38,849 nt of DNA, taken from positions 1 to 38,849 of the IMG/VR virus record IMGVR_UViG_3300037502_002082. One strand, given 5' to 3'. A model generated the notes under the pieces. It made no database searches. It was not told where the DNA came from and saw only the letters and a list, made by a program, of their open reading frames with translations. Shown here piece by piece: positions 1-38,849 of this stretch (positions within the stretch are counted from its first letter, which is position 1; the number at the start of each line of letters is the position of its first letter). A program made the position numbers and the translations under genes. This stretch comes from a virus.

Positions 1-90
1 AATAGTCAAGCCGTTTTGTGTTGGTTCGATTACTACTGCCTTAACACGTTTGACGTTTTCAATTTCTAGGTTGTTAATTTTGACTGACAT
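1..90 (-). CDS. 5' fragment of SbcC-like ATPase gene (duplicate copy at contig end)
   Basis: These bases are identical to 38701-38790 and encode the first 30 codons of the AAA ATPase gene described at 37435-38790. The copy is cut by the contig edge. It exists because the two ends of the circular molecule overlap in the assembly, so it is not a second gene. On the circle this piece is simply continuous with the full gene, and the gene at 125-388 lies directly upstream of it in the same operon. Confidence 0.85.
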   Translation of the reverse strand, partial: MSVKINNLEIENVKRVKAVVIEPTQNGLTI

Positions 91-148
91 GTGCTACACT
101 CTCCTTATATTCATCTTTTTTTTTTTACTGATTAGCTTGCCGGCGGTC
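1..148. repeat. Left copy of the terminal overlap (circular genome)
   Basis: Positions 1-126 equal 38701-38826 base for base. The next about 22 bases match apart from one extra G at 38827 and a G/T difference (138 versus 38839). This makes the unit genome about 38,700 bp. The overlap falls inside genes, with no cos-like or attachment feature. It therefore looks like circular closure by an assembler of a circular or circularly permuted molecule, not a physical terminal repeat. Headful packaging, suggested by the SPP1-type terminase and portal, would also produce permuted ends. Confidence 0.85.
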
Positions 149-388
149 AGTCTTTTTTTGTTCTTTACCGTCTATAATTATTTGCGCTAATTCAAGCATT
201 TCTGTCCAAAAATAAATCGTCATTACATCAGTTGTTTCCTTATTTATAAACCCTTTAATTCTTTGAACGTGTTCTCTAATTTTTTGAGGACTAGATACAT
301 ACCATCCATTCTTGCATATCTCAATTATTTCTAAAGCTCGTTCGTAGTTTGCTGTTGAAGTCTCATCTAAATTAATATTGAATTCCAT
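125..388 (-). CDS. Hypothetical early protein, 87 aa
   Basis: I do not recognise this small, mostly charged protein. A longer TTG-started frame exists, but the ATG at 386-388 is preceded by AGGGGTG at good spacing and is chosen. It follows the 54-aa gene closely and, on the circle, lies just upstream of the SbcC-like ATPase gene, whose ribosome site is in the 34 bases between them. It is part of the early operon. The copy at the right contig end carries one inserted base and one substitution that would remove this stop codon; the version here, read inside the contig, is more trustworthy. Confidence 0.7.
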   Translation of the reverse strand: MEFNINLDETSTANYERALEIIEICKNGWYVSSPQKIREHVQRIKGFINKETTDVMTIYFWTEMLELAQIIIDGKEQKKTDRRQANQ

Positions 389-392
389 TAAA

Positions 393-557
393 TCACCCCT
401 CAATCTTCAATTTCATAATGGTCAATCGATAAGCTTGTTTCATGCCTTCGTATTCAACTTTTTGGATTTCGCCACGTTCACCGCTGGGTAAAAATTCATC
501 CAGCTCATCGAGACTTCGAATCCGCTCTTCTAACCATTCGATTAAGTTTTCATTCAT
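393..557 (-). CDS. Hypothetical early protein, 54 aa
   Basis: A short acidic/charged protein beginning MNENLIEWLEERI. The first ATG of the longer open frame has no ribosome site, while the ATG at 555-557 sits about five bases after AAGGGGTGGAG. The stop is just upstream of the next gene's start at 388, so the two are probably translated together. No domain is recognised. The charged composition with many Glu and Lys suggests a helical soluble protein. Confidence 0.6.
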   Translation of the reverse strand: MNENLIEWLEERIRSLDELDEFLPSGERGEIQKVEYEGMKQAYRLTIMKLKIEG

Positions 558-570
558 CCCTCTCCACCCC

Positions 571-666
571 TTACCTAATTGAAACAACAAGCAAAACCAG
601 CGTTAGCAACAGCGCTACATTAAGCGTTAGTGATAAGTATGTAATCCATTTAAAGCGCTCTGACAT
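571..666 (-). CDS. Small single-pass membrane protein, 31 aa
   Basis: Begins MSERFKWITYLSLTLN and continues with an almost entirely Leu/Val/Thr segment of about 20 residues before ending in Ser-Ile-Arg. This is a clear single transmembrane helix. AAGGGG stands about seven bases before the ATG. The frame overlaps the 3' end of the 56-aa gene by 40 bases and its stop lies 13 bases before the start of the 54-aa gene at 557. It is short, so existence rests on ribosome site plus hydrophobic pattern. It may be membrane-anchored or involved in host takeover, but that is a guess. Confidence 0.5.
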   Translation of the reverse strand: MSERFKWITYLSLTLNVALLLTLVLLVVSIR

Positions 667-797
667 TCAATACCCCTTCTTTCCTTCTGATTTTTGATAT
701 ATCTCATCGCTTTTCGAACTGATTTAGGCTTGTCGTTTTGCTTATGCCACTCCTTCGCCATCTGCTCCATCAGCTCTAAATGCTCTTCTAGTGTCAT
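627..797 (-). CDS. Hypothetical early protein, 56 aa
   Basis: Starts MTLEEHLELMEQMAKEW at the ATG at 795-797, five bases after GGAGGAAGG; an earlier in-frame start is less well placed. The start codon overlaps the stop of the membrane protein gene upstream (ATGA), a sign of translational coupling. The protein is basic and helical (KSVRKAMRYIKNQKERRG). I do not recognise a family. Its last 13 codons overlap the small membrane protein frame at 571-666. Confidence 0.6.
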   Translation of the reverse strand: MTLEEHLELMEQMAKEWHKQNDKPKSVRKAMRYIKNQKERRGIECQSALNGLHTYH

Positions 798-1012
798 TCG
801 CCTTCCTCCCAATCCTCACAATTCGCATAATATTCGCGTTGTCGTTTCCATAGCGCTCGTTCGTCTGCTAGGTCATCAAACAGTATCAACCACAGCACAA
901 TGCACGCTGGAACGAATATTGTTGCCCATCTGGGCCAATCGCCACCAATCGTGATACCCATCGAGAAAATCACTAACGCCCATCCTAGCCGTTTTAATCT
1001 TGGCCAATTCAT
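794..1012 (-). CDS. Small membrane protein, 72 aa
   Basis: Two hydrophobic segments (about residues 10-25 and 29-46, the second reading ATIFVPACIVLWLILF) are followed by a charged cytoplasmic-type tail rich in Glu and Arg. AAGGAG precedes the ATG at 1010-1012, which overlaps the previous stop (ATGA). It sits in the early operon between a DUF771-like gene and a small basic protein. Function unknown; phages of this group often carry small two-helix membrane proteins in early operons. Confidence 0.65.
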   Translation of the reverse strand: MNWPRLKRLGWALVIFSMGITIGGDWPRWATIFVPACIVLWLILFDDLADERALWKRQREYYANCEDWEEGE

Positions 1013-1290
1013 TTTTTATCACTCCTTGCCTTGTTTGATTCACAAAAATCTAACCAACAATCCCTAATTTCAGGATACTTCCATAGCTCCTTTGTTGTTG
1101 GCGAACAACTTAAAGCTATCGCTTCATCAGTGCAGGTAAAATTCTTTCTTAGGTAACTAGCGCTGTGATTAGTAATTTCAACTAGTTTTTTAATATCCAC
1201 TGTTGCGTATACAATTTTTTCTGGAATCATAGATTCAATTTTTTCACGAATGCATTGTTTAGCGAATTCCACTGGATCAAAAGCTTCCAT
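1009..1290 (-). CDS. DUF771-like phage protein, 93 aa
   Basis: The protein contains the stretch ATVDIKKLVEITNHSASYL, resembling the start of DUF771 phage proteins, which are thought to carry a helix-turn-helix-like DNA-binding fold. The rest (about 45 residues, with a WLDFCESN segment) is less typical. ATG at 1288-1290 is chosen because AAGGGGTGG lies eight bases upstream; the GTG nine bases earlier would overlap that site. It follows the antirepressor gene with only 12 bases between. The likely role is regulation of early events, but the family has no firm function. Confidence 0.6.
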   Translation of the reverse strand: MEAFDPVEFAKQCIREKIESMIPEKIVYATVDIKKLVEITNHSASYLRKNFTCTDEAIALSCSPTTKELWKYPEIRDCWLDFCESNKARSDKK

Positions 1291-1302
1291 TTTTACCACC
1301 CC

Positions 1303-2064
1303 TTAGAAATCGTTATTCCAAACGTTGTATTTGATTGCGTACTCCTTAACGACTGCGACGTAAATTTCAATCAATTTTTTATCATCCGCTATGACGTCGA
1401 CTTTTGTTAATTTATCTCTCCTACTTTTCGAAGCACCTTCATCAGCCATTCGTCTACGCTTGTTAGTCAAACGGGTTTGCAAAGATACACCTGCTCTCTT
1501 ATCTACTTCTAAGAAAATCATCGATCGAACTTCTTGATGCACTTGTCCTGTATTCCCTTGGATACGAACGATTTTATTAATTAACCTATTTGAATCTTCT
1601 CGCCAATTAGTAGAATTAACACCTACGATTTCAGAAATATTATCTACTTTCGACTCAAGTTTTTTTGTTGCTAGTTCCTGATTAGCAACAGCTTGGAAAA
1701 TACCTTGGAACATTTGAAGTTCTGGGCTTAAACGACTTGTGTCTGGAATATAAGAACCCGTCTTCCTGATTTTTGGCAATACATCAGTTGCTAGCCAATC
1801 CTGAAATTTCTCAGCTAAAGCGTTGTTAGCTTTAAAAGCAAGCTTATAAACCATTGCTTCACTTATGAAATCACCTTTCCCAACATCTTGGGAAAGATAT
1901 TTTTTTAAATACTTATTTACCGTTTCCCATCGGGTGTACTCTTTGTTATTTTTAATTTGCGTAAAACCTAGACTTTTAGCTACTGTTTCAATATCAAACA
2001 ACGATTCCCCATTTTCCGTTTTCACTTCTAATTGAAATAGATTGTTTTCAAATTTTTGATTCAT
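1303..2064 (-). CDS. Phage antirepressor, Bro-N plus ORF6C-like domain
   Basis: A 253-aa protein. Residues about 8-105 look like a Bro-N domain: FQLEVKTENGES, a DIETVAKSLGF helix, then KFQDWLATDVLPKIRKTGSY, the usual end of this domain. A linker with a QELATKKLESKVD coiled segment leads to a C-terminal domain (about 165-253) resembling ORF6C. Such proteins bind DNA and counteract phage repressors. GGAGAAACG precedes the ATG. It is the second gene of the early rightmost operon after the Cro-like gene, the usual place for an antirepressor. Confidence 0.85.
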   Translation of the reverse strand: MNQKFENNLFQLEVKTENGESLFDIETVAKSLGFTQIKNNKEYTRWETVNKYLKKYLSQDVGKGDFISEAMVYKLAFKANNALAEKFQDWLATDVLPKIRKTGSYIPDTSRLSPELQMFQGIFQAVANQELATKKLESKVDNISEIVGVNSTNWREDSNRLINKIVRIQGNTGQVHQEVRSMIFLEVDKRAGVSLQTRLTNKRRRMADEGASKSRRDKLTKVDVIADDKKLIEIYVAVVKEYAIKYNVWNNDF

Positions 2065-2081
2065 TCGTTTCTCCTCGCTTT

Positions 2082-2285
2082 CTATAATTCGTACATCGAA
2101 ATAATCGCATCGATAATTCGATTAGCTTCTGCCGAAGTATTCTTTCCGTTAATGATTAGCGATAGTTGAGCTTTGCTAATTTCAAATCGTTCAGCGATCA
2201 TCGTGTAAGTTAAAAATTTGTTGTTGCTTACATACGCTTTAATTTTTTCTCTATCCTTAAGAGTTATTTCTGCAATATCAGACAT
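2082..2285 (-). CDS. Cro-like helix-turn-helix regulator
   Basis: A 67-aa protein whose central part (TYTMIAERFEISKAQLSLII) fits a helix-turn-helix of the lambda-repressor/Cro type. It is the first gene leftward from the operator region and is opposed to the CI gene, as expected for Cro. AAAGGAG is seven bases before the ATG. It probably represses the CI-side promoter by binding the TAGAG inverted repeats between 2354 and 2543. It is separated from its candidate promoter by a leader of about 200 bases. Confidence 0.85.
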   Translation of the reverse strand: MSDIAEITLKDREKIKAYVSNNKFLTYTMIAERFEISKAQLSLIINGKNTSAEANRIIDAIISMYEL

Positions 2286-2343
2286 GACTAAACTCCTTTC
2301 AAATTATTTATAAACAAATCCAACAACTTTACTCTAAACTTTG

Positions 2344-2372
2344 TTGACATTCGTAGAGTTTTATTCTACAAT
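2344..2372 (+). promoter_or_regulatory. Strong rightward promoter with operator in the spacer
   Basis: TTGACA (2344-2349), 17-base spacer, TACAAT (2367-2372): 11 of 12 consensus positions. The spacer and -10 contain operator A. It points toward cI with a leader of about 200 bases. Confidence 0.65.
2354..2368. promoter_or_regulatory. Operator A (TAGAG-N5-TTCTA)
   Basis: Imperfect inverted repeat TAGAGTTTTATTCTA lying between the -35 and -10 of the rightward promoter. The same 15 bases recur exactly at 2529-2543, which supports a bound repressor. CI or Cro is the expected ligand. Confidence 0.6.
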
Positions 2373-2470
2373 GAGTGCATAGTTAAATAAGACGTAAAAA
2401 CATTGATTTTAAAACAATCTTGGCGGACTGGTTTTATTAATCGATAGCGTTTTTGTTGTCTTTTTGGTTG

Positions 2471-2499
2471 TTGAACTTGTTTACAAGAATTAGTATAGA
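2471..2499 (+). promoter_or_regulatory. Weaker rightward promoter candidate for cI
   Basis: TTGAAC (2471-2476), 17-base spacer, TATAGA (2494-2499): 8 of 12 consensus positions. Its -10 overlaps operator B and the -10 of the leftward promoter on the other strand, so a repressor bound there would control both. Confidence 0.35.
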
Positions 2500-2520
2500 G
2501 CAAAAACTCTAAATAGTCAA
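2492..2520 (-). promoter_or_regulatory. Leftward early promoter (cro/early operon)
   Basis: On the minus strand TTGACT (2520-2515), a 17-base spacer and TATACT (2497-2492): 10 of 12 consensus positions. Operator B fills the spacer. It should drive the cro-antirepressor-replication operon and start about 200 bases before the cro ATG. Confidence 0.7.
2496..2511. promoter_or_regulatory. Operator B (TAGAG-N6-CTCTA)
   Basis: Perfect 5-base arms TAGAG/CTCTA around CAAAAA, placed in the spacer of the leftward promoter. It matches operators A and C in arm sequence, with one extra base in the centre. Confidence 0.6.
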
Positions 2521-2528
2521 CACTTAAA

Positions 2529-2543
2529 TAGAGTTTTATTCTA
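2529..2543. promoter_or_regulatory. Operator C (exact copy of operator A)
   Basis: TAGAGTTTTATTCTA, identical to 2354-2368. Its centre is about 32 bases (three helical turns) from the centre of operator B, so proteins bound at B and C would lie on the same face of DNA. It is 38 bases before the cI start. Confidence 0.6.
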
Positions 2544-2580
2544 CATTCATTCTTGTCAGTATAGAAAGGCTGATAAATCA

Positions 2581-2910
2581 ATGAATCCGTATGAAAAAAT
2601 TAAAGAATTATCTAGGTTAAAAAAGATTTCTATTCGGGAATTAGAGAAACAATTGGGTTATTCGAACGGTTATTTTAGCAAATGGAAAAGCGTTTCTCCT
2701 AATTCTGACGGACTAACTAAAGTTGCAGATTATTTTGGTGTTAGCGTTGATTATCTATTAGGTAGAGAAGAGTTGAAAAAACCTGCTAATTTAACAGTTG
2801 AGGAGGCTTTAGCGTCTGTTATGAGTAGCAACGGAGAGCCGTTAACTGAAAACGATAGAGAAATTTTAAAGGGAATTATTGAAGCATACATTGAAAAAAG
2901 TAAAAATTAA
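2581..2910 (+). CDS. CI-like repressor (short, HTH only)
   Basis: A 109-aa protein with an N-terminal HTH_3 domain (about 5-61): IRELEKQLGYSNGYFSKWK is the helix-turn-helix and VADYFGVSVDYLLGRE the family ending. A short C-terminal segment follows (VEEALASVMSS, LTENDREILKGIIEAY), probably for multimerisation. There is no S24 self-cleavage domain. Paired with the ImmA-type peptidase next door, this resembles the ImmR/ImmA switch of ICEBs1 and many Gram-positive phages, where repressor inactivation is by proteolysis in trans. The ribosome site (AAAGG, 11 bases away) is weak, suggesting low expression. Confidence 0.9.
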   Translation: MNPYEKIKELSRLKKISIRELEKQLGYSNGYFSKWKSVSPNSDGLTKVADYFGVSVDYLLGREELKKPANLTVEEALASVMSSNGEPLTENDREILKGIIEAYIEKSKN

Positions 2911-2923
2911 GTAGGTGTAATGG

Positions 2924-3337
2924 TTGAAGAGAAAAATTAAAGAGATTATTGACCAACTCGGCGTTAACATCGAGGAGCATACAGGGCTTGACGCCGATGG
3001 TCATTACATTGCCATGATTAATACAATTGTTTTAGATGCTCAATTAGCTGGTTTAAAAAGAACTCTAGTGTTATTACACGAGCTCGGCCACGCCTGCTTG
3101 CATCACAATAACCACGAATTATACAACTTAACTGCCTCTATGCACTATAAAATGGAGACTGAAGCAGATTTGTTTATGATTAATAGAATTATGGAACGTC
3201 GATTCAACGATTCTGATTTTGACCCTGACTCTTTTAATTATATAAATTTTTTAGAGAGTTATGAACTGAATCCTAATTATGAATCCGTTGTAAAGGAGAT
3301 GGTTAAGAGTTATTATATGCGCACGAAAATCGTGTGA
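2924..3337 (+). CDS. immA: ImmA/IrrE-type zinc metallopeptidase
   Basis: A 137-aa protein of the M78 family. HELGH at residues 52-56 supplies the two zinc histidines and catalytic glutamate; the METEAD motif at 77-82 holds the likely third ligand. ImmA-type enzymes cleave the cognate short repressor after DNA damage, inducing the prophage. The start is TTG at 2924: an ATG four bases earlier opens a six-codon frame only. GTAGGTG is a modest ribosome site. It lies 13 bases after cI in one operon. A weak hairpin with a following T-run overlaps its stop (about 3321-3349). Confidence 0.9.
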   Translation: MKRKIKEIIDQLGVNIEEHTGLDADGHYIAMINTIVLDAQLAGLKRTLVLLHELGHACLHHNNHELYNLTASMHYKMETEADLFMINRIMERRFNDSDFDPDSFNYINFLESYELNPNYESVVKEMVKSYYMRTKIV

Positions 3338-3360
3338 TTAAATTTTTTTACCCAACAAAA

Positions 3361-3372
3361 GAACATATGTTC
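3361..3372. promoter_or_regulatory. LexA (SOS) box
   Basis: GAACATATGTTC, a perfect 12-base palindrome followed by G, fits the Firmicute LexA/DinR consensus GAAC-N4-GTTC exactly. It sits 22 bases before the start of the unknown gene at 3395 and downstream of immA. A gene transcribed from here would be shut by host LexA and opened by DNA damage. No clear -35/-10 pair is visible, so the exact promoter is open. Confidence 0.7.
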
Positions 3373-3394
3373 GAAGAGAGCAAGGGGGATTACA

Positions 3395-3709
3395 ATGAAT
3401 TTTACAGATTTTAAGGAATGGCTAGAAGAAAATACCAATGGTTACGGAATATTTATTAGAAAAGCTTGCGATTTGCAAGAAGAAAAGAATAAAAAAAGAA
3501 CCGGGAAGAATAAGAAATGGACCGAAGCGAGAATCACAAAGGAAGTTGAATCTATGTGGTTAACACTAGCCAAGATCGCTCACGATAAGATAAGAGCTGA
3601 AAAAGGAATCCCTGATTACAACGGGAAACAAATCTGGATTGATTTTATGAACGAAATCAACTTTATTGAAATGTTTGACGATAGCGTCAGCGATATGGAA
3701 TTCGAATAA
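3395..3709 (+). CDS. Hypothetical protein in lysogeny module, probably SOS-controlled
   Basis: A 104-aa protein, MNFTDFKEWLEENTNGYG at the start, a highly basic centre (EEKNKKRTGKNKKWTEARI) and an acidic C-terminus. I do not recognise a family. AAGGGGG precedes the ATG at good distance. A canonical LexA box stands immediately upstream, and the integrase gene starts 11 bases after its stop, so both may be raised by DNA damage. Position between immA and int plus LexA control would fit an inducer or ImmA helper, but that is inference. Confidence 0.75.
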   Translation: MNFTDFKEWLEENTNGYGIFIRKACDLQEEKNKKRTGKNKKWTEARITKEVESMWLTLAKIAHDKIRAEKGIPDYNGKQIWIDFMNEINFIEMFDDSVSDMEFE

Positions 3710-3720
3710 GAGGTGAAGAA

Positions 3721-4947
3721 ATGGCTACTTATAGAAAACGAGGGAAAAATTGGGAGTATCGAATAAGGTATGTGGATCCAATAACAGGTCTGAAGGCTGA
3801 AAAAAGCAAAGGTGGTTTTAGGACGAAGGCAGAAGCAGAATATGCAGCATCAGAAGTTTTTATTGATGTGAAGGACGGTCACGGTATTGGCATCAACAAA
3901 GAAATATCCTTTGTTGATTTTAGTAATGCCTGGTTCGAGGAATACAAACCAACGGTTAAAGAAACATCCGTCAGAAGTAGATATTCTTATTTAATGGTCA
4001 TTCAAGAAACATTTCAAAAGTTGAAGTTGAAAAACTTAACTTTATCCATCTACAAAAAGAAAATGGGAGAATTATCTCAGATTTACAGCAAAAACACGCT
4101 CATATCAATGAATCAGATTTGCCAAATGATTGCTAAAAAAGCTGTTAGCGACGGATATTTTAAGGCAAACCCTATCGCGAATTTTAAAATACCTTACTAT
4201 CCAGATCGAGAAGAAGAAATTACGTTTTGGTCACTTGATACCGTGAAAAAATTCGAAGAATACTGTCGTCGTGATATAGCGAAAAAACGTTCGAAAAAGT
4301 TTGCGCATATCCCATTTGAAAAACAACGAGACTTAGCTATGTTTTTTTTAATGTTGTACGGCGGTTTAAGAATTGGAGAGGCATGCGCACTGTCGCCTAA
4401 TGACTATTTCCCAATTACAAGGGAAATTGATATCTCAAAAACCTTAGCATCACCTAAGCAAAACCAAATCAAAAGCTCCTGGAGAATCTTCCCTCCAAAA
4501 ACGAAAAATGCTTATAGAACCGTCCCGTTACCGGAAGTCGCTTATAAGCAAATTGAAATGTGGCTAAAGATGCGAAAAGAATATGTTTTACTCTTCCCTG
4601 AAGCCAAAGACTCTATTTATTTATTTTGTCAGCGGGACGGATCTCCTTTAACTACTAGAGATCTAAGATATCACTTTGACGCCATCGTTAAAAAAGCGGA
4701 TTTACCTAAAATAACCCCGCACAACCTAAGACATACTTATACTGCTTTGCAGATACAAGCTGGTATCGACCCCAAATCGTTACAAATGTTATTAGGTCAT
4801 GCGAGTATTAAAACCACGTTAAATATTTATGCCCATCTCACCGAAGATAAGAAAAGAGAAAACATTTCTCGATTCGACCAAATGCTTAAAAATTCTGAAA
4901 GTGGGGCAAAAGCGGGGCAAGGTGATAAAACCACGTTTTTAGCATAG
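3721..4947 (+). CDS. int: Tyrosine site-specific integrase
   Basis: A 408-aa tyrosine recombinase. Residues 1-50 form an arm-type DNA-binding domain (RKRGKNWEYRIRYVDP..GFRTKAEAE). A SAM-like core-binding domain covers about 62-160 and the catalytic domain about 170-385. Catalytic residues visible: Arg217 (GGLRIGEA), Lys262 region, His334 and Arg337 (HNLRHTY), His360 (LGHAS), Tyr370 (NIYAHL). GAGGTG is six bases before the ATG. It ends in a Gly/Lys-rich tail encoded by a GGGGCAAAAGCGGGGC repeat that recurs beyond the gene near attP. It joins phage and host attachment sites. Confidence 0.95.
   Translation: MATYRKRGKNWEYRIRYVDPITGLKAEKSKGGFRTKAEAEYAASEVFIDVKDGHGIGINKEISFVDFSNAWFEEYKPTVKETSVRSRYSYLMVIQETFQKLKLKNLTLSIYKKKMGELSQIYSKNTLISMNQICQMIAKKAVSDGYFKANPIANFKIPYYPDREEEITFWSLDTVKKFEEYCRRDIAKKRSKKFAHIPFEKQRDLAMFFLMLYGGLRIGEACALSPNDYFPITREIDISKTLASPKQNQIKSSWRIFPPKTKNAYRTVPLPEVAYKQIEMWLKMRKEYVLLFPEAKDSIYLFCQRDGSPLTTRDLRYHFDAIVKKADLPKITPHNLRHTYTALQIQAGIDPKSLQMLLGHASIKTTLNIYAHLTEDKKRENISRFDQMLKNSESGAKAGQGDKTTFLA
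4901..4919 (+). repeat. attP arm repeat, copy 1 (inside int 3' end)
   Basis: GTGGGGCAAAAGCGGGGCA, matching 18 of 19 bases at 5114-5132, 213 bases away. Each copy itself contains two GGGGCA units. Direct repeats flanking a likely crossover region suggest integrase arm sites. Confidence 0.5.
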
Positions 4948-5215
4948 CATAAAGGCCTTGCTACAAAGCTTTTTCGAAGATACTTTCGATTTTCGTATTA
5001 ATTAAATCAATTAATCATGTCGAAGTATAGCATGATATAGCTTTGTAAATAATAAGTGAAACACATTTTTATAAAGTTTATGTATCATACTTTAGTATAG
5101 TTTATTAAAAAAAGCGGGGCAAAAGCGGGGCACCTTACTTTCGTTTTTACCTATGATATCTTTCATTTTATTGGCTTATCTGATAATCTTAAACTAACAA
5201 AATAAAATGGAGTGA
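4948..5215. other. attP candidate region
   Basis: This 270-base gap after int has no gene. It is very AT-rich and full of inverted repeats: TACAAAGCT (4962-4970) with AGCTTTGTA (5039-5047), ATCATG (5014-5019) with CATGAT (5031-5036), and TCGAA/TTCGA arms near 4974-4990. GGGGCA-type direct repeats lie at both sides. The position directly downstream of an integrase, with cargo genes beyond, is where attP normally lies. The exact crossover core cannot be told without the host attachment site. Confidence 0.55.
5114..5132 (+). repeat. attP arm repeat, copy 2
   Basis: GCGGGGCAAAAGCGGGGCA, the second copy of the 19-base direct repeat found in the int 3' end at 4901-4919. It lies in non-coding DNA, so it is not kept for protein reasons. 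Confidence 0.5.
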
Positions 5216-5221
5216 TTTTAA

Positions 5222-5950
5222 ATGGGATTGTTTGATAAATTAAAAGACAAAGCAACTGGCCAAATGGATAACTTGAAATCAAAAGATATCGGTGGTAAAA
5301 ATATCGGCGATTTAATTAAACCGCTAGAAGACGCTACCAATAATATTATGACTAATCACAAAGAAGGCAAGAAAGAACAAATTCTTGCTTTACCAGTAAA
5401 AAAACCGTTCTCTAACCAGCTAGGCTCTATCACCATTCGTCGCGACATCAATAATTACTTCTACCTATCAAACAAATATGATCCGCAAGCACCACGATAT
5501 AAATTTGAACGCTTTGACTGGGGTGGCAGCTCATTTACAGAAGAAACTATCACTAAAGGTGATATTAAAACAAAAGGACGCATGGGTCAAACGTTAGTCG
5601 GCGCTGCAATCGGTGGACAAACTGGCGCTATAATCGGTGCGTCTGGTAAACGTAAAAGCAAAGTTGATACTACTTCTAAAACAACGACTACTGAAAACGG
5701 TAGCGAAGGTACTCTTTATCTAAGAAGTATTGATGTTTCTTCTATCAAAGAGGTAAAAGTATTTCTGGTTTCTTCTGAAGCTGAAAACTTGGAACGCTTT
5801 ATTGCGAACGTGAATTACGAGACGCAAGAAGTTGAAGCCCCTGAATTAGATTCGATGGCGGAATTAACACGACTAAAAGAAATGCTTGATATGGAGTTAA
5901 TCACTCAAGAGGATTTCGATAGCAAGAAAAAACAAATATTAGGCCTATGA
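5222..5950 (+). CDS. SHOCT-domain protein (lysogenic cargo)
   Basis: A 242-aa protein. The start MGLFDKLKDKATGQM is an amphipathic helix. A glycine-rich segment (TLVGAAIGGQTGAIIGASG, about 124-142) looks like a membrane-associating glycine zipper. The last about 32 residues (MAELTRLKEMLDMELITQEDF) are a SHOCT domain, a short C-terminal module common in oligomeric or membrane-associated proteins. GGAGTG precedes the ATG. It lies between attP and lysin but faces away from late transcription, which is the usual spot and orientation of genes expressed by the lysogen. The exact role is unknown. Confidence 0.8.
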   Translation: MGLFDKLKDKATGQMDNLKSKDIGGKNIGDLIKPLEDATNNIMTNHKEGKKEQILALPVKKPFSNQLGSITIRRDINNYFYLSNKYDPQAPRYKFERFDWGGSSFTEETITKGDIKTKGRMGQTLVGAAIGGQTGAIIGASGKRKSKVDTTSKTTTTENGSEGTLYLRSIDVSSIKEVKVFLVSSEAENLERFIANVNYETQEVEAPELDSMAELTRLKEMLDMELITQEDFDSKKKQILGL

Positions 5951-6237
5951 AAAAGAAACTAATTAAAGAACCACCTCGTAAAATATCCACTATAATCGGC
6001 TCACATGCAACTACAAGAGCGGAACGCATTCAAGAAACAATCTTATATACTGTTGTGGCTGTTGTTGTGTTAGTTGTCGCTACATGGGCTTTACATCTTA
6101 CAGATGGCTGGTTAGTAATGTTGGTTTGGGCGATTATTTTAGGTGTTTATATTTTCGCTCTTTACGATACTTGGACAAGACAAAGCACCGAAGAGAGAGA
6201 AGTGATCGATAATCCTGTTTATAGTGACGAGGAATAA
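5947..6237 (+). CDS. Two-helix membrane protein (lysogenic cargo)
   Basis: A 96-aa protein with a basic N-terminus, two transmembrane helices (about 31-50 and 55-73: TVVAVVVLVVATWAL and WLVMLVWAIILGVYIFAL) and an acidic tail. Its ATG overlaps the stop of the SHOCT gene (ATGA), so the two are translationally coupled and probably act together at the membrane. A strong terminator follows at once. Candidate role: surface change or superinfection exclusion in the lysogen; this is inference from location only. Confidence 0.75.
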   Translation: MKKKLIKEPPRKISTIIGSHATTRAERIQETILYTVVAVVVLVVATWALHLTDGWLVMLVWAIILGVYIFALYDTWTRQSTEEREVIDNPVYSDEE

Positions 6238-6249
6238 CACATAACGCAA

Positions 6250-6286
6250 AAAAGCCGGTCAATCCAATTAAGGACGACCGGCTTTT
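6250..6286. terminator. Bidirectional terminator between cargo operon and lysin
   Basis: An 11-base perfect stem AAAAGCCGGTC/GACCGGCTTTT with a 15-base loop. A-runs and T-runs on both sides let it stop transcription from both the plus-strand cargo genes and the minus-strand lysin. Confidence 0.85.
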
Positions 6287-6289
6287 AAA

Positions 6290-7210
6290 TTAATACATTT
6301 TATTCACTAAATTTTGGATAACTACAGGATCATATCCTGCTTTTTTAAGGTTTGCGACACGTGTTGTGCCGTTGCCCCAACCGCCAATCCCACGATAAAT
6401 TTCATTGGCGATAACTTGATTTGTTTTTTTCTTCGGTGTGGTTGTGCCTAACAACTTTTTATTGACGTCATCTTGCACCTTTTTAGCGTTGTAACCCGCT
6501 TTCGTTAAGCGATTGATTCTGTCTTGACCACTTCCCCATTTCCCAGCAATTACTTCGTCACGGATTGCGGTCGCGGATAATAATTTAGGTTTTGTTGGTG
6601 CAACTGGTTTTGGAGCTACTGGTGCCGGTGTTGGTTTAGTGCTAGTTGTAATTTTTTCACCTGTAATTGCTTCGATTAATTCTTTTGCTAGTGTATCAAC
6701 ATTTTTAGTTAAACTCTGGATTTCCTTATCGTTTGTGATGAATCCCAATTCTAGCAAGCGGTAATTTTGCCCTCGTTTAGCGTAAACGTTTAGGTTTAAT
6801 AAATTATCACGTTTATTAATGCCTTGCGTATTTCTAACGGAACCCCACCAACCAGCATATTTTTTAATCACGTTGGCTAAAGCTAAATCTTGTGCATCTG
6901 GATTAAACCCTGTTGAAATGATTACGTGACCGCCTGTTGCTGTTTTGTTACTTGAGGCATCTTCATGGATTTCTGTCACGCTTGCAACTTTAGGGGTGGT
7001 GTAAGCCCCTTTGCCTAGTTGAGATTCTTGGTACATATCTTTTGTAATATCGTAAAATGTCACTTTGCTATTTTCTAACAACGCAGCATATTTCTTTAAT
7101 GCTGGTAATAAGACTTTCCGATTCCAATCTCGTTCGTTAAGACCTAATTCTTTATTTACTCCGCCTGGGTCGTTTGCTCCATGGCCTAATACGATTAAAT
7201 GTTCTTGCAT
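6290..7210 (-). CDS. Endolysin, N-acetylmuramoyl-L-alanine amidase with Cpl-7 repeats
   Basis: A 306-aa lysin. Residues 1-182 are an Amidase_3-type zinc domain: His10 (LGHGANDPGG), Glu26, His82 (EIHEDASSN) and Glu154 (LLELGFITN) are the expected zinc and catalytic residues. A Pro-rich linker (190-208) leads to two CW_7/Cpl-7 wall-binding repeats (about 212-253, EVIAGKWGSGQDRINRLTKAGY; about 265-306, GIGGWGNGTTR..KAGYDP). The ATG at 7208-7210 follows AGTAGGAATAATC; an ATG 18 bases earlier has no ribosome site. There is no signal peptide, so export depends on the holin. It is the last late gene. Confidence 0.93.
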   Translation of the reverse strand: MQEHLIVLGHGANDPGGVNKELGLNERDWNRKVLLPALKKYAALLENSKVTFYDITKDMYQESQLGKGAYTTPKVASVTEIHEDASSNKTATGGHVIISTGFNPDAQDLALANVIKKYAGWWGSVRNTQGINKRDNLLNLNVYAKRGQNYRLLELGFITNDKEIQSLTKNVDTLAKELIEAITGEKITTSTKPTPAPVAPKPVAPTKPKLLSATAIRDEVIAGKWGSGQDRINRLTKAGYNAKKVQDDVNKKLLGTTTPKKKTNQVIANEIYRGIGGWGNGTTRVANLKKAGYDPVVIQNLVNKMY

Positions 7211-7262
7211 GATTATTCCTACTTTCATTTTTTATTTTCGCACTATGAAATCGCTTTTACTT

Positions 7263-7271
7263 TGGTATACT
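7263..7271 (+). promoter_or_regulatory. Extended -10 promoter for the zinc-ribbon gene
   Basis: TGGTATACT gives an extended -10 without a clear -35. It is followed by a short imperfect hairpin (about 7276-7302, CGGCT/AGCCG arms) just before the ribosome site, possibly an operator or leader structure. Confidence 0.45.
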
Positions 7272-7319
7272 TTCCTTAACGGCTAGTGGTCAGCCGATTA
7301 AATTAAGGAGGTGAAAAGA

Positions 7320-7514
7320 ATGGATAAATTAAAAGAATGTCCGTTTTGTAAACATGAATTAGGTAAGTTACAACCTAACAAAGGAGATACTTTCTTAATT
7401 CGTGAAGGTGATTCAAAAACAGGTCAACTATTAGAAGAATACATGCCTGTACATCTTCTGGCGTGCCCTAATTGCCAACACGGGTTCTTTCTTTTTAACG
7501 ATGCATCTGTATAA
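7320..7514 (+). CDS. Small zinc-ribbon protein, 64 aa (cargo)
   Basis: Two CxxC pairs, CPFC near residue 7 and CPNC near residue 49, form a zinc ribbon. The ATG at 7320 lies eight bases after AAGGAGG, so the GTG overlapping that site is rejected. The gene runs opposite to the lysis genes on both sides and has its own promoter-like element and terminator. That marks it as an inserted, independently expressed cassette in the lysis module. Function unknown; zinc ribbons of this size often bind nucleic acid or a protein partner. Confidence 0.8.
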   Translation: MDKLKECPFCKHELGKLQPNKGDTFLIREGDSKTGQLLEEYMPVHLLACPNCQHGFFLFNDASV

Positions 7515-7590
7515 AAGGTGATGCGGTAATTTTTTTCCACTCGGTTTCTTTACTTTTGATTCCGAGTGCTTTTTTTAGTTTATTCCACAT
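7495..7590 (-). CDS. Possible micro-protein, 31 aa, antisense to the cargo gene end
   Basis: A frame starting MWNKLKKALGIKSKETEWKK, basic and helical. It is preceded by AGGAGGGAATAAA, one of the best ribosome sites in the window. It lies on the late strand between holin and lysin. Its coding bases contain, on the other strand, the terminator and last codons of the zinc-ribbon gene. It is either a real small lysis-region gene or the remnant of a gene cut when the cargo cassette entered. Confidence 0.4.
   Translation of the reverse strand: MWNKLKKALGIKSKETEWKKITASPFIQMHR
7538..7576 (+). terminator. Terminator of the zinc-ribbon gene
   Basis: Seven-base stem CACTCGG/CCGAGTG with a 17-base loop, followed by C and seven T on the plus strand. 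Confidence 0.7.
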
Positions 7591-7612
7591 TTTATTCCCT
7601 CCTAATTTTTAA

Positions 7613-7642
7613 TAATAAAAAGGACTAGCCTTTGCTAATCCT
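7613..7642 (-). terminator. Terminator after the holin gene
   Basis: On the minus strand AGGATTAGC, loop AAAG, GCTAGTCCT (one G-T pair), then TTTTTATTATT. The holin stop codon lies inside the stem. It should reduce late read-through before the lysin gene. Confidence 0.7.
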
Positions 7643-7838
7643 CTTTGTTGTAGTTATGACTCGATACGCCAATCAGACCACCGATAAACGTTGCAATCAA
7701 ACCGATTACTGTAACAATCGTTTCGGTATTAGCAAGTAATCCGGTTGCTCCAAATCCAGCAATTAGCGTCATTAACGCCGGTGCAAAAATGGTTACGAGG
7801 TATTTTAAAAAGTCGTATGTTTTGTTTGATAGTTTCAT
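7635..7838 (-). CDS. Holin, Dp-1-like
   Basis: A 67-aa protein starting MKLSNKTYDFLKYLV and ending IGVSSHNYNKED, the typical ends of the Phage_holin_Dp1 group. Two hydrophobic segments (about 10-35 and 40-57, with GLIATFIGGLIG) would cross the membrane. Holins time lysis by opening the membrane to the endolysin. AAAGGGG is eight bases before the ATG. It is followed by a terminator and then, unusually, by a cargo gene before the lysin. Confidence 0.85.
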   Translation of the reverse strand: MKLSNKTYDFLKYLVTIFAPALMTLIAGFGATGLLANTETIVTVIGLIATFIGGLIGVSSHNYNKED

Positions 7839-7842
7839 ATTC

Positions 7843-8133
7843 TCAACCCCTTTCCCTAAAAAGCGTTTTTAATTGCTCATCGTGTGAGGTCAACTTTTCT
7901 CTGTGGTCATCCATCCGTTCTTCGTGCTTTTCCAGCTTTTTGTGCAACAGCTGTCGATCCGTCTTACTCGCTTCCAGGTCGCGATTTAATAAATCTAAAC
8001 TATGACTCATTTTTGTCAGATTTTCTGTAATCTTGGTAAAATTGCCCATTATCGGACGGATGAAATAGGCTACGAGTGTAACTATCGTCATAATAGCTCC
8101 CGCCCAAACCGCAACCTCTCTAATATCTAACAT
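7843..8133 (-). CDS. Membrane-anchored coiled-coil protein of the lysis module, 96 aa
   Basis: One N-terminal transmembrane segment (AVWAGAIMTIVTLVAYFI, about 8-25) is followed by a long charged helix to the end (LDLLNRDLEASKTDRQLLHK onward), predicted as coiled coil. This resembles XhlA-like or similar lysis-accessory proteins found next to holins. GGAGGTGG precedes the ATG. It lies four bases before the holin gene. The role may be holin partner or antiholin; this rests on shape and neighbours only. Confidence 0.7.
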   Translation of the reverse strand: MLDIREVAVWAGAIMTIVTLVAYFIRPIMGNFTKITENLTKMSHSLDLLNRDLEASKTDRQLLHKKLEKHEERMDDHREKLTSHDEQLKTLFRERG

Positions 8134-8145
8134 ATGCCACCTCCA

Positions 8146-8259
8146 TCAAAATATTAATTTCCCGAATACCCAAAATACAAAAACCCAAAATAATAGACTG
8201 CCTATAATAATAGACAGCCATACGATCCAATTTGGTAGTTTATTTAGTAAATTCAACAT
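8146..8259 (-). CDS. Small membrane protein, 37 aa
   Basis: Starts MLNLLNKLPNWIVWL and continues as one hydrophobic helix rich in Ile, Phe, Leu and Trp (IIIGSLLFWVFVFWVFG). The ATG directly abuts the stop of the preceding gene (TAA then ATG) with no good ribosome site of its own, so translation is probably coupled. Located between the tail accessory gene and the lysis genes. It could be a second holin-like component. Confidence 0.6.
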   Translation of the reverse strand: MLNLLNKLPNWIVWLSIIIGSLLFWVFVFWVFGKLIF

Positions 8260-8493
8260 TTAAACAGCACTGATACGGTCTTCTACACCGTAAACATACG
8301 TTTGAAATTCTGCAATATCCGCTCTGCACTGCGCTTTATTTGCGTTGTATAAATCAGCATTTAAAATGCTTTGGCTAAATGTCGTAGCGTCTGAACCGTC
8401 TGACACGATGTTGGATGACAGATACACCACTTGCACGTTTTCGATTTCCACTGCTCCTGTAACGGTTACTGATTCTTTAATATTGATTGCCAT
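8260..8493 (-). CDS. Hypothetical tail-associated protein, 77 aa
   Basis: Starts MAINIKESVTVTGAVEIENVQ, a beta-rich segment, and then has a helical C-terminal half (NADLYNANKAQCRADIAEF). AGGAGGAAA precedes the ATG. Between the DUF1617 gene and the lysis genes; proteins in this position are commonly tail or baseplate accessories in related phages. I do not recognise a family. Confidence 0.65.
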   Translation of the reverse strand: MAINIKESVTVTGAVEIENVQVVYLSSNIVSDGSDATTFSQSILNADLYNANKAQCRADIAEFQTYVYGVEDRISAV

Positions 8494-8494
8494 G

Positions 8495-8929
8495 TTATTT
8501 TTCCTCCTCTAATGATTTTTCATATGCTTCAATTAAATCAAATAACCCTTGACCCATCTTAGCGTCAATGTGACCTTCGTAATTCAAGATATAATCAATT
8601 GCTGGTTTGATGTCTAACGCAAATTCACCGTAGACAATTACAGCTTCCATATCTCCAAGTTCATTGATTTCCTTTTGAGCTTGCTTAGTGTTCGCTTTAT
8701 CAATCTTATAGTTCCCGCCGTCCAACTTGATTGGCTCACCGTCTGCATCTTTTTCCGCGTGGGTTTCAATTAAGACCTTCTCGTCTTCCGCGTATTCCTC
8801 AAACTTCTTATTAATCAACTTCAGTAGTTTATGCTTAGCTCGATTAGTCTTAAAGTCATTTGTCGGCAAGTCACGCAACGCCTCTCCTACGATGATCAGT
8901 TGACGATTTTGTAAAGTAAATTGTTTCAA
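8495..8929 (-). CDS. DUF1617-like phage protein, 144 aa
   Basis: Starts with TTG (8927-8929), eight bases after AAAGGAGAG. The N-terminus MKQFTLQNRQLIIVGEALRD, a central acidic region (THAEKDADGEPIKLDG) and the closing helix ALDIKPAIDYILNYEG fit DUF1617 proteins found next to tail fibre genes in lactic phages. The function is not established; a tail or baseplate accessory or assembly helper is likely from the location. Confidence 0.65.
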   Translation of the reverse strand: MKQFTLQNRQLIIVGEALRDLPTNDFKTNRAKHKLLKLINKKFEEYAEDEKVLIETHAEKDADGEPIKLDGGNYKIDKANTKQAQKEINELGDMEAVIVYGEFALDIKPAIDYILNYEGHIDAKMGQGLFDLIEAYEKSLEEEK

Positions 8930-8942
8930 AATAATCTCTCCT

Positions 8943-11900
8943 TTATGCTATTTTTTCTAGTTCTTCAATACGTTTCTTTAATCTAAATACCTCAGTTTCT
9001 AAAGTATATAGTCTCTGTCCATAACTCGAGCTATTCGCTATTAGTTTTATTACTTTAAAATTCACCTCATCGGCTATCTTTGAGGCTTTAGTAGCAATAA
9101 CGTCAAGTTCCTGAATAGCTTTCCAGCCTAGGGAATTCATAGCGTACTGTTCAACCCCATCACCATCGATTATCTCATTTGGTGTATTATACCCTTTACC
9201 GATGACCAAACCAATGCGAGTTTTCAATCGTCCACTCTCAAGTTCTGATTTTAACTTATAGTCATAAATCGTAGATTCTCGAATTATACTTAATGCACTG
9301 TCTGTGTATTCCTTAATATCGGTTTTGAATTCTTCCATAGATCCTGTTGGAAATGACGATGCTCTAACTGGAATATAGGTACTTGTCGTACCCGAAACTG
9401 TAGCTCTAACCTCGCCCCCGCTAGTACCTCGTACATACATGTGTGTCGCTGTAGTATCGATCGCAGTAGCGTAAAATACACTTGCTCGAATGTTTTGAAA
9501 CTGATCTGTAGTTCCAGGTCTAGTAACTCTTAGTTCACCACCAGAAGCCGGTCGAACGTAGATGTGCGTACCACCTGTTAGACTGTTATCGTCCAGCGTG
9601 TTTGCAAATATACCACTAGCTCTCAACGATTGGTATGCGGTAGTAGAACCACTACCTGTAACTCTTACTTCTCCAGTTGAAAATCTAGGTCGTAAATATA
9701 AATGACTTACCGTGCTAAATGGCGTATTGACATTAACATAGTTACCAACAAAGCCTTCAGCTCGAATCGGTCGATATACATAATCCGTAACCGCACCCCC
9801 ACCTGGAGTACTGTCATACCTAACTACCCGGACCTCTCCTCCCTGAGCCTCTCCTTCAGTTCCATCAACTCCACCAGTTCCAAGATAAATATTGTAAGTG
9901 TTAGTACCAATGATGCCGGTATTAATAACCGTCTGGTTGAATTGTGACCTTAATGTACCGTTTACATTGTATATATCTACTCCGGTTTCATTAATTTCGA
10001 CACGTCTGCCAGTTGCTGTATTTCTGAATACTGCGTTTTGACCTTGTACGCTGAATTGACCAGTTGCTGACGTTGAAGATATGACTAATCCATTTACCGT
10101 TCCAGCGTTAATCTTGTTCGCATCCAAACTAACAATCTTAGCACTACCTATCGTCGCATTGGCAATCTTAGCTCCACTTACCGCTAGGTCCGCAATATGT
10201 GCAGTCTTGATTACACTGTTGTCGATGTACGTATCGCCTTTAATTTGAATCCTCTTACTAGCGATCAGGATGGATTCAGGGCTTAAATTAATCTGTGAGA
10301 TCAGTTCACCTTTTGTTACACGCAAGTTAAGTTGTTCTCCCAAACTGTTAATTGCTGAAGTATGCCCATTCGCAAGCTCTGTCGTTTGCGTCCACTGATT
10401 TGCGAGTGCCGTAACCGTCGTTTTATCAGCATAGGTATTAGCGACCGTCGTCTTGAAGCCGCTTAGGTTTTGCTCGAGGGCTGAGAAAGCTGTAACTGTT
10501 GTGTAATCTTCTGGTGCTGGTGACCAATCCGTAGCTTTGTTACCTTTTTCAATTTTAACACGCCTTATGATTGGAAAGTTACCAGTGTCATAGGTGCCGT
10601 AAAATGCTAACATTGCCCTTGTTTCAGTAGTGTTGCTTAAACTAGGTTTTAATCCTTCAAACTTAAACCTCTGATATTCTTTAGTTACACTCACACCAGC
10701 ATATACAAAACTATATTTAGATCCGTTTCCATTCTGCATATATACTTGTATAATACTTCTTTTGGATATATCTGATGACTTCAAATCTAATGATAATGAA
10801 TACACTTCATTTATTCCATGTTCATCGAAGATAGGCGCTAAGTCTGCAAACTGAACAAACTCTCTTCCTCCAATAGCACTAACTTCTCTATCACTGTTTT
10901 TCAGTAAATTCCGACCACCAATTTCCATACCCTCAAGGTTGTTTTTAACCTGTGTAACGGTACTGTTCAAACCACTATAACTAGTTTCTAACAGTCCAAT
11001 AGACGTAGTATGCCCGTCAGTCTTAGTGGTTAAAGTAGTGACTTTACCATCAGTTACCTTAATACTAGCCTCAGTGGCAGACACTCTACCAGTTAATGTA
11101 TCAACTGCTGTTTGATTTGCTTTGAGCGCAATTTGACCTGCTTGAGTGGTGATCTTACCTTCGGCAGTTGCAACACGTCCAGTAAGCGTATTTACGTCTG
11201 TTGTATTTGCCTTTAATGCAATTTGACCTGCTTGAGTCGTAATATTGCCCTCAGCAGTAGATACCCTTCCAGTTAATGTCTGGACGTCCGTACTGTTGGC
11301 TTTCAATTCAATTTGACCAGCTATAGTACTAATCGAACCCTCCGCATTTGTAACCCTTCCGGCAATAGCGTCAACCGTTGTACTGTTGGCCTTACTCTCA
11401 ATCAAAGTTGCATGTTGTGAAACTGTAGTACTTAGGTTTTGATTCGCCGTTTTGACTTCCAAAGCAGTAACTAGAGAATCATTTAACGCATTGTCTAATA
11501 CTGGTGTGGATGTTGTAGTAGCGCCATTACTGTAAGTTGTAGCAACCCTAACCCAATAATACTTACCACTACTCCACACCGGGACCGTAGCTAACCACGA
11601 ACCACCAGTCTGAGTAGATTTACTTGTGGACAGGTAGAACTGTTGTTCCACACTTGTGATTGTAGGTGCGTTAGCCCCAGGATCACCTTTTAACCCTTGG
11701 TCTCCCTTAGCCCCAATCTTACCGACTGAGTAGCTCACAACTGATGTATTATCATTCAACACAATGGTTGTTCTGGTCCAAATATAAACATCAGGACTTG
11801 GCGTAGCGTGTGTAGATGCCCATCCAGTAGTTGGAGGCGTATTACCATTTGTTGACGTAGCGTAGGCAACTGTACTTGATTTAAAGGATTTGTTAAAAGC

Positions 11901-13331
11901 CTTGGTTGCATTAGTAAGTGCTGTACTAGCATCTGTAACTGACGTATTAGCTTTCGTTAAAGCCTCTTGGGCATTGCCTTCAGCCAAACCAGCAAGTCTT
12001 TTAGCATCCTCAGCTAAGGTTTTAGAGAACCCTGCATCTAGCTCAGCCTGAGTAGCTTTGGCTAATGTAGACTCAATATCAATAACGTTCTGAGCAATAT
12101 CTTTTTCGGCTTGGTCGATTTTATTTTCTATCTCTCCAGGATTAAAAACAGGTTTCCACTCGTAACCATTCCAGATGCGCATGATTTTTTTATCACCGTC
12201 AATCTGGAACCACATATCACCGATAGCAGTAGCTGTTGGCTCATCCGGTCCTTCAAAAACCGTAGTCTTTCCGTTAGCGGATACCCAAGCCTTGTTAGAC
12301 GTTGAAATGGCGCCTTCGAGACCTGCTTGAATTTCTTTCCTAAAATCATCGTCTTCTTTTATGGATTTTCGGATGATATTATCTGAACCACAAGAAACTT
12401 TATGGTCAATGATATTACCGTTCGTATCGTAACTAGTTTCATACGACATGATTCTGATTTTTTGCTCAAAACCCAAGTCTTTGTTGATGGCCATAATATA
12501 ATCGCCCTCATGGGGTTGCTCATATTCATAGCCAGCTTTCGTTAGATCCTCCATATCGATATCAACTGATATACCGTAAGACGATTCAACATCGTTTTTT
12601 AAACGGGTTTCAAAATTCGAAGCGACTTTATAGCGTTCATCAACAATTGGATCACCTTCAAGTTTTCCGTAAATTGATGCTAACGGACTTAAATACTCGA
12701 CTTCCAAGCGTCCTTTTGAATGGTCATCTTCGTCAACCCAAGCGCCGAATCCCTTTTTGTAAGTAATAAAAGAGCCTGGGTCCTTTTCGATTCGCAACTC
12801 ATTAAGGTTGAATCCCTTTTTGACAATCGTTGATAAATTGGAACCGACCTTTTCAAGTATTCGAACAACTTTACCGTTGACTGAAAACTCAACGCCAGTA
12901 TCAGAAATAAACTCCTTGAATAAATCAAGTCGATTACGCATTCCGAAGCTTTCTTTTTCAAAAGATGGAACGTTTACTTCTATTAGATAGGAATAACCAC
13001 TACCATTAAAAATTAAATCCAAATAAGCTTTTGCCGTATTCGAACCATTCAATTCGCTGTAAACAACTTTCTTGTTCAAATCAAAAAAGAATTCGTGGAC
13101 CGCATCAAATTCAACAACGATTCGATTGCCTTCGTCAATTGGATAAACGTAAGTTAAGCAATACTTTTCGTTTTCAAATTCTAAGCGCCAACCACGCCCG
13201 ATTCCCTCAAGAATTTCATCATTTGTATAAATGGTTCCCGATAAGGATTTTTCACCATTAACACCTTTGGTTTTCTTACATTCGACAATTGCCGAATGTT
13301 TAATGCCTTTTTCATCAATAAAATTTATCAC
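8943..13331 (-). CDS. Tal-type tail protein with fibre extension and S74-like chaperone end
   Basis: A 1462-aa protein at the tail tip. Residues about 1-330 look like the Prophage_tail (Tal) domain that follows Dit in siphophages. Then come a short WVSANGKTTVFEGP module, a helical region, a small collagen-like patch (GAKGDQGLKGDPG, about 537-550), three to four 30-residue coiled repeats (about 645-750), a GGRNLL carbohydrate-binding-like domain (from about 804), and three to four about 43-residue beta repeats (about 1165-1330). The last 132 residues resemble the S74 intramolecular chaperone, with Ser1331 and Lys1336 as the possible cleavage dyad. GTG start after GGGGGTGA. It is the probable receptor-binding protein. 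Confidence 0.88.
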   Translation of the reverse strand: MINFIDEKGIKHSAIVECKKTKGVNGEKSLSGTIYTNDEILEGIGRGWRLEFENEKYCLTYVYPIDEGNRIVVEFDAVHEFFFDLNKKVVYSELNGSNTAKAYLDLIFNGSGYSYLIEVNVPSFEKESFGMRNRLDLFKEFISDTGVEFSVNGKVVRILEKVGSNLSTIVKKGFNLNELRIEKDPGSFITYKKGFGAWVDEDDHSKGRLEVEYLSPLASIYGKLEGDPIVDERYKVASNFETRLKNDVESSYGISVDIDMEDLTKAGYEYEQPHEGDYIMAINKDLGFEQKIRIMSYETSYDTNGNIIDHKVSCGSDNIIRKSIKEDDDFRKEIQAGLEGAISTSNKAWVSANGKTTVFEGPDEPTATAIGDMWFQIDGDKKIMRIWNGYEWKPVFNPGEIENKIDQAEKDIAQNVIDIESTLAKATQAELDAGFSKTLAEDAKRLAGLAEGNAQEALTKANTSVTDASTALTNATKAFNKSFKSSTVAYATSTNGNTPPTTGWASTHATPSPDVYIWTRTTIVLNDNTSVVSYSVGKIGAKGDQGLKGDPGANAPTITSVEQQFYLSTSKSTQTGGSWLATVPVWSSGKYYWVRVATTYSNGATTTSTPVLDNALNDSLVTALEVKTANQNLSTTVSQHATLIESKANSTTVDAIAGRVTNAEGSISTIAGQIELKANSTDVQTLTGRVSTAEGNITTQAGQIALKANTTDVNTLTGRVATAEGKITTQAGQIALKANQTAVDTLTGRVSATEASIKVTDGKVTTLTTKTDGHTTSIGLLETSYSGLNSTVTQVKNNLEGMEIGGRNLLKNSDREVSAIGGREFVQFADLAPIFDEHGINEVYSLSLDLKSSDISKRSIIQVYMQNGNGSKYSFVYAGVSVTKEYQRFKFEGLKPSLSNTTETRAMLAFYGTYDTGNFPIIRRVKIEKGNKATDWSPAPEDYTTVTAFSALEQNLSGFKTTVANTYADKTTVTALANQWTQTTELANGHTSAINSLGEQLNLRVTKGELISQINLSPESILIASKRIQIKGDTYIDNSVIKTAHIADLAVSGAKIANATIGSAKIVSLDANKINAGTVNGLVISSTSATGQFSVQGQNAVFRNTATGRRVEINETGVDIYNVNGTLRSQFNQTVINTGIIGTNTYNIYLGTGGVDGTEGEAQGGEVRVVRYDSTPGGGAVTDYVYRPIRAEGFVGNYVNVNTPFSTVSHLYLRPRFSTGEVRVTGSGSTTAYQSLRASGIFANTLDDNSLTGGTHIYVRPASGGELRVTRPGTTDQFQNIRASVFYATAIDTTATHMYVRGTSGGEVRATVSGTTSTYIPVRASSFPTGSMEEFKTDIKEYTDSALSIIRESTIYDYKLKSELESGRLKTRIGLVIGKGYNTPNEIIDGDGVEQYAMNSLGWKAIQELDVIATKASKIADEVNFKVIKLIANSSSYGQRLYTLETEVFRLKKRIEELEKIA
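9330..9830 (-). repeat. Fibre beta-repeat region
   Basis: Three clear and one diverged copies of an about 43-residue unit with the pattern HxYVRPxSGGEVRVTxxG followed by IRAS. The regular Gly spacing fits a triple-stranded beta shaft. The coordinates are approximate. Confidence 0.6.
11085..11395 (-). repeat. Tandem 90-base repeats in the fibre gene
   Basis: Three to four tandem units of 30 codons (LTGRVSTAEGNITTQAGQI, then ALKANTTDVNT). The two central units are very similar at DNA level. This is a coiled-coil stalk whose length could change by recombination between copies. Confidence 0.65.
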
Positions 13332-13342
13332 TCAATCACCCC

Positions 13343-14182
13343 CTATTTATAGAGTTCAACAAAGTTTAAAAGTTGAATCGTTCCCTTAAAATTTGTTGTT
13401 ACTGTGATTTTTTTCGTTGCTGAAGGCTTTAAAATAAAATGTTCATAGTTTGTTTTGTCGTTGACGTTAAAAGCGTTAAGCGTTGTTTCTACGCCTTTTA
13501 GTAACAAAATATCGCCGCTTGCTAATGGTGTTACAGCTTGATAGGTAAATGTGATATCACCAATCTTTAAATTAATCGCACCGCTTTGCGTAGCGTTTGA
13601 GACAAGTTTTACCGTCCAAGGCCATTCCAATTGATTGCATTTCGCAGTTCCTTTATAGTCAATCGATGTGGTAACCATCACGTCTTTAGGTAATGTTTCA
13701 CCAAATGGCAATTCTGCTGTTTCCAAAGTCATAACAAATCGCATTCGCAATCCAGCGTTTGTTTTTCCGAGGAACGTGTACTCAATTTCATTTTGCACAA
13801 TAACTTTGTAACGGTATTTGTACGCTTGGTGAGGGATATTCAATAGATCAATATCTTTTGTCTTTTGACCAGGCAACTCATAGGCGTATAGCTCTTGTGT
13901 AGGAATCATTTTTGTAATGTAAAAAGGCTCATCATTACTGATAAGCCCGTTAATTTCATCTTTCTTTTCTTCTAATGCATAAGCCGACGGGACGATAAAT
14001 GTTCCCGTCACACTGATTTGCTTCGATTTATGAACAGCGCCGTTAAAAATATAGCCGCTTCGATTCGCAACCTCACGACGATTGGCCACAACCGATGGCG
14101 AACTGTCCTTAAAATCCGTCACAAGTAATCCGATGGAGGAAAGTCTTGTTTCAACTCCATCTTTTAAAATTAAAGCATCCAA
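13343..14182 (-). CDS. Distal tail protein (Dit)
   Basis: A 279-aa protein of the siphovirus tail component family. The N-terminal half has VANRREVANRSGYIFNGA and KSKQISVTGTFIVPSA, the usual Dit hallmarks; a C-terminal domain (about 195-279) is a beta-sandwich type that may bind carbohydrate. Dit forms the hexameric hub joining tail tube and Tal. It lies between the tape measure and Tal genes, the invariable position. AGGAGGG is ten bases before the ATG. Confidence 0.9.
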   Translation of the reverse strand: MDALILKDGVETRLSSIGLLVTDFKDSSPSVVANRREVANRSGYIFNGAVHKSKQISVTGTFIVPSAYALEEKKDEINGLISNDEPFYITKMIPTQELYAYELPGQKTKDIDLLNIPHQAYKYRYKVIVQNEIEYTFLGKTNAGLRMRFVMTLETAELPFGETLPKDVMVTTSIDYKGTAKCNQLEWPWTVKLVSNATQSGAINLKIGDITFTYQAVTPLASGDILLLKGVETTLNAFNVNDKTNYEHFILKPSATKKITVTTNFKGTIQLLNFVELYK

Positions 14183-14193
14183 CTGCTTCCCTC

Positions 14194-17100
14194 CTATTCA
14201 AAATACTTATCTTTGTTTTTATCGCGTGCTTCTTTACGTTTAACAGTCGTGTAAATCTTATCGCCTACAATTTCATTGTGGACGTAAATATCTTCTTTCT
14301 TCAATTCGGAATATTCTACAGCTTCGTCCATCTCGTGTGCAAAAGTGCTAATGTTACGATTCGTAAACGTCGCGTCAGCAACCATTACCGCTTCCGCTTG
14401 ATACTGTTGGCCACGAATCACGTCGCCGAATGCGTTGGCTTGTTTTTGGACGTATCCTAACATGCCGTACATCCCTAAACCTAAACCTTTACCTAGCATT
14501 TCACCCATCCAAGTGGTAATCCTTGAAGGTGAGTGGATATCTAAAGCACGTTGAAGCGTACGGCGAACGTTTGAAGCGATATTATTAGCTACTGAATAGA
14601 TATATCCAGAAGAACTTGAAAGCCCACTAGCTAGCCCAGCGCCCGCATAGTAACCGATATCAGACATCGAACTTGACATGCTTCTAAAGATTGAAGTAAC
14701 TCTCATAGCCGTTGAACTTGCTGAAGCGGTAATTTGACTCATACCACTTCTGAAGGCACTAGCCATCGAATTCCCACTACTACGAACGGTTGAAACGGAT
14801 TGATTCATCGAACTTTTAACAGCGTTGTTAACTACTGTAAAGCCAGTCTTAACCGAATTCGATACATTTTGCATTGAGCTTTTCGTTGTTTGCTCCATAG
14901 ATTTCATGGATTGTGTAACGCCTTTGCTCATGGCATTAATATCTTTCGTGGTATTTTGATTGATTTTGGCGGTACTTGAATTAACGTTTGATGCCATGGA
15001 ATTAGCAGCGCTTGTTGCACTACTTGTCGCTTGGTTCATGTTCGTCGCAACGCTTGACTGCACGTCAAACATTGAATCGCCTACATTTGACGCCATCTTA
15101 GCATAGTCGCTTGTCATGCCACTATTTGCTTGTGTTGCGGCACTTACTGCATCGGTCGAAGCAATACTACTTAAACTAGATACGCTTGATTGCATATCAG
15201 CCATTGAAGAACTTACGCTACTGTTTGCAATATCAAAGCTACTTGCTACTGCTTGTGTAGATGATTGCGTTGTCGCATCCATCTCTGAGCCTTTAGACTT
15301 GGAATCCCCAGTGATCGTACTCCATAAATTACCAAATCCATTTTTAATGCCATCCCAAGCACCTTTTAAAACACCAGGTATTGCTTGTAACACACCACTA
15401 GCTAAAGATTTAACGATATCCCAACCTGCTATTAAAATACTTGGCAACATGGTAATAATCGTCGTGATCAGCGACATGATGATTTGAATACCGCTTGAAA
15501 TGATATTCGGTAGATTTTGCACGATACCACTGACTAACGCTTGAACAATTTGGACTGCCGCTTGTAAAATCATTGGCAAGTTTTGCACAATAAAATTGCA
15601 AAGCGATTGGATAATCTGTACTGCGCCATTTAGCAACATTGGAATATTTGCCATCAATCCATTGATCAACATCAAAATAGCGTTTAATGCGACTGGCAAT
15701 AATTGAGGTAGCAATGACGTTAAACCATTGATTAAACTTAATAAAATCTGTATACCTGTTTGAATAATCGTAGGCAAGTTAGAAACAATATTCCCAACAA
15801 AGGCCATTAAAATCGTTTGAACAGAACTAACAATTTGAGGGATATTTGCGATAATCCCATTCACTAAGCTTAGGAGTAAATTCATCCCCATCACAATTAA
15901 TTGTGGTAATGCACTAGCAATCGACGTTAAAACAGTTGTAACAATTGTCAGCGCTGAACTAATTAATGATGGTAAGTTTTGTGCTACGCCACCTACTAGT
16001 GAACCGATAATATCTACACCTGCTTGTACAATCAATGGAAGCATCGTAGCAATCGTATTCGCTAGTTTGCTGATTAATTCCGTTCCGCTTGTAATTAATT
16101 GTGGTAATTGTGACGTAATACCTTGCACGAATTTACTGATCACTTGCGGACCTTTTGTAGTGACAGTTTGTAGCATCGAATCTATTTCAGCACCGAATTG
16201 GTTATTGACTAAACCTAATCCTGCCACAACTAAACCTAAAATTGCAGCTGGACCAACAGCAGCTAAAGCTAATTTAACAATAGCTCCCATTGCAGTTGTC
16301 ATGCCACCTAATGCACCCATTCCCACGCCTGAAGCAGTCGCTAAACCACCACCGACTCCAGGGATAAGAGAAATTAATCCACTGATACCACCCGACAACG
16401 CTCCTAGACCTGCACTCATCGGACCTGCTAACATTCCGGCAAATCCAGAGAACCCCATCATTAATCCAGTAACGGCAGGTAACGCACCGGCTAACGCTAA
16501 TCCAGCGCCTAACGTGGCTAACAATGGCATAATCGGTGCAATTGTTTTTTGAACTAACTCGAATTTACCGGACACTGTGTCAATTTTGCTGAAATTAGCA
16601 ACGAAATCATTGACAGATTTTGTTGCTTCAGTAATCAAGTCAGAAGCTTTTTGCATAGCTTTTAGCAATGGATCAATAAATGGTTCAGCAACCGCTCCAG
16701 CGAACGTTTTGACAGATGACATTAAGTTACCCATCACGTTTTCCCATTCGCCCGATTCACGAGTCGCTTGACCAATAACACCATTTAATTTCTGCACATC
16801 TTGAATATATTCAAGTAAGTAGTTGGATTTCTGCGCTTCGGATAAATCCTCGAATGAACCGCCATACTTACTGTTATAAGCAGCGCCAATTTTAGTAAGG
16901 TTCGTATTGATTCCAATAGCGTCACCATTTTCAAAGTTCCCCATCAAGAAACCTTTTAGACTTGCCGAGGTATCTTCAATTGATTTATCGTAATAAGCGG
17001 CACTATCCGCTGCAATTTCCATCGCCGTTGACGTTGTTTCCAACGCTTCTTTTGCTGTCTGACCAGTACCTCTAAAATAGGATTGGAAGCTAGACATTGG

Positions 17101-17799
17101 CTGTTTAATACGATTCGGCAACATGTTCCACTGTTTTGACATTTCGTTGACAGCTTTGTCAGATTCTTTCGTAATTCCTTTGAAAGATTGACTATACTGT
17201 GCTTCAACCACTCGTAAATCAGTAGCTGCTTTTATGGCATATACTCCAAAAGCACCGCCTGCCAACGCCAACGCTTTGCCGGTTGAAGAAATAACTCCTG
17301 ATGCTGTCCTAGAAAACGAAGAATTGATTTTACCTGAAACAGCAACGGCTTTATTTGCCGCTCTATCAAGCCCGTTCGTTAGGTTATTAGCGATTTTCGA
17401 GCCGATGCCAATCGTTTTAGCGGTGATGCCATTTAACGCCTTAGCGATTAAACTAGCCCCATCTTGCGACACTTTGATCGCTTTGCTTATCCCGTTCCGA
17501 ATGGGTTCAGGAATTTTTGCGCCGATGTTAGAAATCACACGTTGAATGGCACCGCCTGCTTTGTTAAACGGAGCGACCAGAGAAGTACCCAGACCGCTTA
17601 ATTTGCTGGAAATTGTTGTGCTTAGTTTGCTCATGATGCTACCGACTTTAGCAACAATACTGTTCGTACTGTTGCTCATATTTGATGTCACTTTACTCAT
17701 AGCTGACGTTGTGCTATTGACAACTTCGCCCATAGCTTTTTTATAATCGCCAATATCAGCACCAATCAACGCTTTTATTGATCCAGTGATTTCAGACAT
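14194..17799 (-). CDS. Tail tape measure protein
   Basis: A 1201-aa protein, the second-longest product, with the normal position before Dit. Its N-terminus MSEITGSIKALIGADIGDYK matches the family start. A helical N-terminal region is followed by hydrophobic Gly/Ala segments (about 440-540), then eleven tandem 22-residue repeats, then a Ser/Met-rich repetitive part (about 840-1060), and a region with IHSPSRITTWMGEMLGKGL typical of tape measures. It sets tail length and may help DNA pass the membrane. AGGAGGTGAGTG precedes the ATG. At about 0.15 nm per residue this suggests a tail near 180 nm. Confidence 0.93.
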   Translation of the reverse strand: MSEITGSIKALIGADIGDYKKAMGEVVNSTTSAMSKVTSNMSNSTNSIVAKVGSIMSKLSTTISSKLSGLGTSLVAPFNKAGGAIQRVISNIGAKIPEPIRNGISKAIKVSQDGASLIAKALNGITAKTIGIGSKIANNLTNGLDRAANKAVAVSGKINSSFSRTASGVISSTGKALALAGGAFGVYAIKAATDLRVVEAQYSQSFKGITKESDKAVNEMSKQWNMLPNRIKQPMSSFQSYFRGTGQTAKEALETTSTAMEIAADSAAYYDKSIEDTSASLKGFLMGNFENGDAIGINTNLTKIGAAYNSKYGGSFEDLSEAQKSNYLLEYIQDVQKLNGVIGQATRESGEWENVMGNLMSSVKTFAGAVAEPFIDPLLKAMQKASDLITEATKSVNDFVANFSKIDTVSGKFELVQKTIAPIMPLLATLGAGLALAGALPAVTGLMMGFSGFAGMLAGPMSAGLGALSGGISGLISLIPGVGGGLATASGVGMGALGGMTTAMGAIVKLALAAVGPAAILGLVVAGLGLVNNQFGAEIDSMLQTVTTKGPQVISKFVQGITSQLPQLITSGTELISKLANTIATMLPLIVQAGVDIIGSLVGGVAQNLPSLISSALTIVTTVLTSIASALPQLIVMGMNLLLSLVNGIIANIPQIVSSVQTILMAFVGNIVSNLPTIIQTGIQILLSLINGLTSLLPQLLPVALNAILMLINGLMANIPMLLNGAVQIIQSLCNFIVQNLPMILQAAVQIVQALVSGIVQNLPNIISSGIQIIMSLITTIITMLPSILIAGWDIVKSLASGVLQAIPGVLKGAWDGIKNGFGNLWSTITGDSKSKGSEMDATTQSSTQAVASSFDIANSSVSSSMADMQSSVSSLSSIASTDAVSAATQANSGMTSDYAKMASNVGDSMFDVQSSVATNMNQATSSATSAANSMASNVNSSTAKINQNTTKDINAMSKGVTQSMKSMEQTTKSSMQNVSNSVKTGFTVVNNAVKSSMNQSVSTVRSSGNSMASAFRSGMSQITASASSTAMRVTSIFRSMSSSMSDIGYYAGAGLASGLSSSSGYIYSVANNIASNVRRTLQRALDIHSPSRITTWMGEMLGKGLGLGMYGMLGYVQKQANAFGDVIRGQQYQAEAVMVADATFTNRNISTFAHEMDEAVEYSELKKEDIYVHNEIVGDKIYTTVKRKEARDKNKDKYFE
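15387..16112 (-). repeat. Eleven phased 22-residue repeats in the tape measure
   Basis: Each 66-base unit encodes the pattern [LI]-P then hydrophobic residues in steps of three and four, ending in N, M or A (for example LPQLIVMGMNLLLSLVNG). Eleven units follow with no insertion or deletion. Proline always takes position 2. Confidence 0.8.
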
Positions 17800-17803
17800 T
17801 CAC

Positions 17804-18067
17804 TCACCTCCTGTTTTTAAAATACTCCAACGCATCAAGTGCTTTAGATAAACGATTATCTTTCTTAGTTTCAATCGTTCTGTCAAAAGCCTTCTTGATT
17901 CGTGATTCAATTGCTTGCTTATTGATGATTTTTTTCATTTGTGGTTTTTTAGCGTTCATAATGTACCGCATGTTAAAGCCGAAAATAGCGCTTTGCTCCT
18001 GTTTATCAAGCTCACGCAATGCTAAGCCTTCTAAAATTGCTTCCAGTTCCCACATGTAACAATTCAT
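17804..18067 (-). CDS. Tail assembly chaperone, frameshift (T) part
   Basis: An 87-codon open frame (from its ATG) ending just before the tape measure. It has no ribosome site before the ATG at 18065-18067. The frame stays open upstream through the end of the previous gene, in its -1 frame. This is the classic layout of the gpG/gpGT tail chaperones, in which a few ribosomes slip and make a fused long form. Using the slip site at 18151-18157 the fusion would be about 259 residues, with about 115 of them from this frame. It is basic at the C-terminus (KKAFDRTIETKKDNR). Confidence 0.75.
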   Translation of the reverse strand: MNCYMWELEAILEGLALRELDKQEQSAIFGFNMRYIMNAKKPQMKKIINKQAIESRIKKAFDRTIETKKDNRLSKALDALEYFKNRR

Positions 18068-18084
18068 GATTAAATCAATATCTG

Positions 18085-18582
18085 TTAGTCCTTGTCGGGC
18101 GCAGTTAACGATGAGAGTTCTTTCTTCACTCTGTCGATGAGTTCTGTCAGTTTTTTGACTGCTAACTTGCTGTCCTCGTCGCTCTTCGATTCGGTGTACT
18201 CCCTCGCTAATTCGAGATTTTCTAGATACTTGCGAATCTTCGAGACGAAAAAACCAGAAGCTAACATTTCTTCTTTTAAGTCTTCAAAGATTTGAGCATA
18301 TGCTTGTTCTTCCGTGACTTCATCGTCAACTAAGTTTTCAACATATTCACCAATCGCATCTAATACATCATTTTCCGTAAATTTGTCGTCCATCAACTGA
18401 ATGATATTAATCAGCGCTGCATCTTCGCCTTCTAACACTTGTGTAAACAAAATACCCGCTCCATCGTTTTGAGGTTCGCCATTTTCATTCTTCGTACCTA
18501 ATTTTTTATTAGCCTTAAAATTCAAACGGTAATTAAATTTAATTTCTACATCTTTTTTCTTCACTTTAATAACAAACGCCAT
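18085..18582 (-). CDS. Tail assembly chaperone (G part)
   Basis: A 165-aa acidic protein beginning MAFVIKVKKKDVEIKFNYRL, the pattern of Phage_TAC tail chaperones in Gram-positive siphophages. It lies between the major tail protein and tape measure genes. It should bind the tape measure and guide tube polymerisation, and is absent from the virion. AGGAGGAATC precedes the ATG. The slippery run CAAAAAA near codon 143 leads to the -1 frame of the next open frame. Confidence 0.85.
   Translation of the reverse strand: MAFVIKVKKKDVEIKFNYRLNFKANKKLGTKNENGEPQNDGAGILFTQVLEGEDAALINIIQLMDDKFTENDVLDAIGEYVENLVDDEVTEEQAYAQIFEDLKEEMLASGFFVSKIRKYLENLELAREYTESKSDEDSKLAVKKLTELIDRVKKELSSLTAPDKD
18151..18157 (-). 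promoter_or_regulatory. Probable -1 ribosomal frameshift site
   Basis: In the zero frame the codons read GTC AAA AAA CTG, giving C AAA AAA C. Slippage by -1 leads to an open frame that reaches the T part without a stop. It is not the perfect X XXY YYZ heptamer, because the first base is C. Confidence 0.55.
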
Positions 18583-18606
18583 GATGATTCCTCCTAATTT
18601 TCAAAT

Positions 18607-18634
18607 AAAAAAAGAAACGGTGGTTAGCCGTTTC
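18607..18634 (-). terminator. Terminator after the major tail protein gene
   Basis: On the minus strand GAAACGG, seven-base loop, CCGTTTC, followed by seven T. It would make the abundant major tail and capsid transcripts end here more often than the tape measure message. Confidence 0.8.
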
Positions 18635-19198
18635 CTATGCTTTAGTAATACTATCGTAATCACCAGTTGTTTCGCCTGGATTTTGATATTCGTAAAGGGC
18701 ATCAATCGCTGCAATGTCTGCATCAGATAGTGGGAACTTACCATCTTGTAATTTACCGATGATATTTAGCGTATAAGAGACTTCCACTAAGTCATCACCG
18801 TCTGAGATTTCAACTTCATCAGGCATACCGTACCCGAATTCAGCAGGATATAACTTAGTGCCTTCTGGCGTCGATGCAGTAGCTACCGTTTCATCAACGA
18901 TTACGCGCCAAACTTTCACTGTTTCGCCGTTCTTCTTAGCGTTTTTCACTACGTTAACCGCTTCGTCTTTTGGCACAAAGTATTGCGTCAAATCAATGGA
19001 ATGTTCATCTGTTGACTTGATGATGATACGCCCCATTTTAGTTTGTTCGTCGATGTTTTCTCCGCCATACGTAACGCCGCCTTCAGTTTGTAAAGCTGGT
19101 AACAACGCTGGAGATCCTAATTCAGCGGTCACCGATTGGATGAAGTACCACACTTTTTTCGCAACTAACGCTTTACCTGTTGTTTTTGTAATTGCCAT
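18635..19198 (-). CDS. Major tail protein (TP901-1 type)
   Basis: A 187-aa protein beginning MAITKTTGKALVAKKVWYFI with a beta-rich body (GGVTYGGENIDEQTKMG, EVSYTLNIIGKLQDGKF), fitting the Phage_tail_2 group of tail tube proteins. It lies between the tail terminator gene and the tail chaperones. AGGAGGAAT precedes the ATG. A strong terminator overlaps the stop region. It forms the tail tube. Confidence 0.88.
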   Translation of the reverse strand: MAITKTTGKALVAKKVWYFIQSVTAELGSPALLPALQTEGGVTYGGENIDEQTKMGRIIIKSTDEHSIDLTQYFVPKDEAVNVVKNAKKNGETVKVWRVIVDETVATASTPEGTKLYPAEFGYGMPDEVEISDGDDLVEVSYTLNIIGKLQDGKFPLSDADIAAIDALYEYQNPGETTGDYDSITKA

Positions 19199-19211
19199 AA
19201 TTTTATTCCTC

Positions 19212-19562
19212 CTAAATGATTAATTCTGATACGTTAAACACTATGTGATAGACTTCTCGACCGATTGAATTATCAATCATCACTCGATGCGTAACACGCT
19301 TATTTAACGCTATTTTTGTTTTAAATATTGCTTCTTCTAAATCGATTCGACTTGCAATTGGATAATACAAGTCAATTTGTAGATTTGTATCAACGATTGC
19401 TGGACCCGTTTTGGCACTCATTGAATCATCACCACTGTGAGCGCCAATCACATAAAAAGGCTCCCTAACCGTTGAGTCAGGAAGCTTGAATTGTACAGGG
19501 ATGTTCGTTGCGGCTAATCGTTGTTCTAAGTCAATTAAAAAATTTGTCATTGGAGAGTACAT
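19212..19562 (-). CDS. Tail terminator/completion protein, 116 aa
   Basis: Starts MYSPMTNFLIDLEQRLAATN after AGGGTG and has the beta-rich body TNLQIDLYYPIASRIDLEEA of DUF3168-like tail completion proteins. It stands between the HK97 gp10-like gene and the major tail protein gene, the normal location of the tail terminator that caps the finished tube and docks to the head. An ATG four codons in is a possible alternative start. Confidence 0.75.
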   Translation of the reverse strand: MYSPMTNFLIDLEQRLAATNIPVQFKLPDSTVREPFYVIGAHSGDDSMSAKTGPAIVDTNLQIDLYYPIASRIDLEEAIFKTKIALNKRVTHRVMIDNSIGREVYHIVFNVSELII

Positions 19563-19566
19563 ACAA

Positions 19567-19911
19567 TCACCCTCTCATTATTTTATTTAAACGTTTTTGC
19601 AACAAGGGCCAATCTGCTTTTAATGCCGGAAACAAGAATGGTTGTGCCATCATAAAGCGCGTGCCCAGTTCGATGAAAATTGAATACTCTACTGGCGAAA
19701 CAACTTCTGCTACCATACTGCGAACGACATTAGCGTAAATATTATTCGAAAGCCAACCAGTATCGAAAGGTGATTGCTGTTTAGATTTTTTCTCAATGCG
19801 CAAACTAGACAACTTAATTTCTCTATCTACTGCCTGTTCAACTTGAGCCGGTTTCTTTTGCACCGCTTTGATATATTGGTTCAAGCCAACCATACGTACT
19901 GTTCTACTCAC
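19567..19911 (-). CDS. HK97 gp10-like head-tail joining protein
   Basis: A 114-aa protein. The stretch SPFDTGWLSNNIYANVV with EYSIFIELGTRFMMAQPFL is the signature of the HK97-gp10_like family, involved in joining tail to head. The GTG at 19909-19911 is used; it overlaps the stop of the previous gene (GTGA), with GGTGGTG upstream. A later ATG at codon 7 would remove little. It belongs to the closely overlapped connector block. Confidence 0.85.
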   Translation of the reverse strand: MSRTVRMVGLNQYIKAVQKKPAQVEQAVDREIKLSSLRIEKKSKQQSPFDTGWLSNNIYANVVRSMVAEVVSPVEYSIFIELGTRFMMAQPFLFPALKADWPLLQKRLNKIMRG

Positions 19912-20186
19912 GTCAAAATCACCACCGTAGAATTACGATGGAATTTCTTACGGTAAACAGACCGCTCAACTCCATCGTATTCAATCGAACCAAAATTCTT
20001 GTGAACACCTTGAATATGCAACTTAAAAGCATCATCGTTATACTTGCCCCAAATACCCATTTGTTCATCGTTTGAAGCGCTTGTTTTAGCACATGGGTAA
20101 ACCTTCGGAACTTTCGTTACACTACCGCCCAGAGGGCCAGGGACGTGAACCTCTGTGATGAGCGTAACCCGTTTGTTGTAATTCAA
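19908..20186 (-). CDS. Head-tail stopper/adaptor, 92 aa
   Basis: Starts with TTG at 20184-20186, overlapping the stop of the preceding gene (TTGA), with no strong ribosome site of its own, so it is probably translated by coupling. NYNKRVTLITEVHVPGPLGG and a closing KKFHRNSTVVIL strand resemble the small beta-barrel stopper proteins of siphophages. Position between the connector and gp10-like genes supports this. Confidence 0.75.
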   Translation of the reverse strand: MNYNKRVTLITEVHVPGPLGGSVTKVPKVYPCAKTSASNDEQMGIWGKYNDDAFKLHIQGVHKNFGSIEYDGVERSVYRKKFHRNSTVVILT

Positions 20187-20533
20187 ATAAACCGCATAAC
20201 GCCCATACCAGCACGAATTTTAGGCTTGGTATGCTCGTTAAAAAGCTCTAGATATTCATCGAGATAGGAGGTTTCCCACGAATAGGATTTACCTTCCTCG
20301 CTATCAGACGTTGTCCCCTCACTATTACGTTTGTTAAAACGTTTGATAGCAACGTCACGCTGAATATATTCAAATTCAACTGGAATGGCGTGAATCGGAT
20401 CCGTGCCATTCCTTTTTGCGAATTGGTTAAGTGTTGTTAGGATTCGTTGTTGACTATCATCAATAACGAGAGTTAATAACGAATCCTGCAGATTATCTTG
20501 AATACCTAACAATAATTTGATGTCTTCCATCAT
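20183..20533 (-). CDS. Head-tail connector (gp6/gp15-like), 116 aa
   Basis: Helical N-terminal half MEDIKLLLGIQDNLQDSLLT with LVIDDSQQRILTTLNQF fits Phage_connect_1 adaptor proteins, which bind below the portal. AGAGGTGATT precedes paired ATG codons at 20533 and 20530; the first is used here. It follows the capsid gene by 13 bases and overlaps the next gene by four. Confidence 0.82.
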   Translation of the reverse strand: MMEDIKLLLGIQDNLQDSLLTLVIDDSQQRILTTLNQFAKRNGTDPIHAIPVEFEYIQRDVAIKRFNKRNSEGTTSDSEEGKSYSWETSYLDEYLELFNEHTKPKIRAGMGVMRFI

Positions 20534-20546
20534 AAGGAATCACCTC

Positions 20547-21473
20547 TTATCCTGCTGGTTGTGTAACAGGCGCTGCTTCAATCGTTGCTTCTACAACACC
20601 TTCAGGAACTTCCGCAAACAATACTAAAGCGCTCATAAATAACGATTCTAACGTTGCATTAGTCAATGTACGATCACGTGCAATCCCGATTAAGCCTGTT
20701 TCATCTACGAAATCAGCGAACAATCCACCTAAATCAGATGCATTAATATCTAAGTAAGCAAAGACAATGTTTTCAACGGCTGTTGAGTAGACTTTGCCTT
20801 CTGGAATAGCATTTAACACAATCACATTCGCTGTACCTAAGAAATTTTTAAGTAACGTCATGCCAAATACATTTGATGCATCAGCAAGAACTTTAGAATC
20901 ACCTAAATATTCCGCTACATCCATTGGGTTAACGAATGAAACGAAATCTTCACCATCGAACTCTTCGAACGTGTTTAATTTACCCCAAGATTTCGCTAAA
21001 GCTTTTTGTAAACCAACTTCTGAAATTTTTTCAGGTGCAGTAGCTAAGTAAGTAACGAAATTTGTTTTCAATTCGTTTTGGATCCCACGTAAAATTTTAT
21101 TGTCCGCTTTATCAATCGCCATTGAAGCACCATGACGAGCGATTGCTTCTGCTGAAACAATACGACGGCGTTTGCTGAATTTCACTACGTAATCTTTTGC
21201 TTTAGCGTAAGTCGCTTTAGATACTGGAATATCTTCACCTTCAGCAACATCACCTGATTTTAAAGCGGTAGTCCACTTGTACGTTTGAATCTTCATATCT
21301 TTTGATAACGGTTCTTTACGAGTGACTCCTAATAAAGTAAGTAATTCTTTAATACCTACTTCAAATCGGTTAACAAAGTCAATCGACTTAATTTCACCTA
21401 AGTCAGCCATTTTCGTTAAGTCTGGGTTCGCTGCAAAGTATTGTAAATCCATTTTTAATCTATTCTTTTTCAT
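20547..21473 (-). CDS. Major capsid protein (HK97 fold)
   Basis: A 308-aa protein beginning MKKNRLKMDLQYFAANPDL, the usual N-terminal motif of Firmicute capsid proteins. It contains VVKFSKRRRIVSAEAIARHG and a C-terminal domain GLIGIARDRTLTNATLESLF. AGGAGGAAT precedes the ATG. It directly follows the scaffold gene. There is no protease gene, so maturation uses a separate scaffold protein. An N-terminal LQ(Y/F)FA motif is shared with the scaffold. Confidence 0.9.
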   Translation of the reverse strand: MKKNRLKMDLQYFAANPDLTKMADLGEIKSIDFVNRFEVGIKELLTLLGVTRKEPLSKDMKIQTYKWTTALKSGDVAEGEDIPVSKATYAKAKDYVVKFSKRRRIVSAEAIARHGASMAIDKADNKILRGIQNELKTNFVTYLATAPEKISEVGLQKALAKSWGKLNTFEEFDGEDFVSFVNPMDVAEYLGDSKVLADASNVFGMTLLKNFLGTANVIVLNAIPEGKVYSTAVENIVFAYLDINASDLGGLFADFVDETGLIGIARDRTLTNATLESLFMSALVLFAEVPEGVVEATIEAAPVTQPAG

Positions 21474-21486
21474 TTATAAATTCCTC

Positions 21487-22104
21487 CTAAAATAATTCTC
21501 TATTTTGTGCAATTAATCTTTGACGCTCGCTTGAATCTTTTACCTTCATGATGTCAGCTTTCGTTAAAACTTCACCTGTGCCACCGACGCGCGTTTTTGT
21601 TTTGCCTGCTAAACGTTCATTGACTTTTGCTTCAATCGCTTTGTCCCATTCAGCGCGCAACGCTTTAACATCTGCCAAGATTTCTTCTGCTGAATCACCA
21701 ACGATACGATTAGCAAATTCTGCCGGCATACCTTCAGCGACTAACTGCTTGCCTTTTTCGACAAATAATTGATCCTGACGAAACTTTGCTTTTTCAGCTT
21801 CAAACTCTTCTTTTTCTTTTTGAATCAAAGCTTGTTGACGCTCTTCTTCGGATAGTTGAGCTAATCGAGCTGCTTCGCTTTTTTCGGATTCTAGTTTCTT
21901 GGACCAGCTTGCGTGTTTTGATTGGATGATTTTATTAACATCCTCATCATCTTTGAAGCCAAATTTATCTTTGATTGACGCTAGTTGTTCTTCGTTTAAT
22001 TCATCTAAATTGATTGCAGGCGTTTCAGGAGTTTCCGGAGCGCTACCTTCGCCACCCTCAGCAAAAAATTGTAGATGCATTTTCATTAACTGTTTCTTCT
22101 TCAT
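21487..22104 (-). CDS. Scaffold protein (DUF4355)
   Basis: A 205-aa acidic, helical protein. After MKKKQLMKMHLQFFAEGGEG come a disordered Glu/Pro stretch (GSAPETPETPAINLDELNEE) and a long coiled coil (about 75-150), typical of DUF4355 scaffolds that guide capsid shell assembly. The ATG at 22102-22104 follows GGAAGGAG; earlier in-frame ATGs lack a site. A terminator about 85 bases upstream (22190-22214) separates it from the small genes before it. Confidence 0.88.
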   Translation of the reverse strand: MKKKQLMKMHLQFFAEGGEGSAPETPETPAINLDELNEEQLASIKDKFGFKDDEDVNKIIQSKHASWSKKLESEKSEAARLAQLSEEERQQALIQKEKEEFEAEKAKFRQDQLFVEKGKQLVAEGMPAEFANRIVGDSAEEILADVKALRAEWDKAIEAKVNERLAGKTKTRVGGTGEVLTKADIMKVKDSSERQRLIAQNRELF

Positions 22105-22189
22105 TATTGTGACTCCTTCCATATCTTTTAACGTGGATAAATGCTTGCACGTTTCCATAGCTTTTTACGTCATCAATGCTTGGACAAAA

Positions 22190-22214
22190 TAAAAAGACTA
22201 ACAATCGTCAGTCT
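22190..22214 (-). terminator. Terminator upstream of the scaffold gene
   Basis: On the minus strand AGACTGAC, loop GATT, GTTAGTCT (one G-T pair), then TTTTTATTTT. Transcription from the terminase side must partly read through it to reach the scaffold and capsid genes. Confidence 0.65.
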
Positions 22215-22249
22215 GGATTGCTATTTAACGGATAGTTGCGAGATATGGA

Positions 22250-22339
22250 TCACTTCCCTTCTTGCTCCTCCAATTTTTGAAGTTTGTAAGCCATGTTATA
22301 AAACATTAGCAATACATGATTAAGTGGGATTTTTTTCAT
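22250..22339 (-). CDS. Micro-protein, 29 aa
   Basis: Starts MKKIPLNHVLLMFYNMAYKL and ends in a charged helix. The ribosome site AGGAGGTGG eight bases before the ATG is very strong. The gene overlaps the end of the 54-aa gene by 20 bases, and the terminator at 22190 follows. Function unknown. Confidence 0.6.
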   Translation of the reverse strand: MKKIPLNHVLLMFYNMAYKLQKLEEQEGK

Positions 22340-22484
22340 CGGACGCCACCTCCTGCAATTCCTTTTGATAGCAATCAGGCGGTTTCTTAATGATTTTTTG
22401 TATGTAACGAATCGCTAGTTGTTGCTCATTTTTTGTCATGCTTTCGAAAAATTTTAGTGCATCATTTCGGTTTACGTTTTCCAT
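22320..22484 (-). CDS. Small protein, 54 aa
   Basis: Starts MENVNRNDALKFFESMTKNE at the ATG at 22482-22484, after AAAGGAGTGAAC. The open frame extends upstream but without ribosome signals. The body is a helical segment (QQLAIRYIQKIIKKPPDCY). The 22 bases around its ribosome site are identical to those of the next gene upstream (at 22680), showing a duplicated leader. Function unknown. Confidence 0.65.
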   Translation of the reverse strand: MENVNRNDALKFFESMTKNEQQLAIRYIQKIIKKPPDCYQKELQEVASDEKNPT

Positions 22485-22497
22485 GATGTTCACTCCT

Positions 22498-22680
22498 TTA
22501 GTTTTTAACCTCAACTTTAAAGTATCGTTCAAAATTGTCATCAATATCGCTGAGAAACCATTTCTTAAATTTAACACCGCAACTTCTATTCAAAGACAAA
22601 ACAACATAAAACAATCCCCATGTGATTTTATAACGCATTTTCTTTTTAACAGAAATAACAACGCTTGATTTACTTTCCAT
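22498..22680 (-). CDS. Small protein, 60 aa
   Basis: Starts MESKSSVVISVKKKMRYKIT, with a middle hydrophobic patch (WGLFYVVLSLN), and ends in charged residues. The ATG at 22678-22680 has AAAGGAG upstream. It shares its 22-base leader with the 54-aa gene. One of several small accessory genes between the MuF and scaffold genes. Function unknown. Confidence 0.6.
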   Translation of the reverse strand: MESKSSVVISVKKKMRYKITWGLFYVVLSLNRSCGVKFKKWFLSDIDDNFERYFKVEVKN

Positions 22681-22695
22681 GATGTTCACTCCTTT

Positions 22696-22962
22696 TTATT
22701 CAGCTAATTCATAAGTCGCTTCAAAAATATCTGGCTTGCACGGATAAAACTCGCCTTGAACACCTTTGATGATGTAATCGCCTAATTCAGCCCTCATAGT
22801 ACCCTCTAGCGTTTTGATTTCGATGTAAAGAACTTCACCGCCATATTGAGAAAATAAATTAATATCATTCCGATAGCGCCTAACCCAACTATCGGCGACT
22901 TTTAGGGAATCTCTTGTAAACTCCCAAGCTTCAACTACTACTGGTTTCTTTCTGTATTTCAT
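22696..22962 (-). CDS. Conserved phage protein, 88 aa
   Basis: Starts MKYRKKPVVVEAWEFTRDS and ends with the segment GDYIIKGVQGEFYPCKPDIF, which I recognise as a widespread motif in Gram-positive phage proteins of unknown function. AAAGGAG is eight bases before the ATG at 22960-22962, which rules out the GTG nine bases earlier. The fold is probably a small beta-rich domain. Role unknown. Confidence 0.75.
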   Translation of the reverse strand: MKYRKKPVVVEAWEFTRDSLKVADSWVRRYRNDINLFSQYGGEVLYIEIKTLEGTMRAELGDYIIKGVQGEFYPCKPDIFEATYELAE

Positions 22963-22976
22963 TTTTATCACTCCTT

Positions 22977-23159
22977 TTATTGCTCTAATGCAAATCCAGC
23001 AACGTTAATTTGATTGAATACCGCTGAACGTTTTACTTGTGTACTAACGCCAAAGTAATCGAATTTCAATTCATTATCGTTGTTTTCAAGATTTTCAACA
23101 CCTTCAAACTTCAATGTTTCACCTTTTAATAACCAAATAATTAATGATTTTTTATTCAT
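22977..23159 (-). CDS. Small protein, 60 aa
   Basis: Starts MNKKSLIIWLLKGETLKFEG after AAAGGAGGG. It has a beta-rich look (NELKFDYFGVSTQVKRSAVF) and resembles small phage proteins that code for a hydrophobic first strand followed by a LKFxGV turn. It lies in the accessory block before the scaffold gene. Function unknown. Confidence 0.65.
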   Translation of the reverse strand: MNKKSLIIWLLKGETLKFEGVENLENNDNELKFDYFGVSTQVKRSAVFNQINVAGFALEQ

Positions 23160-23172
23160 GATAATCCCTCCT

Positions 23173-23376
23173 TTAATTTCTGCTATACCTATCCATCAAA
23201 GCAAAAGTCCTGTCTCTTTCGTCCGCTAACATTTTGTATTCGTTAGGCGATAACGTGTTAACCTTACGCTCTAAAACCCTGTCAAGCTCCTTTGAGCGAC
23301 TGTACAACGCCGAACGTACTAACTCTTTGTCACTTTTAAGGCAAACGCCATCTTGCACTACTGTGATACGTGACAC
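23173..23376 (-). CDS. Small charged protein, 67 aa
   Basis: A GTG start at 23374-23376 follows AAAGGAGC at eight bases. The protein is helical and charged (RSKELDRVLERKVNTLSPNE, then ERDRTFALMDRY). It is the first gene after the terminator at 23398-23435. Function unknown. Confidence 0.65.
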   Translation of the reverse strand: MSRITVVQDGVCLKSDKELVRSALYSRSKELDRVLERKVNTLSPNEYKMLADERDRTFALMDRYSRN

Positions 23377-23397
23377 TTAATCAGCTCCTTTCGCGTA

Positions 23398-23435
23398 TAA
23401 AAATAGCACTCAATCATTTTAATGACTAAGTGCTA
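23398..23435 (-). terminator. Terminator after the MuF partner gene
   Basis: A long hairpin TAGCACT..AGTGCTA with further inner pairing (TCAT/ATGA), followed on the minus strand by a run of T. The partner gene's last codons lie in the stem. Confidence 0.75.
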
Positions 23436-23624
23436 CAAAGCTTTTAGATATTCAACTATTTTTACTTCTTTCAGTTCCTTTGACTTAGAAATCAATTCTT
23501 TGGTAATGTCGATATCTTCTATCATCAACCTACCGGACAATTGATGGTGCAACTCATAGATGGCAGCAATGGAACCTTTGTGCTGCTCTAAGTTGCTTGG
23601 GATATAAAGCTCAATCATTTCCAT
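23433..23624 (-). CDS. Small protein overlapping the MuF gene, possible immunity partner
   Basis: A 63-aa protein, MEMIELYIPSNLEQHKGSIA at the start and helical and acidic/basic in the second half (ITKELISKSKELKEVKIVEY). It overlaps the 3' end of the MuF gene by ten bases and is followed at once by a terminator. Translation is likely coupled; its own ribosome site (GTAGGTG) is modest. Because the MuF protein carries a toxin-like metallopeptidase domain, this could be its immunity protein. No homology is claimed. Confidence 0.6.
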   Translation of the reverse strand: MEMIELYIPSNLEQHKGSIAAIYELHHQLSGRLMIEDIDITKELISKSKELKEVKIVEYLKAL

Positions 23625-25366
23625 TTCTTAACACCTACCAATCTATATAATGCGGTCATTGCATGTTGGCCAATCATTTCTTGGTTACCGACAAGTGATT
23701 TTCCGTCAACGATATTTCTAACAAATGAATCATAGTCCTCTTGAATATATGAATCGTGTTGTTTGAACTGCGGTGTATTTTGATAAATCATATCTAATAC
23801 TTCAGAACGATTCTCCTTCAACTCTTTAACATAATTATCCTTGATATAGCCGTAAAAATCAAACGTTACGTTGTTCAAATCAGAATGAATTTCACGCCAA
23901 TCCGCTGTCCGTTGTTCTTCGTTAAAACGATACTTCATAGCATTCTTACCAAAGTCGATAACCGAAGAACTATTCTCGAATCCTTTAATCTTTTGCAATC
24001 GTGGTAAATTAACAGACAAGTACTTAGGATATGCTGGCATTAATTTTTCATCGTTGATCAATGACATTTGATAGTGCGAAGCAACTTCTGTCATTGTTTC
24101 TTCAATGGATAACCAATCGTCAAAACTGAATTTTCCACGTTCTTTTGAAACAGGGACTTCTAGTCCTTGCATTTTCGAATGATACGCTTCGTGTAACGCT
24201 GTTTTGAATTGATAACTAGAAGAACGAGAATCATTTGATTGTAAAACAAATTCAGAAATGCTTGCTTTATCACCAACTCCAAAACCTTGAAAACCATTTT
24301 GACCACGGGCGCTTATTTGTCTAATTGAAACAGGAGCGTCTACTTCATATTCTGAAAGTAATTCCTTAGCGAATGTTCTTCTATCACCTTCAGCTTTATC
24401 ATAAATATTTTTGACGTCAACTTGTTCAAAGTCTAATTCTTCCTCTTCCTCTTCCTCATAACCAAGTTCACTATCATCTGGCACAATCCCTGAACGACAA
24501 TTAACATGAAATGGCGGTGCAGTTTTACCTGGTTGATAATCCACAAAAAGAAAAGTTTCATCATCAGCTTTAATTTTTTTACAAATATCAGTCGTTCGTT
24601 CATCCAAATGGACCAATATTTTATACTTCGTCAATCCAAATTCCATGTAACGCTTAGCTGCTGCATTGTTAATGATATTTGTTCCGTCGGTGCGAATTAT
24701 TGCTTCTGAACGGGAACGTGCCACGTTGTACTTTTTACGTAATTCACGAGCCATATCAGCAGGACCTTGCCCACGAATGAACCCGTTTTTTAGCGTTTGT
24801 TTTAAATCGTCTGCCAAAGTATCGGTATTCCCCCACAAACTACTTGAATAGTTTTTGCCATTAAATGGCGTCTTAACTAATTGTTCTAACGCTGGGCGGT
24901 TTAACGTACTGGAGGAGTTACCGCCGGATATTTTTTTGTACACGTGTTGCGCTGTCTCTTTCAAATAGCTGTTAAATGACTTCTGAAGTGTTTGGTTCAT
25001 TTTCCCTAGTTGCCATTCAAGATTAAGCTCCAACGCTTCAAGGCGTGTTACCTTACCGGCTCTATACTGTTCGTTCAAACGCTTCAATAAATCAGGGTCT
25101 TTTTCAGCTTGCTTGAAGTACTTTTCGGCATTGGCACGATAATCAGATAAATCTTCACGTGTGAGTCGTTTTTGCGCTTCCTGCATCGTGATTTGATTAT
25201 CCTTAGCGTACTGTGCATAAAAGGCGTAAATCTCTTTATGGATGTTCTGACGGCCTTCTGTGTATATGGATTGCAACTCGTCAAAGAAGTCGATATCCGT
25301 ACGATCTACGTAAGCCATGATTTCGTCGGTTCGTTTTTTCCAGTAAGCACTACTCTGCAACTTCAT
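23615..25366 (-). CDS. Minor head protein, MuF domain fused to a C-terminal metallopeptidase
   Basis: A 583-aa protein. Helical N-terminus about 1-190; MuF domain about 190-296 with the motif HLDERTTDICKKIKADDETF (253-272) and PPFHVNCRSG (284-293), as in SPP1 gp7/Mu F minor head proteins. An acidic linker of Glu residues (304-310) leads to an unrelated C-terminal domain with HEAYH at 392-396 (HExxH zinc motif) and a possible third ligand in EETMTEVASHY (422-432). MuF proteins enter the capsid with the portal. Such C-terminal extensions are known from MuF-type polymorphic toxins of temperate phages. It overlaps the portal gene by 17 bases. Confidence 0.88.
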   Translation of the reverse strand: MKLQSSAYWKKRTDEIMAYVDRTDIDFFDELQSIYTEGRQNIHKEIYAFYAQYAKDNQITMQEAQKRLTREDLSDYRANAEKYFKQAEKDPDLLKRLNEQYRAGKVTRLEALELNLEWQLGKMNQTLQKSFNSYLKETAQHVYKKISGGNSSSTLNRPALEQLVKTPFNGKNYSSSLWGNTDTLADDLKQTLKNGFIRGQGPADMARELRKKYNVARSRSEAIIRTDGTNIINNAAAKRYMEFGLTKYKILVHLDERTTDICKKIKADDETFLFVDYQPGKTAPPFHVNCRSGIVPDDSELGYEEEEEEELDFEQVDVKNIYDKAEGDRRTFAKELLSEYEVDAPVSIRQISARGQNGFQGFGVGDKASISEFVLQSNDSRSSSYQFKTALHEAYHSKMQGLEVPVSKERGKFSFDDWLSIEETMTEVASHYQMSLINDEKLMPAYPKYLSVNLPRLQKIKGFENSSSVIDFGKNAMKYRFNEEQRTADWREIHSDLNNVTFDFYGYIKDNYVKELKENRSEVLDMIYQNTPQFKQHDSYIQEDYDSFVRNIVDGKSLVGNQEMIGQHAMTALYRLVGVKKWK

Positions 25367-26852
25367 CTTCGATCACCGGCCTTCTTACTGGTGGTGTTTC
25401 TCCAACATCTTGATTAATTCTCTCCATCTCGACTTCGGCATCGATACCAGTGACAGTTGAAAGAATTTCAAATAACGTTTCGTCAGATACTTGACCCACT
25501 AATTGAGCAGCAAGCCCAACAATTTCAGCGTCTGACTTCGGCACATTGGCAGTAAAGACAATGTTTGTTTCGTTGATGTCATCATAGGCCGTTGAATCAT
25601 TGCCTTTGATACGCCACACGTTGACCGCTAATCGCAAACGACGCATTAAGCCTTTTTCATAAAGTCTTTGCTGCATAACGCGTCGGTTGTCTGACCCCAT
25701 TAATTTATATTTCATGGACTCCCCAGATGCATTACCTGAAAAGTTTGCATCTAAAGTATCTGGTGTAAAGGTAAAGCGTAAAATATCATTCACCAATCGT
25801 TGCTTATACTTTTCAGCGCCTTCTGTATCGTATTGCTTAACGACGTATTTTGCATCAGGTTGGGAGCCGTTCGGATTTGGATTGTCATCTAAAATCATGA
25901 TTCTTGCTCGCTTAAACGCCAAAGAGACCGCTAAACGAGAGTTAGGGACAATGTTACCATCCGCATCAATATCGTTTTCGGCAGTGCCTGTATAAGGATT
26001 GCCCGTTACCATCAAAATGGCATCTAAAGAATCCTGTTGGAAGTTAGCCAATTCAGATTGTGATAAGTCGTAAGCGTCAATCGAATCAAGAACCGGCTCA
26101 TAAGCACCTGTGCGATCCTCGTTGTTTGAATACTCATTGATTGGTACGCCATCAAACCAAACCTCGTCATAATCTTTTAACTTCAAACCGCTGATGTCTT
26201 GGTTATTATTGACGTACATATAAATCATGTCATTCGTGTAAACATTAATGAAATCTTTTCGAACCCCATCACCATAATCAATTGAGTAATAATAAACGCC
26301 AAATAATGATTTGTTATTAGTAGTGTCATCGTAAACAACAAATGTTTTTTCGGGATCTAATTTATTTAACTTAACGCTTGCTTTACCATCGATTAAATCA
26401 ACCGTTAGCAATTCGTAAGCACGACCGTAAATGGATAAATCCGTCTTAATTAAAATATTGTGATACGCTTCGTTGTTTTCGCGGTTAAACGAATCAATTT
26501 GCTCTTGAAGCTCCGCCACCTCATTCTTGTATTGAACGGGTTGACCAAGCATGTAACCTTGCTCAAATATCGTAATGTACCTAGCAAAGTCACTAGCAAT
26601 TCGATTATCTGCTGCATATTCGTCTGTCTTAGCTGGACGGTATTTGATATTGTTATCAGCTAATGCATATCTTTTTAATTCTTTTAACCGTGCTACTTGT
26701 TCATTTTTGTGACGATTAACAAACTTTTCAAGTCTTGTAATCCATATTTCTGATTCAAAATCGATAGCGTTAAAGTCTTCTTGTGCCATACGATAAACGT
26801 CGTTTGCTTTTTCGTGGTAACGCCCACCTCTTAAAAATGTTACTTTATTCAC
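25350..26852 (-). CDS. Portal protein (SPP1 gp6-like)
   Basis: A 500-aa portal. The GTG at 26850-26852 follows AAAGGGGTG; longer frames run into the terminase gene. Motifs include DNRIASDFARYITIFEQGY, a DPEKTFVVYDDTTNN strand region, and SNNEDRTGAYEPVLDSIDAY followed by QSELANFQQDSLDAILMVTG. The portal forms the dodecameric DNA gate at one capsid vertex. It lies between the large terminase and MuF genes as usual and overlaps the latter by 17 bases. Confidence 0.93.
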   Translation of the reverse strand: MNKVTFLRGGRYHEKANDVYRMAQEDFNAIDFESEIWITRLEKFVNRHKNEQVARLKELKRYALADNNIKYRPAKTDEYAADNRIASDFARYITIFEQGYMLGQPVQYKNEVAELQEQIDSFNRENNEAYHNILIKTDLSIYGRAYELLTVDLIDGKASVKLNKLDPEKTFVVYDDTTNNKSLFGVYYYSIDYGDGVRKDFINVYTNDMIYMYVNNNQDISGLKLKDYDEVWFDGVPINEYSNNEDRTGAYEPVLDSIDAYDLSQSELANFQQDSLDAILMVTGNPYTGTAENDIDADGNIVPNSRLAVSLAFKRARIMILDDNPNPNGSQPDAKYVVKQYDTEGAEKYKQRLVNDILRFTFTPDTLDANFSGNASGESMKYKLMGSDNRRVMQQRLYEKGLMRRLRLAVNVWRIKGNDSTAYDDINETNIVFTANVPKSDAEIVGLAAQLVGQVSDETLFEILSTVTGIDAEVEMERINQDVGETPPVRRPVIEDEVAE

Positions 26853-26865
26853 TTCGCACCCCTTT

Positions 26866-28164
26866 CTAGCCAAAGAAGAATTTGGCTGCTTCTGCTCTTT
26901 TTCCTGCGTCACTGCCCTTGATTTTGAATATCGCATTACTCAAGGCGTAACGAATCGCATCAATTGTGTGATTGTAAGTATCTACTGGTTTATTCAGATA
27001 CTCATTTGTCTTCTTGTCTTTTTGCCATGTATAGTTATCAAACTCCTCGATTGTTTTGAAGCACCGCTCGTCGATTATTATCTTGTATTGTTGAATAAAT
27101 TGGATCCCTGCCATGACAGAATCGGGACCTTTTTTTACTGGAATAATTCGGCTGATACCGTCTAAACGAATCTCTTCAATTGATTTCTTCTCAGCACTAT
27201 CAGCGTTAATTTCTTCTTTCCCGTATCCTAAATCTTTTATCGTTTGGGAAATCTCATTGTTGAGCATGTGTTTCTTTACGTATTCTTCCATGATGTAGAT
27301 TGTCTTTGTCGAATCATCAAGCTTCACATGCATGAAAGCAGAGGGATCATTAACGTAACCAAAGTCCAGTCCGAAGAAGGACGGTAAACGCTTTAGATCT
27401 TCCTTGTTTAACAACCTCTTCTCATAAGTTGGAAAAACGAGCTTATCAAGCGTCGCGAACTCACCAAGTGCATAAATTCTATAATACGCTGGGTTACGTT
27501 CCGCTAATTCCTCAATTGTTTCTCTTACTTCCTCGTCAAGGAATCGATTGTTTTTGTAGCTGGTATGATGAATTACTACTCGTTTAGGATTTAATTTAAT
27601 TCCTTCTGCAAAGAAATGCTTAAAAACCCAGTTAAGTTTGCTAACTGGGTTGAACATTAAAAATATTTGTCTTTGCTTATGTTTTTTCTCACGCAAACGC
27701 AAAGTTAACTGTGTATAATCTTCTAAAGTGAATTCCGTAGCTTCTTCAACGACCGCATCAGAAATCCCTTTAACTGATTTAATCTTTTCCGGGTCGTCCA
27801 TTCCTTTAAAAATAAATTCCGCACCATTCGGCAATGTGATTCGATAGTCCGTCATATTTACTTTGCAACGATCTAAAATACCTAGGTCTTCTAAGCACGC
27901 TTTAACGTCTGCAAAAATGGAATCTTTAATCGTGCTGCCGACTTTACGTAAAAAAAGAATGCGTCTAGGATGTTTCCAATCCTGACAAGCTTTGATAACA
28001 ACTTTTTGAACAACCCCGTGTGACTTTCCGCTTGAAGCGCCGCCGTAATGGATCTCGGTAAATTTAGAATAATCAAAAAGAACGTTATAAATATGTTTAT
28101 TGAAAACCTTTGAAGGAAAAGGGAATTCAAGAATGATTTTCGGACGTTTCTTAGTCTTCGTCAT
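26866..28164 (-). CDS. terL: Terminase large subunit (SPP1/pac type)
   Basis: A 432-aa protein of the Terminase_3 family. ATPase domain: Walker A GASSGKS (42-48) and Walker B AVVEEATEF (137-145). Nuclease domain with the acidic residues Asp267 (GLDFGYVNDPSAF), Asp322 (ADSAEKKS) and Asp402 (IDAIRYAL). The ATG at 28162-28164 lies within the end of terS, 14 bases of overlap. It packages DNA into the prohead and cuts it. The family type suggests headful packaging from a pac site, which agrees with the permuted sequence. Confidence 0.95.
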   Translation of the reverse strand: MTKTKKRPKIILEFPFPSKVFNKHIYNVLFDYSKFTEIHYGGASSGKSHGVVQKVVIKACQDWKHPRRILFLRKVGSTIKDSIFADVKACLEDLGILDRCKVNMTDYRITLPNGAEFIFKGMDDPEKIKSVKGISDAVVEEATEFTLEDYTQLTLRLREKKHKQRQIFLMFNPVSKLNWVFKHFFAEGIKLNPKRVVIHHTSYKNNRFLDEEVRETIEELAERNPAYYRIYALGEFATLDKLVFPTYEKRLLNKEDLKRLPSFFGLDFGYVNDPSAFMHVKLDDSTKTIYIMEEYVKKHMLNNEISQTIKDLGYGKEEINADSAEKKSIEEIRLDGISRIIPVKKGPDSVMAGIQFIQQYKIIIDERCFKTIEEFDNYTWQKDKKTNEYLNKPVDTYNHTIDAIRYALSNAIFKIKGSDAGKRAEAAKFFFG

Positions 28165-28591
28165 CGTCCCATTCACCAACCTTGATAACAATATCACCTG
28201 TATTCAAATCAACTTTATCAGTGAATAGCGCATAACGTTTTCCGATATCAACGGCTGCCGCACGTCTTGTTTGCACGCTTGGTCTTAAATCTACTACTTT
28301 CTGATATCCGTCACCATCAAGTAACGTTATAGGTTCGGTAATTTCTCCACGCATGACTGAGGTAAGGAATTCCATTACTTCTTGAGCAGTTGCAGTTCTT
28401 TCACTAGCCATTTCCTCGAGCTTTTCCTCTATATAATTTTTAACGTCAGCATTTCTCAGCAAACGCCCAGCATTAGTTGCAGCGGTATTATCCTTTTTTA
28501 TGTGAGGGTATGCGGTTTTATAGGCTCTTGTGCCATTCATATCTTTCAACCACTCATCAGCAAAAATCTGATGTTTTGGGTTTTTTATCAT
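28151..28591 (-). CDS. terS: Terminase small subunit
   Basis: A 146-aa protein of the Terminase_2 family: KHQIFADEWLKDMNGTRAY is an N-terminal helix-turn-helix region, and RLLRNADVKNYIEEKLEEMA is the central coiled oligomerisation part. The C-terminus is acidic (EWDDDED). It recognises the pac site and hands DNA to TerL. AAAGAGGTG precedes the ATG. It is the first gene of the late operon, behind a promoter-like element and a hairpin. Confidence 0.9.
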   Translation of the reverse strand: MIKNPKHQIFADEWLKDMNGTRAYKTAYPHIKKDNTAATNAGRLLRNADVKNYIEEKLEEMASERTATAQEVMEFLTSVMRGEITEPITLLDGDGYQKVVDLRPSVQTRRAAAVDIGKRYALFTDKVDLNTGDIVIKVGEWDDDED

Positions 28592-28612
28592 GTCTATTCA
28601 CCTCTTTTTCAT

Positions 28613-28643
28613 AGAAAAAAGACACTTCCCATAACGGAAAATG
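28613..28643 (-). terminator. Hairpin/terminator before the late operon
   Basis: On the minus strand CATTTTCC, loop GTTAT, GGGAAGTG (two G-T pairs), then TCTTTTTT. It would end early transcription just before terS, making late expression depend on activation or antitermination. Confidence 0.55.
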
Positions 28644-28668
28644 CCTGTTCATAATATTTCACAATATT

Positions 28669-28697
28669 AGAATAACTCTTTAAATCGGCGCTTTCAA
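28669..28697 (-). promoter_or_regulatory. Late promoter candidate
   Basis: On the minus strand TTGAAA (28697-28692), 17 bases, TATTCT (28674-28669): 9 of 12 consensus positions. It lies just after the ArpU-like gene and before terS, where an ArpU/RinA-type activator would be expected to act. The hairpin at 28613-28643 lies in its leader. Confidence 0.45.
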
Positions 28698-28714
28698 GAC
28701 TATCGTTTGGACAT

Positions 28715-29239
28715 TTATAAAATCAACTGTTCTAAATCCGAAAGACTATCAATCCCAAACAAGAAAACAGATAATTCTTCTAAAGCTTTTTTCTCATCAC
28801 GTCTGACTGTCCTCTCGTCCATATTGTATAATTCTGCAATTTTTATTTTTGTAAACTCGTTTGGTGAAATATACAATTTATAAAGCACATCACATCTTCT
28901 GCTATATACTGAACCACGATTTTTACAGTATGACTGATATGACCCCCATGAATTATCGAAGTAATCCAGCATCTTCTTGGTTTTCGCTTTGTATTTCATA
29001 AGCGATCTTAAATTCAATTCTTCTGGATCAAAAATAACTTCCTCGAACGCTTCTAAATCTTCAGTTATTTCATCACAATGTTTTTGTAGCAAATGGTAAT
29101 TTTTTAGAAGCATTTTTGTATTTCTTAAACGCCAATCTTTTTTGTGTTCTTTTTTCTTGTTATCTTGTTTCTGTTGTTCTTTCAAAACAGCCTCTACAAT
29201 AATTTCTAGTTGCCCTTTCGTTAAACCGTTTTTCGACAT
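28715..29239 (-). CDS. ArpU/RinA-like late transcription regulator
   Basis: A 174-aa protein. A basic coiled N-terminus (KEQQKQDNKKKEHKKDWRL) is followed by helical segments and a C-terminal sigma-like helix-turn-helix (KIKIAELYNMDERTVRRDEK at about 132-151, then KALEELSVFLFG). ArpU-type proteins activate late genes in Gram-positive phages. It is the last early gene, next to terS. AAGGAGGT precedes the ATG. It overlaps the gene before it by 19 bases. Confidence 0.85.
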   Translation of the reverse strand: MSKNGLTKGQLEIIVEAVLKEQQKQDNKKKEHKKDWRLRNTKMLLKNYHLLQKHCDEITEDLEAFEEVIFDPEELNLRSLMKYKAKTKKMLDYFDNSWGSYQSYCKNRGSVYSRRCDVLYKLYISPNEFTKIKIAELYNMDERTVRRDEKKALEELSVFLFGIDSLSDLEQLIL

Positions 29240-29454
29240 TGAGCTACCTCCTTATAACTAGTCTCCAGATGATCTAGAAACATTGCCATCTGTTTGATTA
29301 CGAGTGGATGATTACCATACTTATTACACATGTGGCCAACCGACTGAATAACCCAATTCCAGTAGTTATCACCTTGAATCGTGTATTTAGCGACTATTTG
29401 ATTATTGGCATCCATCCACTTAATGACATCTTGATAAAAAGCATGGTAATCCAT
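29221..29454 (-). CDS. Hypothetical phage protein, 77 aa
   Basis: Starts MDYHAFYQDVIKWMDANNQI, Trp- and Tyr-rich and helical, and continues with VIQSVGHMCNKYGNHPLVIK. The ATG at 29452-29454 follows GAGGAG; a TTG one codon earlier is less likely. Proteins of this kind occur between RusA and the late regulator in related phages. Function unknown. Overlaps the regulator gene by 19 bases. Confidence 0.65.
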   Translation of the reverse strand: MDYHAFYQDVIKWMDANNQIVAKYTIQGDNYWNWVIQSVGHMCNKYGNHPLVIKQMAMFLDHLETSYKEVAQCRKTV

Positions 29455-29457
29455 CAA

Positions 29458-29868
29458 CTACAACTCCTCTATTTTGATATAAATCCCTGGCACCTCTCCC
29501 CAAAACTTCTCGACAATTAAACTAGAAATTTGCGCATCATTTTTATAGAATCCTAATTCCTCCATGCAATCCTCAAGTAATTTATTCATGTTACCGTTAT
29601 CTGGTTTAGTGTATTTCCAATCCCCGTTTTGATGACCATTGATTAATGGAAATATCCACTTCGTTACCATTCGGACTGGTCCGGTTACTTTTTCAGGAGG
29701 AACATGTTTTGACAAATGAGCCGTTAATTTAGATCGAGCAGCAGCTAAGCTTTCTGGTTCATAAAAAATTGGAACGTGTTTATTTTTCTTCTTATCAAAA
29801 ACGACACGGACTTTCTTTTGCTGATGCGTTGTTTCTGGTGGAATCATTGGCATAAAAAATTCAATCAA
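29458..29868 (-). CDS. rusA: RusA-like Holliday junction resolvase
   Basis: About 136 aa. The N-terminus IEFFMPMIPPETTHQQKKVR, the middle TGPVRMVTKWIFP, and the acidic stretch KPDNGNMNKLLEDCMEELGF followed by KNDAQI fit RusA, whose aspartates bind magnesium. It resolves Holliday junctions and branched DNA before packaging. The start is uncertain: TTG at 29868 (overlapping the previous stop by eight bases) is chosen for family fit; GTG at 29874 is possible. A longer upstream frame only overlaps the neighbour gene. Confidence 0.85.
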   Translation of the reverse strand: MIEFFMPMIPPETTHQQKKVRVVFDKKKNKHVPIFYEPESLAAARSKLTAHLSKHVPPEKVTGPVRMVTKWIFPLINGHQNGDWKYTKPDNGNMNKLLEDCMEELGFYKNDAQISSLIVEKFWGEVPGIYIKIEEL

Positions 29869-30133
29869 GATCACCAGCCCACCTTTCATCATCTGGAACA
29901 TTACTAACATAGTAGCCACTAATATAATGTCCATCTGGCCCATCAATTGGAACAGGCTTTAATGATTTCGCTATATTAATAAACTTTTCTTTTCCTGATT
30001 CAGCAAGTAGTGCTATTTGTTTATTTTCTTCTGTAGAAGTCATTGGACTGACATTTACAAAATCAAACGGATGGAAAAATTCCAAAAAACTAGCTAATGC
30101 TTCCCATTCCGCAGAAGTTAAATCATTTTTCAT
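29861..30133 (-). CDS. Hypothetical protein, 90 aa
   Basis: Starts MKNDLTSAEWEALASFLEFF after AGGAGGTTG. Its C-terminus has GPDGHYISGYYVSNVPDDER. I do not recognise a family. It is placed between dUTPase and RusA in the nucleotide/recombination part of the early operon and overlaps the RusA start by eight bases, so it is probably co-translated. Confidence 0.65.
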   Translation of the reverse strand: MKNDLTSAEWEALASFLEFFHPFDFVNVSPMTSTEENKQIALLAESGKEKFINIAKSLKPVPIDGPDGHYISGYYVSNVPDDERWAGDLD

Positions 30134-30145
30134 TTTACAACCTCC

Positions 30146-30754
30146 TCAGTACCCATTTTCTAACCGCTCGTAGTTAATTTTATTTTTGTCGTAGTACGCT
30201 TGTTCGAGTTCTTGCGGTTTGATACCCAATTCTTTGGCGTAACTCGTGTAAAATGATAACAGCGATTTAAAAGAACCTAACTTATCGTACCCTGTTGCTA
30301 AATTGATTATTTTGTTTTGTAATGCCACATAAAGAGTATCCAGTGGATGCCTTGGATATCTAAACGATTTAATTAAACTTTCGTCAATCTCGTATTCTAT
30401 CTGATTCGCCAAACTCAAAATAAAATGAAGTGCGTCTGAACATTCTTCGATTAGTGTTAGGCGGTGGGCTTGTTCATATGATATTTGATAAGCCGCTCCT
30501 TTTTTATAATCGTAATAACCAATAATTGGCGTCCCTTCGTAATCCCAATCAACATCGAATCTATCGTAATCAATCTTGCCCTTATTATCCTTCCAAAACT
30601 TGAAATGTTCTGCACAATTCGCAACCTCGGCAATCTCCACGCTCAAAGCGATTAACGTTTTATTAAATCTTTCTTCTGCCGTCATTGGGGCTTTGTCTGC
30701 AAGGATTGCTTCGTCTAGTTTTGCTTGCATGGCTTGTAGTTTTTTAAAGTTCAT
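30146..30754 (-). CDS. dUTPase, all-alpha (dUTPase_2/MazG-like)
   Basis: A 202-aa protein. The metal-binding motifs are visible: LSVEIAEVANC (Glu40, Glu43) with the family FKFWKDNKG, and LIEECSDALHFIL (Glu104, Asp107). These hydrolyse dUTP to dUMP, keeping uracil out of phage DNA. GGAGAGGGAAG precedes the ATG, which overlaps the stop of the tiny upstream gene (ATGA), so its translation is coupled. It is the first larger gene after the origin candidate. Confidence 0.9.
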   Translation of the reverse strand: MNFKKLQAMQAKLDEAILADKAPMTAEERFNKTLIALSVEIAEVANCAEHFKFWKDNKGKIDYDRFDVDWDYEGTPIIGYYDYKKGAAYQISYEQAHRLTLIEECSDALHFILSLANQIEYEIDESLIKSFRYPRHPLDTLYVALQNKIINLATGYDKLGSFKSLLSFYTSYAKELGIKPQELEQAYYDKNKINYERLENGY

Positions 30755-30825
30755 TCTTCTTCCCTCTCCTTCAAAATCGTTTCAACAATCAGAAGCATCT
30801 TATGTATTACAATTGCATGTTCCAT
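30751..30825 (-). CDS. Micro-protein, 24 aa, coupled to dUTPase
   Basis: Starts MEHAIVIHKMLLIVETILKE. AGGAGTGG is about seven bases before the ATG and the stop overlaps the dUTPase ATG (ATGA). It may be a leader peptide that controls dUTPase translation or a true small helical protein. Confidence 0.5.
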   Translation of the reverse strand: MEHAIVIHKMLLIVETILKEREEE

Positions 30826-30911
30826 TTGACCACTCCTATGTTATTTTAATTTCATTTTTTGACCATTTTTTATTTTCTTTTTCCGCCAACTTCATGTCTC
30901 CGTCTTCCCTT

Positions 30912-30946
30912 TATGTCTCTCTTTCCCTGAAAGGGAGAGAGACATA
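30912..30946. other. Strong hairpin in the origin candidate
   Basis: TATGTCTCTC, two unpaired T, TCCCT, loop GAA, AGGGA, GAGAGACATA: 15 paired bases. No T-run follows closely, so it is not a typical terminator. Confidence 0.7.
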
Positions 30947-30985
30947 GGGAACGGGACACAAGCCAGACAAGGGTTTGAGCGTTGT

Positions 30986-31017
30986 GGAACACTAATGAAC
31001 GCTATTTAGAAAGACAC
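30986..31017 (-). repeat. Iteron block, copy 1
   Basis: 32-base repeat containing GAACACTAAT and GAACGCTATT side by side, then TTAG..AAAGACAC. Matches 31034-31065 at 31 of 32 bases, with a spacing of 48. Confidence 0.7.
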
Positions 31018-31033
31018 GCAGACATCGTTTATC

Positions 31034-31065
31034 GGAACGCTAATGAACGCTATTTAGAAAGACAC
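31034..31065 (-). repeat. Iteron block, copy 2
   Basis: Second copy with GAACGCTAAT and GAACGCTATT, differing by one base from copy 1. In total four 10-base units stand as two pairs. Confidence 0.7.
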
Positions 31066-31070
31066 AAATA

Positions 31071-33308
31071 TTAATCTTCTTTCTTAGTCATTGTTCCACC
31101 TAGTGCTTCAAACTTTTCGTGTTTCTTAATTCGTTTATAAAGAGCGCTTTTTGATATTTCTAAGTAATCGGCGATTTGACTAACTTCAATTGAAGTTTCC
31201 CCTGCTGCTAAAATATTAAAAGCTTCTTCCAATTCTTTACTCGCTTTTTCCGAACGAGATTCATTTGATTTTTGAACGCCCTTTTTCCATTTTTCTTTTG
31301 GATCATCTTCCAAAGAAATATCTCCTAATGAATCATCTAACACATGAATCGGATATTTGAACCAGGCATTGATTGATTTCATTTTCGGGAACTCTCGCAA
31401 CGTACCTTCTAGTCTCCAGGCACTCGCTTGCCTTGCTAACTCAACTGCTTTTTTTCGATTGTTTTCAATAATGCTTAAAACTTCTTTGGATTTAATTGCA
31501 CACATTAAGTGGTAACTCATTTGTTTAACGCTGAAAGTATCATCTAAACTGACGTCGTTGTATGTCGGATTATACGTTTTGATTGCAGCGTTGTACGTAT
31601 CACAAACTGCTTGATTTTCCAGTTGCGTGTATCTGTCTTCAGTAACCGGTAATTCAATCAAATCTAAAATCGCATCTGGATCGCGTGCGAATACACCAGA
31701 ACCAGAAGAGCGGTCCATTGAATTTTTCCCACTTTGAGAACCTTTTGAATGGTGATGACAATAAATTACTGAACAATTTAATTCTGTTGCGATTTTATCG
31801 AACTGATTTGTAAAATTGGCCATCTCATGAGCGCTGTTTTCGTCACCGGTTAACACTTTATAAATTGGGTCAATGATCACTGCAATGTATCCTTCTTTTT
31901 GTGACCGTCTAATTAATTTAGGTGCTAACTTATCCATCGGACTTGTCTTGCCACGTAAATTCCAAACATCAATATTATGTACATTTGCATGACCTTGACC
32001 TAATTTGTTATAAATTTCAGCGAATCGCATTTTAGCAGAATTGGCATCAAGCTCTAAGTTGACGTATAAAACTTTGCCTTTCACACAATCAAAACCGAAC
32101 CACTTACGACCTTCAGCAATTGCAATAGCCAGTTGAATTAAACTGAATGACTTACCGGCTTTTGATGGACCAGCGATTAACATCTTATGTCCTTGTCGTA
32201 ACATACCTTTGATTAATTCGGGAGCTAACTCAATCGGTTTATCGAATAAATCAGAAAGATTTTCTGGATCAGGAAGATTATCATTCATGTCTTCGATGTA
32301 TTCTTCCCATTCTTCCCAACTTGATTTACCGATGTTTGTATCAATTAAGAATTGCTTTTTATCTCCACGCATGAAACCAGGCAAGCGACTCAGTCTTGAT
32401 GGATTCTTATTTTGCTTATCCACTTTCAGACCGTTTTTTTCAACAATTTTGTAAAGGTAGTCCACTCGTTCCTGGTATTGCGGATAATTGACTGCATCTA
32501 CTTTTACGATAGCGTGCAAACTTTTACTTCCACTGTAGGTTAAAGCGACAACTGGTAATTCCAATTCTCGAATGATTTCATTCTGTTGCTCAATGCTCAT
32601 ATTGTCTGATTCGACTAAAGCATATTTAAATTCAGTGACGTTGGTATTTTTAACACCTTCGCCATCAAGTGGATTAAAACGAATCCAAGCTCCTGTATTG
32701 ATATTTGGATCACCCATCACGGCCCCGATATCACCGTTGGTATTACGTAACCCTTGGATAATATCACCTGCAGTTTTCGTATAAACTCCCGTTGATTTAG
32801 GAATCCATTTTTCAACTTCACCATTCGTGTGAAGATAGCCATCGTTCACGTAACCGATGATGTCGCCAGGGTTAAATACTGCTTCAAGGTAATCAATGAT
32901 TTGTTGTGATGGATTCCAAAACTTTGGCTCATGGATATCTTGACCCATCACCCAATCAGTATTGATTAATTTGTAACCTTTATTTACGTCAGTAGCGATA
33001 AAACTATCGTTCCAGTCCAAGAAAGAATCGTCGGCATCTTCCCATTGGCTACGCCACCCATTTTCTTTTGCTAATTGCGTAATCGTAGCGCCTGTGACTG
33101 GAGAACCTGTCCCTTGAAACGAATTCCATTTCTTCTCACACTCGCCATCATGATAACGAGAAGAATCTTTTTGGCTCCATTCTTCCCAATCGTTAGCAGT
33201 GTATCCTTCATGTTTAAGGGCCATGCCGACGTTAACCCATTCTTGATAATCGAGAGCTGCTGGATCTACGAATTCCAACAGCTCAATTAAATCTAATTTG
33301 TTTTCCAA
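31071..33308 (-). CDS. Primase-helicase (PriCT-2, AEP-like primase, RepA-like ATPase, HTH)
   Basis: A 745-aa replication protein. Residues about 6-86 resemble PriCT_2 ([20 protein letters not shown]). About 225-320 carries archaeo-eukaryotic primase-like motifs ([26 protein letters not shown]). About 355-560 is a hexameric RepA/AAA_25-type ATPase with Walker A GPSKAGKS (380-387), Walker B VIIDP (477-481) and YCHHHSKG (516-523). A C-terminal helix-turn-helix (about 706-727, [20 protein letters not shown]) could bind the nearby iterons. TTG start at 33306-33308 after AGGTGATAC. It should prime and unwind phage DNA. Confidence 0.85.
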
Positions 33309-33328
33309 GTAGTATCACCTGCTTTCTT

Positions 33329-33337
33329 TGGTATAAT
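33329..33337 (+). promoter_or_regulatory. Extended -10 promoter of the DUF4145 gene
   Basis: TGGTATAAT, a perfect -10 with the TG extension, 27 bases before the start at 33365. No good -35 is seen. It gives the DUF4145 gene its own expression, opposite to the early operon. Confidence 0.6.
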
Positions 33338-33364
33338 GGTAAAAAAATGAAAAGGAGTGTTCTT

Positions 33365-34048
33365 ATGTTAAAAAATATTAATGTTAGTTTTAGAAATGGT
33401 ATTAGGATGATTGATAATATCGATATCCCAAATTCCTGTCCACATTGTGGCGAAGTATTACAACCGAATGTAATATCTGCTACATCTCACTATCAATCCA
33501 CGGATGAATTTAAAACTATAGGTGTGTTTTTGCAATGTACTTCTCAAGACTGTCTTAATTACTTTTCTCTTCATTTCGAATCAGATTACACCTCAGGATT
33601 ACTATATAAACTTATTCCATACGCGTACAGACCGCCAATTAAAATCGAGCTTCCACAAAACATAGAAAAAGTTTCAGAAGCATTTGTTGAAATTTATACA
33701 CAAGCTACTAAAGCTGAAGCAGAACAACTAGATCAAATTGCTGGAGTTGGATATAGAAAATCTCTTGAGTTTTTAATCAAAGACTATGCAATAAGAAATA
33801 ATCCTGATAAAGAAGAAAGCATTAAGAACAAAATGTTAGGACCTGTTATTTCTGAATATCTAACAGATTTTACTAAAATCCAAAATTTAGCCAAGGCTGC
33901 AACTTGGATAGGAAATGATGAAACACACTACGTAAGACGACACGATGATAAAGATATACGTGATATGAAACAGTTTATAAGATCAGCATCGCAATTTATA
34001 GCTGCTGATTATGATGCTGATTTAGCTGAGGAATTTATTAACGAATAA
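33365..34048 (+). CDS. DUF4145-domain protein (cargo, possible defence gene)
   Basis: A 227-aa protein. NSCPHCGEVLQPNVIS near the N-terminus is a zinc-ribbon-like CxxC, with a second Cys pair (LQCTSQDC), and IAGVGYRKSLEFLIKDYAI in the middle is the DUF4145 hallmark; the C-terminus is helical. DUF4145 often occurs near restriction or defence genes, with no settled activity. ATG at 33365 is chosen because AAAAGGAG stands eight bases before it; an ATG 18 bases earlier overlaps that site. The gene is alone on the plus strand in the replication module with its own promoter. Confidence 0.8.
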   Translation: MLKNINVSFRNGIRMIDNIDIPNSCPHCGEVLQPNVISATSHYQSTDEFKTIGVFLQCTSQDCLNYFSLHFESDYTSGLLYKLIPYAYRPPIKIELPQNIEKVSEAFVEIYTQATKAEAEQLDQIAGVGYRKSLEFLIKDYAIRNNPDKEESIKNKMLGPVISEYLTDFTKIQNLAKAATWIGNDETHYVRRHDDKDIRDMKQFIRSASQFIAADYDADLAEEFINE

Positions 34049-34049
34049 G

Positions 34050-34187
34050 TTATTGTTCTTTATTCTTCAAGTACTGAATCAACATACGATTAGTTTCAAT
34101 TGCCTTCTCTAATCCATGAGAATTTAGTTCTAGCAATGCTTCTAAAAATACAATTCTCTCTTTTAATTCTTTAATTTCTTGTTCCAT
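34050..34187 (-). CDS. Small coiled-coil protein, 45 aa
   Basis: Starts MEQEIKELKERIVFLEALLE, a strong coiled-coil heptad pattern, and ends with YLKNKEQ. AAAGGAAG is eight bases before the ATG. It lies between the helicase gene and the convergent DUF4145 gene; the two stop codons almost touch. Function unknown; it may bind a replication protein. Confidence 0.65.
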   Translation of the reverse strand: MEQEIKELKERIVFLEALLELNSHGLEKAIETNRMLIQYLKNKEQ

Positions 34188-34202
34188 TCAATATCTTCCT
34201 TT

Positions 34203-35792
34203 CTATTCCGGCACATATTCCGTAGGTCTAACACCTGCAGGCAATCGCCATCCATTCGCTGCAATACGATTAATCATCTTACTTGCACCTTCGAATGGCC
34301 ATGTCCCAACATTTTTAAAGCCACGTTGTTCCAATAATCGAATCTGTTTTGGTGTAGCTAGTCCTGCTTCTTTCCGTTTTTGTAGACGGTCAAGCATGAG
34401 ACTGGCTTTTCCTGCGTTATCAATAGCGTCAGGCATGATACCTAATTTTTCTAAGGCACTAACTTGTTTTTCTGATGGTGGTCCCATTTCCCAACCGAAG
34501 CTAGGTACATAGCTTGTTAAATCTTCCGCTTGAATCGACATTTCAAATTGCAATGGATCCACAAGACGTTGTTTTCTTTTTCTCATTTCAGCCAATTGTT
34601 TCGCTAATGCTTCTTCTCGTTCAGAAATGACATCTTTTTCTGCTTGAACTTCTGCTTGTTCAATATCCACTGCTAAGCCATCAAGTCCAGCTTCTTCAAT
34701 ATTCTCAGTCATTTTCTTGGCCACATCGTCGCTACTTGCAATTAGATGAGCTGGATGACATAACTCATGGCGTTCCACATGCCAAAGGAAATCTAATAGT
34801 AATAAGTTTTCTTTCCCCGGGAACAATCGTGTTCCACGTCCGACCATTTGCGAATAAAGCGAACGGACTTTTGTTGGTCTTAGCACCACAATGCAATCAA
34901 CAGATGGACAATCCCAACCTTCGGTAAGTAACATCGAGTTACAAAGTACATTGTATTTATCGTTTTCAAAGTCTTCTAAGACTTGTGCACGATCTTTTGA
35001 TTCGCCATTCACTTCTGCTGCTCTCATTCCTTTTTCGTTTAAAATATCTCGGAACTTTTTGGAAGTCTTAACTAAAGGAAGAAACACTACTGATTTTCTA
35101 TCAGAACAATGTTTAACCATTTCATCCGCAATTTGATGCAAGTAAGGATCTAATGCCGTCCCTAAGTCTCGCGTACTAAAATCTCCAGCTTGTTGGGCAA
35201 CAGATGTTAAATCTAACTGCAAAGGAATGGTTAAAGCTGTGATTGGTGAAAGGTAACCTGATTTAATTGCAGCAGGTAATGAATACTCATAGGCAAGTGA
35301 TTCAAAGTAAGTGCCTAGATTTTGCATATCTCCACGATCTGGTGTAGCTGTAACGCCAAGAACATTTGATTCTTCGAAGTGATTTAATACAAATTGATAA
35401 CCGGCACTAATACAATGATGGGCCTCGTCAACAATAATCGTGTCAAAATATTCTGGTGGAAATTGTCTTAGTCTTTTTTCTCGTTGCATCGTTTGAACAG
35501 AACCAACGACTACTCTGAAAAAACTTCCTAAGCTTGTATTTTCTGCTTTTTCTAATGCCGTTTTTAGTCCAGTAGACTTTTCTAATTTTTCAGAAGCTTG
35601 GTCCAGTAATTCGCCCCGATGAGCTAAGACGAGCACACGCTCGCCTAGTCTCACACGGTCTTCAATGACCTTACTGAACACAATTGTTTTACCGCAACCC
35701 GTGGGAAGAACGAGTAACGTTTTTTTCCGTCCTGATTCCCATTCCTGTTGGATTGCAGACCTTGCTTCTTCCTGGTAAGGTCTAAGTTTCAA
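34203..35792 (-). CDS. DEAH-box SF2 helicase
   Basis: A 529-aa helicase. Motifs: LPTGCGKT (29-36), LVLAHRGELL, DEAHH (122-126), TATPDRG (148-154), LTEGWDCPSVD (289-299) and SQMVGRGTR (314-322). The last about 150 residues form a helical/charged tail with a second helical repeat region. It resembles the SSL2/RecG-like helicases of phage replication modules. TTG start at 35790-35792 follows AAGGAGGAG. It likely remodels DNA in recombination-linked replication together with the DUF669 and Sak4-like neighbours. Confidence 0.9.
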   Translation of the reverse strand: MKLRPYQEEARSAIQQEWESGRKKTLLVLPTGCGKTIVFSKVIEDRVRLGERVLVLAHRGELLDQASEKLEKSTGLKTALEKAENTSLGSFFRVVVGSVQTMQREKRLRQFPPEYFDTIIVDEAHHCISAGYQFVLNHFEESNVLGVTATPDRGDMQNLGTYFESLAYEYSLPAAIKSGYLSPITALTIPLQLDLTSVAQQAGDFSTRDLGTALDPYLHQIADEMVKHCSDRKSVVFLPLVKTSKKFRDILNEKGMRAAEVNGESKDRAQVLEDFENDKYNVLCNSMLLTEGWDCPSVDCIVVLRPTKVRSLYSQMVGRGTRLFPGKENLLLLDFLWHVERHELCHPAHLIASSDDVAKKMTENIEEAGLDGLAVDIEQAEVQAEKDVISEREEALAKQLAEMRKRKQRLVDPLQFEMSIQAEDLTSYVPSFGWEMGPPSEKQVSALEKLGIMPDAIDNAGKASLMLDRLQKRKEAGLATPKQIRLLEQRGFKNVGTWPFEGASKMINRIAANGWRLPAGVRPTEYVPE

Positions 35793-35807
35793 TTGAATTA
35801 CTCCTCC

Positions 35808-36392
35808 TTAAAATGCTCCGGCTTGAAATCCACCAGGGTTTTGTGTTTGCTGTGGCGCTTGATTAAATCCTTGTTGTTGATTGAAAATTGGTTGTTGTTG
35901 AGTTGGTGCTTGATTAAAATTCTGTTGCGGTTGAACTGGAGGAGTATTATTTACTACACCTTGATTAGCAGAGCCCTTTAAAAATTCTTTGATACGGTTG
36001 TTTTGACGTTCTTCACCTTTGCTGATATAAGAATTGATTTCCAACTTCACGCGTCCTTGTGAACCGATGACAAGTGACCAGTTCGGATTGAATGGTTGTC
36101 CAATGACTGGCGTTTGACCGATTGCACTAAAGAATTCCGTTAACTTCCACTGGAATTTCTTCATCATGTAAAGACGTTCTTTGACAGTCGTTTTTCCTTC
36201 GGCACCCGAAACTTCAATCGATAATTCGGCGTAAGGCGCTCCGTTCGGGATCTTGTCGCTTTGACCGTCGTAAATTTTACGTTCCATTCCTGTTACCGTA
36301 AATTGATACTCACCTGCAGGCAACAAAGCAAAGGTACTTTCCTCTGCAATAAAACCTGTGTCCCATCCTAAAAATTCATTTTCGTTATTCAT
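35808..36392 (-). CDS. DUF669 protein, ssDNA-binding type
   Basis: A 194-aa protein. An OB-like beta-rich N-terminal domain (about 1-145) with LLPAGEYQFTVTGMERKIYD fits DUF669. It is followed by a Gln/Asn/Pro-rich low-complexity tail (about 146-194), as in single-strand DNA-binding proteins, ending QAGAF. It sits between the AAA_24 gene and the helicase gene and probably coats ssDNA for annealing or replication. AAGGAGGAAA precedes the ATG. Confidence 0.82.
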   Translation of the reverse strand: MNNENEFLGWDTGFIAEESTFALLPAGEYQFTVTGMERKIYDGQSDKIPNGAPYAELSIEVSGAEGKTTVKERLYMMKKFQWKLTEFFSAIGQTPVIGQPFNPNWSLVIGSQGRVKLEINSYISKGEERQNNRIKEFLKGSANQGVVNNTPPVQPQQNFNQAPTQQQPIFNQQQGFNQAPQQTQNPGGFQAGAF

Positions 36393-36406
36393 TTATATTT
36401 TCCTCC

Positions 36407-37435
36407 TTAAAATGCTCTAATTTTTGTATTTAATAAATTCATTGCTGCGGACCAATTCGTTACTAAGTAATCCCATAAATCGCTAGGCACATTTTCCACT
36501 GGTGTATCAACTGGCATAAAGCCACCTGTATGAATCACTGCCATTATTTCTTCGGTTGTAACATGATCCAATTGCATTAAATCAGCAATTGATTTCGGGA
36601 TATGTGGAGATACTTCCACAATTGCTTCACGTCCAAAATCAGGTTCAATCACTGGTTGCGTGTTTACTTGTGGTTCTGTTGCGAGTGGTTGTTCTGTTTG
36701 AGTTTGGACTGGACTAATGGCCATAGTTGCTTCGTTGATGATTTGAGCAATTTGCCCATAATCAAACGGTAATTCGTCAGCTAATCCCATGCGATTTTTG
36801 GCATCCCATGCAGGGCGGTGAGTAGTAAACATCATACGTTGACCGCCTGTTGCTTTTTTACTATTGGTTTTACTATCTGTAATCACAATCGTTTTGTAGT
36901 TGGCGAATAAAACCATATCAGCCCATTCTTTTACAAGTGGAGCTGTTTTCTTTTCGAGTTTCAACTCGTAACGGTCGAAAGCTCCCATTTCATCTGGTTC
37001 TTCTTTTTTACGTAACCAAGCATGAGCGGTCACAACAACATGAATCCCCTGATCAATAATGTCACTTAGTTTGTTCAACAAGTTTCCAAATTCTTTTGAT
37101 AAGGCGATATACTTAGTCCCATAATCGTTTGAGCTATCCGTCCATTTTCCTTGGGCCATTAAATGACGTTTACAAATTTCTTCAGCCCAGTCGATTGTGT
37201 CGATAACAAGAGTCTGACAAGGTTTGTTTTGCTTCACGAACTCCACTTGCTGGAGTAACATCGTCCAACTTGTAGGCTTATCAAAACGCTGTACGTTCAT
37301 ATGTAACGTTGAATCCTCAGTATCAATGAAGAGTGGATTCGGAAACTGACTGGCAAAGGTAGACTTCCCAATCCCTTCCACTCCATACAAAACAACCTTC
37401 TGTGCTTTTGGTACTTTTCCGCTACTAATATTCAT
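36407..37435 (-). CDS. AAA_24/Sak4-like RecA-fold NTPase
   Basis: A 342-aa protein. Walker A GVEGIGKST (18-26), Walker B TLVIDTIDW (75-83), and TAHAWLRKKEEPDEM in the sensor area fit AAA_24 phage nucleotide-binding proteins, of which Sak4 is a single-strand annealing example. A C-terminal tail from about 245 is Gln/Pro-rich, ending TKIRAF. The ATG at 37433-37435 overlaps the previous stop (TAATG), with AAAGGGG ten bases upstream; a start seven codons earlier is not supported. It is likely part of a recombination set with the DUF669 protein. Confidence 0.82.
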   Translation of the reverse strand: MNISSGKVPKAQKVVLYGVEGIGKSTFASQFPNPLFIDTEDSTLHMNVQRFDKPTSWTMLLQQVEFVKQNKPCQTLVIDTIDWAEEICKRHLMAQGKWTDSSNDYGTKYIALSKEFGNLLNKLSDIIDQGIHVVVTAHAWLRKKEEPDEMGAFDRYELKLEKKTAPLVKEWADMVLFANYKTIVITDSKTNSKKATGGQRMMFTTHRPAWDAKNRMGLADELPFDYGQIAQIINEATMAISPVQTQTEQPLATEPQVNTQPVIEPDFGREAIVEVSPHIPKSIADLMQLDHVTTEEIMAVIHTGGFMPVDTPVENVPSDLWDYLVTNWSAAMNLLNTKIRAF

Positions 37436-38790
37436 TAAAATGCTGCCCCTTTCCATGTTGGTGTTATTGGTGGTACTGGTGTATCTGTTTTAGTTGTTGG
37501 TGCAAATGAATCAGCATGTGCTTGTTGTTGCGTTAGTGCAGCCGTTTCATCTTTAATGACATAACCATCTTCGATAATAATTTGGCACTCCTCCCCTGTT
37601 GAAACACGTGTGGCAATGGCTTGAAGCCCTTCTTGTTCTAACCACTTAGAAAACTCGTTGAGCGTGATCATATCCATTTGTTCCAGCTTATCCAGGAGAA
37701 CAAAGCCACATTCTGGTTTTAATTTCCGTACAATTGCAGTCGAGACTTTTAGTTGGTCAGAACCACTCATATCCGTCCAGCCTTGACCGTTATAAGTCAA
37801 TTCACCATCTTTGACTGACAGACCAGGTAATGGTAATTCAGCGTTATCTAACAACTTCATCCGTTGTTCACGAATCGCTTTAATCGCTTCGTCTAGTTCT
37901 TTGTATTGATTTAGATAGTTCTCAGCATCTTGTTCCGCTTTTTCTTTATCAAGATTGGCACGAACCTTTAAGTTGATTTGTTCCACGTTTTGAAGGCTAT
38001 GCTCGAGCTCGGCAGTTGATTGGTCTTGTAAGTCCTGTGCTGAAGTTTTTGCAATGGATAAATCATTTTGAGTAACTTCATGCTTAGCAATCATTTCCTG
38101 TAATTGATTTTTCACTCGTTCGATTTCTTGTGCTTCATAATCAAATTGGGTTTGTAGCCTTTGTGCGTTCTCACGTTTGCGCTGATTTTCGCCATTGATC
38201 GCTAGAATCATTTGTTGCTGCTGAATTAATTCCATCGTAGAAACTAAATCACTCGGCGCATCAGGATAATGGATTTGTTCTTCGGCAAACTTTTTCTTTT
38301 GATCCGCAATCCGTCCAATTTGATAGCGCTCGTTGTAGATTGCTTGTTCTTCCATGTCTAACTTAATTAATTCTTCACCAATACCGATTATTTGCAGTAA
38401 GGTATTCGCTTTTTCTTTGCTTGTTGATTCCATGAACTTTGGTAAATCAATGGCTAACTCTTCCACAAAACTATTGAGGAGTTGCTGACCACCTTTGTTC
38501 CCTTGTGGATCCAAAACAGTTAAGGAACTATTCTTGCCTTTACGTTCTACGATGAGTCCGTTTGACATGGTAATTCGTAAGTTTGGTGGAGTTACAGAGC
38601 CTTCACGGTGTGGGTTTGAAGGTTTATACTTATTACCGCCCAAAGCCCATGCAATCGCATCTAGGACGCTTGTCTTACCTTGATTGTTATTCCCTCCTAA
38701 AATAGTCAAGCCGTTTTGTGTTGGTTCGATTACTACTGCCTTAACACGTTTGACGTTTTCAATTTCTAGGTTGTTAATTTTGACTGACAT
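37435..38790 (-). CDS. SbcC/Rad50-like AAA ATPase
   Basis: A 451-aa protein with Walker A GGNNNQGKTS (32-41) at the N-terminus, a long coiled-coil middle (about 165-310, QTQFDYEAQEIERVKNQLQE) and a C-terminal ABC-ATPase part with MSGSDQLKVSTAIV (signature-like) and FVLLDKLEQM (Walker B-like). It is short for SbcC, so it is an SMC-like phage ATPase used in recombination; a nuclease partner is not evident. It ends WKGAAF. AAGGAG is 11 bases before the ATG. The first 30 codons are repeated at 1-90 because the molecule is circular. Confidence 0.85.
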   Translation of the reverse strand: MSVKINNLEIENVKRVKAVVIEPTQNGLTILGGNNNQGKTSVLDAIAWALGGNKYKPSNPHREGSVTPPNLRITMSNGLIVERKGKNSSLTVLDPQGNKGGQQLLNSFVEELAIDLPKFMESTSKEKANTLLQIIGIGEELIKLDMEEQAIYNERYQIGRIADQKKKFAEEQIHYPDAPSDLVSTMELIQQQQMILAINGENQRKRENAQRLQTQFDYEAQEIERVKNQLQEMIAKHEVTQNDLSIAKTSAQDLQDQSTAELEHSLQNVEQINLKVRANLDKEKAEQDAENYLNQYKELDEAIKAIREQRMKLLDNAELPLPGLSVKDGELTYNGQGWTDMSGSDQLKVSTAIVRKLKPECGFVLLDKLEQMDMITLNEFSKWLEQEGLQAIATRVSTGEECQIIIEDGYVIKDETAALTQQQAHADSFAPTTKTDTPVPPITPTWKGAAF

Positions 38791-38849
38791 GTGCTACACT
38801 CTCCTTATATTCATCTTTTTTTTTTTGACTGATTAGCTTTCCGGCGGTC
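38701..38849. repeat. Right copy of the terminal overlap
   Basis: Repeats 1-148: 126 bases exact, then an extra G at 38827 and T instead of G at 38839. In this copy the stop codon of the gene at 125-388 would be lost, so the last bases are probably assembly-edge errors. They could also reflect a minority variant. Confidence 0.85.

Follow-up and report, generated by a model that had tools for sequence, protein, structure and literature searches.

The main finding of this study is a perfect LexA-type palindrome, GAACATATGTTC, that stands directly before two adjoining genes of a temperate phage, one encoding a 104-amino-acid (104-aa) protein of the phrog_7823 family and the other a tyrosine integrase. 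The phage is known from an IMG/VR virus record, which was analysed over its full 38,849 nucleotides (hereafter the window). Sequence comparison confirms that the LexA-type box is real, and we consider it likely that the host LexA represses the operon formed by the 104-aa gene and the integrase gene, that DNA damage releases this repression, and that the small protein serves as a general SOS accessory. In the mechanism that we propose, the palindrome would be an operator for host LexA overlapping or adjoining the promoter of the two-gene operon, and in a lysogen LexA would keep the operon at a low level. Upon DNA damage, RecA would trigger the cleavage of LexA, resulting in a pulse of both the small protein and the integrase. 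The capacity for excision would then rise in parallel to, and independently of, the relief of CI repression through ImmA, while the small protein would act in trans, for example on RecA or LexA, on replication or on recombination, and most likely not on ImmA or CI specifically.

The genes of this region agree with those given in the preliminary description of the window, and the CI-like repressor, ImmA, the 104-aa gene and the integrase are all encoded on the plus strand. The features are as follows.

1303-2064, minus strand: Bro-N antirepressor of the divergent early operon (Pfam Bro-N, E 8e-12; phrog_373 anti-repressor, E 2e-31)
2082-2285, minus strand: small helix-turn-helix (HTH) protein in a Cro-like position, with weak HTH matches
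2581-2910, plus strand: short CI-like repressor of 109 aa with an HTH only (HTH_19, E 9e-5; phrog_8, E 2e-20)
2924-3337, plus strand: ImmA/IrrE-type metallopeptidase with a TTG start (Pfam Peptidase_M78, E 2.6e-7)
3320-3336, plus strand: hairpin CGCACGAAAATCGTGTG followed by a T-run at the end of immA, weak and terminator-like (a consensus match only)
3343-3348, plus strand: T-tract, possibly a -35 element, kept in the alignment of relatives
3361-3372, plus strand: putative LexA-type operator GAACATATGTTC (palindrome, position and conservation)
3366-3371, plus strand: TATGTT, the centre of the palindrome, which may be a -10 element
3382-3388, plus strand: ribosome-binding site AAGGGGG, read from the sequence
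3395-3709, plus strand: all-helical 104-aa protein of the phrog_7823 family (phrog_7823, E 5e-32; AlphaFold2 pLDDT 92)
3721-4947, plus strand: tyrosine integrase in the same putative operon (Phage_integrase, E 8e-28; arm-binding domain, E 1.7e-6)

The gap between immA and the 104-aa gene is 57 bp and that between the 104-aa gene and the integrase gene only 11 bp, and the latter two genes would share one transcript. On its other side, the integrase gene adjoins the lysis genes (4947-7228), and both ends of the window fall inside phage genes, so that the record has the appearance of a phage genome in circularly permuted form, with no flanking host DNA.

Analysis of the box reveals that its half-sites, GAAC-N4-GTTC as in LexA operators of the DinR/Cheo type, are complete and that 22 bases separate its end from the ATG at 3395, just as the preliminary description had it in reporting a Firmicute LexA consensus at this place. 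The palindrome is the sole match in the window at up to two mismatches, and the number of perfect 12-mers expected from base composition is 0.004 per window and 5e-6 in the gap between immA and the 104-aa gene. The bare half-sites occur twice in the window against an expectation of 0.64, which alone would not be significant; the case for more than chance therefore comes from the complete palindrome together with its location and conservation. We attribute the other exact occurrence of the half-sites, at position 11637 within a tail gene, to chance. A promoter scan finds no good -35/-10 pair at the palindrome, where the centre of the box may provide the -10 element and the T-tract a poor -35 element. 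A promoter of the form TTGTAA-17-TATTAT at 3288-3316, inside immA, was rejected as the main promoter because the terminator-like hairpin lies downstream of it.

Comparison with related phages, which the preliminary description had named as one check on its proposal, bears the box out. Either GAACATATGTTC or GAACATACGTTC is present at -33 or -34 in all 28 Enterococcus-type loci from IMG/VR, whose family genes are 47-49% identical to that of the window and keep the order CI, ImmA, family gene and integrase. Enterococcus phage vB_ElaS_B1578 likewise carries GAACATACGTTC, at a distance of 22 bp upstream of a family gene with 47% identity, in the same order as in the window, namely antirepressor, CI, ImmA, family gene and integrase. 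The record of this phage (PQ283533.1) and that of 'Acinetobacter phage D2SVT' (PQ554527.1) are identical over 8309 bp, and the Acinetobacter host label of the latter is doubtful. When seven leaders are aligned, conservation is highest in the box and the upstream T-tract, the leaders being otherwise diverged. On the branch of the family tree that holds the window, the box is found in eight of nine rows, support within this tree being limited.

To look beyond these relatives, about 180 loci of the family were reduced to 73 representatives of less than 80% identity, and a box was counted when it had no more than one mismatch and lay within 120 bp upstream of the gene. By this measure 32 of the 73 representatives have a box, 13 of them with exact half-sites, against 2.1 and 0.09, respectively, in shuffled leaders and 10 and 0 for the best of 11 permuted palindromes. 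Among the other genes of the same loci a box precedes 21 of 333 (exact half-sites in 6), a difference from the family gene with a Fisher p of about 4e-14, although these statistics treat the representatives as independent, an assumption that related sequences violate. The 32 boxes are A-rich and read GAACATAYGTTCG, and their positions cluster from -24 to -35. The remaining 41 representatives have no box by the same measure, including Enterococcus-type chromosomal copies in LexA-bearing hosts, and hence LexA control of phrog_7823 genes appears to be widespread without extending to every member. One locus (L178, genome G162) has two boxes in a single operon, at -28 before the family gene and at +332 before the integrase gene, the latter with a different centre.

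The presence of LexA was assessed in the hosts of relatives. In all 18 host genomes examined, a box built from the same half-sites, with no more than one mismatch, stands before lexA itself, and a LexA DNA-binding domain scores over the cut-off in 79 of the 80 family-bearing genomes. The sole exception among the 80, G270, is taken to be a Streptococcus, because its copy groups with those of Streptococcus phages. It has been reported that Streptococcaceae are without LexA (PMC3616900), and the Streptococcus members of the family that we found have no box. A prophage in another genome (G281), which does have LexA, is 94% identical to the replication module of the window (33740-38849), yet it carries a different regulation/integrase module with neither the family gene nor the box. 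This indicates that the feature belongs to the module and not to the whole phage lineage. Between the window and this prophage, the exchange of replication and regulation/integrase modules is sharply mosaic.

The family is present in 63 of 398 Lactobacillales genomes sampled; its detection needs alignments, as scans of contigs, viral and genomic, with the 104-aa sequence alone give no matches. Its members occur in three settings. In temperate phages the family gene follows the repressor genes and precedes the integrase gene, and roughly one representative in three has an integrase gene downstream on the same strand. In Lactobacillus phage LR2 the gene (3001-3318 of locus L051) is unannotated in the public record, and NZ_CP091215.1 and similar 38-40 kb E. 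faecium plasmid records show a whole temperate-phage gene order, these being phage DNA or a phage-plasmid filed as a plasmid. On Lactiplantibacillus plasmids the family gene is divergent from a Y-family polymerase gene (umuC) with GAACGTATGTTC or GAACACATGTTC between them, and a YolD-like gene, although its YolD match is weak (E 0.08), is a further neighbour; in another genome the family gene is codirectional with a Y-family polymerase gene and has a box at -49. The third setting comprises lone chromosomal genes. One group of these lies beside an aminopeptidase-like gene and has a box at -31, and copies of the Enterococcus type, close to groEL or to other genes, mostly have none although their hosts have LexA. 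Chromosomal orphans lack CI, ImmA and integrase and often still stand behind a box, and boxes without an integrase are found with both plasmid and chromosomal copies. Elsewhere the family lies beside other types of CI, beside longer CI proteins without ImmA, or with no repressor at all.

By sequence, the integrase is a second recurrent target of LexA-type boxes. Latilactobacillus phages have their box downstream of the family gene, some 60 bp ahead of the integrase gene. Among 56 integrases of Enterococcus and Lactobacillaceae without an adjoining family gene, 11 have a box within 160 bp, whereas about 2.2 are expected from shuffling; the corresponding count for Streptococcus integrases is 0 of 15 against 0.5 expected, a contrast that is weak alone. 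Close relatives of the window integrase are few, and one that is 56% identical (L245) has neither the family gene nor a box. It has been shown that LexA of B. subtilis binds in vitro to the promoter of one XerD-type phage integrase from the human gut (PMC3998124). Together with the boxes before integrases, this binding leads us to read the box in the window as the putative operator of the gene-integrase operon. The part of the preliminary description that proposed a direct SOS input at this place is supported for this operon as a sequence-based prediction, whereas a second input through ImmA and CI is not supported. Among its suggestions for the 104-aa protein, that of raising integrase levels appears to fit best, because boxes precede integrase genes without the family gene or lie between the two.

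The 104-aa protein matches the phrog_7823 profile over its full length (residues 1-104 on 1-103 of 103) and has no match in Pfam or NCBIfam. The AlphaFold2 model, built with 26 family members, is confident (pTM 0.81) and consists of five helices; no fold in PDB or BFVD matches it, and a sequence search of solved structures likewise finds no match. Conserved features are a basic loop around residues 31-41, Trp81, which is invariant, and an acidic segment at the C-terminus that ends in FE. Searches of solved structures by sequence and fold, and of protein families, give no similarity to a known SOS modulator. A defence-system reading was rejected, the PADLOC matches being isolated and weak. The SOS-type control in three kinds of replicon suggests that the protein is accessory to the damage response, probably as a general SOS factor.

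Several other explanations for the box and the protein need to be considered. That the palindrome arose by chance, or that it serves as an operator for a repressor of the phage and not for host LexA, is very unlikely: the expectation for half-sites alone is 0.6 per window, but the motif is conserved over replicons and repressors that are unrelated and also precedes the host lexA genes. The preliminary description had also suggested that the protein activates ImmA or acts as an antirepressor of CI, giving SOS a second route to the lytic switch. SOS-controlled antirepressors do exist in other phages, such as Tum of phage 186 and the Gifsy antirepressors, and the gene directly follows CI and ImmA both in the window and in E. 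faecium phages. However, the family also occurs beside longer CI proteins without ImmA, where no repressor is present, on plasmids and as lone chromosomal genes. The plasmid and lone chromosomal copies make a function in ImmA or CI regulation unlikely, and we give this suggestion little credence.

It is also conceivable, although unlikely, that the small protein is dedicated to excision, as a recombination directionality factor (RDF) or other integrase partner, with LexA control serving the Int reaction only. The downstream same-strand integrases, at a distance of 11 bp in the window, and the boxes that precede integrases without the family gene would agree with such a role. Against it stand the plasmid copies beside umuC and the chromosomal orphans without an integrase, often with boxes, as well as the box in Latilactobacillus phages, which excludes the family gene but keeps the integrase; nor is there any match to the known excisionase, Xis and RDF families in Pfam, NCBIfam or PHROGs. 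We regard as possible, though short of probable, that the protein modulates the host SOS response through the RecA filament or LexA, or assists a mutagenic polymerase, which is a sharper version of the last step of our preferred explanation. Such a modulator would be consistent with boxes before phage, plasmid and chromosomal copies, with umuC and the YolD-like gene as plasmid neighbours, and with the conserved basic loop and acidic C-terminus, and it has precedents in PsiB, GIL01 gp7 and ICEBs1 RamA/RamT, likewise small element-encoded proteins tied to SOS (PMC11841131). However, neither sequence nor fold resembles that of a solved protein, and the YolD match is weak.

Prophage induction is usually explained by the inactivation of the phage repressor alone. 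Our comparison suggests that the integrase, too, is recurrently wired directly to the damage repressor of the host, which would let one signal set off excision and lytic derepression separately, each with its own timing. It also exposes a widespread family of small proteins that is often under SOS-type control in mobile elements and chromosomes alike. We consider it possible, though short of probable, that phrog_7823 is an unrecognised family of SOS effectors with a fold of its own that tunes the damage response of the host. If this is true, a family common to phages, plasmids and chromosomes of Lactobacillales has repeatedly been placed under LexA and acts on RecA/LexA, on the exchange of polymerases or on division, which would enable damaged cells to support excision and lytic replication or else plasmid mutagenesis.

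Several known systems resemble the one proposed here. Operon I of SaPI elements carries packaging genes, not an integrase, and is not known to encode a phrog_7823 protein. Its likeness is that of an operon on a Gram-positive mobile element that is reported to be controlled by the LexA of the host (Ubeda 2007, cited in PMC10584840). Direct LexA repression of a recombinase is also described for the SOS-controlled integrases of integrons and for ISCR transposases (PMC8946536, PMC13393415), but they belong to other elements, use the Gram-negative LexA motif and have no small partner protein. For phrog_7823, a family without a described function, the literature searched describes no SOS control, and in the literature searched for an enterococcal LexA regulon or a LexA-controlled integrase operon the only direct precedent is PMC3998124. 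In that case a LexA (DinR-type) box directly controls a XerD-type phage integrase in Firmicutes, as is proposed for the window, although at a single metagenomic site without a partner gene or an analysis of conservation. In contrast, the window presents a putative LexA-controlled operon with an extra gene, an arrangement that is conserved in many phages of Enterococcus and Lactobacillaceae.

What the first reader, a model, noticed from the sequence alone, without database searches (positions are those of the whole stretch)
23404..25366. MuF head protein fused to a putative metallopeptidase, with an overlapping partner gene and own terminator
The minor head protein (583 aa) keeps a MuF domain to about residue 296, then an acidic linker, then about 270 residues with HEAYH at 392-396 and EETMTE at 422-427, a zinc-metallopeptidase layout. 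MuF proteins enter the virion, so the enzyme could be carried inside the head or ejected with the DNA. MuF-toxin fusions are known in temperate phages; a metallopeptidase cargo is less common. The 63-aa gene overlaps the fusion by ten bases and ends in a terminator, the geometry of a toxin-immunity pair. The neighbouring small gene block could hold further partners.
Basis: partly seen in the sequence, partly recalled or inferred. Interest (0 to 1): 0.75.

Follow-up and report, generated by a model that had tools for sequence, protein, structure and literature searches.

The report
Phage head protein carrying a metallopeptidase
A bacterial virus has fused a probable protein-cutting zinc enzyme onto a protein of its particle, always followed in relatives by a tiny partner gene, which looks like an enzyme delivered into bacteria together with its own inhibitor.

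Summary
The 583-aa gene (23615-25366, minus strand) is a MuF minor head protein (to residue ~301), an acidic linker and a ~265-aa C-terminal domain. That domain has no Pfam, NCBIfam or PDB sequence match. Sixteen other loci (about a dozen independent) carry it, all fused to MuF proteins. H392, E393, H396, E427 and Y446 are invariant in the aligned set. AlphaFold2 gives a confident zincin topology (pLDDT 91.9, pTM 0.91). Profile searches reach essentially only ArdC/IrrE/SprT-type gluzincins outside the family. The third ligand is most likely E427, not E422/E423. Every relative with downstream sequence has a 59-72 aa ORF at -22 to +1 nt from the stop, usually followed by a terminator. These partners form one family; the window's 63-aa protein is only a marginal match to it. 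Related phages carry no extension, a Tox-MPTase4 or other C-termini at the same position. The relative TP84_08 was found in TP-84 virions. This is a MuF polymorphic effector with a new gluzincin cargo family and a conserved small partner. MuF-metallopeptidase fusions were already reported (20% of known MuF toxins). Injection, proteolysis, toxicity and immunity are inferred.

The parts
24464..25366 (-). MuF (Phage_Mu_F) minor head domain, residues 1-301 of the 583-aa protein
   Evidence: Pfam PF04233 at 187-292, E=2.2e-12; 72% identity to the complete 300-aa MuF protein of Enterococcus phage phiFL2A over residues 3-301
24413..24463 (-). acidic linker, residues about 302-318 (Glu-rich)
   Evidence: sequence; lies between the end of MuF similarity and the modelled domain
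23615..24412 (-). C-terminal gluzincin-like metallopeptidase domain, residues about 319-583, plus stop codon
   Evidence: conserved in 16 other MuF-fused loci; AlphaFold2 pLDDT 91.9, pTM 0.91, zincin topology; profile match to ArdC-type metallopeptidases
24179..24193 (-). HEAYH (residues 392-396): predicted metal ligands H392 and H396, catalytic base E393
   Evidence: H392, E393 and H396 invariant in A10; in helix 383-397 of the model
24086..24103 (-). EETMTE (residues 422-427); E427 is the predicted third metal ligand
   Evidence: E427 invariant, E422/E423 replaced by Asp in several relatives; E427 aligns with the glutamate-helix Glu of ArdC-like proteins
24029..24031 (-). Y446, invariant Tyr, possible counterpart of ArdC Y255
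   Evidence: invariant in A10; aligned with the Tyr of GYxAxW in the ArdC-like profile; role of ArdC Y255 proposed in PMC7213743
23433..23624 (-). 63-aa partner protein, three-helix, overlapping the fusion gene by 10 bases
   Evidence: an equivalent 59-72 aa ORF at -22 to +1 nt in every relative with downstream sequence; marginal family match; model pLDDT 88.3
23403..23436 (-). intrinsic terminator overlapping the partner's stop codon
   Evidence: 15-bp stem and T run; terminators at the same place in most relatives
22195..24464 (-). block without similarity to phiFL2A between matching MuF and scaffold regions: metallopeptidase domain, partner, terminator and small genes
   Evidence: blastn of window 20000-27000 against phiFL2A; protein similarity sets the upper boundary

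Best explanation
This is a MuF-family polymorphic effector. The MuF domain places the protein in the phage head at the portal. The C-terminal domain is a gluzincin-type zinc metallopeptidase (ligands H392, H396, E427; base E393; probable stabilising Y446) that is packaged and delivered with the DNA to cut a bacterial protein in the recipient cell. The overlapping small gene makes a three-helix protein that binds the enzyme and holds it inactive in the producing or lysogenic cell (immunity protein or inhibitor). Supported here by sequence and model: fusion, modular exchange, catalytic signature, zincin topology, strict linkage to the partner. Shown by others for a relative: presence in the virion. 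Inferred: catalysis, injection, target, inhibition.
For: Catalytic residues invariant. Confident model with helix, three strands, HExxH helix, Glu helix. Profile matches outside the family are ArdcN plus M78/IrrE/SprT/DUF6782 gluzincins; hhalign to three of these, probability 94%, E 8.8e-8, aligns both motifs. Six of 12 members weakly match Pfam MPTase-PolyVal, best E 0.004. BFVD Foldseek: two phage minor capsid proteins at TM 0.85-0.86, then sub-threshold hits rich in IrrE, SprT, lethal-factor and zincin entries. Domain conserved where the MuF part has no detectable similarity: modular. The same MuF lineage carries nothing, Tox-MPTase4 or other C-termini in other phages. Partner ORF in every case with sequence; strong partner matches among 400 Bacilli genomes only beside the two enzyme genes. 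TP84_08 found in virions with at least two peptides (PMC5889276). MuF toxins: 89.4% followed by a small ORF against 25.5% for short MuF (PMC5576092).
Against: No activity, toxicity or binding has been measured. No PDB match by sequence or by Foldseek at E<=0.001. The window's 63-aa protein matches the partner family only marginally: 9.3 bits, 4 of 2000 shuffles score higher. The cassette also occurs in TP-84, whose temperate status is unclear, which fits kin competition less well. [quoted passage not shown]
Confidence: 0.6

Rival explanations
1. The peptidase is a head-assembly or self-processing enzyme: it cuts MuF, scaffold or another virion protein during maturation, and the small protein is its chaperone or timing inhibitor.
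For: The gene sits in the head module; P0001 and one A10 member match phrog_595, named 'head maturation protease'; autoprocessing is proposed for metallopeptidases of polyvalent phage proteins (PMC5512222).
Against: phiFL2A, with about 70% identical portal, MuF and scaffold/capsid regions, has a 300-aa MuF and no such domain, so the shared head plan does not need it. TP-84 has a separate putative prohead protease. The domain swaps between unrelated MuF proteins and alternates with toxin domains such as Tox-MPTase4.
Confidence: 0.15
2. The injected peptidase is an anti-defence or host-takeover enzyme that cleaves a host defence or regulatory protein as DNA enters, rather than a toxin against competitors; the partner restrains it during assembly.
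For: Nearest characterised relatives by profile are ArdC-type antirestriction proteins and IrrE, which cleaves a repressor; occurrence in TP-84, studied as a lytic phage.
Against: ArdC protease activity was dispensable for antirestriction; the swap with Tox-MPTase4 and a constant small partner follow the toxin-immunity pattern. These do not exclude it.
Confidence: 0.2
3. The C-terminal domain is a structural head or decoration domain with a dead or incidental HExxH.
For: It is attached to a structural protein, and no solved structure matches significantly.
Against: All five predicted catalytic residues are invariant at about 30% overall identity, and the model has zincin topology. Phages with the same head plan lack the domain.
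Confidence: 0.04

Closest known systems
MuF polymorphic toxins of temperate phages (Jamet et al. 2017, PMC5576092)
   Same: N-terminal MuF domain beside the portal gene, exchangeable C-terminal enzyme, small ORF just downstream; 20% of 191 such toxins carried a metallopeptidase domain
   Different: This C-terminal domain is not matched convincingly by Pfam or NCBIfam models and has its own conserved partner family; relatives include phages not clearly temperate
MuF-Tox-MPTase4 (PF15640), for example Streptococcus phage Javan570
   Same: Metallopeptidase-family toxin domain at the same position on a related MuF protein, with an overlapping small ORF
   Different: No detectable similarity between the C-terminal domains; Tox-MPTase4 model is 132 positions against about 265 residues here; the partner is of another family
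ArdC metalloprotease domain and the IrrE/M78, SprT and MPTase-PolyVal gluzincins
   Same: HExxH helix, glutamate-helix Glu and a following Tyr align by profile
   Different: No ArdcN DNA-binding domain; MuF fusion instead; long helical C-terminal part; weak Pfam scores only
Minor head protein TP84_08 of Geobacillus phage TP-84 (phrog_4611)
   Same: Same C-terminal domain (34% identity), overlapping 69-aa partner, protein detected in virions
   Different: MuF part of another subfamily (PF06152); C-terminal domain not recognised as a peptidase in the passages read

Membership tests
MuF polymorphic toxin family | MuF domain next to the portal gene | tested here: met
   PF04233 E=2.2e-12; SPP1-type portal gene immediately upstream
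MuF polymorphic toxin family | variable C-terminal domain exchanged on a constant MuF part | tested here: met
   MuF parts 47-72% identical while C-termini are absent or unrelated
MuF polymorphic toxin family | small ORF (<150 aa) directly downstream | tested here: met
   63-aa ORF overlapping by 10 bases; same arrangement in relatives
MuF polymorphic toxin family | temperate phage | tested here: inconclusive
   window carries an integrase-like gene (3721-4947) and a repressor-like gene (2581-2910), judged by eye from the translations; not tested with family models
MuF polymorphic toxin family | toxic C-terminal domain delivered to bacteria | not testable with these tools
   needs expression and infection experiments
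Gluzincin metallopeptidase | HExxH on the active-site helix | tested here: met
   invariant; residues 392-396 in helix 383-397 of the model
Gluzincin metallopeptidase | Glu ligand on the next helix | tested here: met
   E427 invariant, in helix 415-435
Gluzincin metallopeptidase | residues converge on one metal site | tested here: inconclusive
   secondary structure agrees with the zincin core, but model coordinates were not readable and Foldseek to PDB gave no significant match
Gluzincin metallopeptidase | metal-dependent proteolysis | not testable with these tools
   needs protein
MPTase-PolyVal (PF18818) | Pfam match of the domain | tested here: not met
   6 of 12 members match only weakly, best E 0.004; the window member does not match
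Tox-MPTase4 (PF15640) | match to the family model | tested here: not met
   not among the families listed for any member of A10
Toxin-immunity pair | dedicated partner gene, always linked | tested here: met
   partner at every enzyme locus with sequence; strong genome hits only beside the enzyme
Toxin-immunity pair | window partner belongs to the conserved partner family | tested here: inconclusive
   9.3 bits; 4 of 2000 shuffles higher
Toxin-immunity pair | partner binds and neutralises the enzyme | not testable with these tools

The most novel reading that the evidence does not exclude
A previously undescribed family of virion-packaged gluzincin peptidases, spread across unrelated MuF head proteins in Bacillota phages, that is injected to cut a specific host defence or regulatory protein and is kept silent during assembly by a dedicated 60-70 aa inhibitor.
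Probability: 0.25. Interest if true: 0.7.

Novelty: new variant of a known kind. Interest (0 to 1): 0.5.

Why it matters
If right, it adds a distinct peptidase cargo and a candidate inhibitor family to the few known enzymes that phages carry in their heads. One relative is a cultivable phage whose protein is already known to be in the particle, so proteolysis, delivery and immunity can be tested. It also links MuF effectors to the ArdC/IrrE group, where the purpose of the peptidase in mobile elements is open.

Tried and rejected
PDB sequence searches found nothing credible. Foldseek to PDB gave no significant match for enzyme or partner. No plasmid hit. The first genome scan found nothing. Three other partner-profile hits were rejected: two lie in a Cys-rich small gene beside housekeeping genes, matching mainly its last helix, and the third has in-frame stops. 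The phrog_115 and phrog_595 matches of the full protein extend into the C-terminal region, but the window's C-terminal domain alone does not match them. A head-maturation role was considered and down-weighted because phiFL2A lacks the domain. Many relatives were first missed because the peptide patterns of the scans were too narrow; sub-alignments fixed this.

Full report
Observation. On the minus strand the window encodes a 583-aa protein at 23615-25366 and a 63-aa protein at 23433-23624, overlapping by ten bases. HEAYH is at 392-396 and EETMTE at 422-427. Pfam finds Phage_Mu_F at 187-292 and an SPP1-type portal in the gene before it. A terminator with a 15-bp stem overlaps the partner's stop codon.

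Setting. The genome is a virus record of 38,849 bases. Its head region resembles Enterococcus phages phiFL1/phiFL2, and it carries integrase-like and repressor-like genes, so it is probably temperate. In phiFL2A the MuF protein is 300 aa long and 72% identical to window residues 3-301, and it stops there. DNA similarity resumes at the scaffold gene. The metallopeptidase domain, partner, terminator and following small genes form a block that phiFL2A lacks or replaces with about 0.4 kb.

The domain. Residues 310-583 alone match no Pfam family, no NCBIfam family and no PDB sequence. tblastn finds the domain in Geobacillus phages TP-84 and PK2.1 and Bacillus phage vB_BpsM-61, each time at the end of a MuF protein. 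Scans of IMG/VR and genomes added Paenibacillus lactis DSM 15596, an unnamed Bacilli genome and a dozen viral contigs. HExxH is present in all 17 loci, window included. In the 12-row alignment A10, H392, E393, H396, E427 and Y446 are invariant at about 30% identity. E422/E423 become Asp in several relatives, so E427 is the likely ligand. Some scans used patterns over the HExxH region and would miss degenerate copies. The tblastn search, the genome profile searches and one pattern scan were not so limited, and they too found only intact copies of the full domain.

Fold. AlphaFold2 on A10 gives pLDDT 91.9 and pTM 0.91, with helix, three strands, a helix holding HExxH, a helix holding E427, then a helical C-terminal part. 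This is the core order described for zincin-like metallopeptidases of polyvalent proteins (PMC5512222). I could not read coordinates to measure the metal site. Foldseek finds no significant PDB match. Against viral models it finds two phage minor capsid proteins at TM 0.85-0.86, then sub-threshold hits with many IrrE, SprT, lethal-factor and zincin names.

Relation to known enzymes. Profile searches of Bacilli genomes reach, outside the family, proteins with an ArdC N-terminal domain and an M78/SprT/DUF6782-like peptidase, plus two weak hits without HExxH taken as noise. hhalign to three of these gives 94% probability and E 8.8e-8, aligning HExxH, the Glu and a Tyr; they were picked because the profile had already hit them, so this is not independent. 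ArdC coordinates metal through H201, H205 and E229, and Y255 was proposed to stabilise the substrate (PMC7213743). Pfam MPTase-PolyVal matches half the members weakly. I conclude: a gluzincin, in a family of its own.

Modularity. The domain is about 30% identical between proteins whose MuF parts show no detectable similarity, for example window against L007, L041 and L046. In the other direction, MuF proteins 47-72% identical to the window's carry no extension (phiFL2A), a Tox-MPTase4 domain (Javan570) or other unrelated C-termini. This is the polymorphic-toxin pattern. Jamet et al. described MuF toxins, 20% of 191 with a metallopeptidase domain (PMC5576092). The kind is therefore known; whether this family was in their count is unknown, as their supplement was out of reach.

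Partner. Every relative with downstream sequence has a 59-72 aa ORF starting 22 bases before to 1 base after the MuF stop. In leave-one-out tests all except the window's score 20-84 bits, each above its own 2000 shuffles (maxima 9.4-15.9); the window's scores 9.3, below 4 of 2000 shuffles, yet it is the best real ORF of the window. In 400 Bacilli genomes the strong matches lie only beside the two enzyme genes. None of seven MuF loci lacking this enzyme has a convincing partner match. Twelve of 13 loci have a terminator-like hairpin within 100 bases of the partner's stop that few or no random windows of the locus equal. The window partner is modelled as a three-helix protein, pLDDT 88.3, with no PDB match. 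Position, linkage and size suit an immunity protein or inhibitor, but also a chaperone.

Virion. [quoted passage not shown] Which part the peptides cover was not seen.

Mechanism. Best supported: packaged by MuF, delivered with DNA, cuts a host protein, restrained by the partner. Packaging rests on the TP-84 relative, catalysis on residues and fold, delivery and inhibition on analogy. An anti-defence role is the main rival; an assembly role is less likely because phiFL2A does without the domain.

Noticed in passing
window 2581-3337 (+): Repressor-like HTH gene followed by a 137-aa ORF with HELGH (ImmA/IrrE-like): a second probable HExxH metallopeptidase in the same phage, in the lysogeny region.
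   Followed up: no
L057 1980-3338 (Streptococcus phage Javan570): MuF protein with a Tox-MPTase4 C-terminus in which the usual first His of HExxH seems to read Glu (EELFH), perhaps a degenerate toxin.
   Followed up: partly
L055, L056, L027: Closely similar unnamed C-terminal extension on MuF proteins of Streptococcus-type phages; the two Javan phages carry a near-identical 80-aa downstream ORF and L027 a similar overlapping one: another candidate MuF effector-partner pair.
   Followed up: partly
L029: Reading frame carrying a PBECR4 nuclease domain, an ArdC N-terminal domain and a gluzincin in one polypeptide (polyvalent protein).
   Followed up: no
L052 and L053: A Cys-rich small protein in front of housekeeping genes matches the partner profile mainly in its last helix (LKKIGENKI); taken as chance or convergent.
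   Followed up: partly
window 22696-23376 (-): Three small genes between the partner and the scaffold gene; two match phrog_419 and phrog_4960, function unknown.
   Followed up: no
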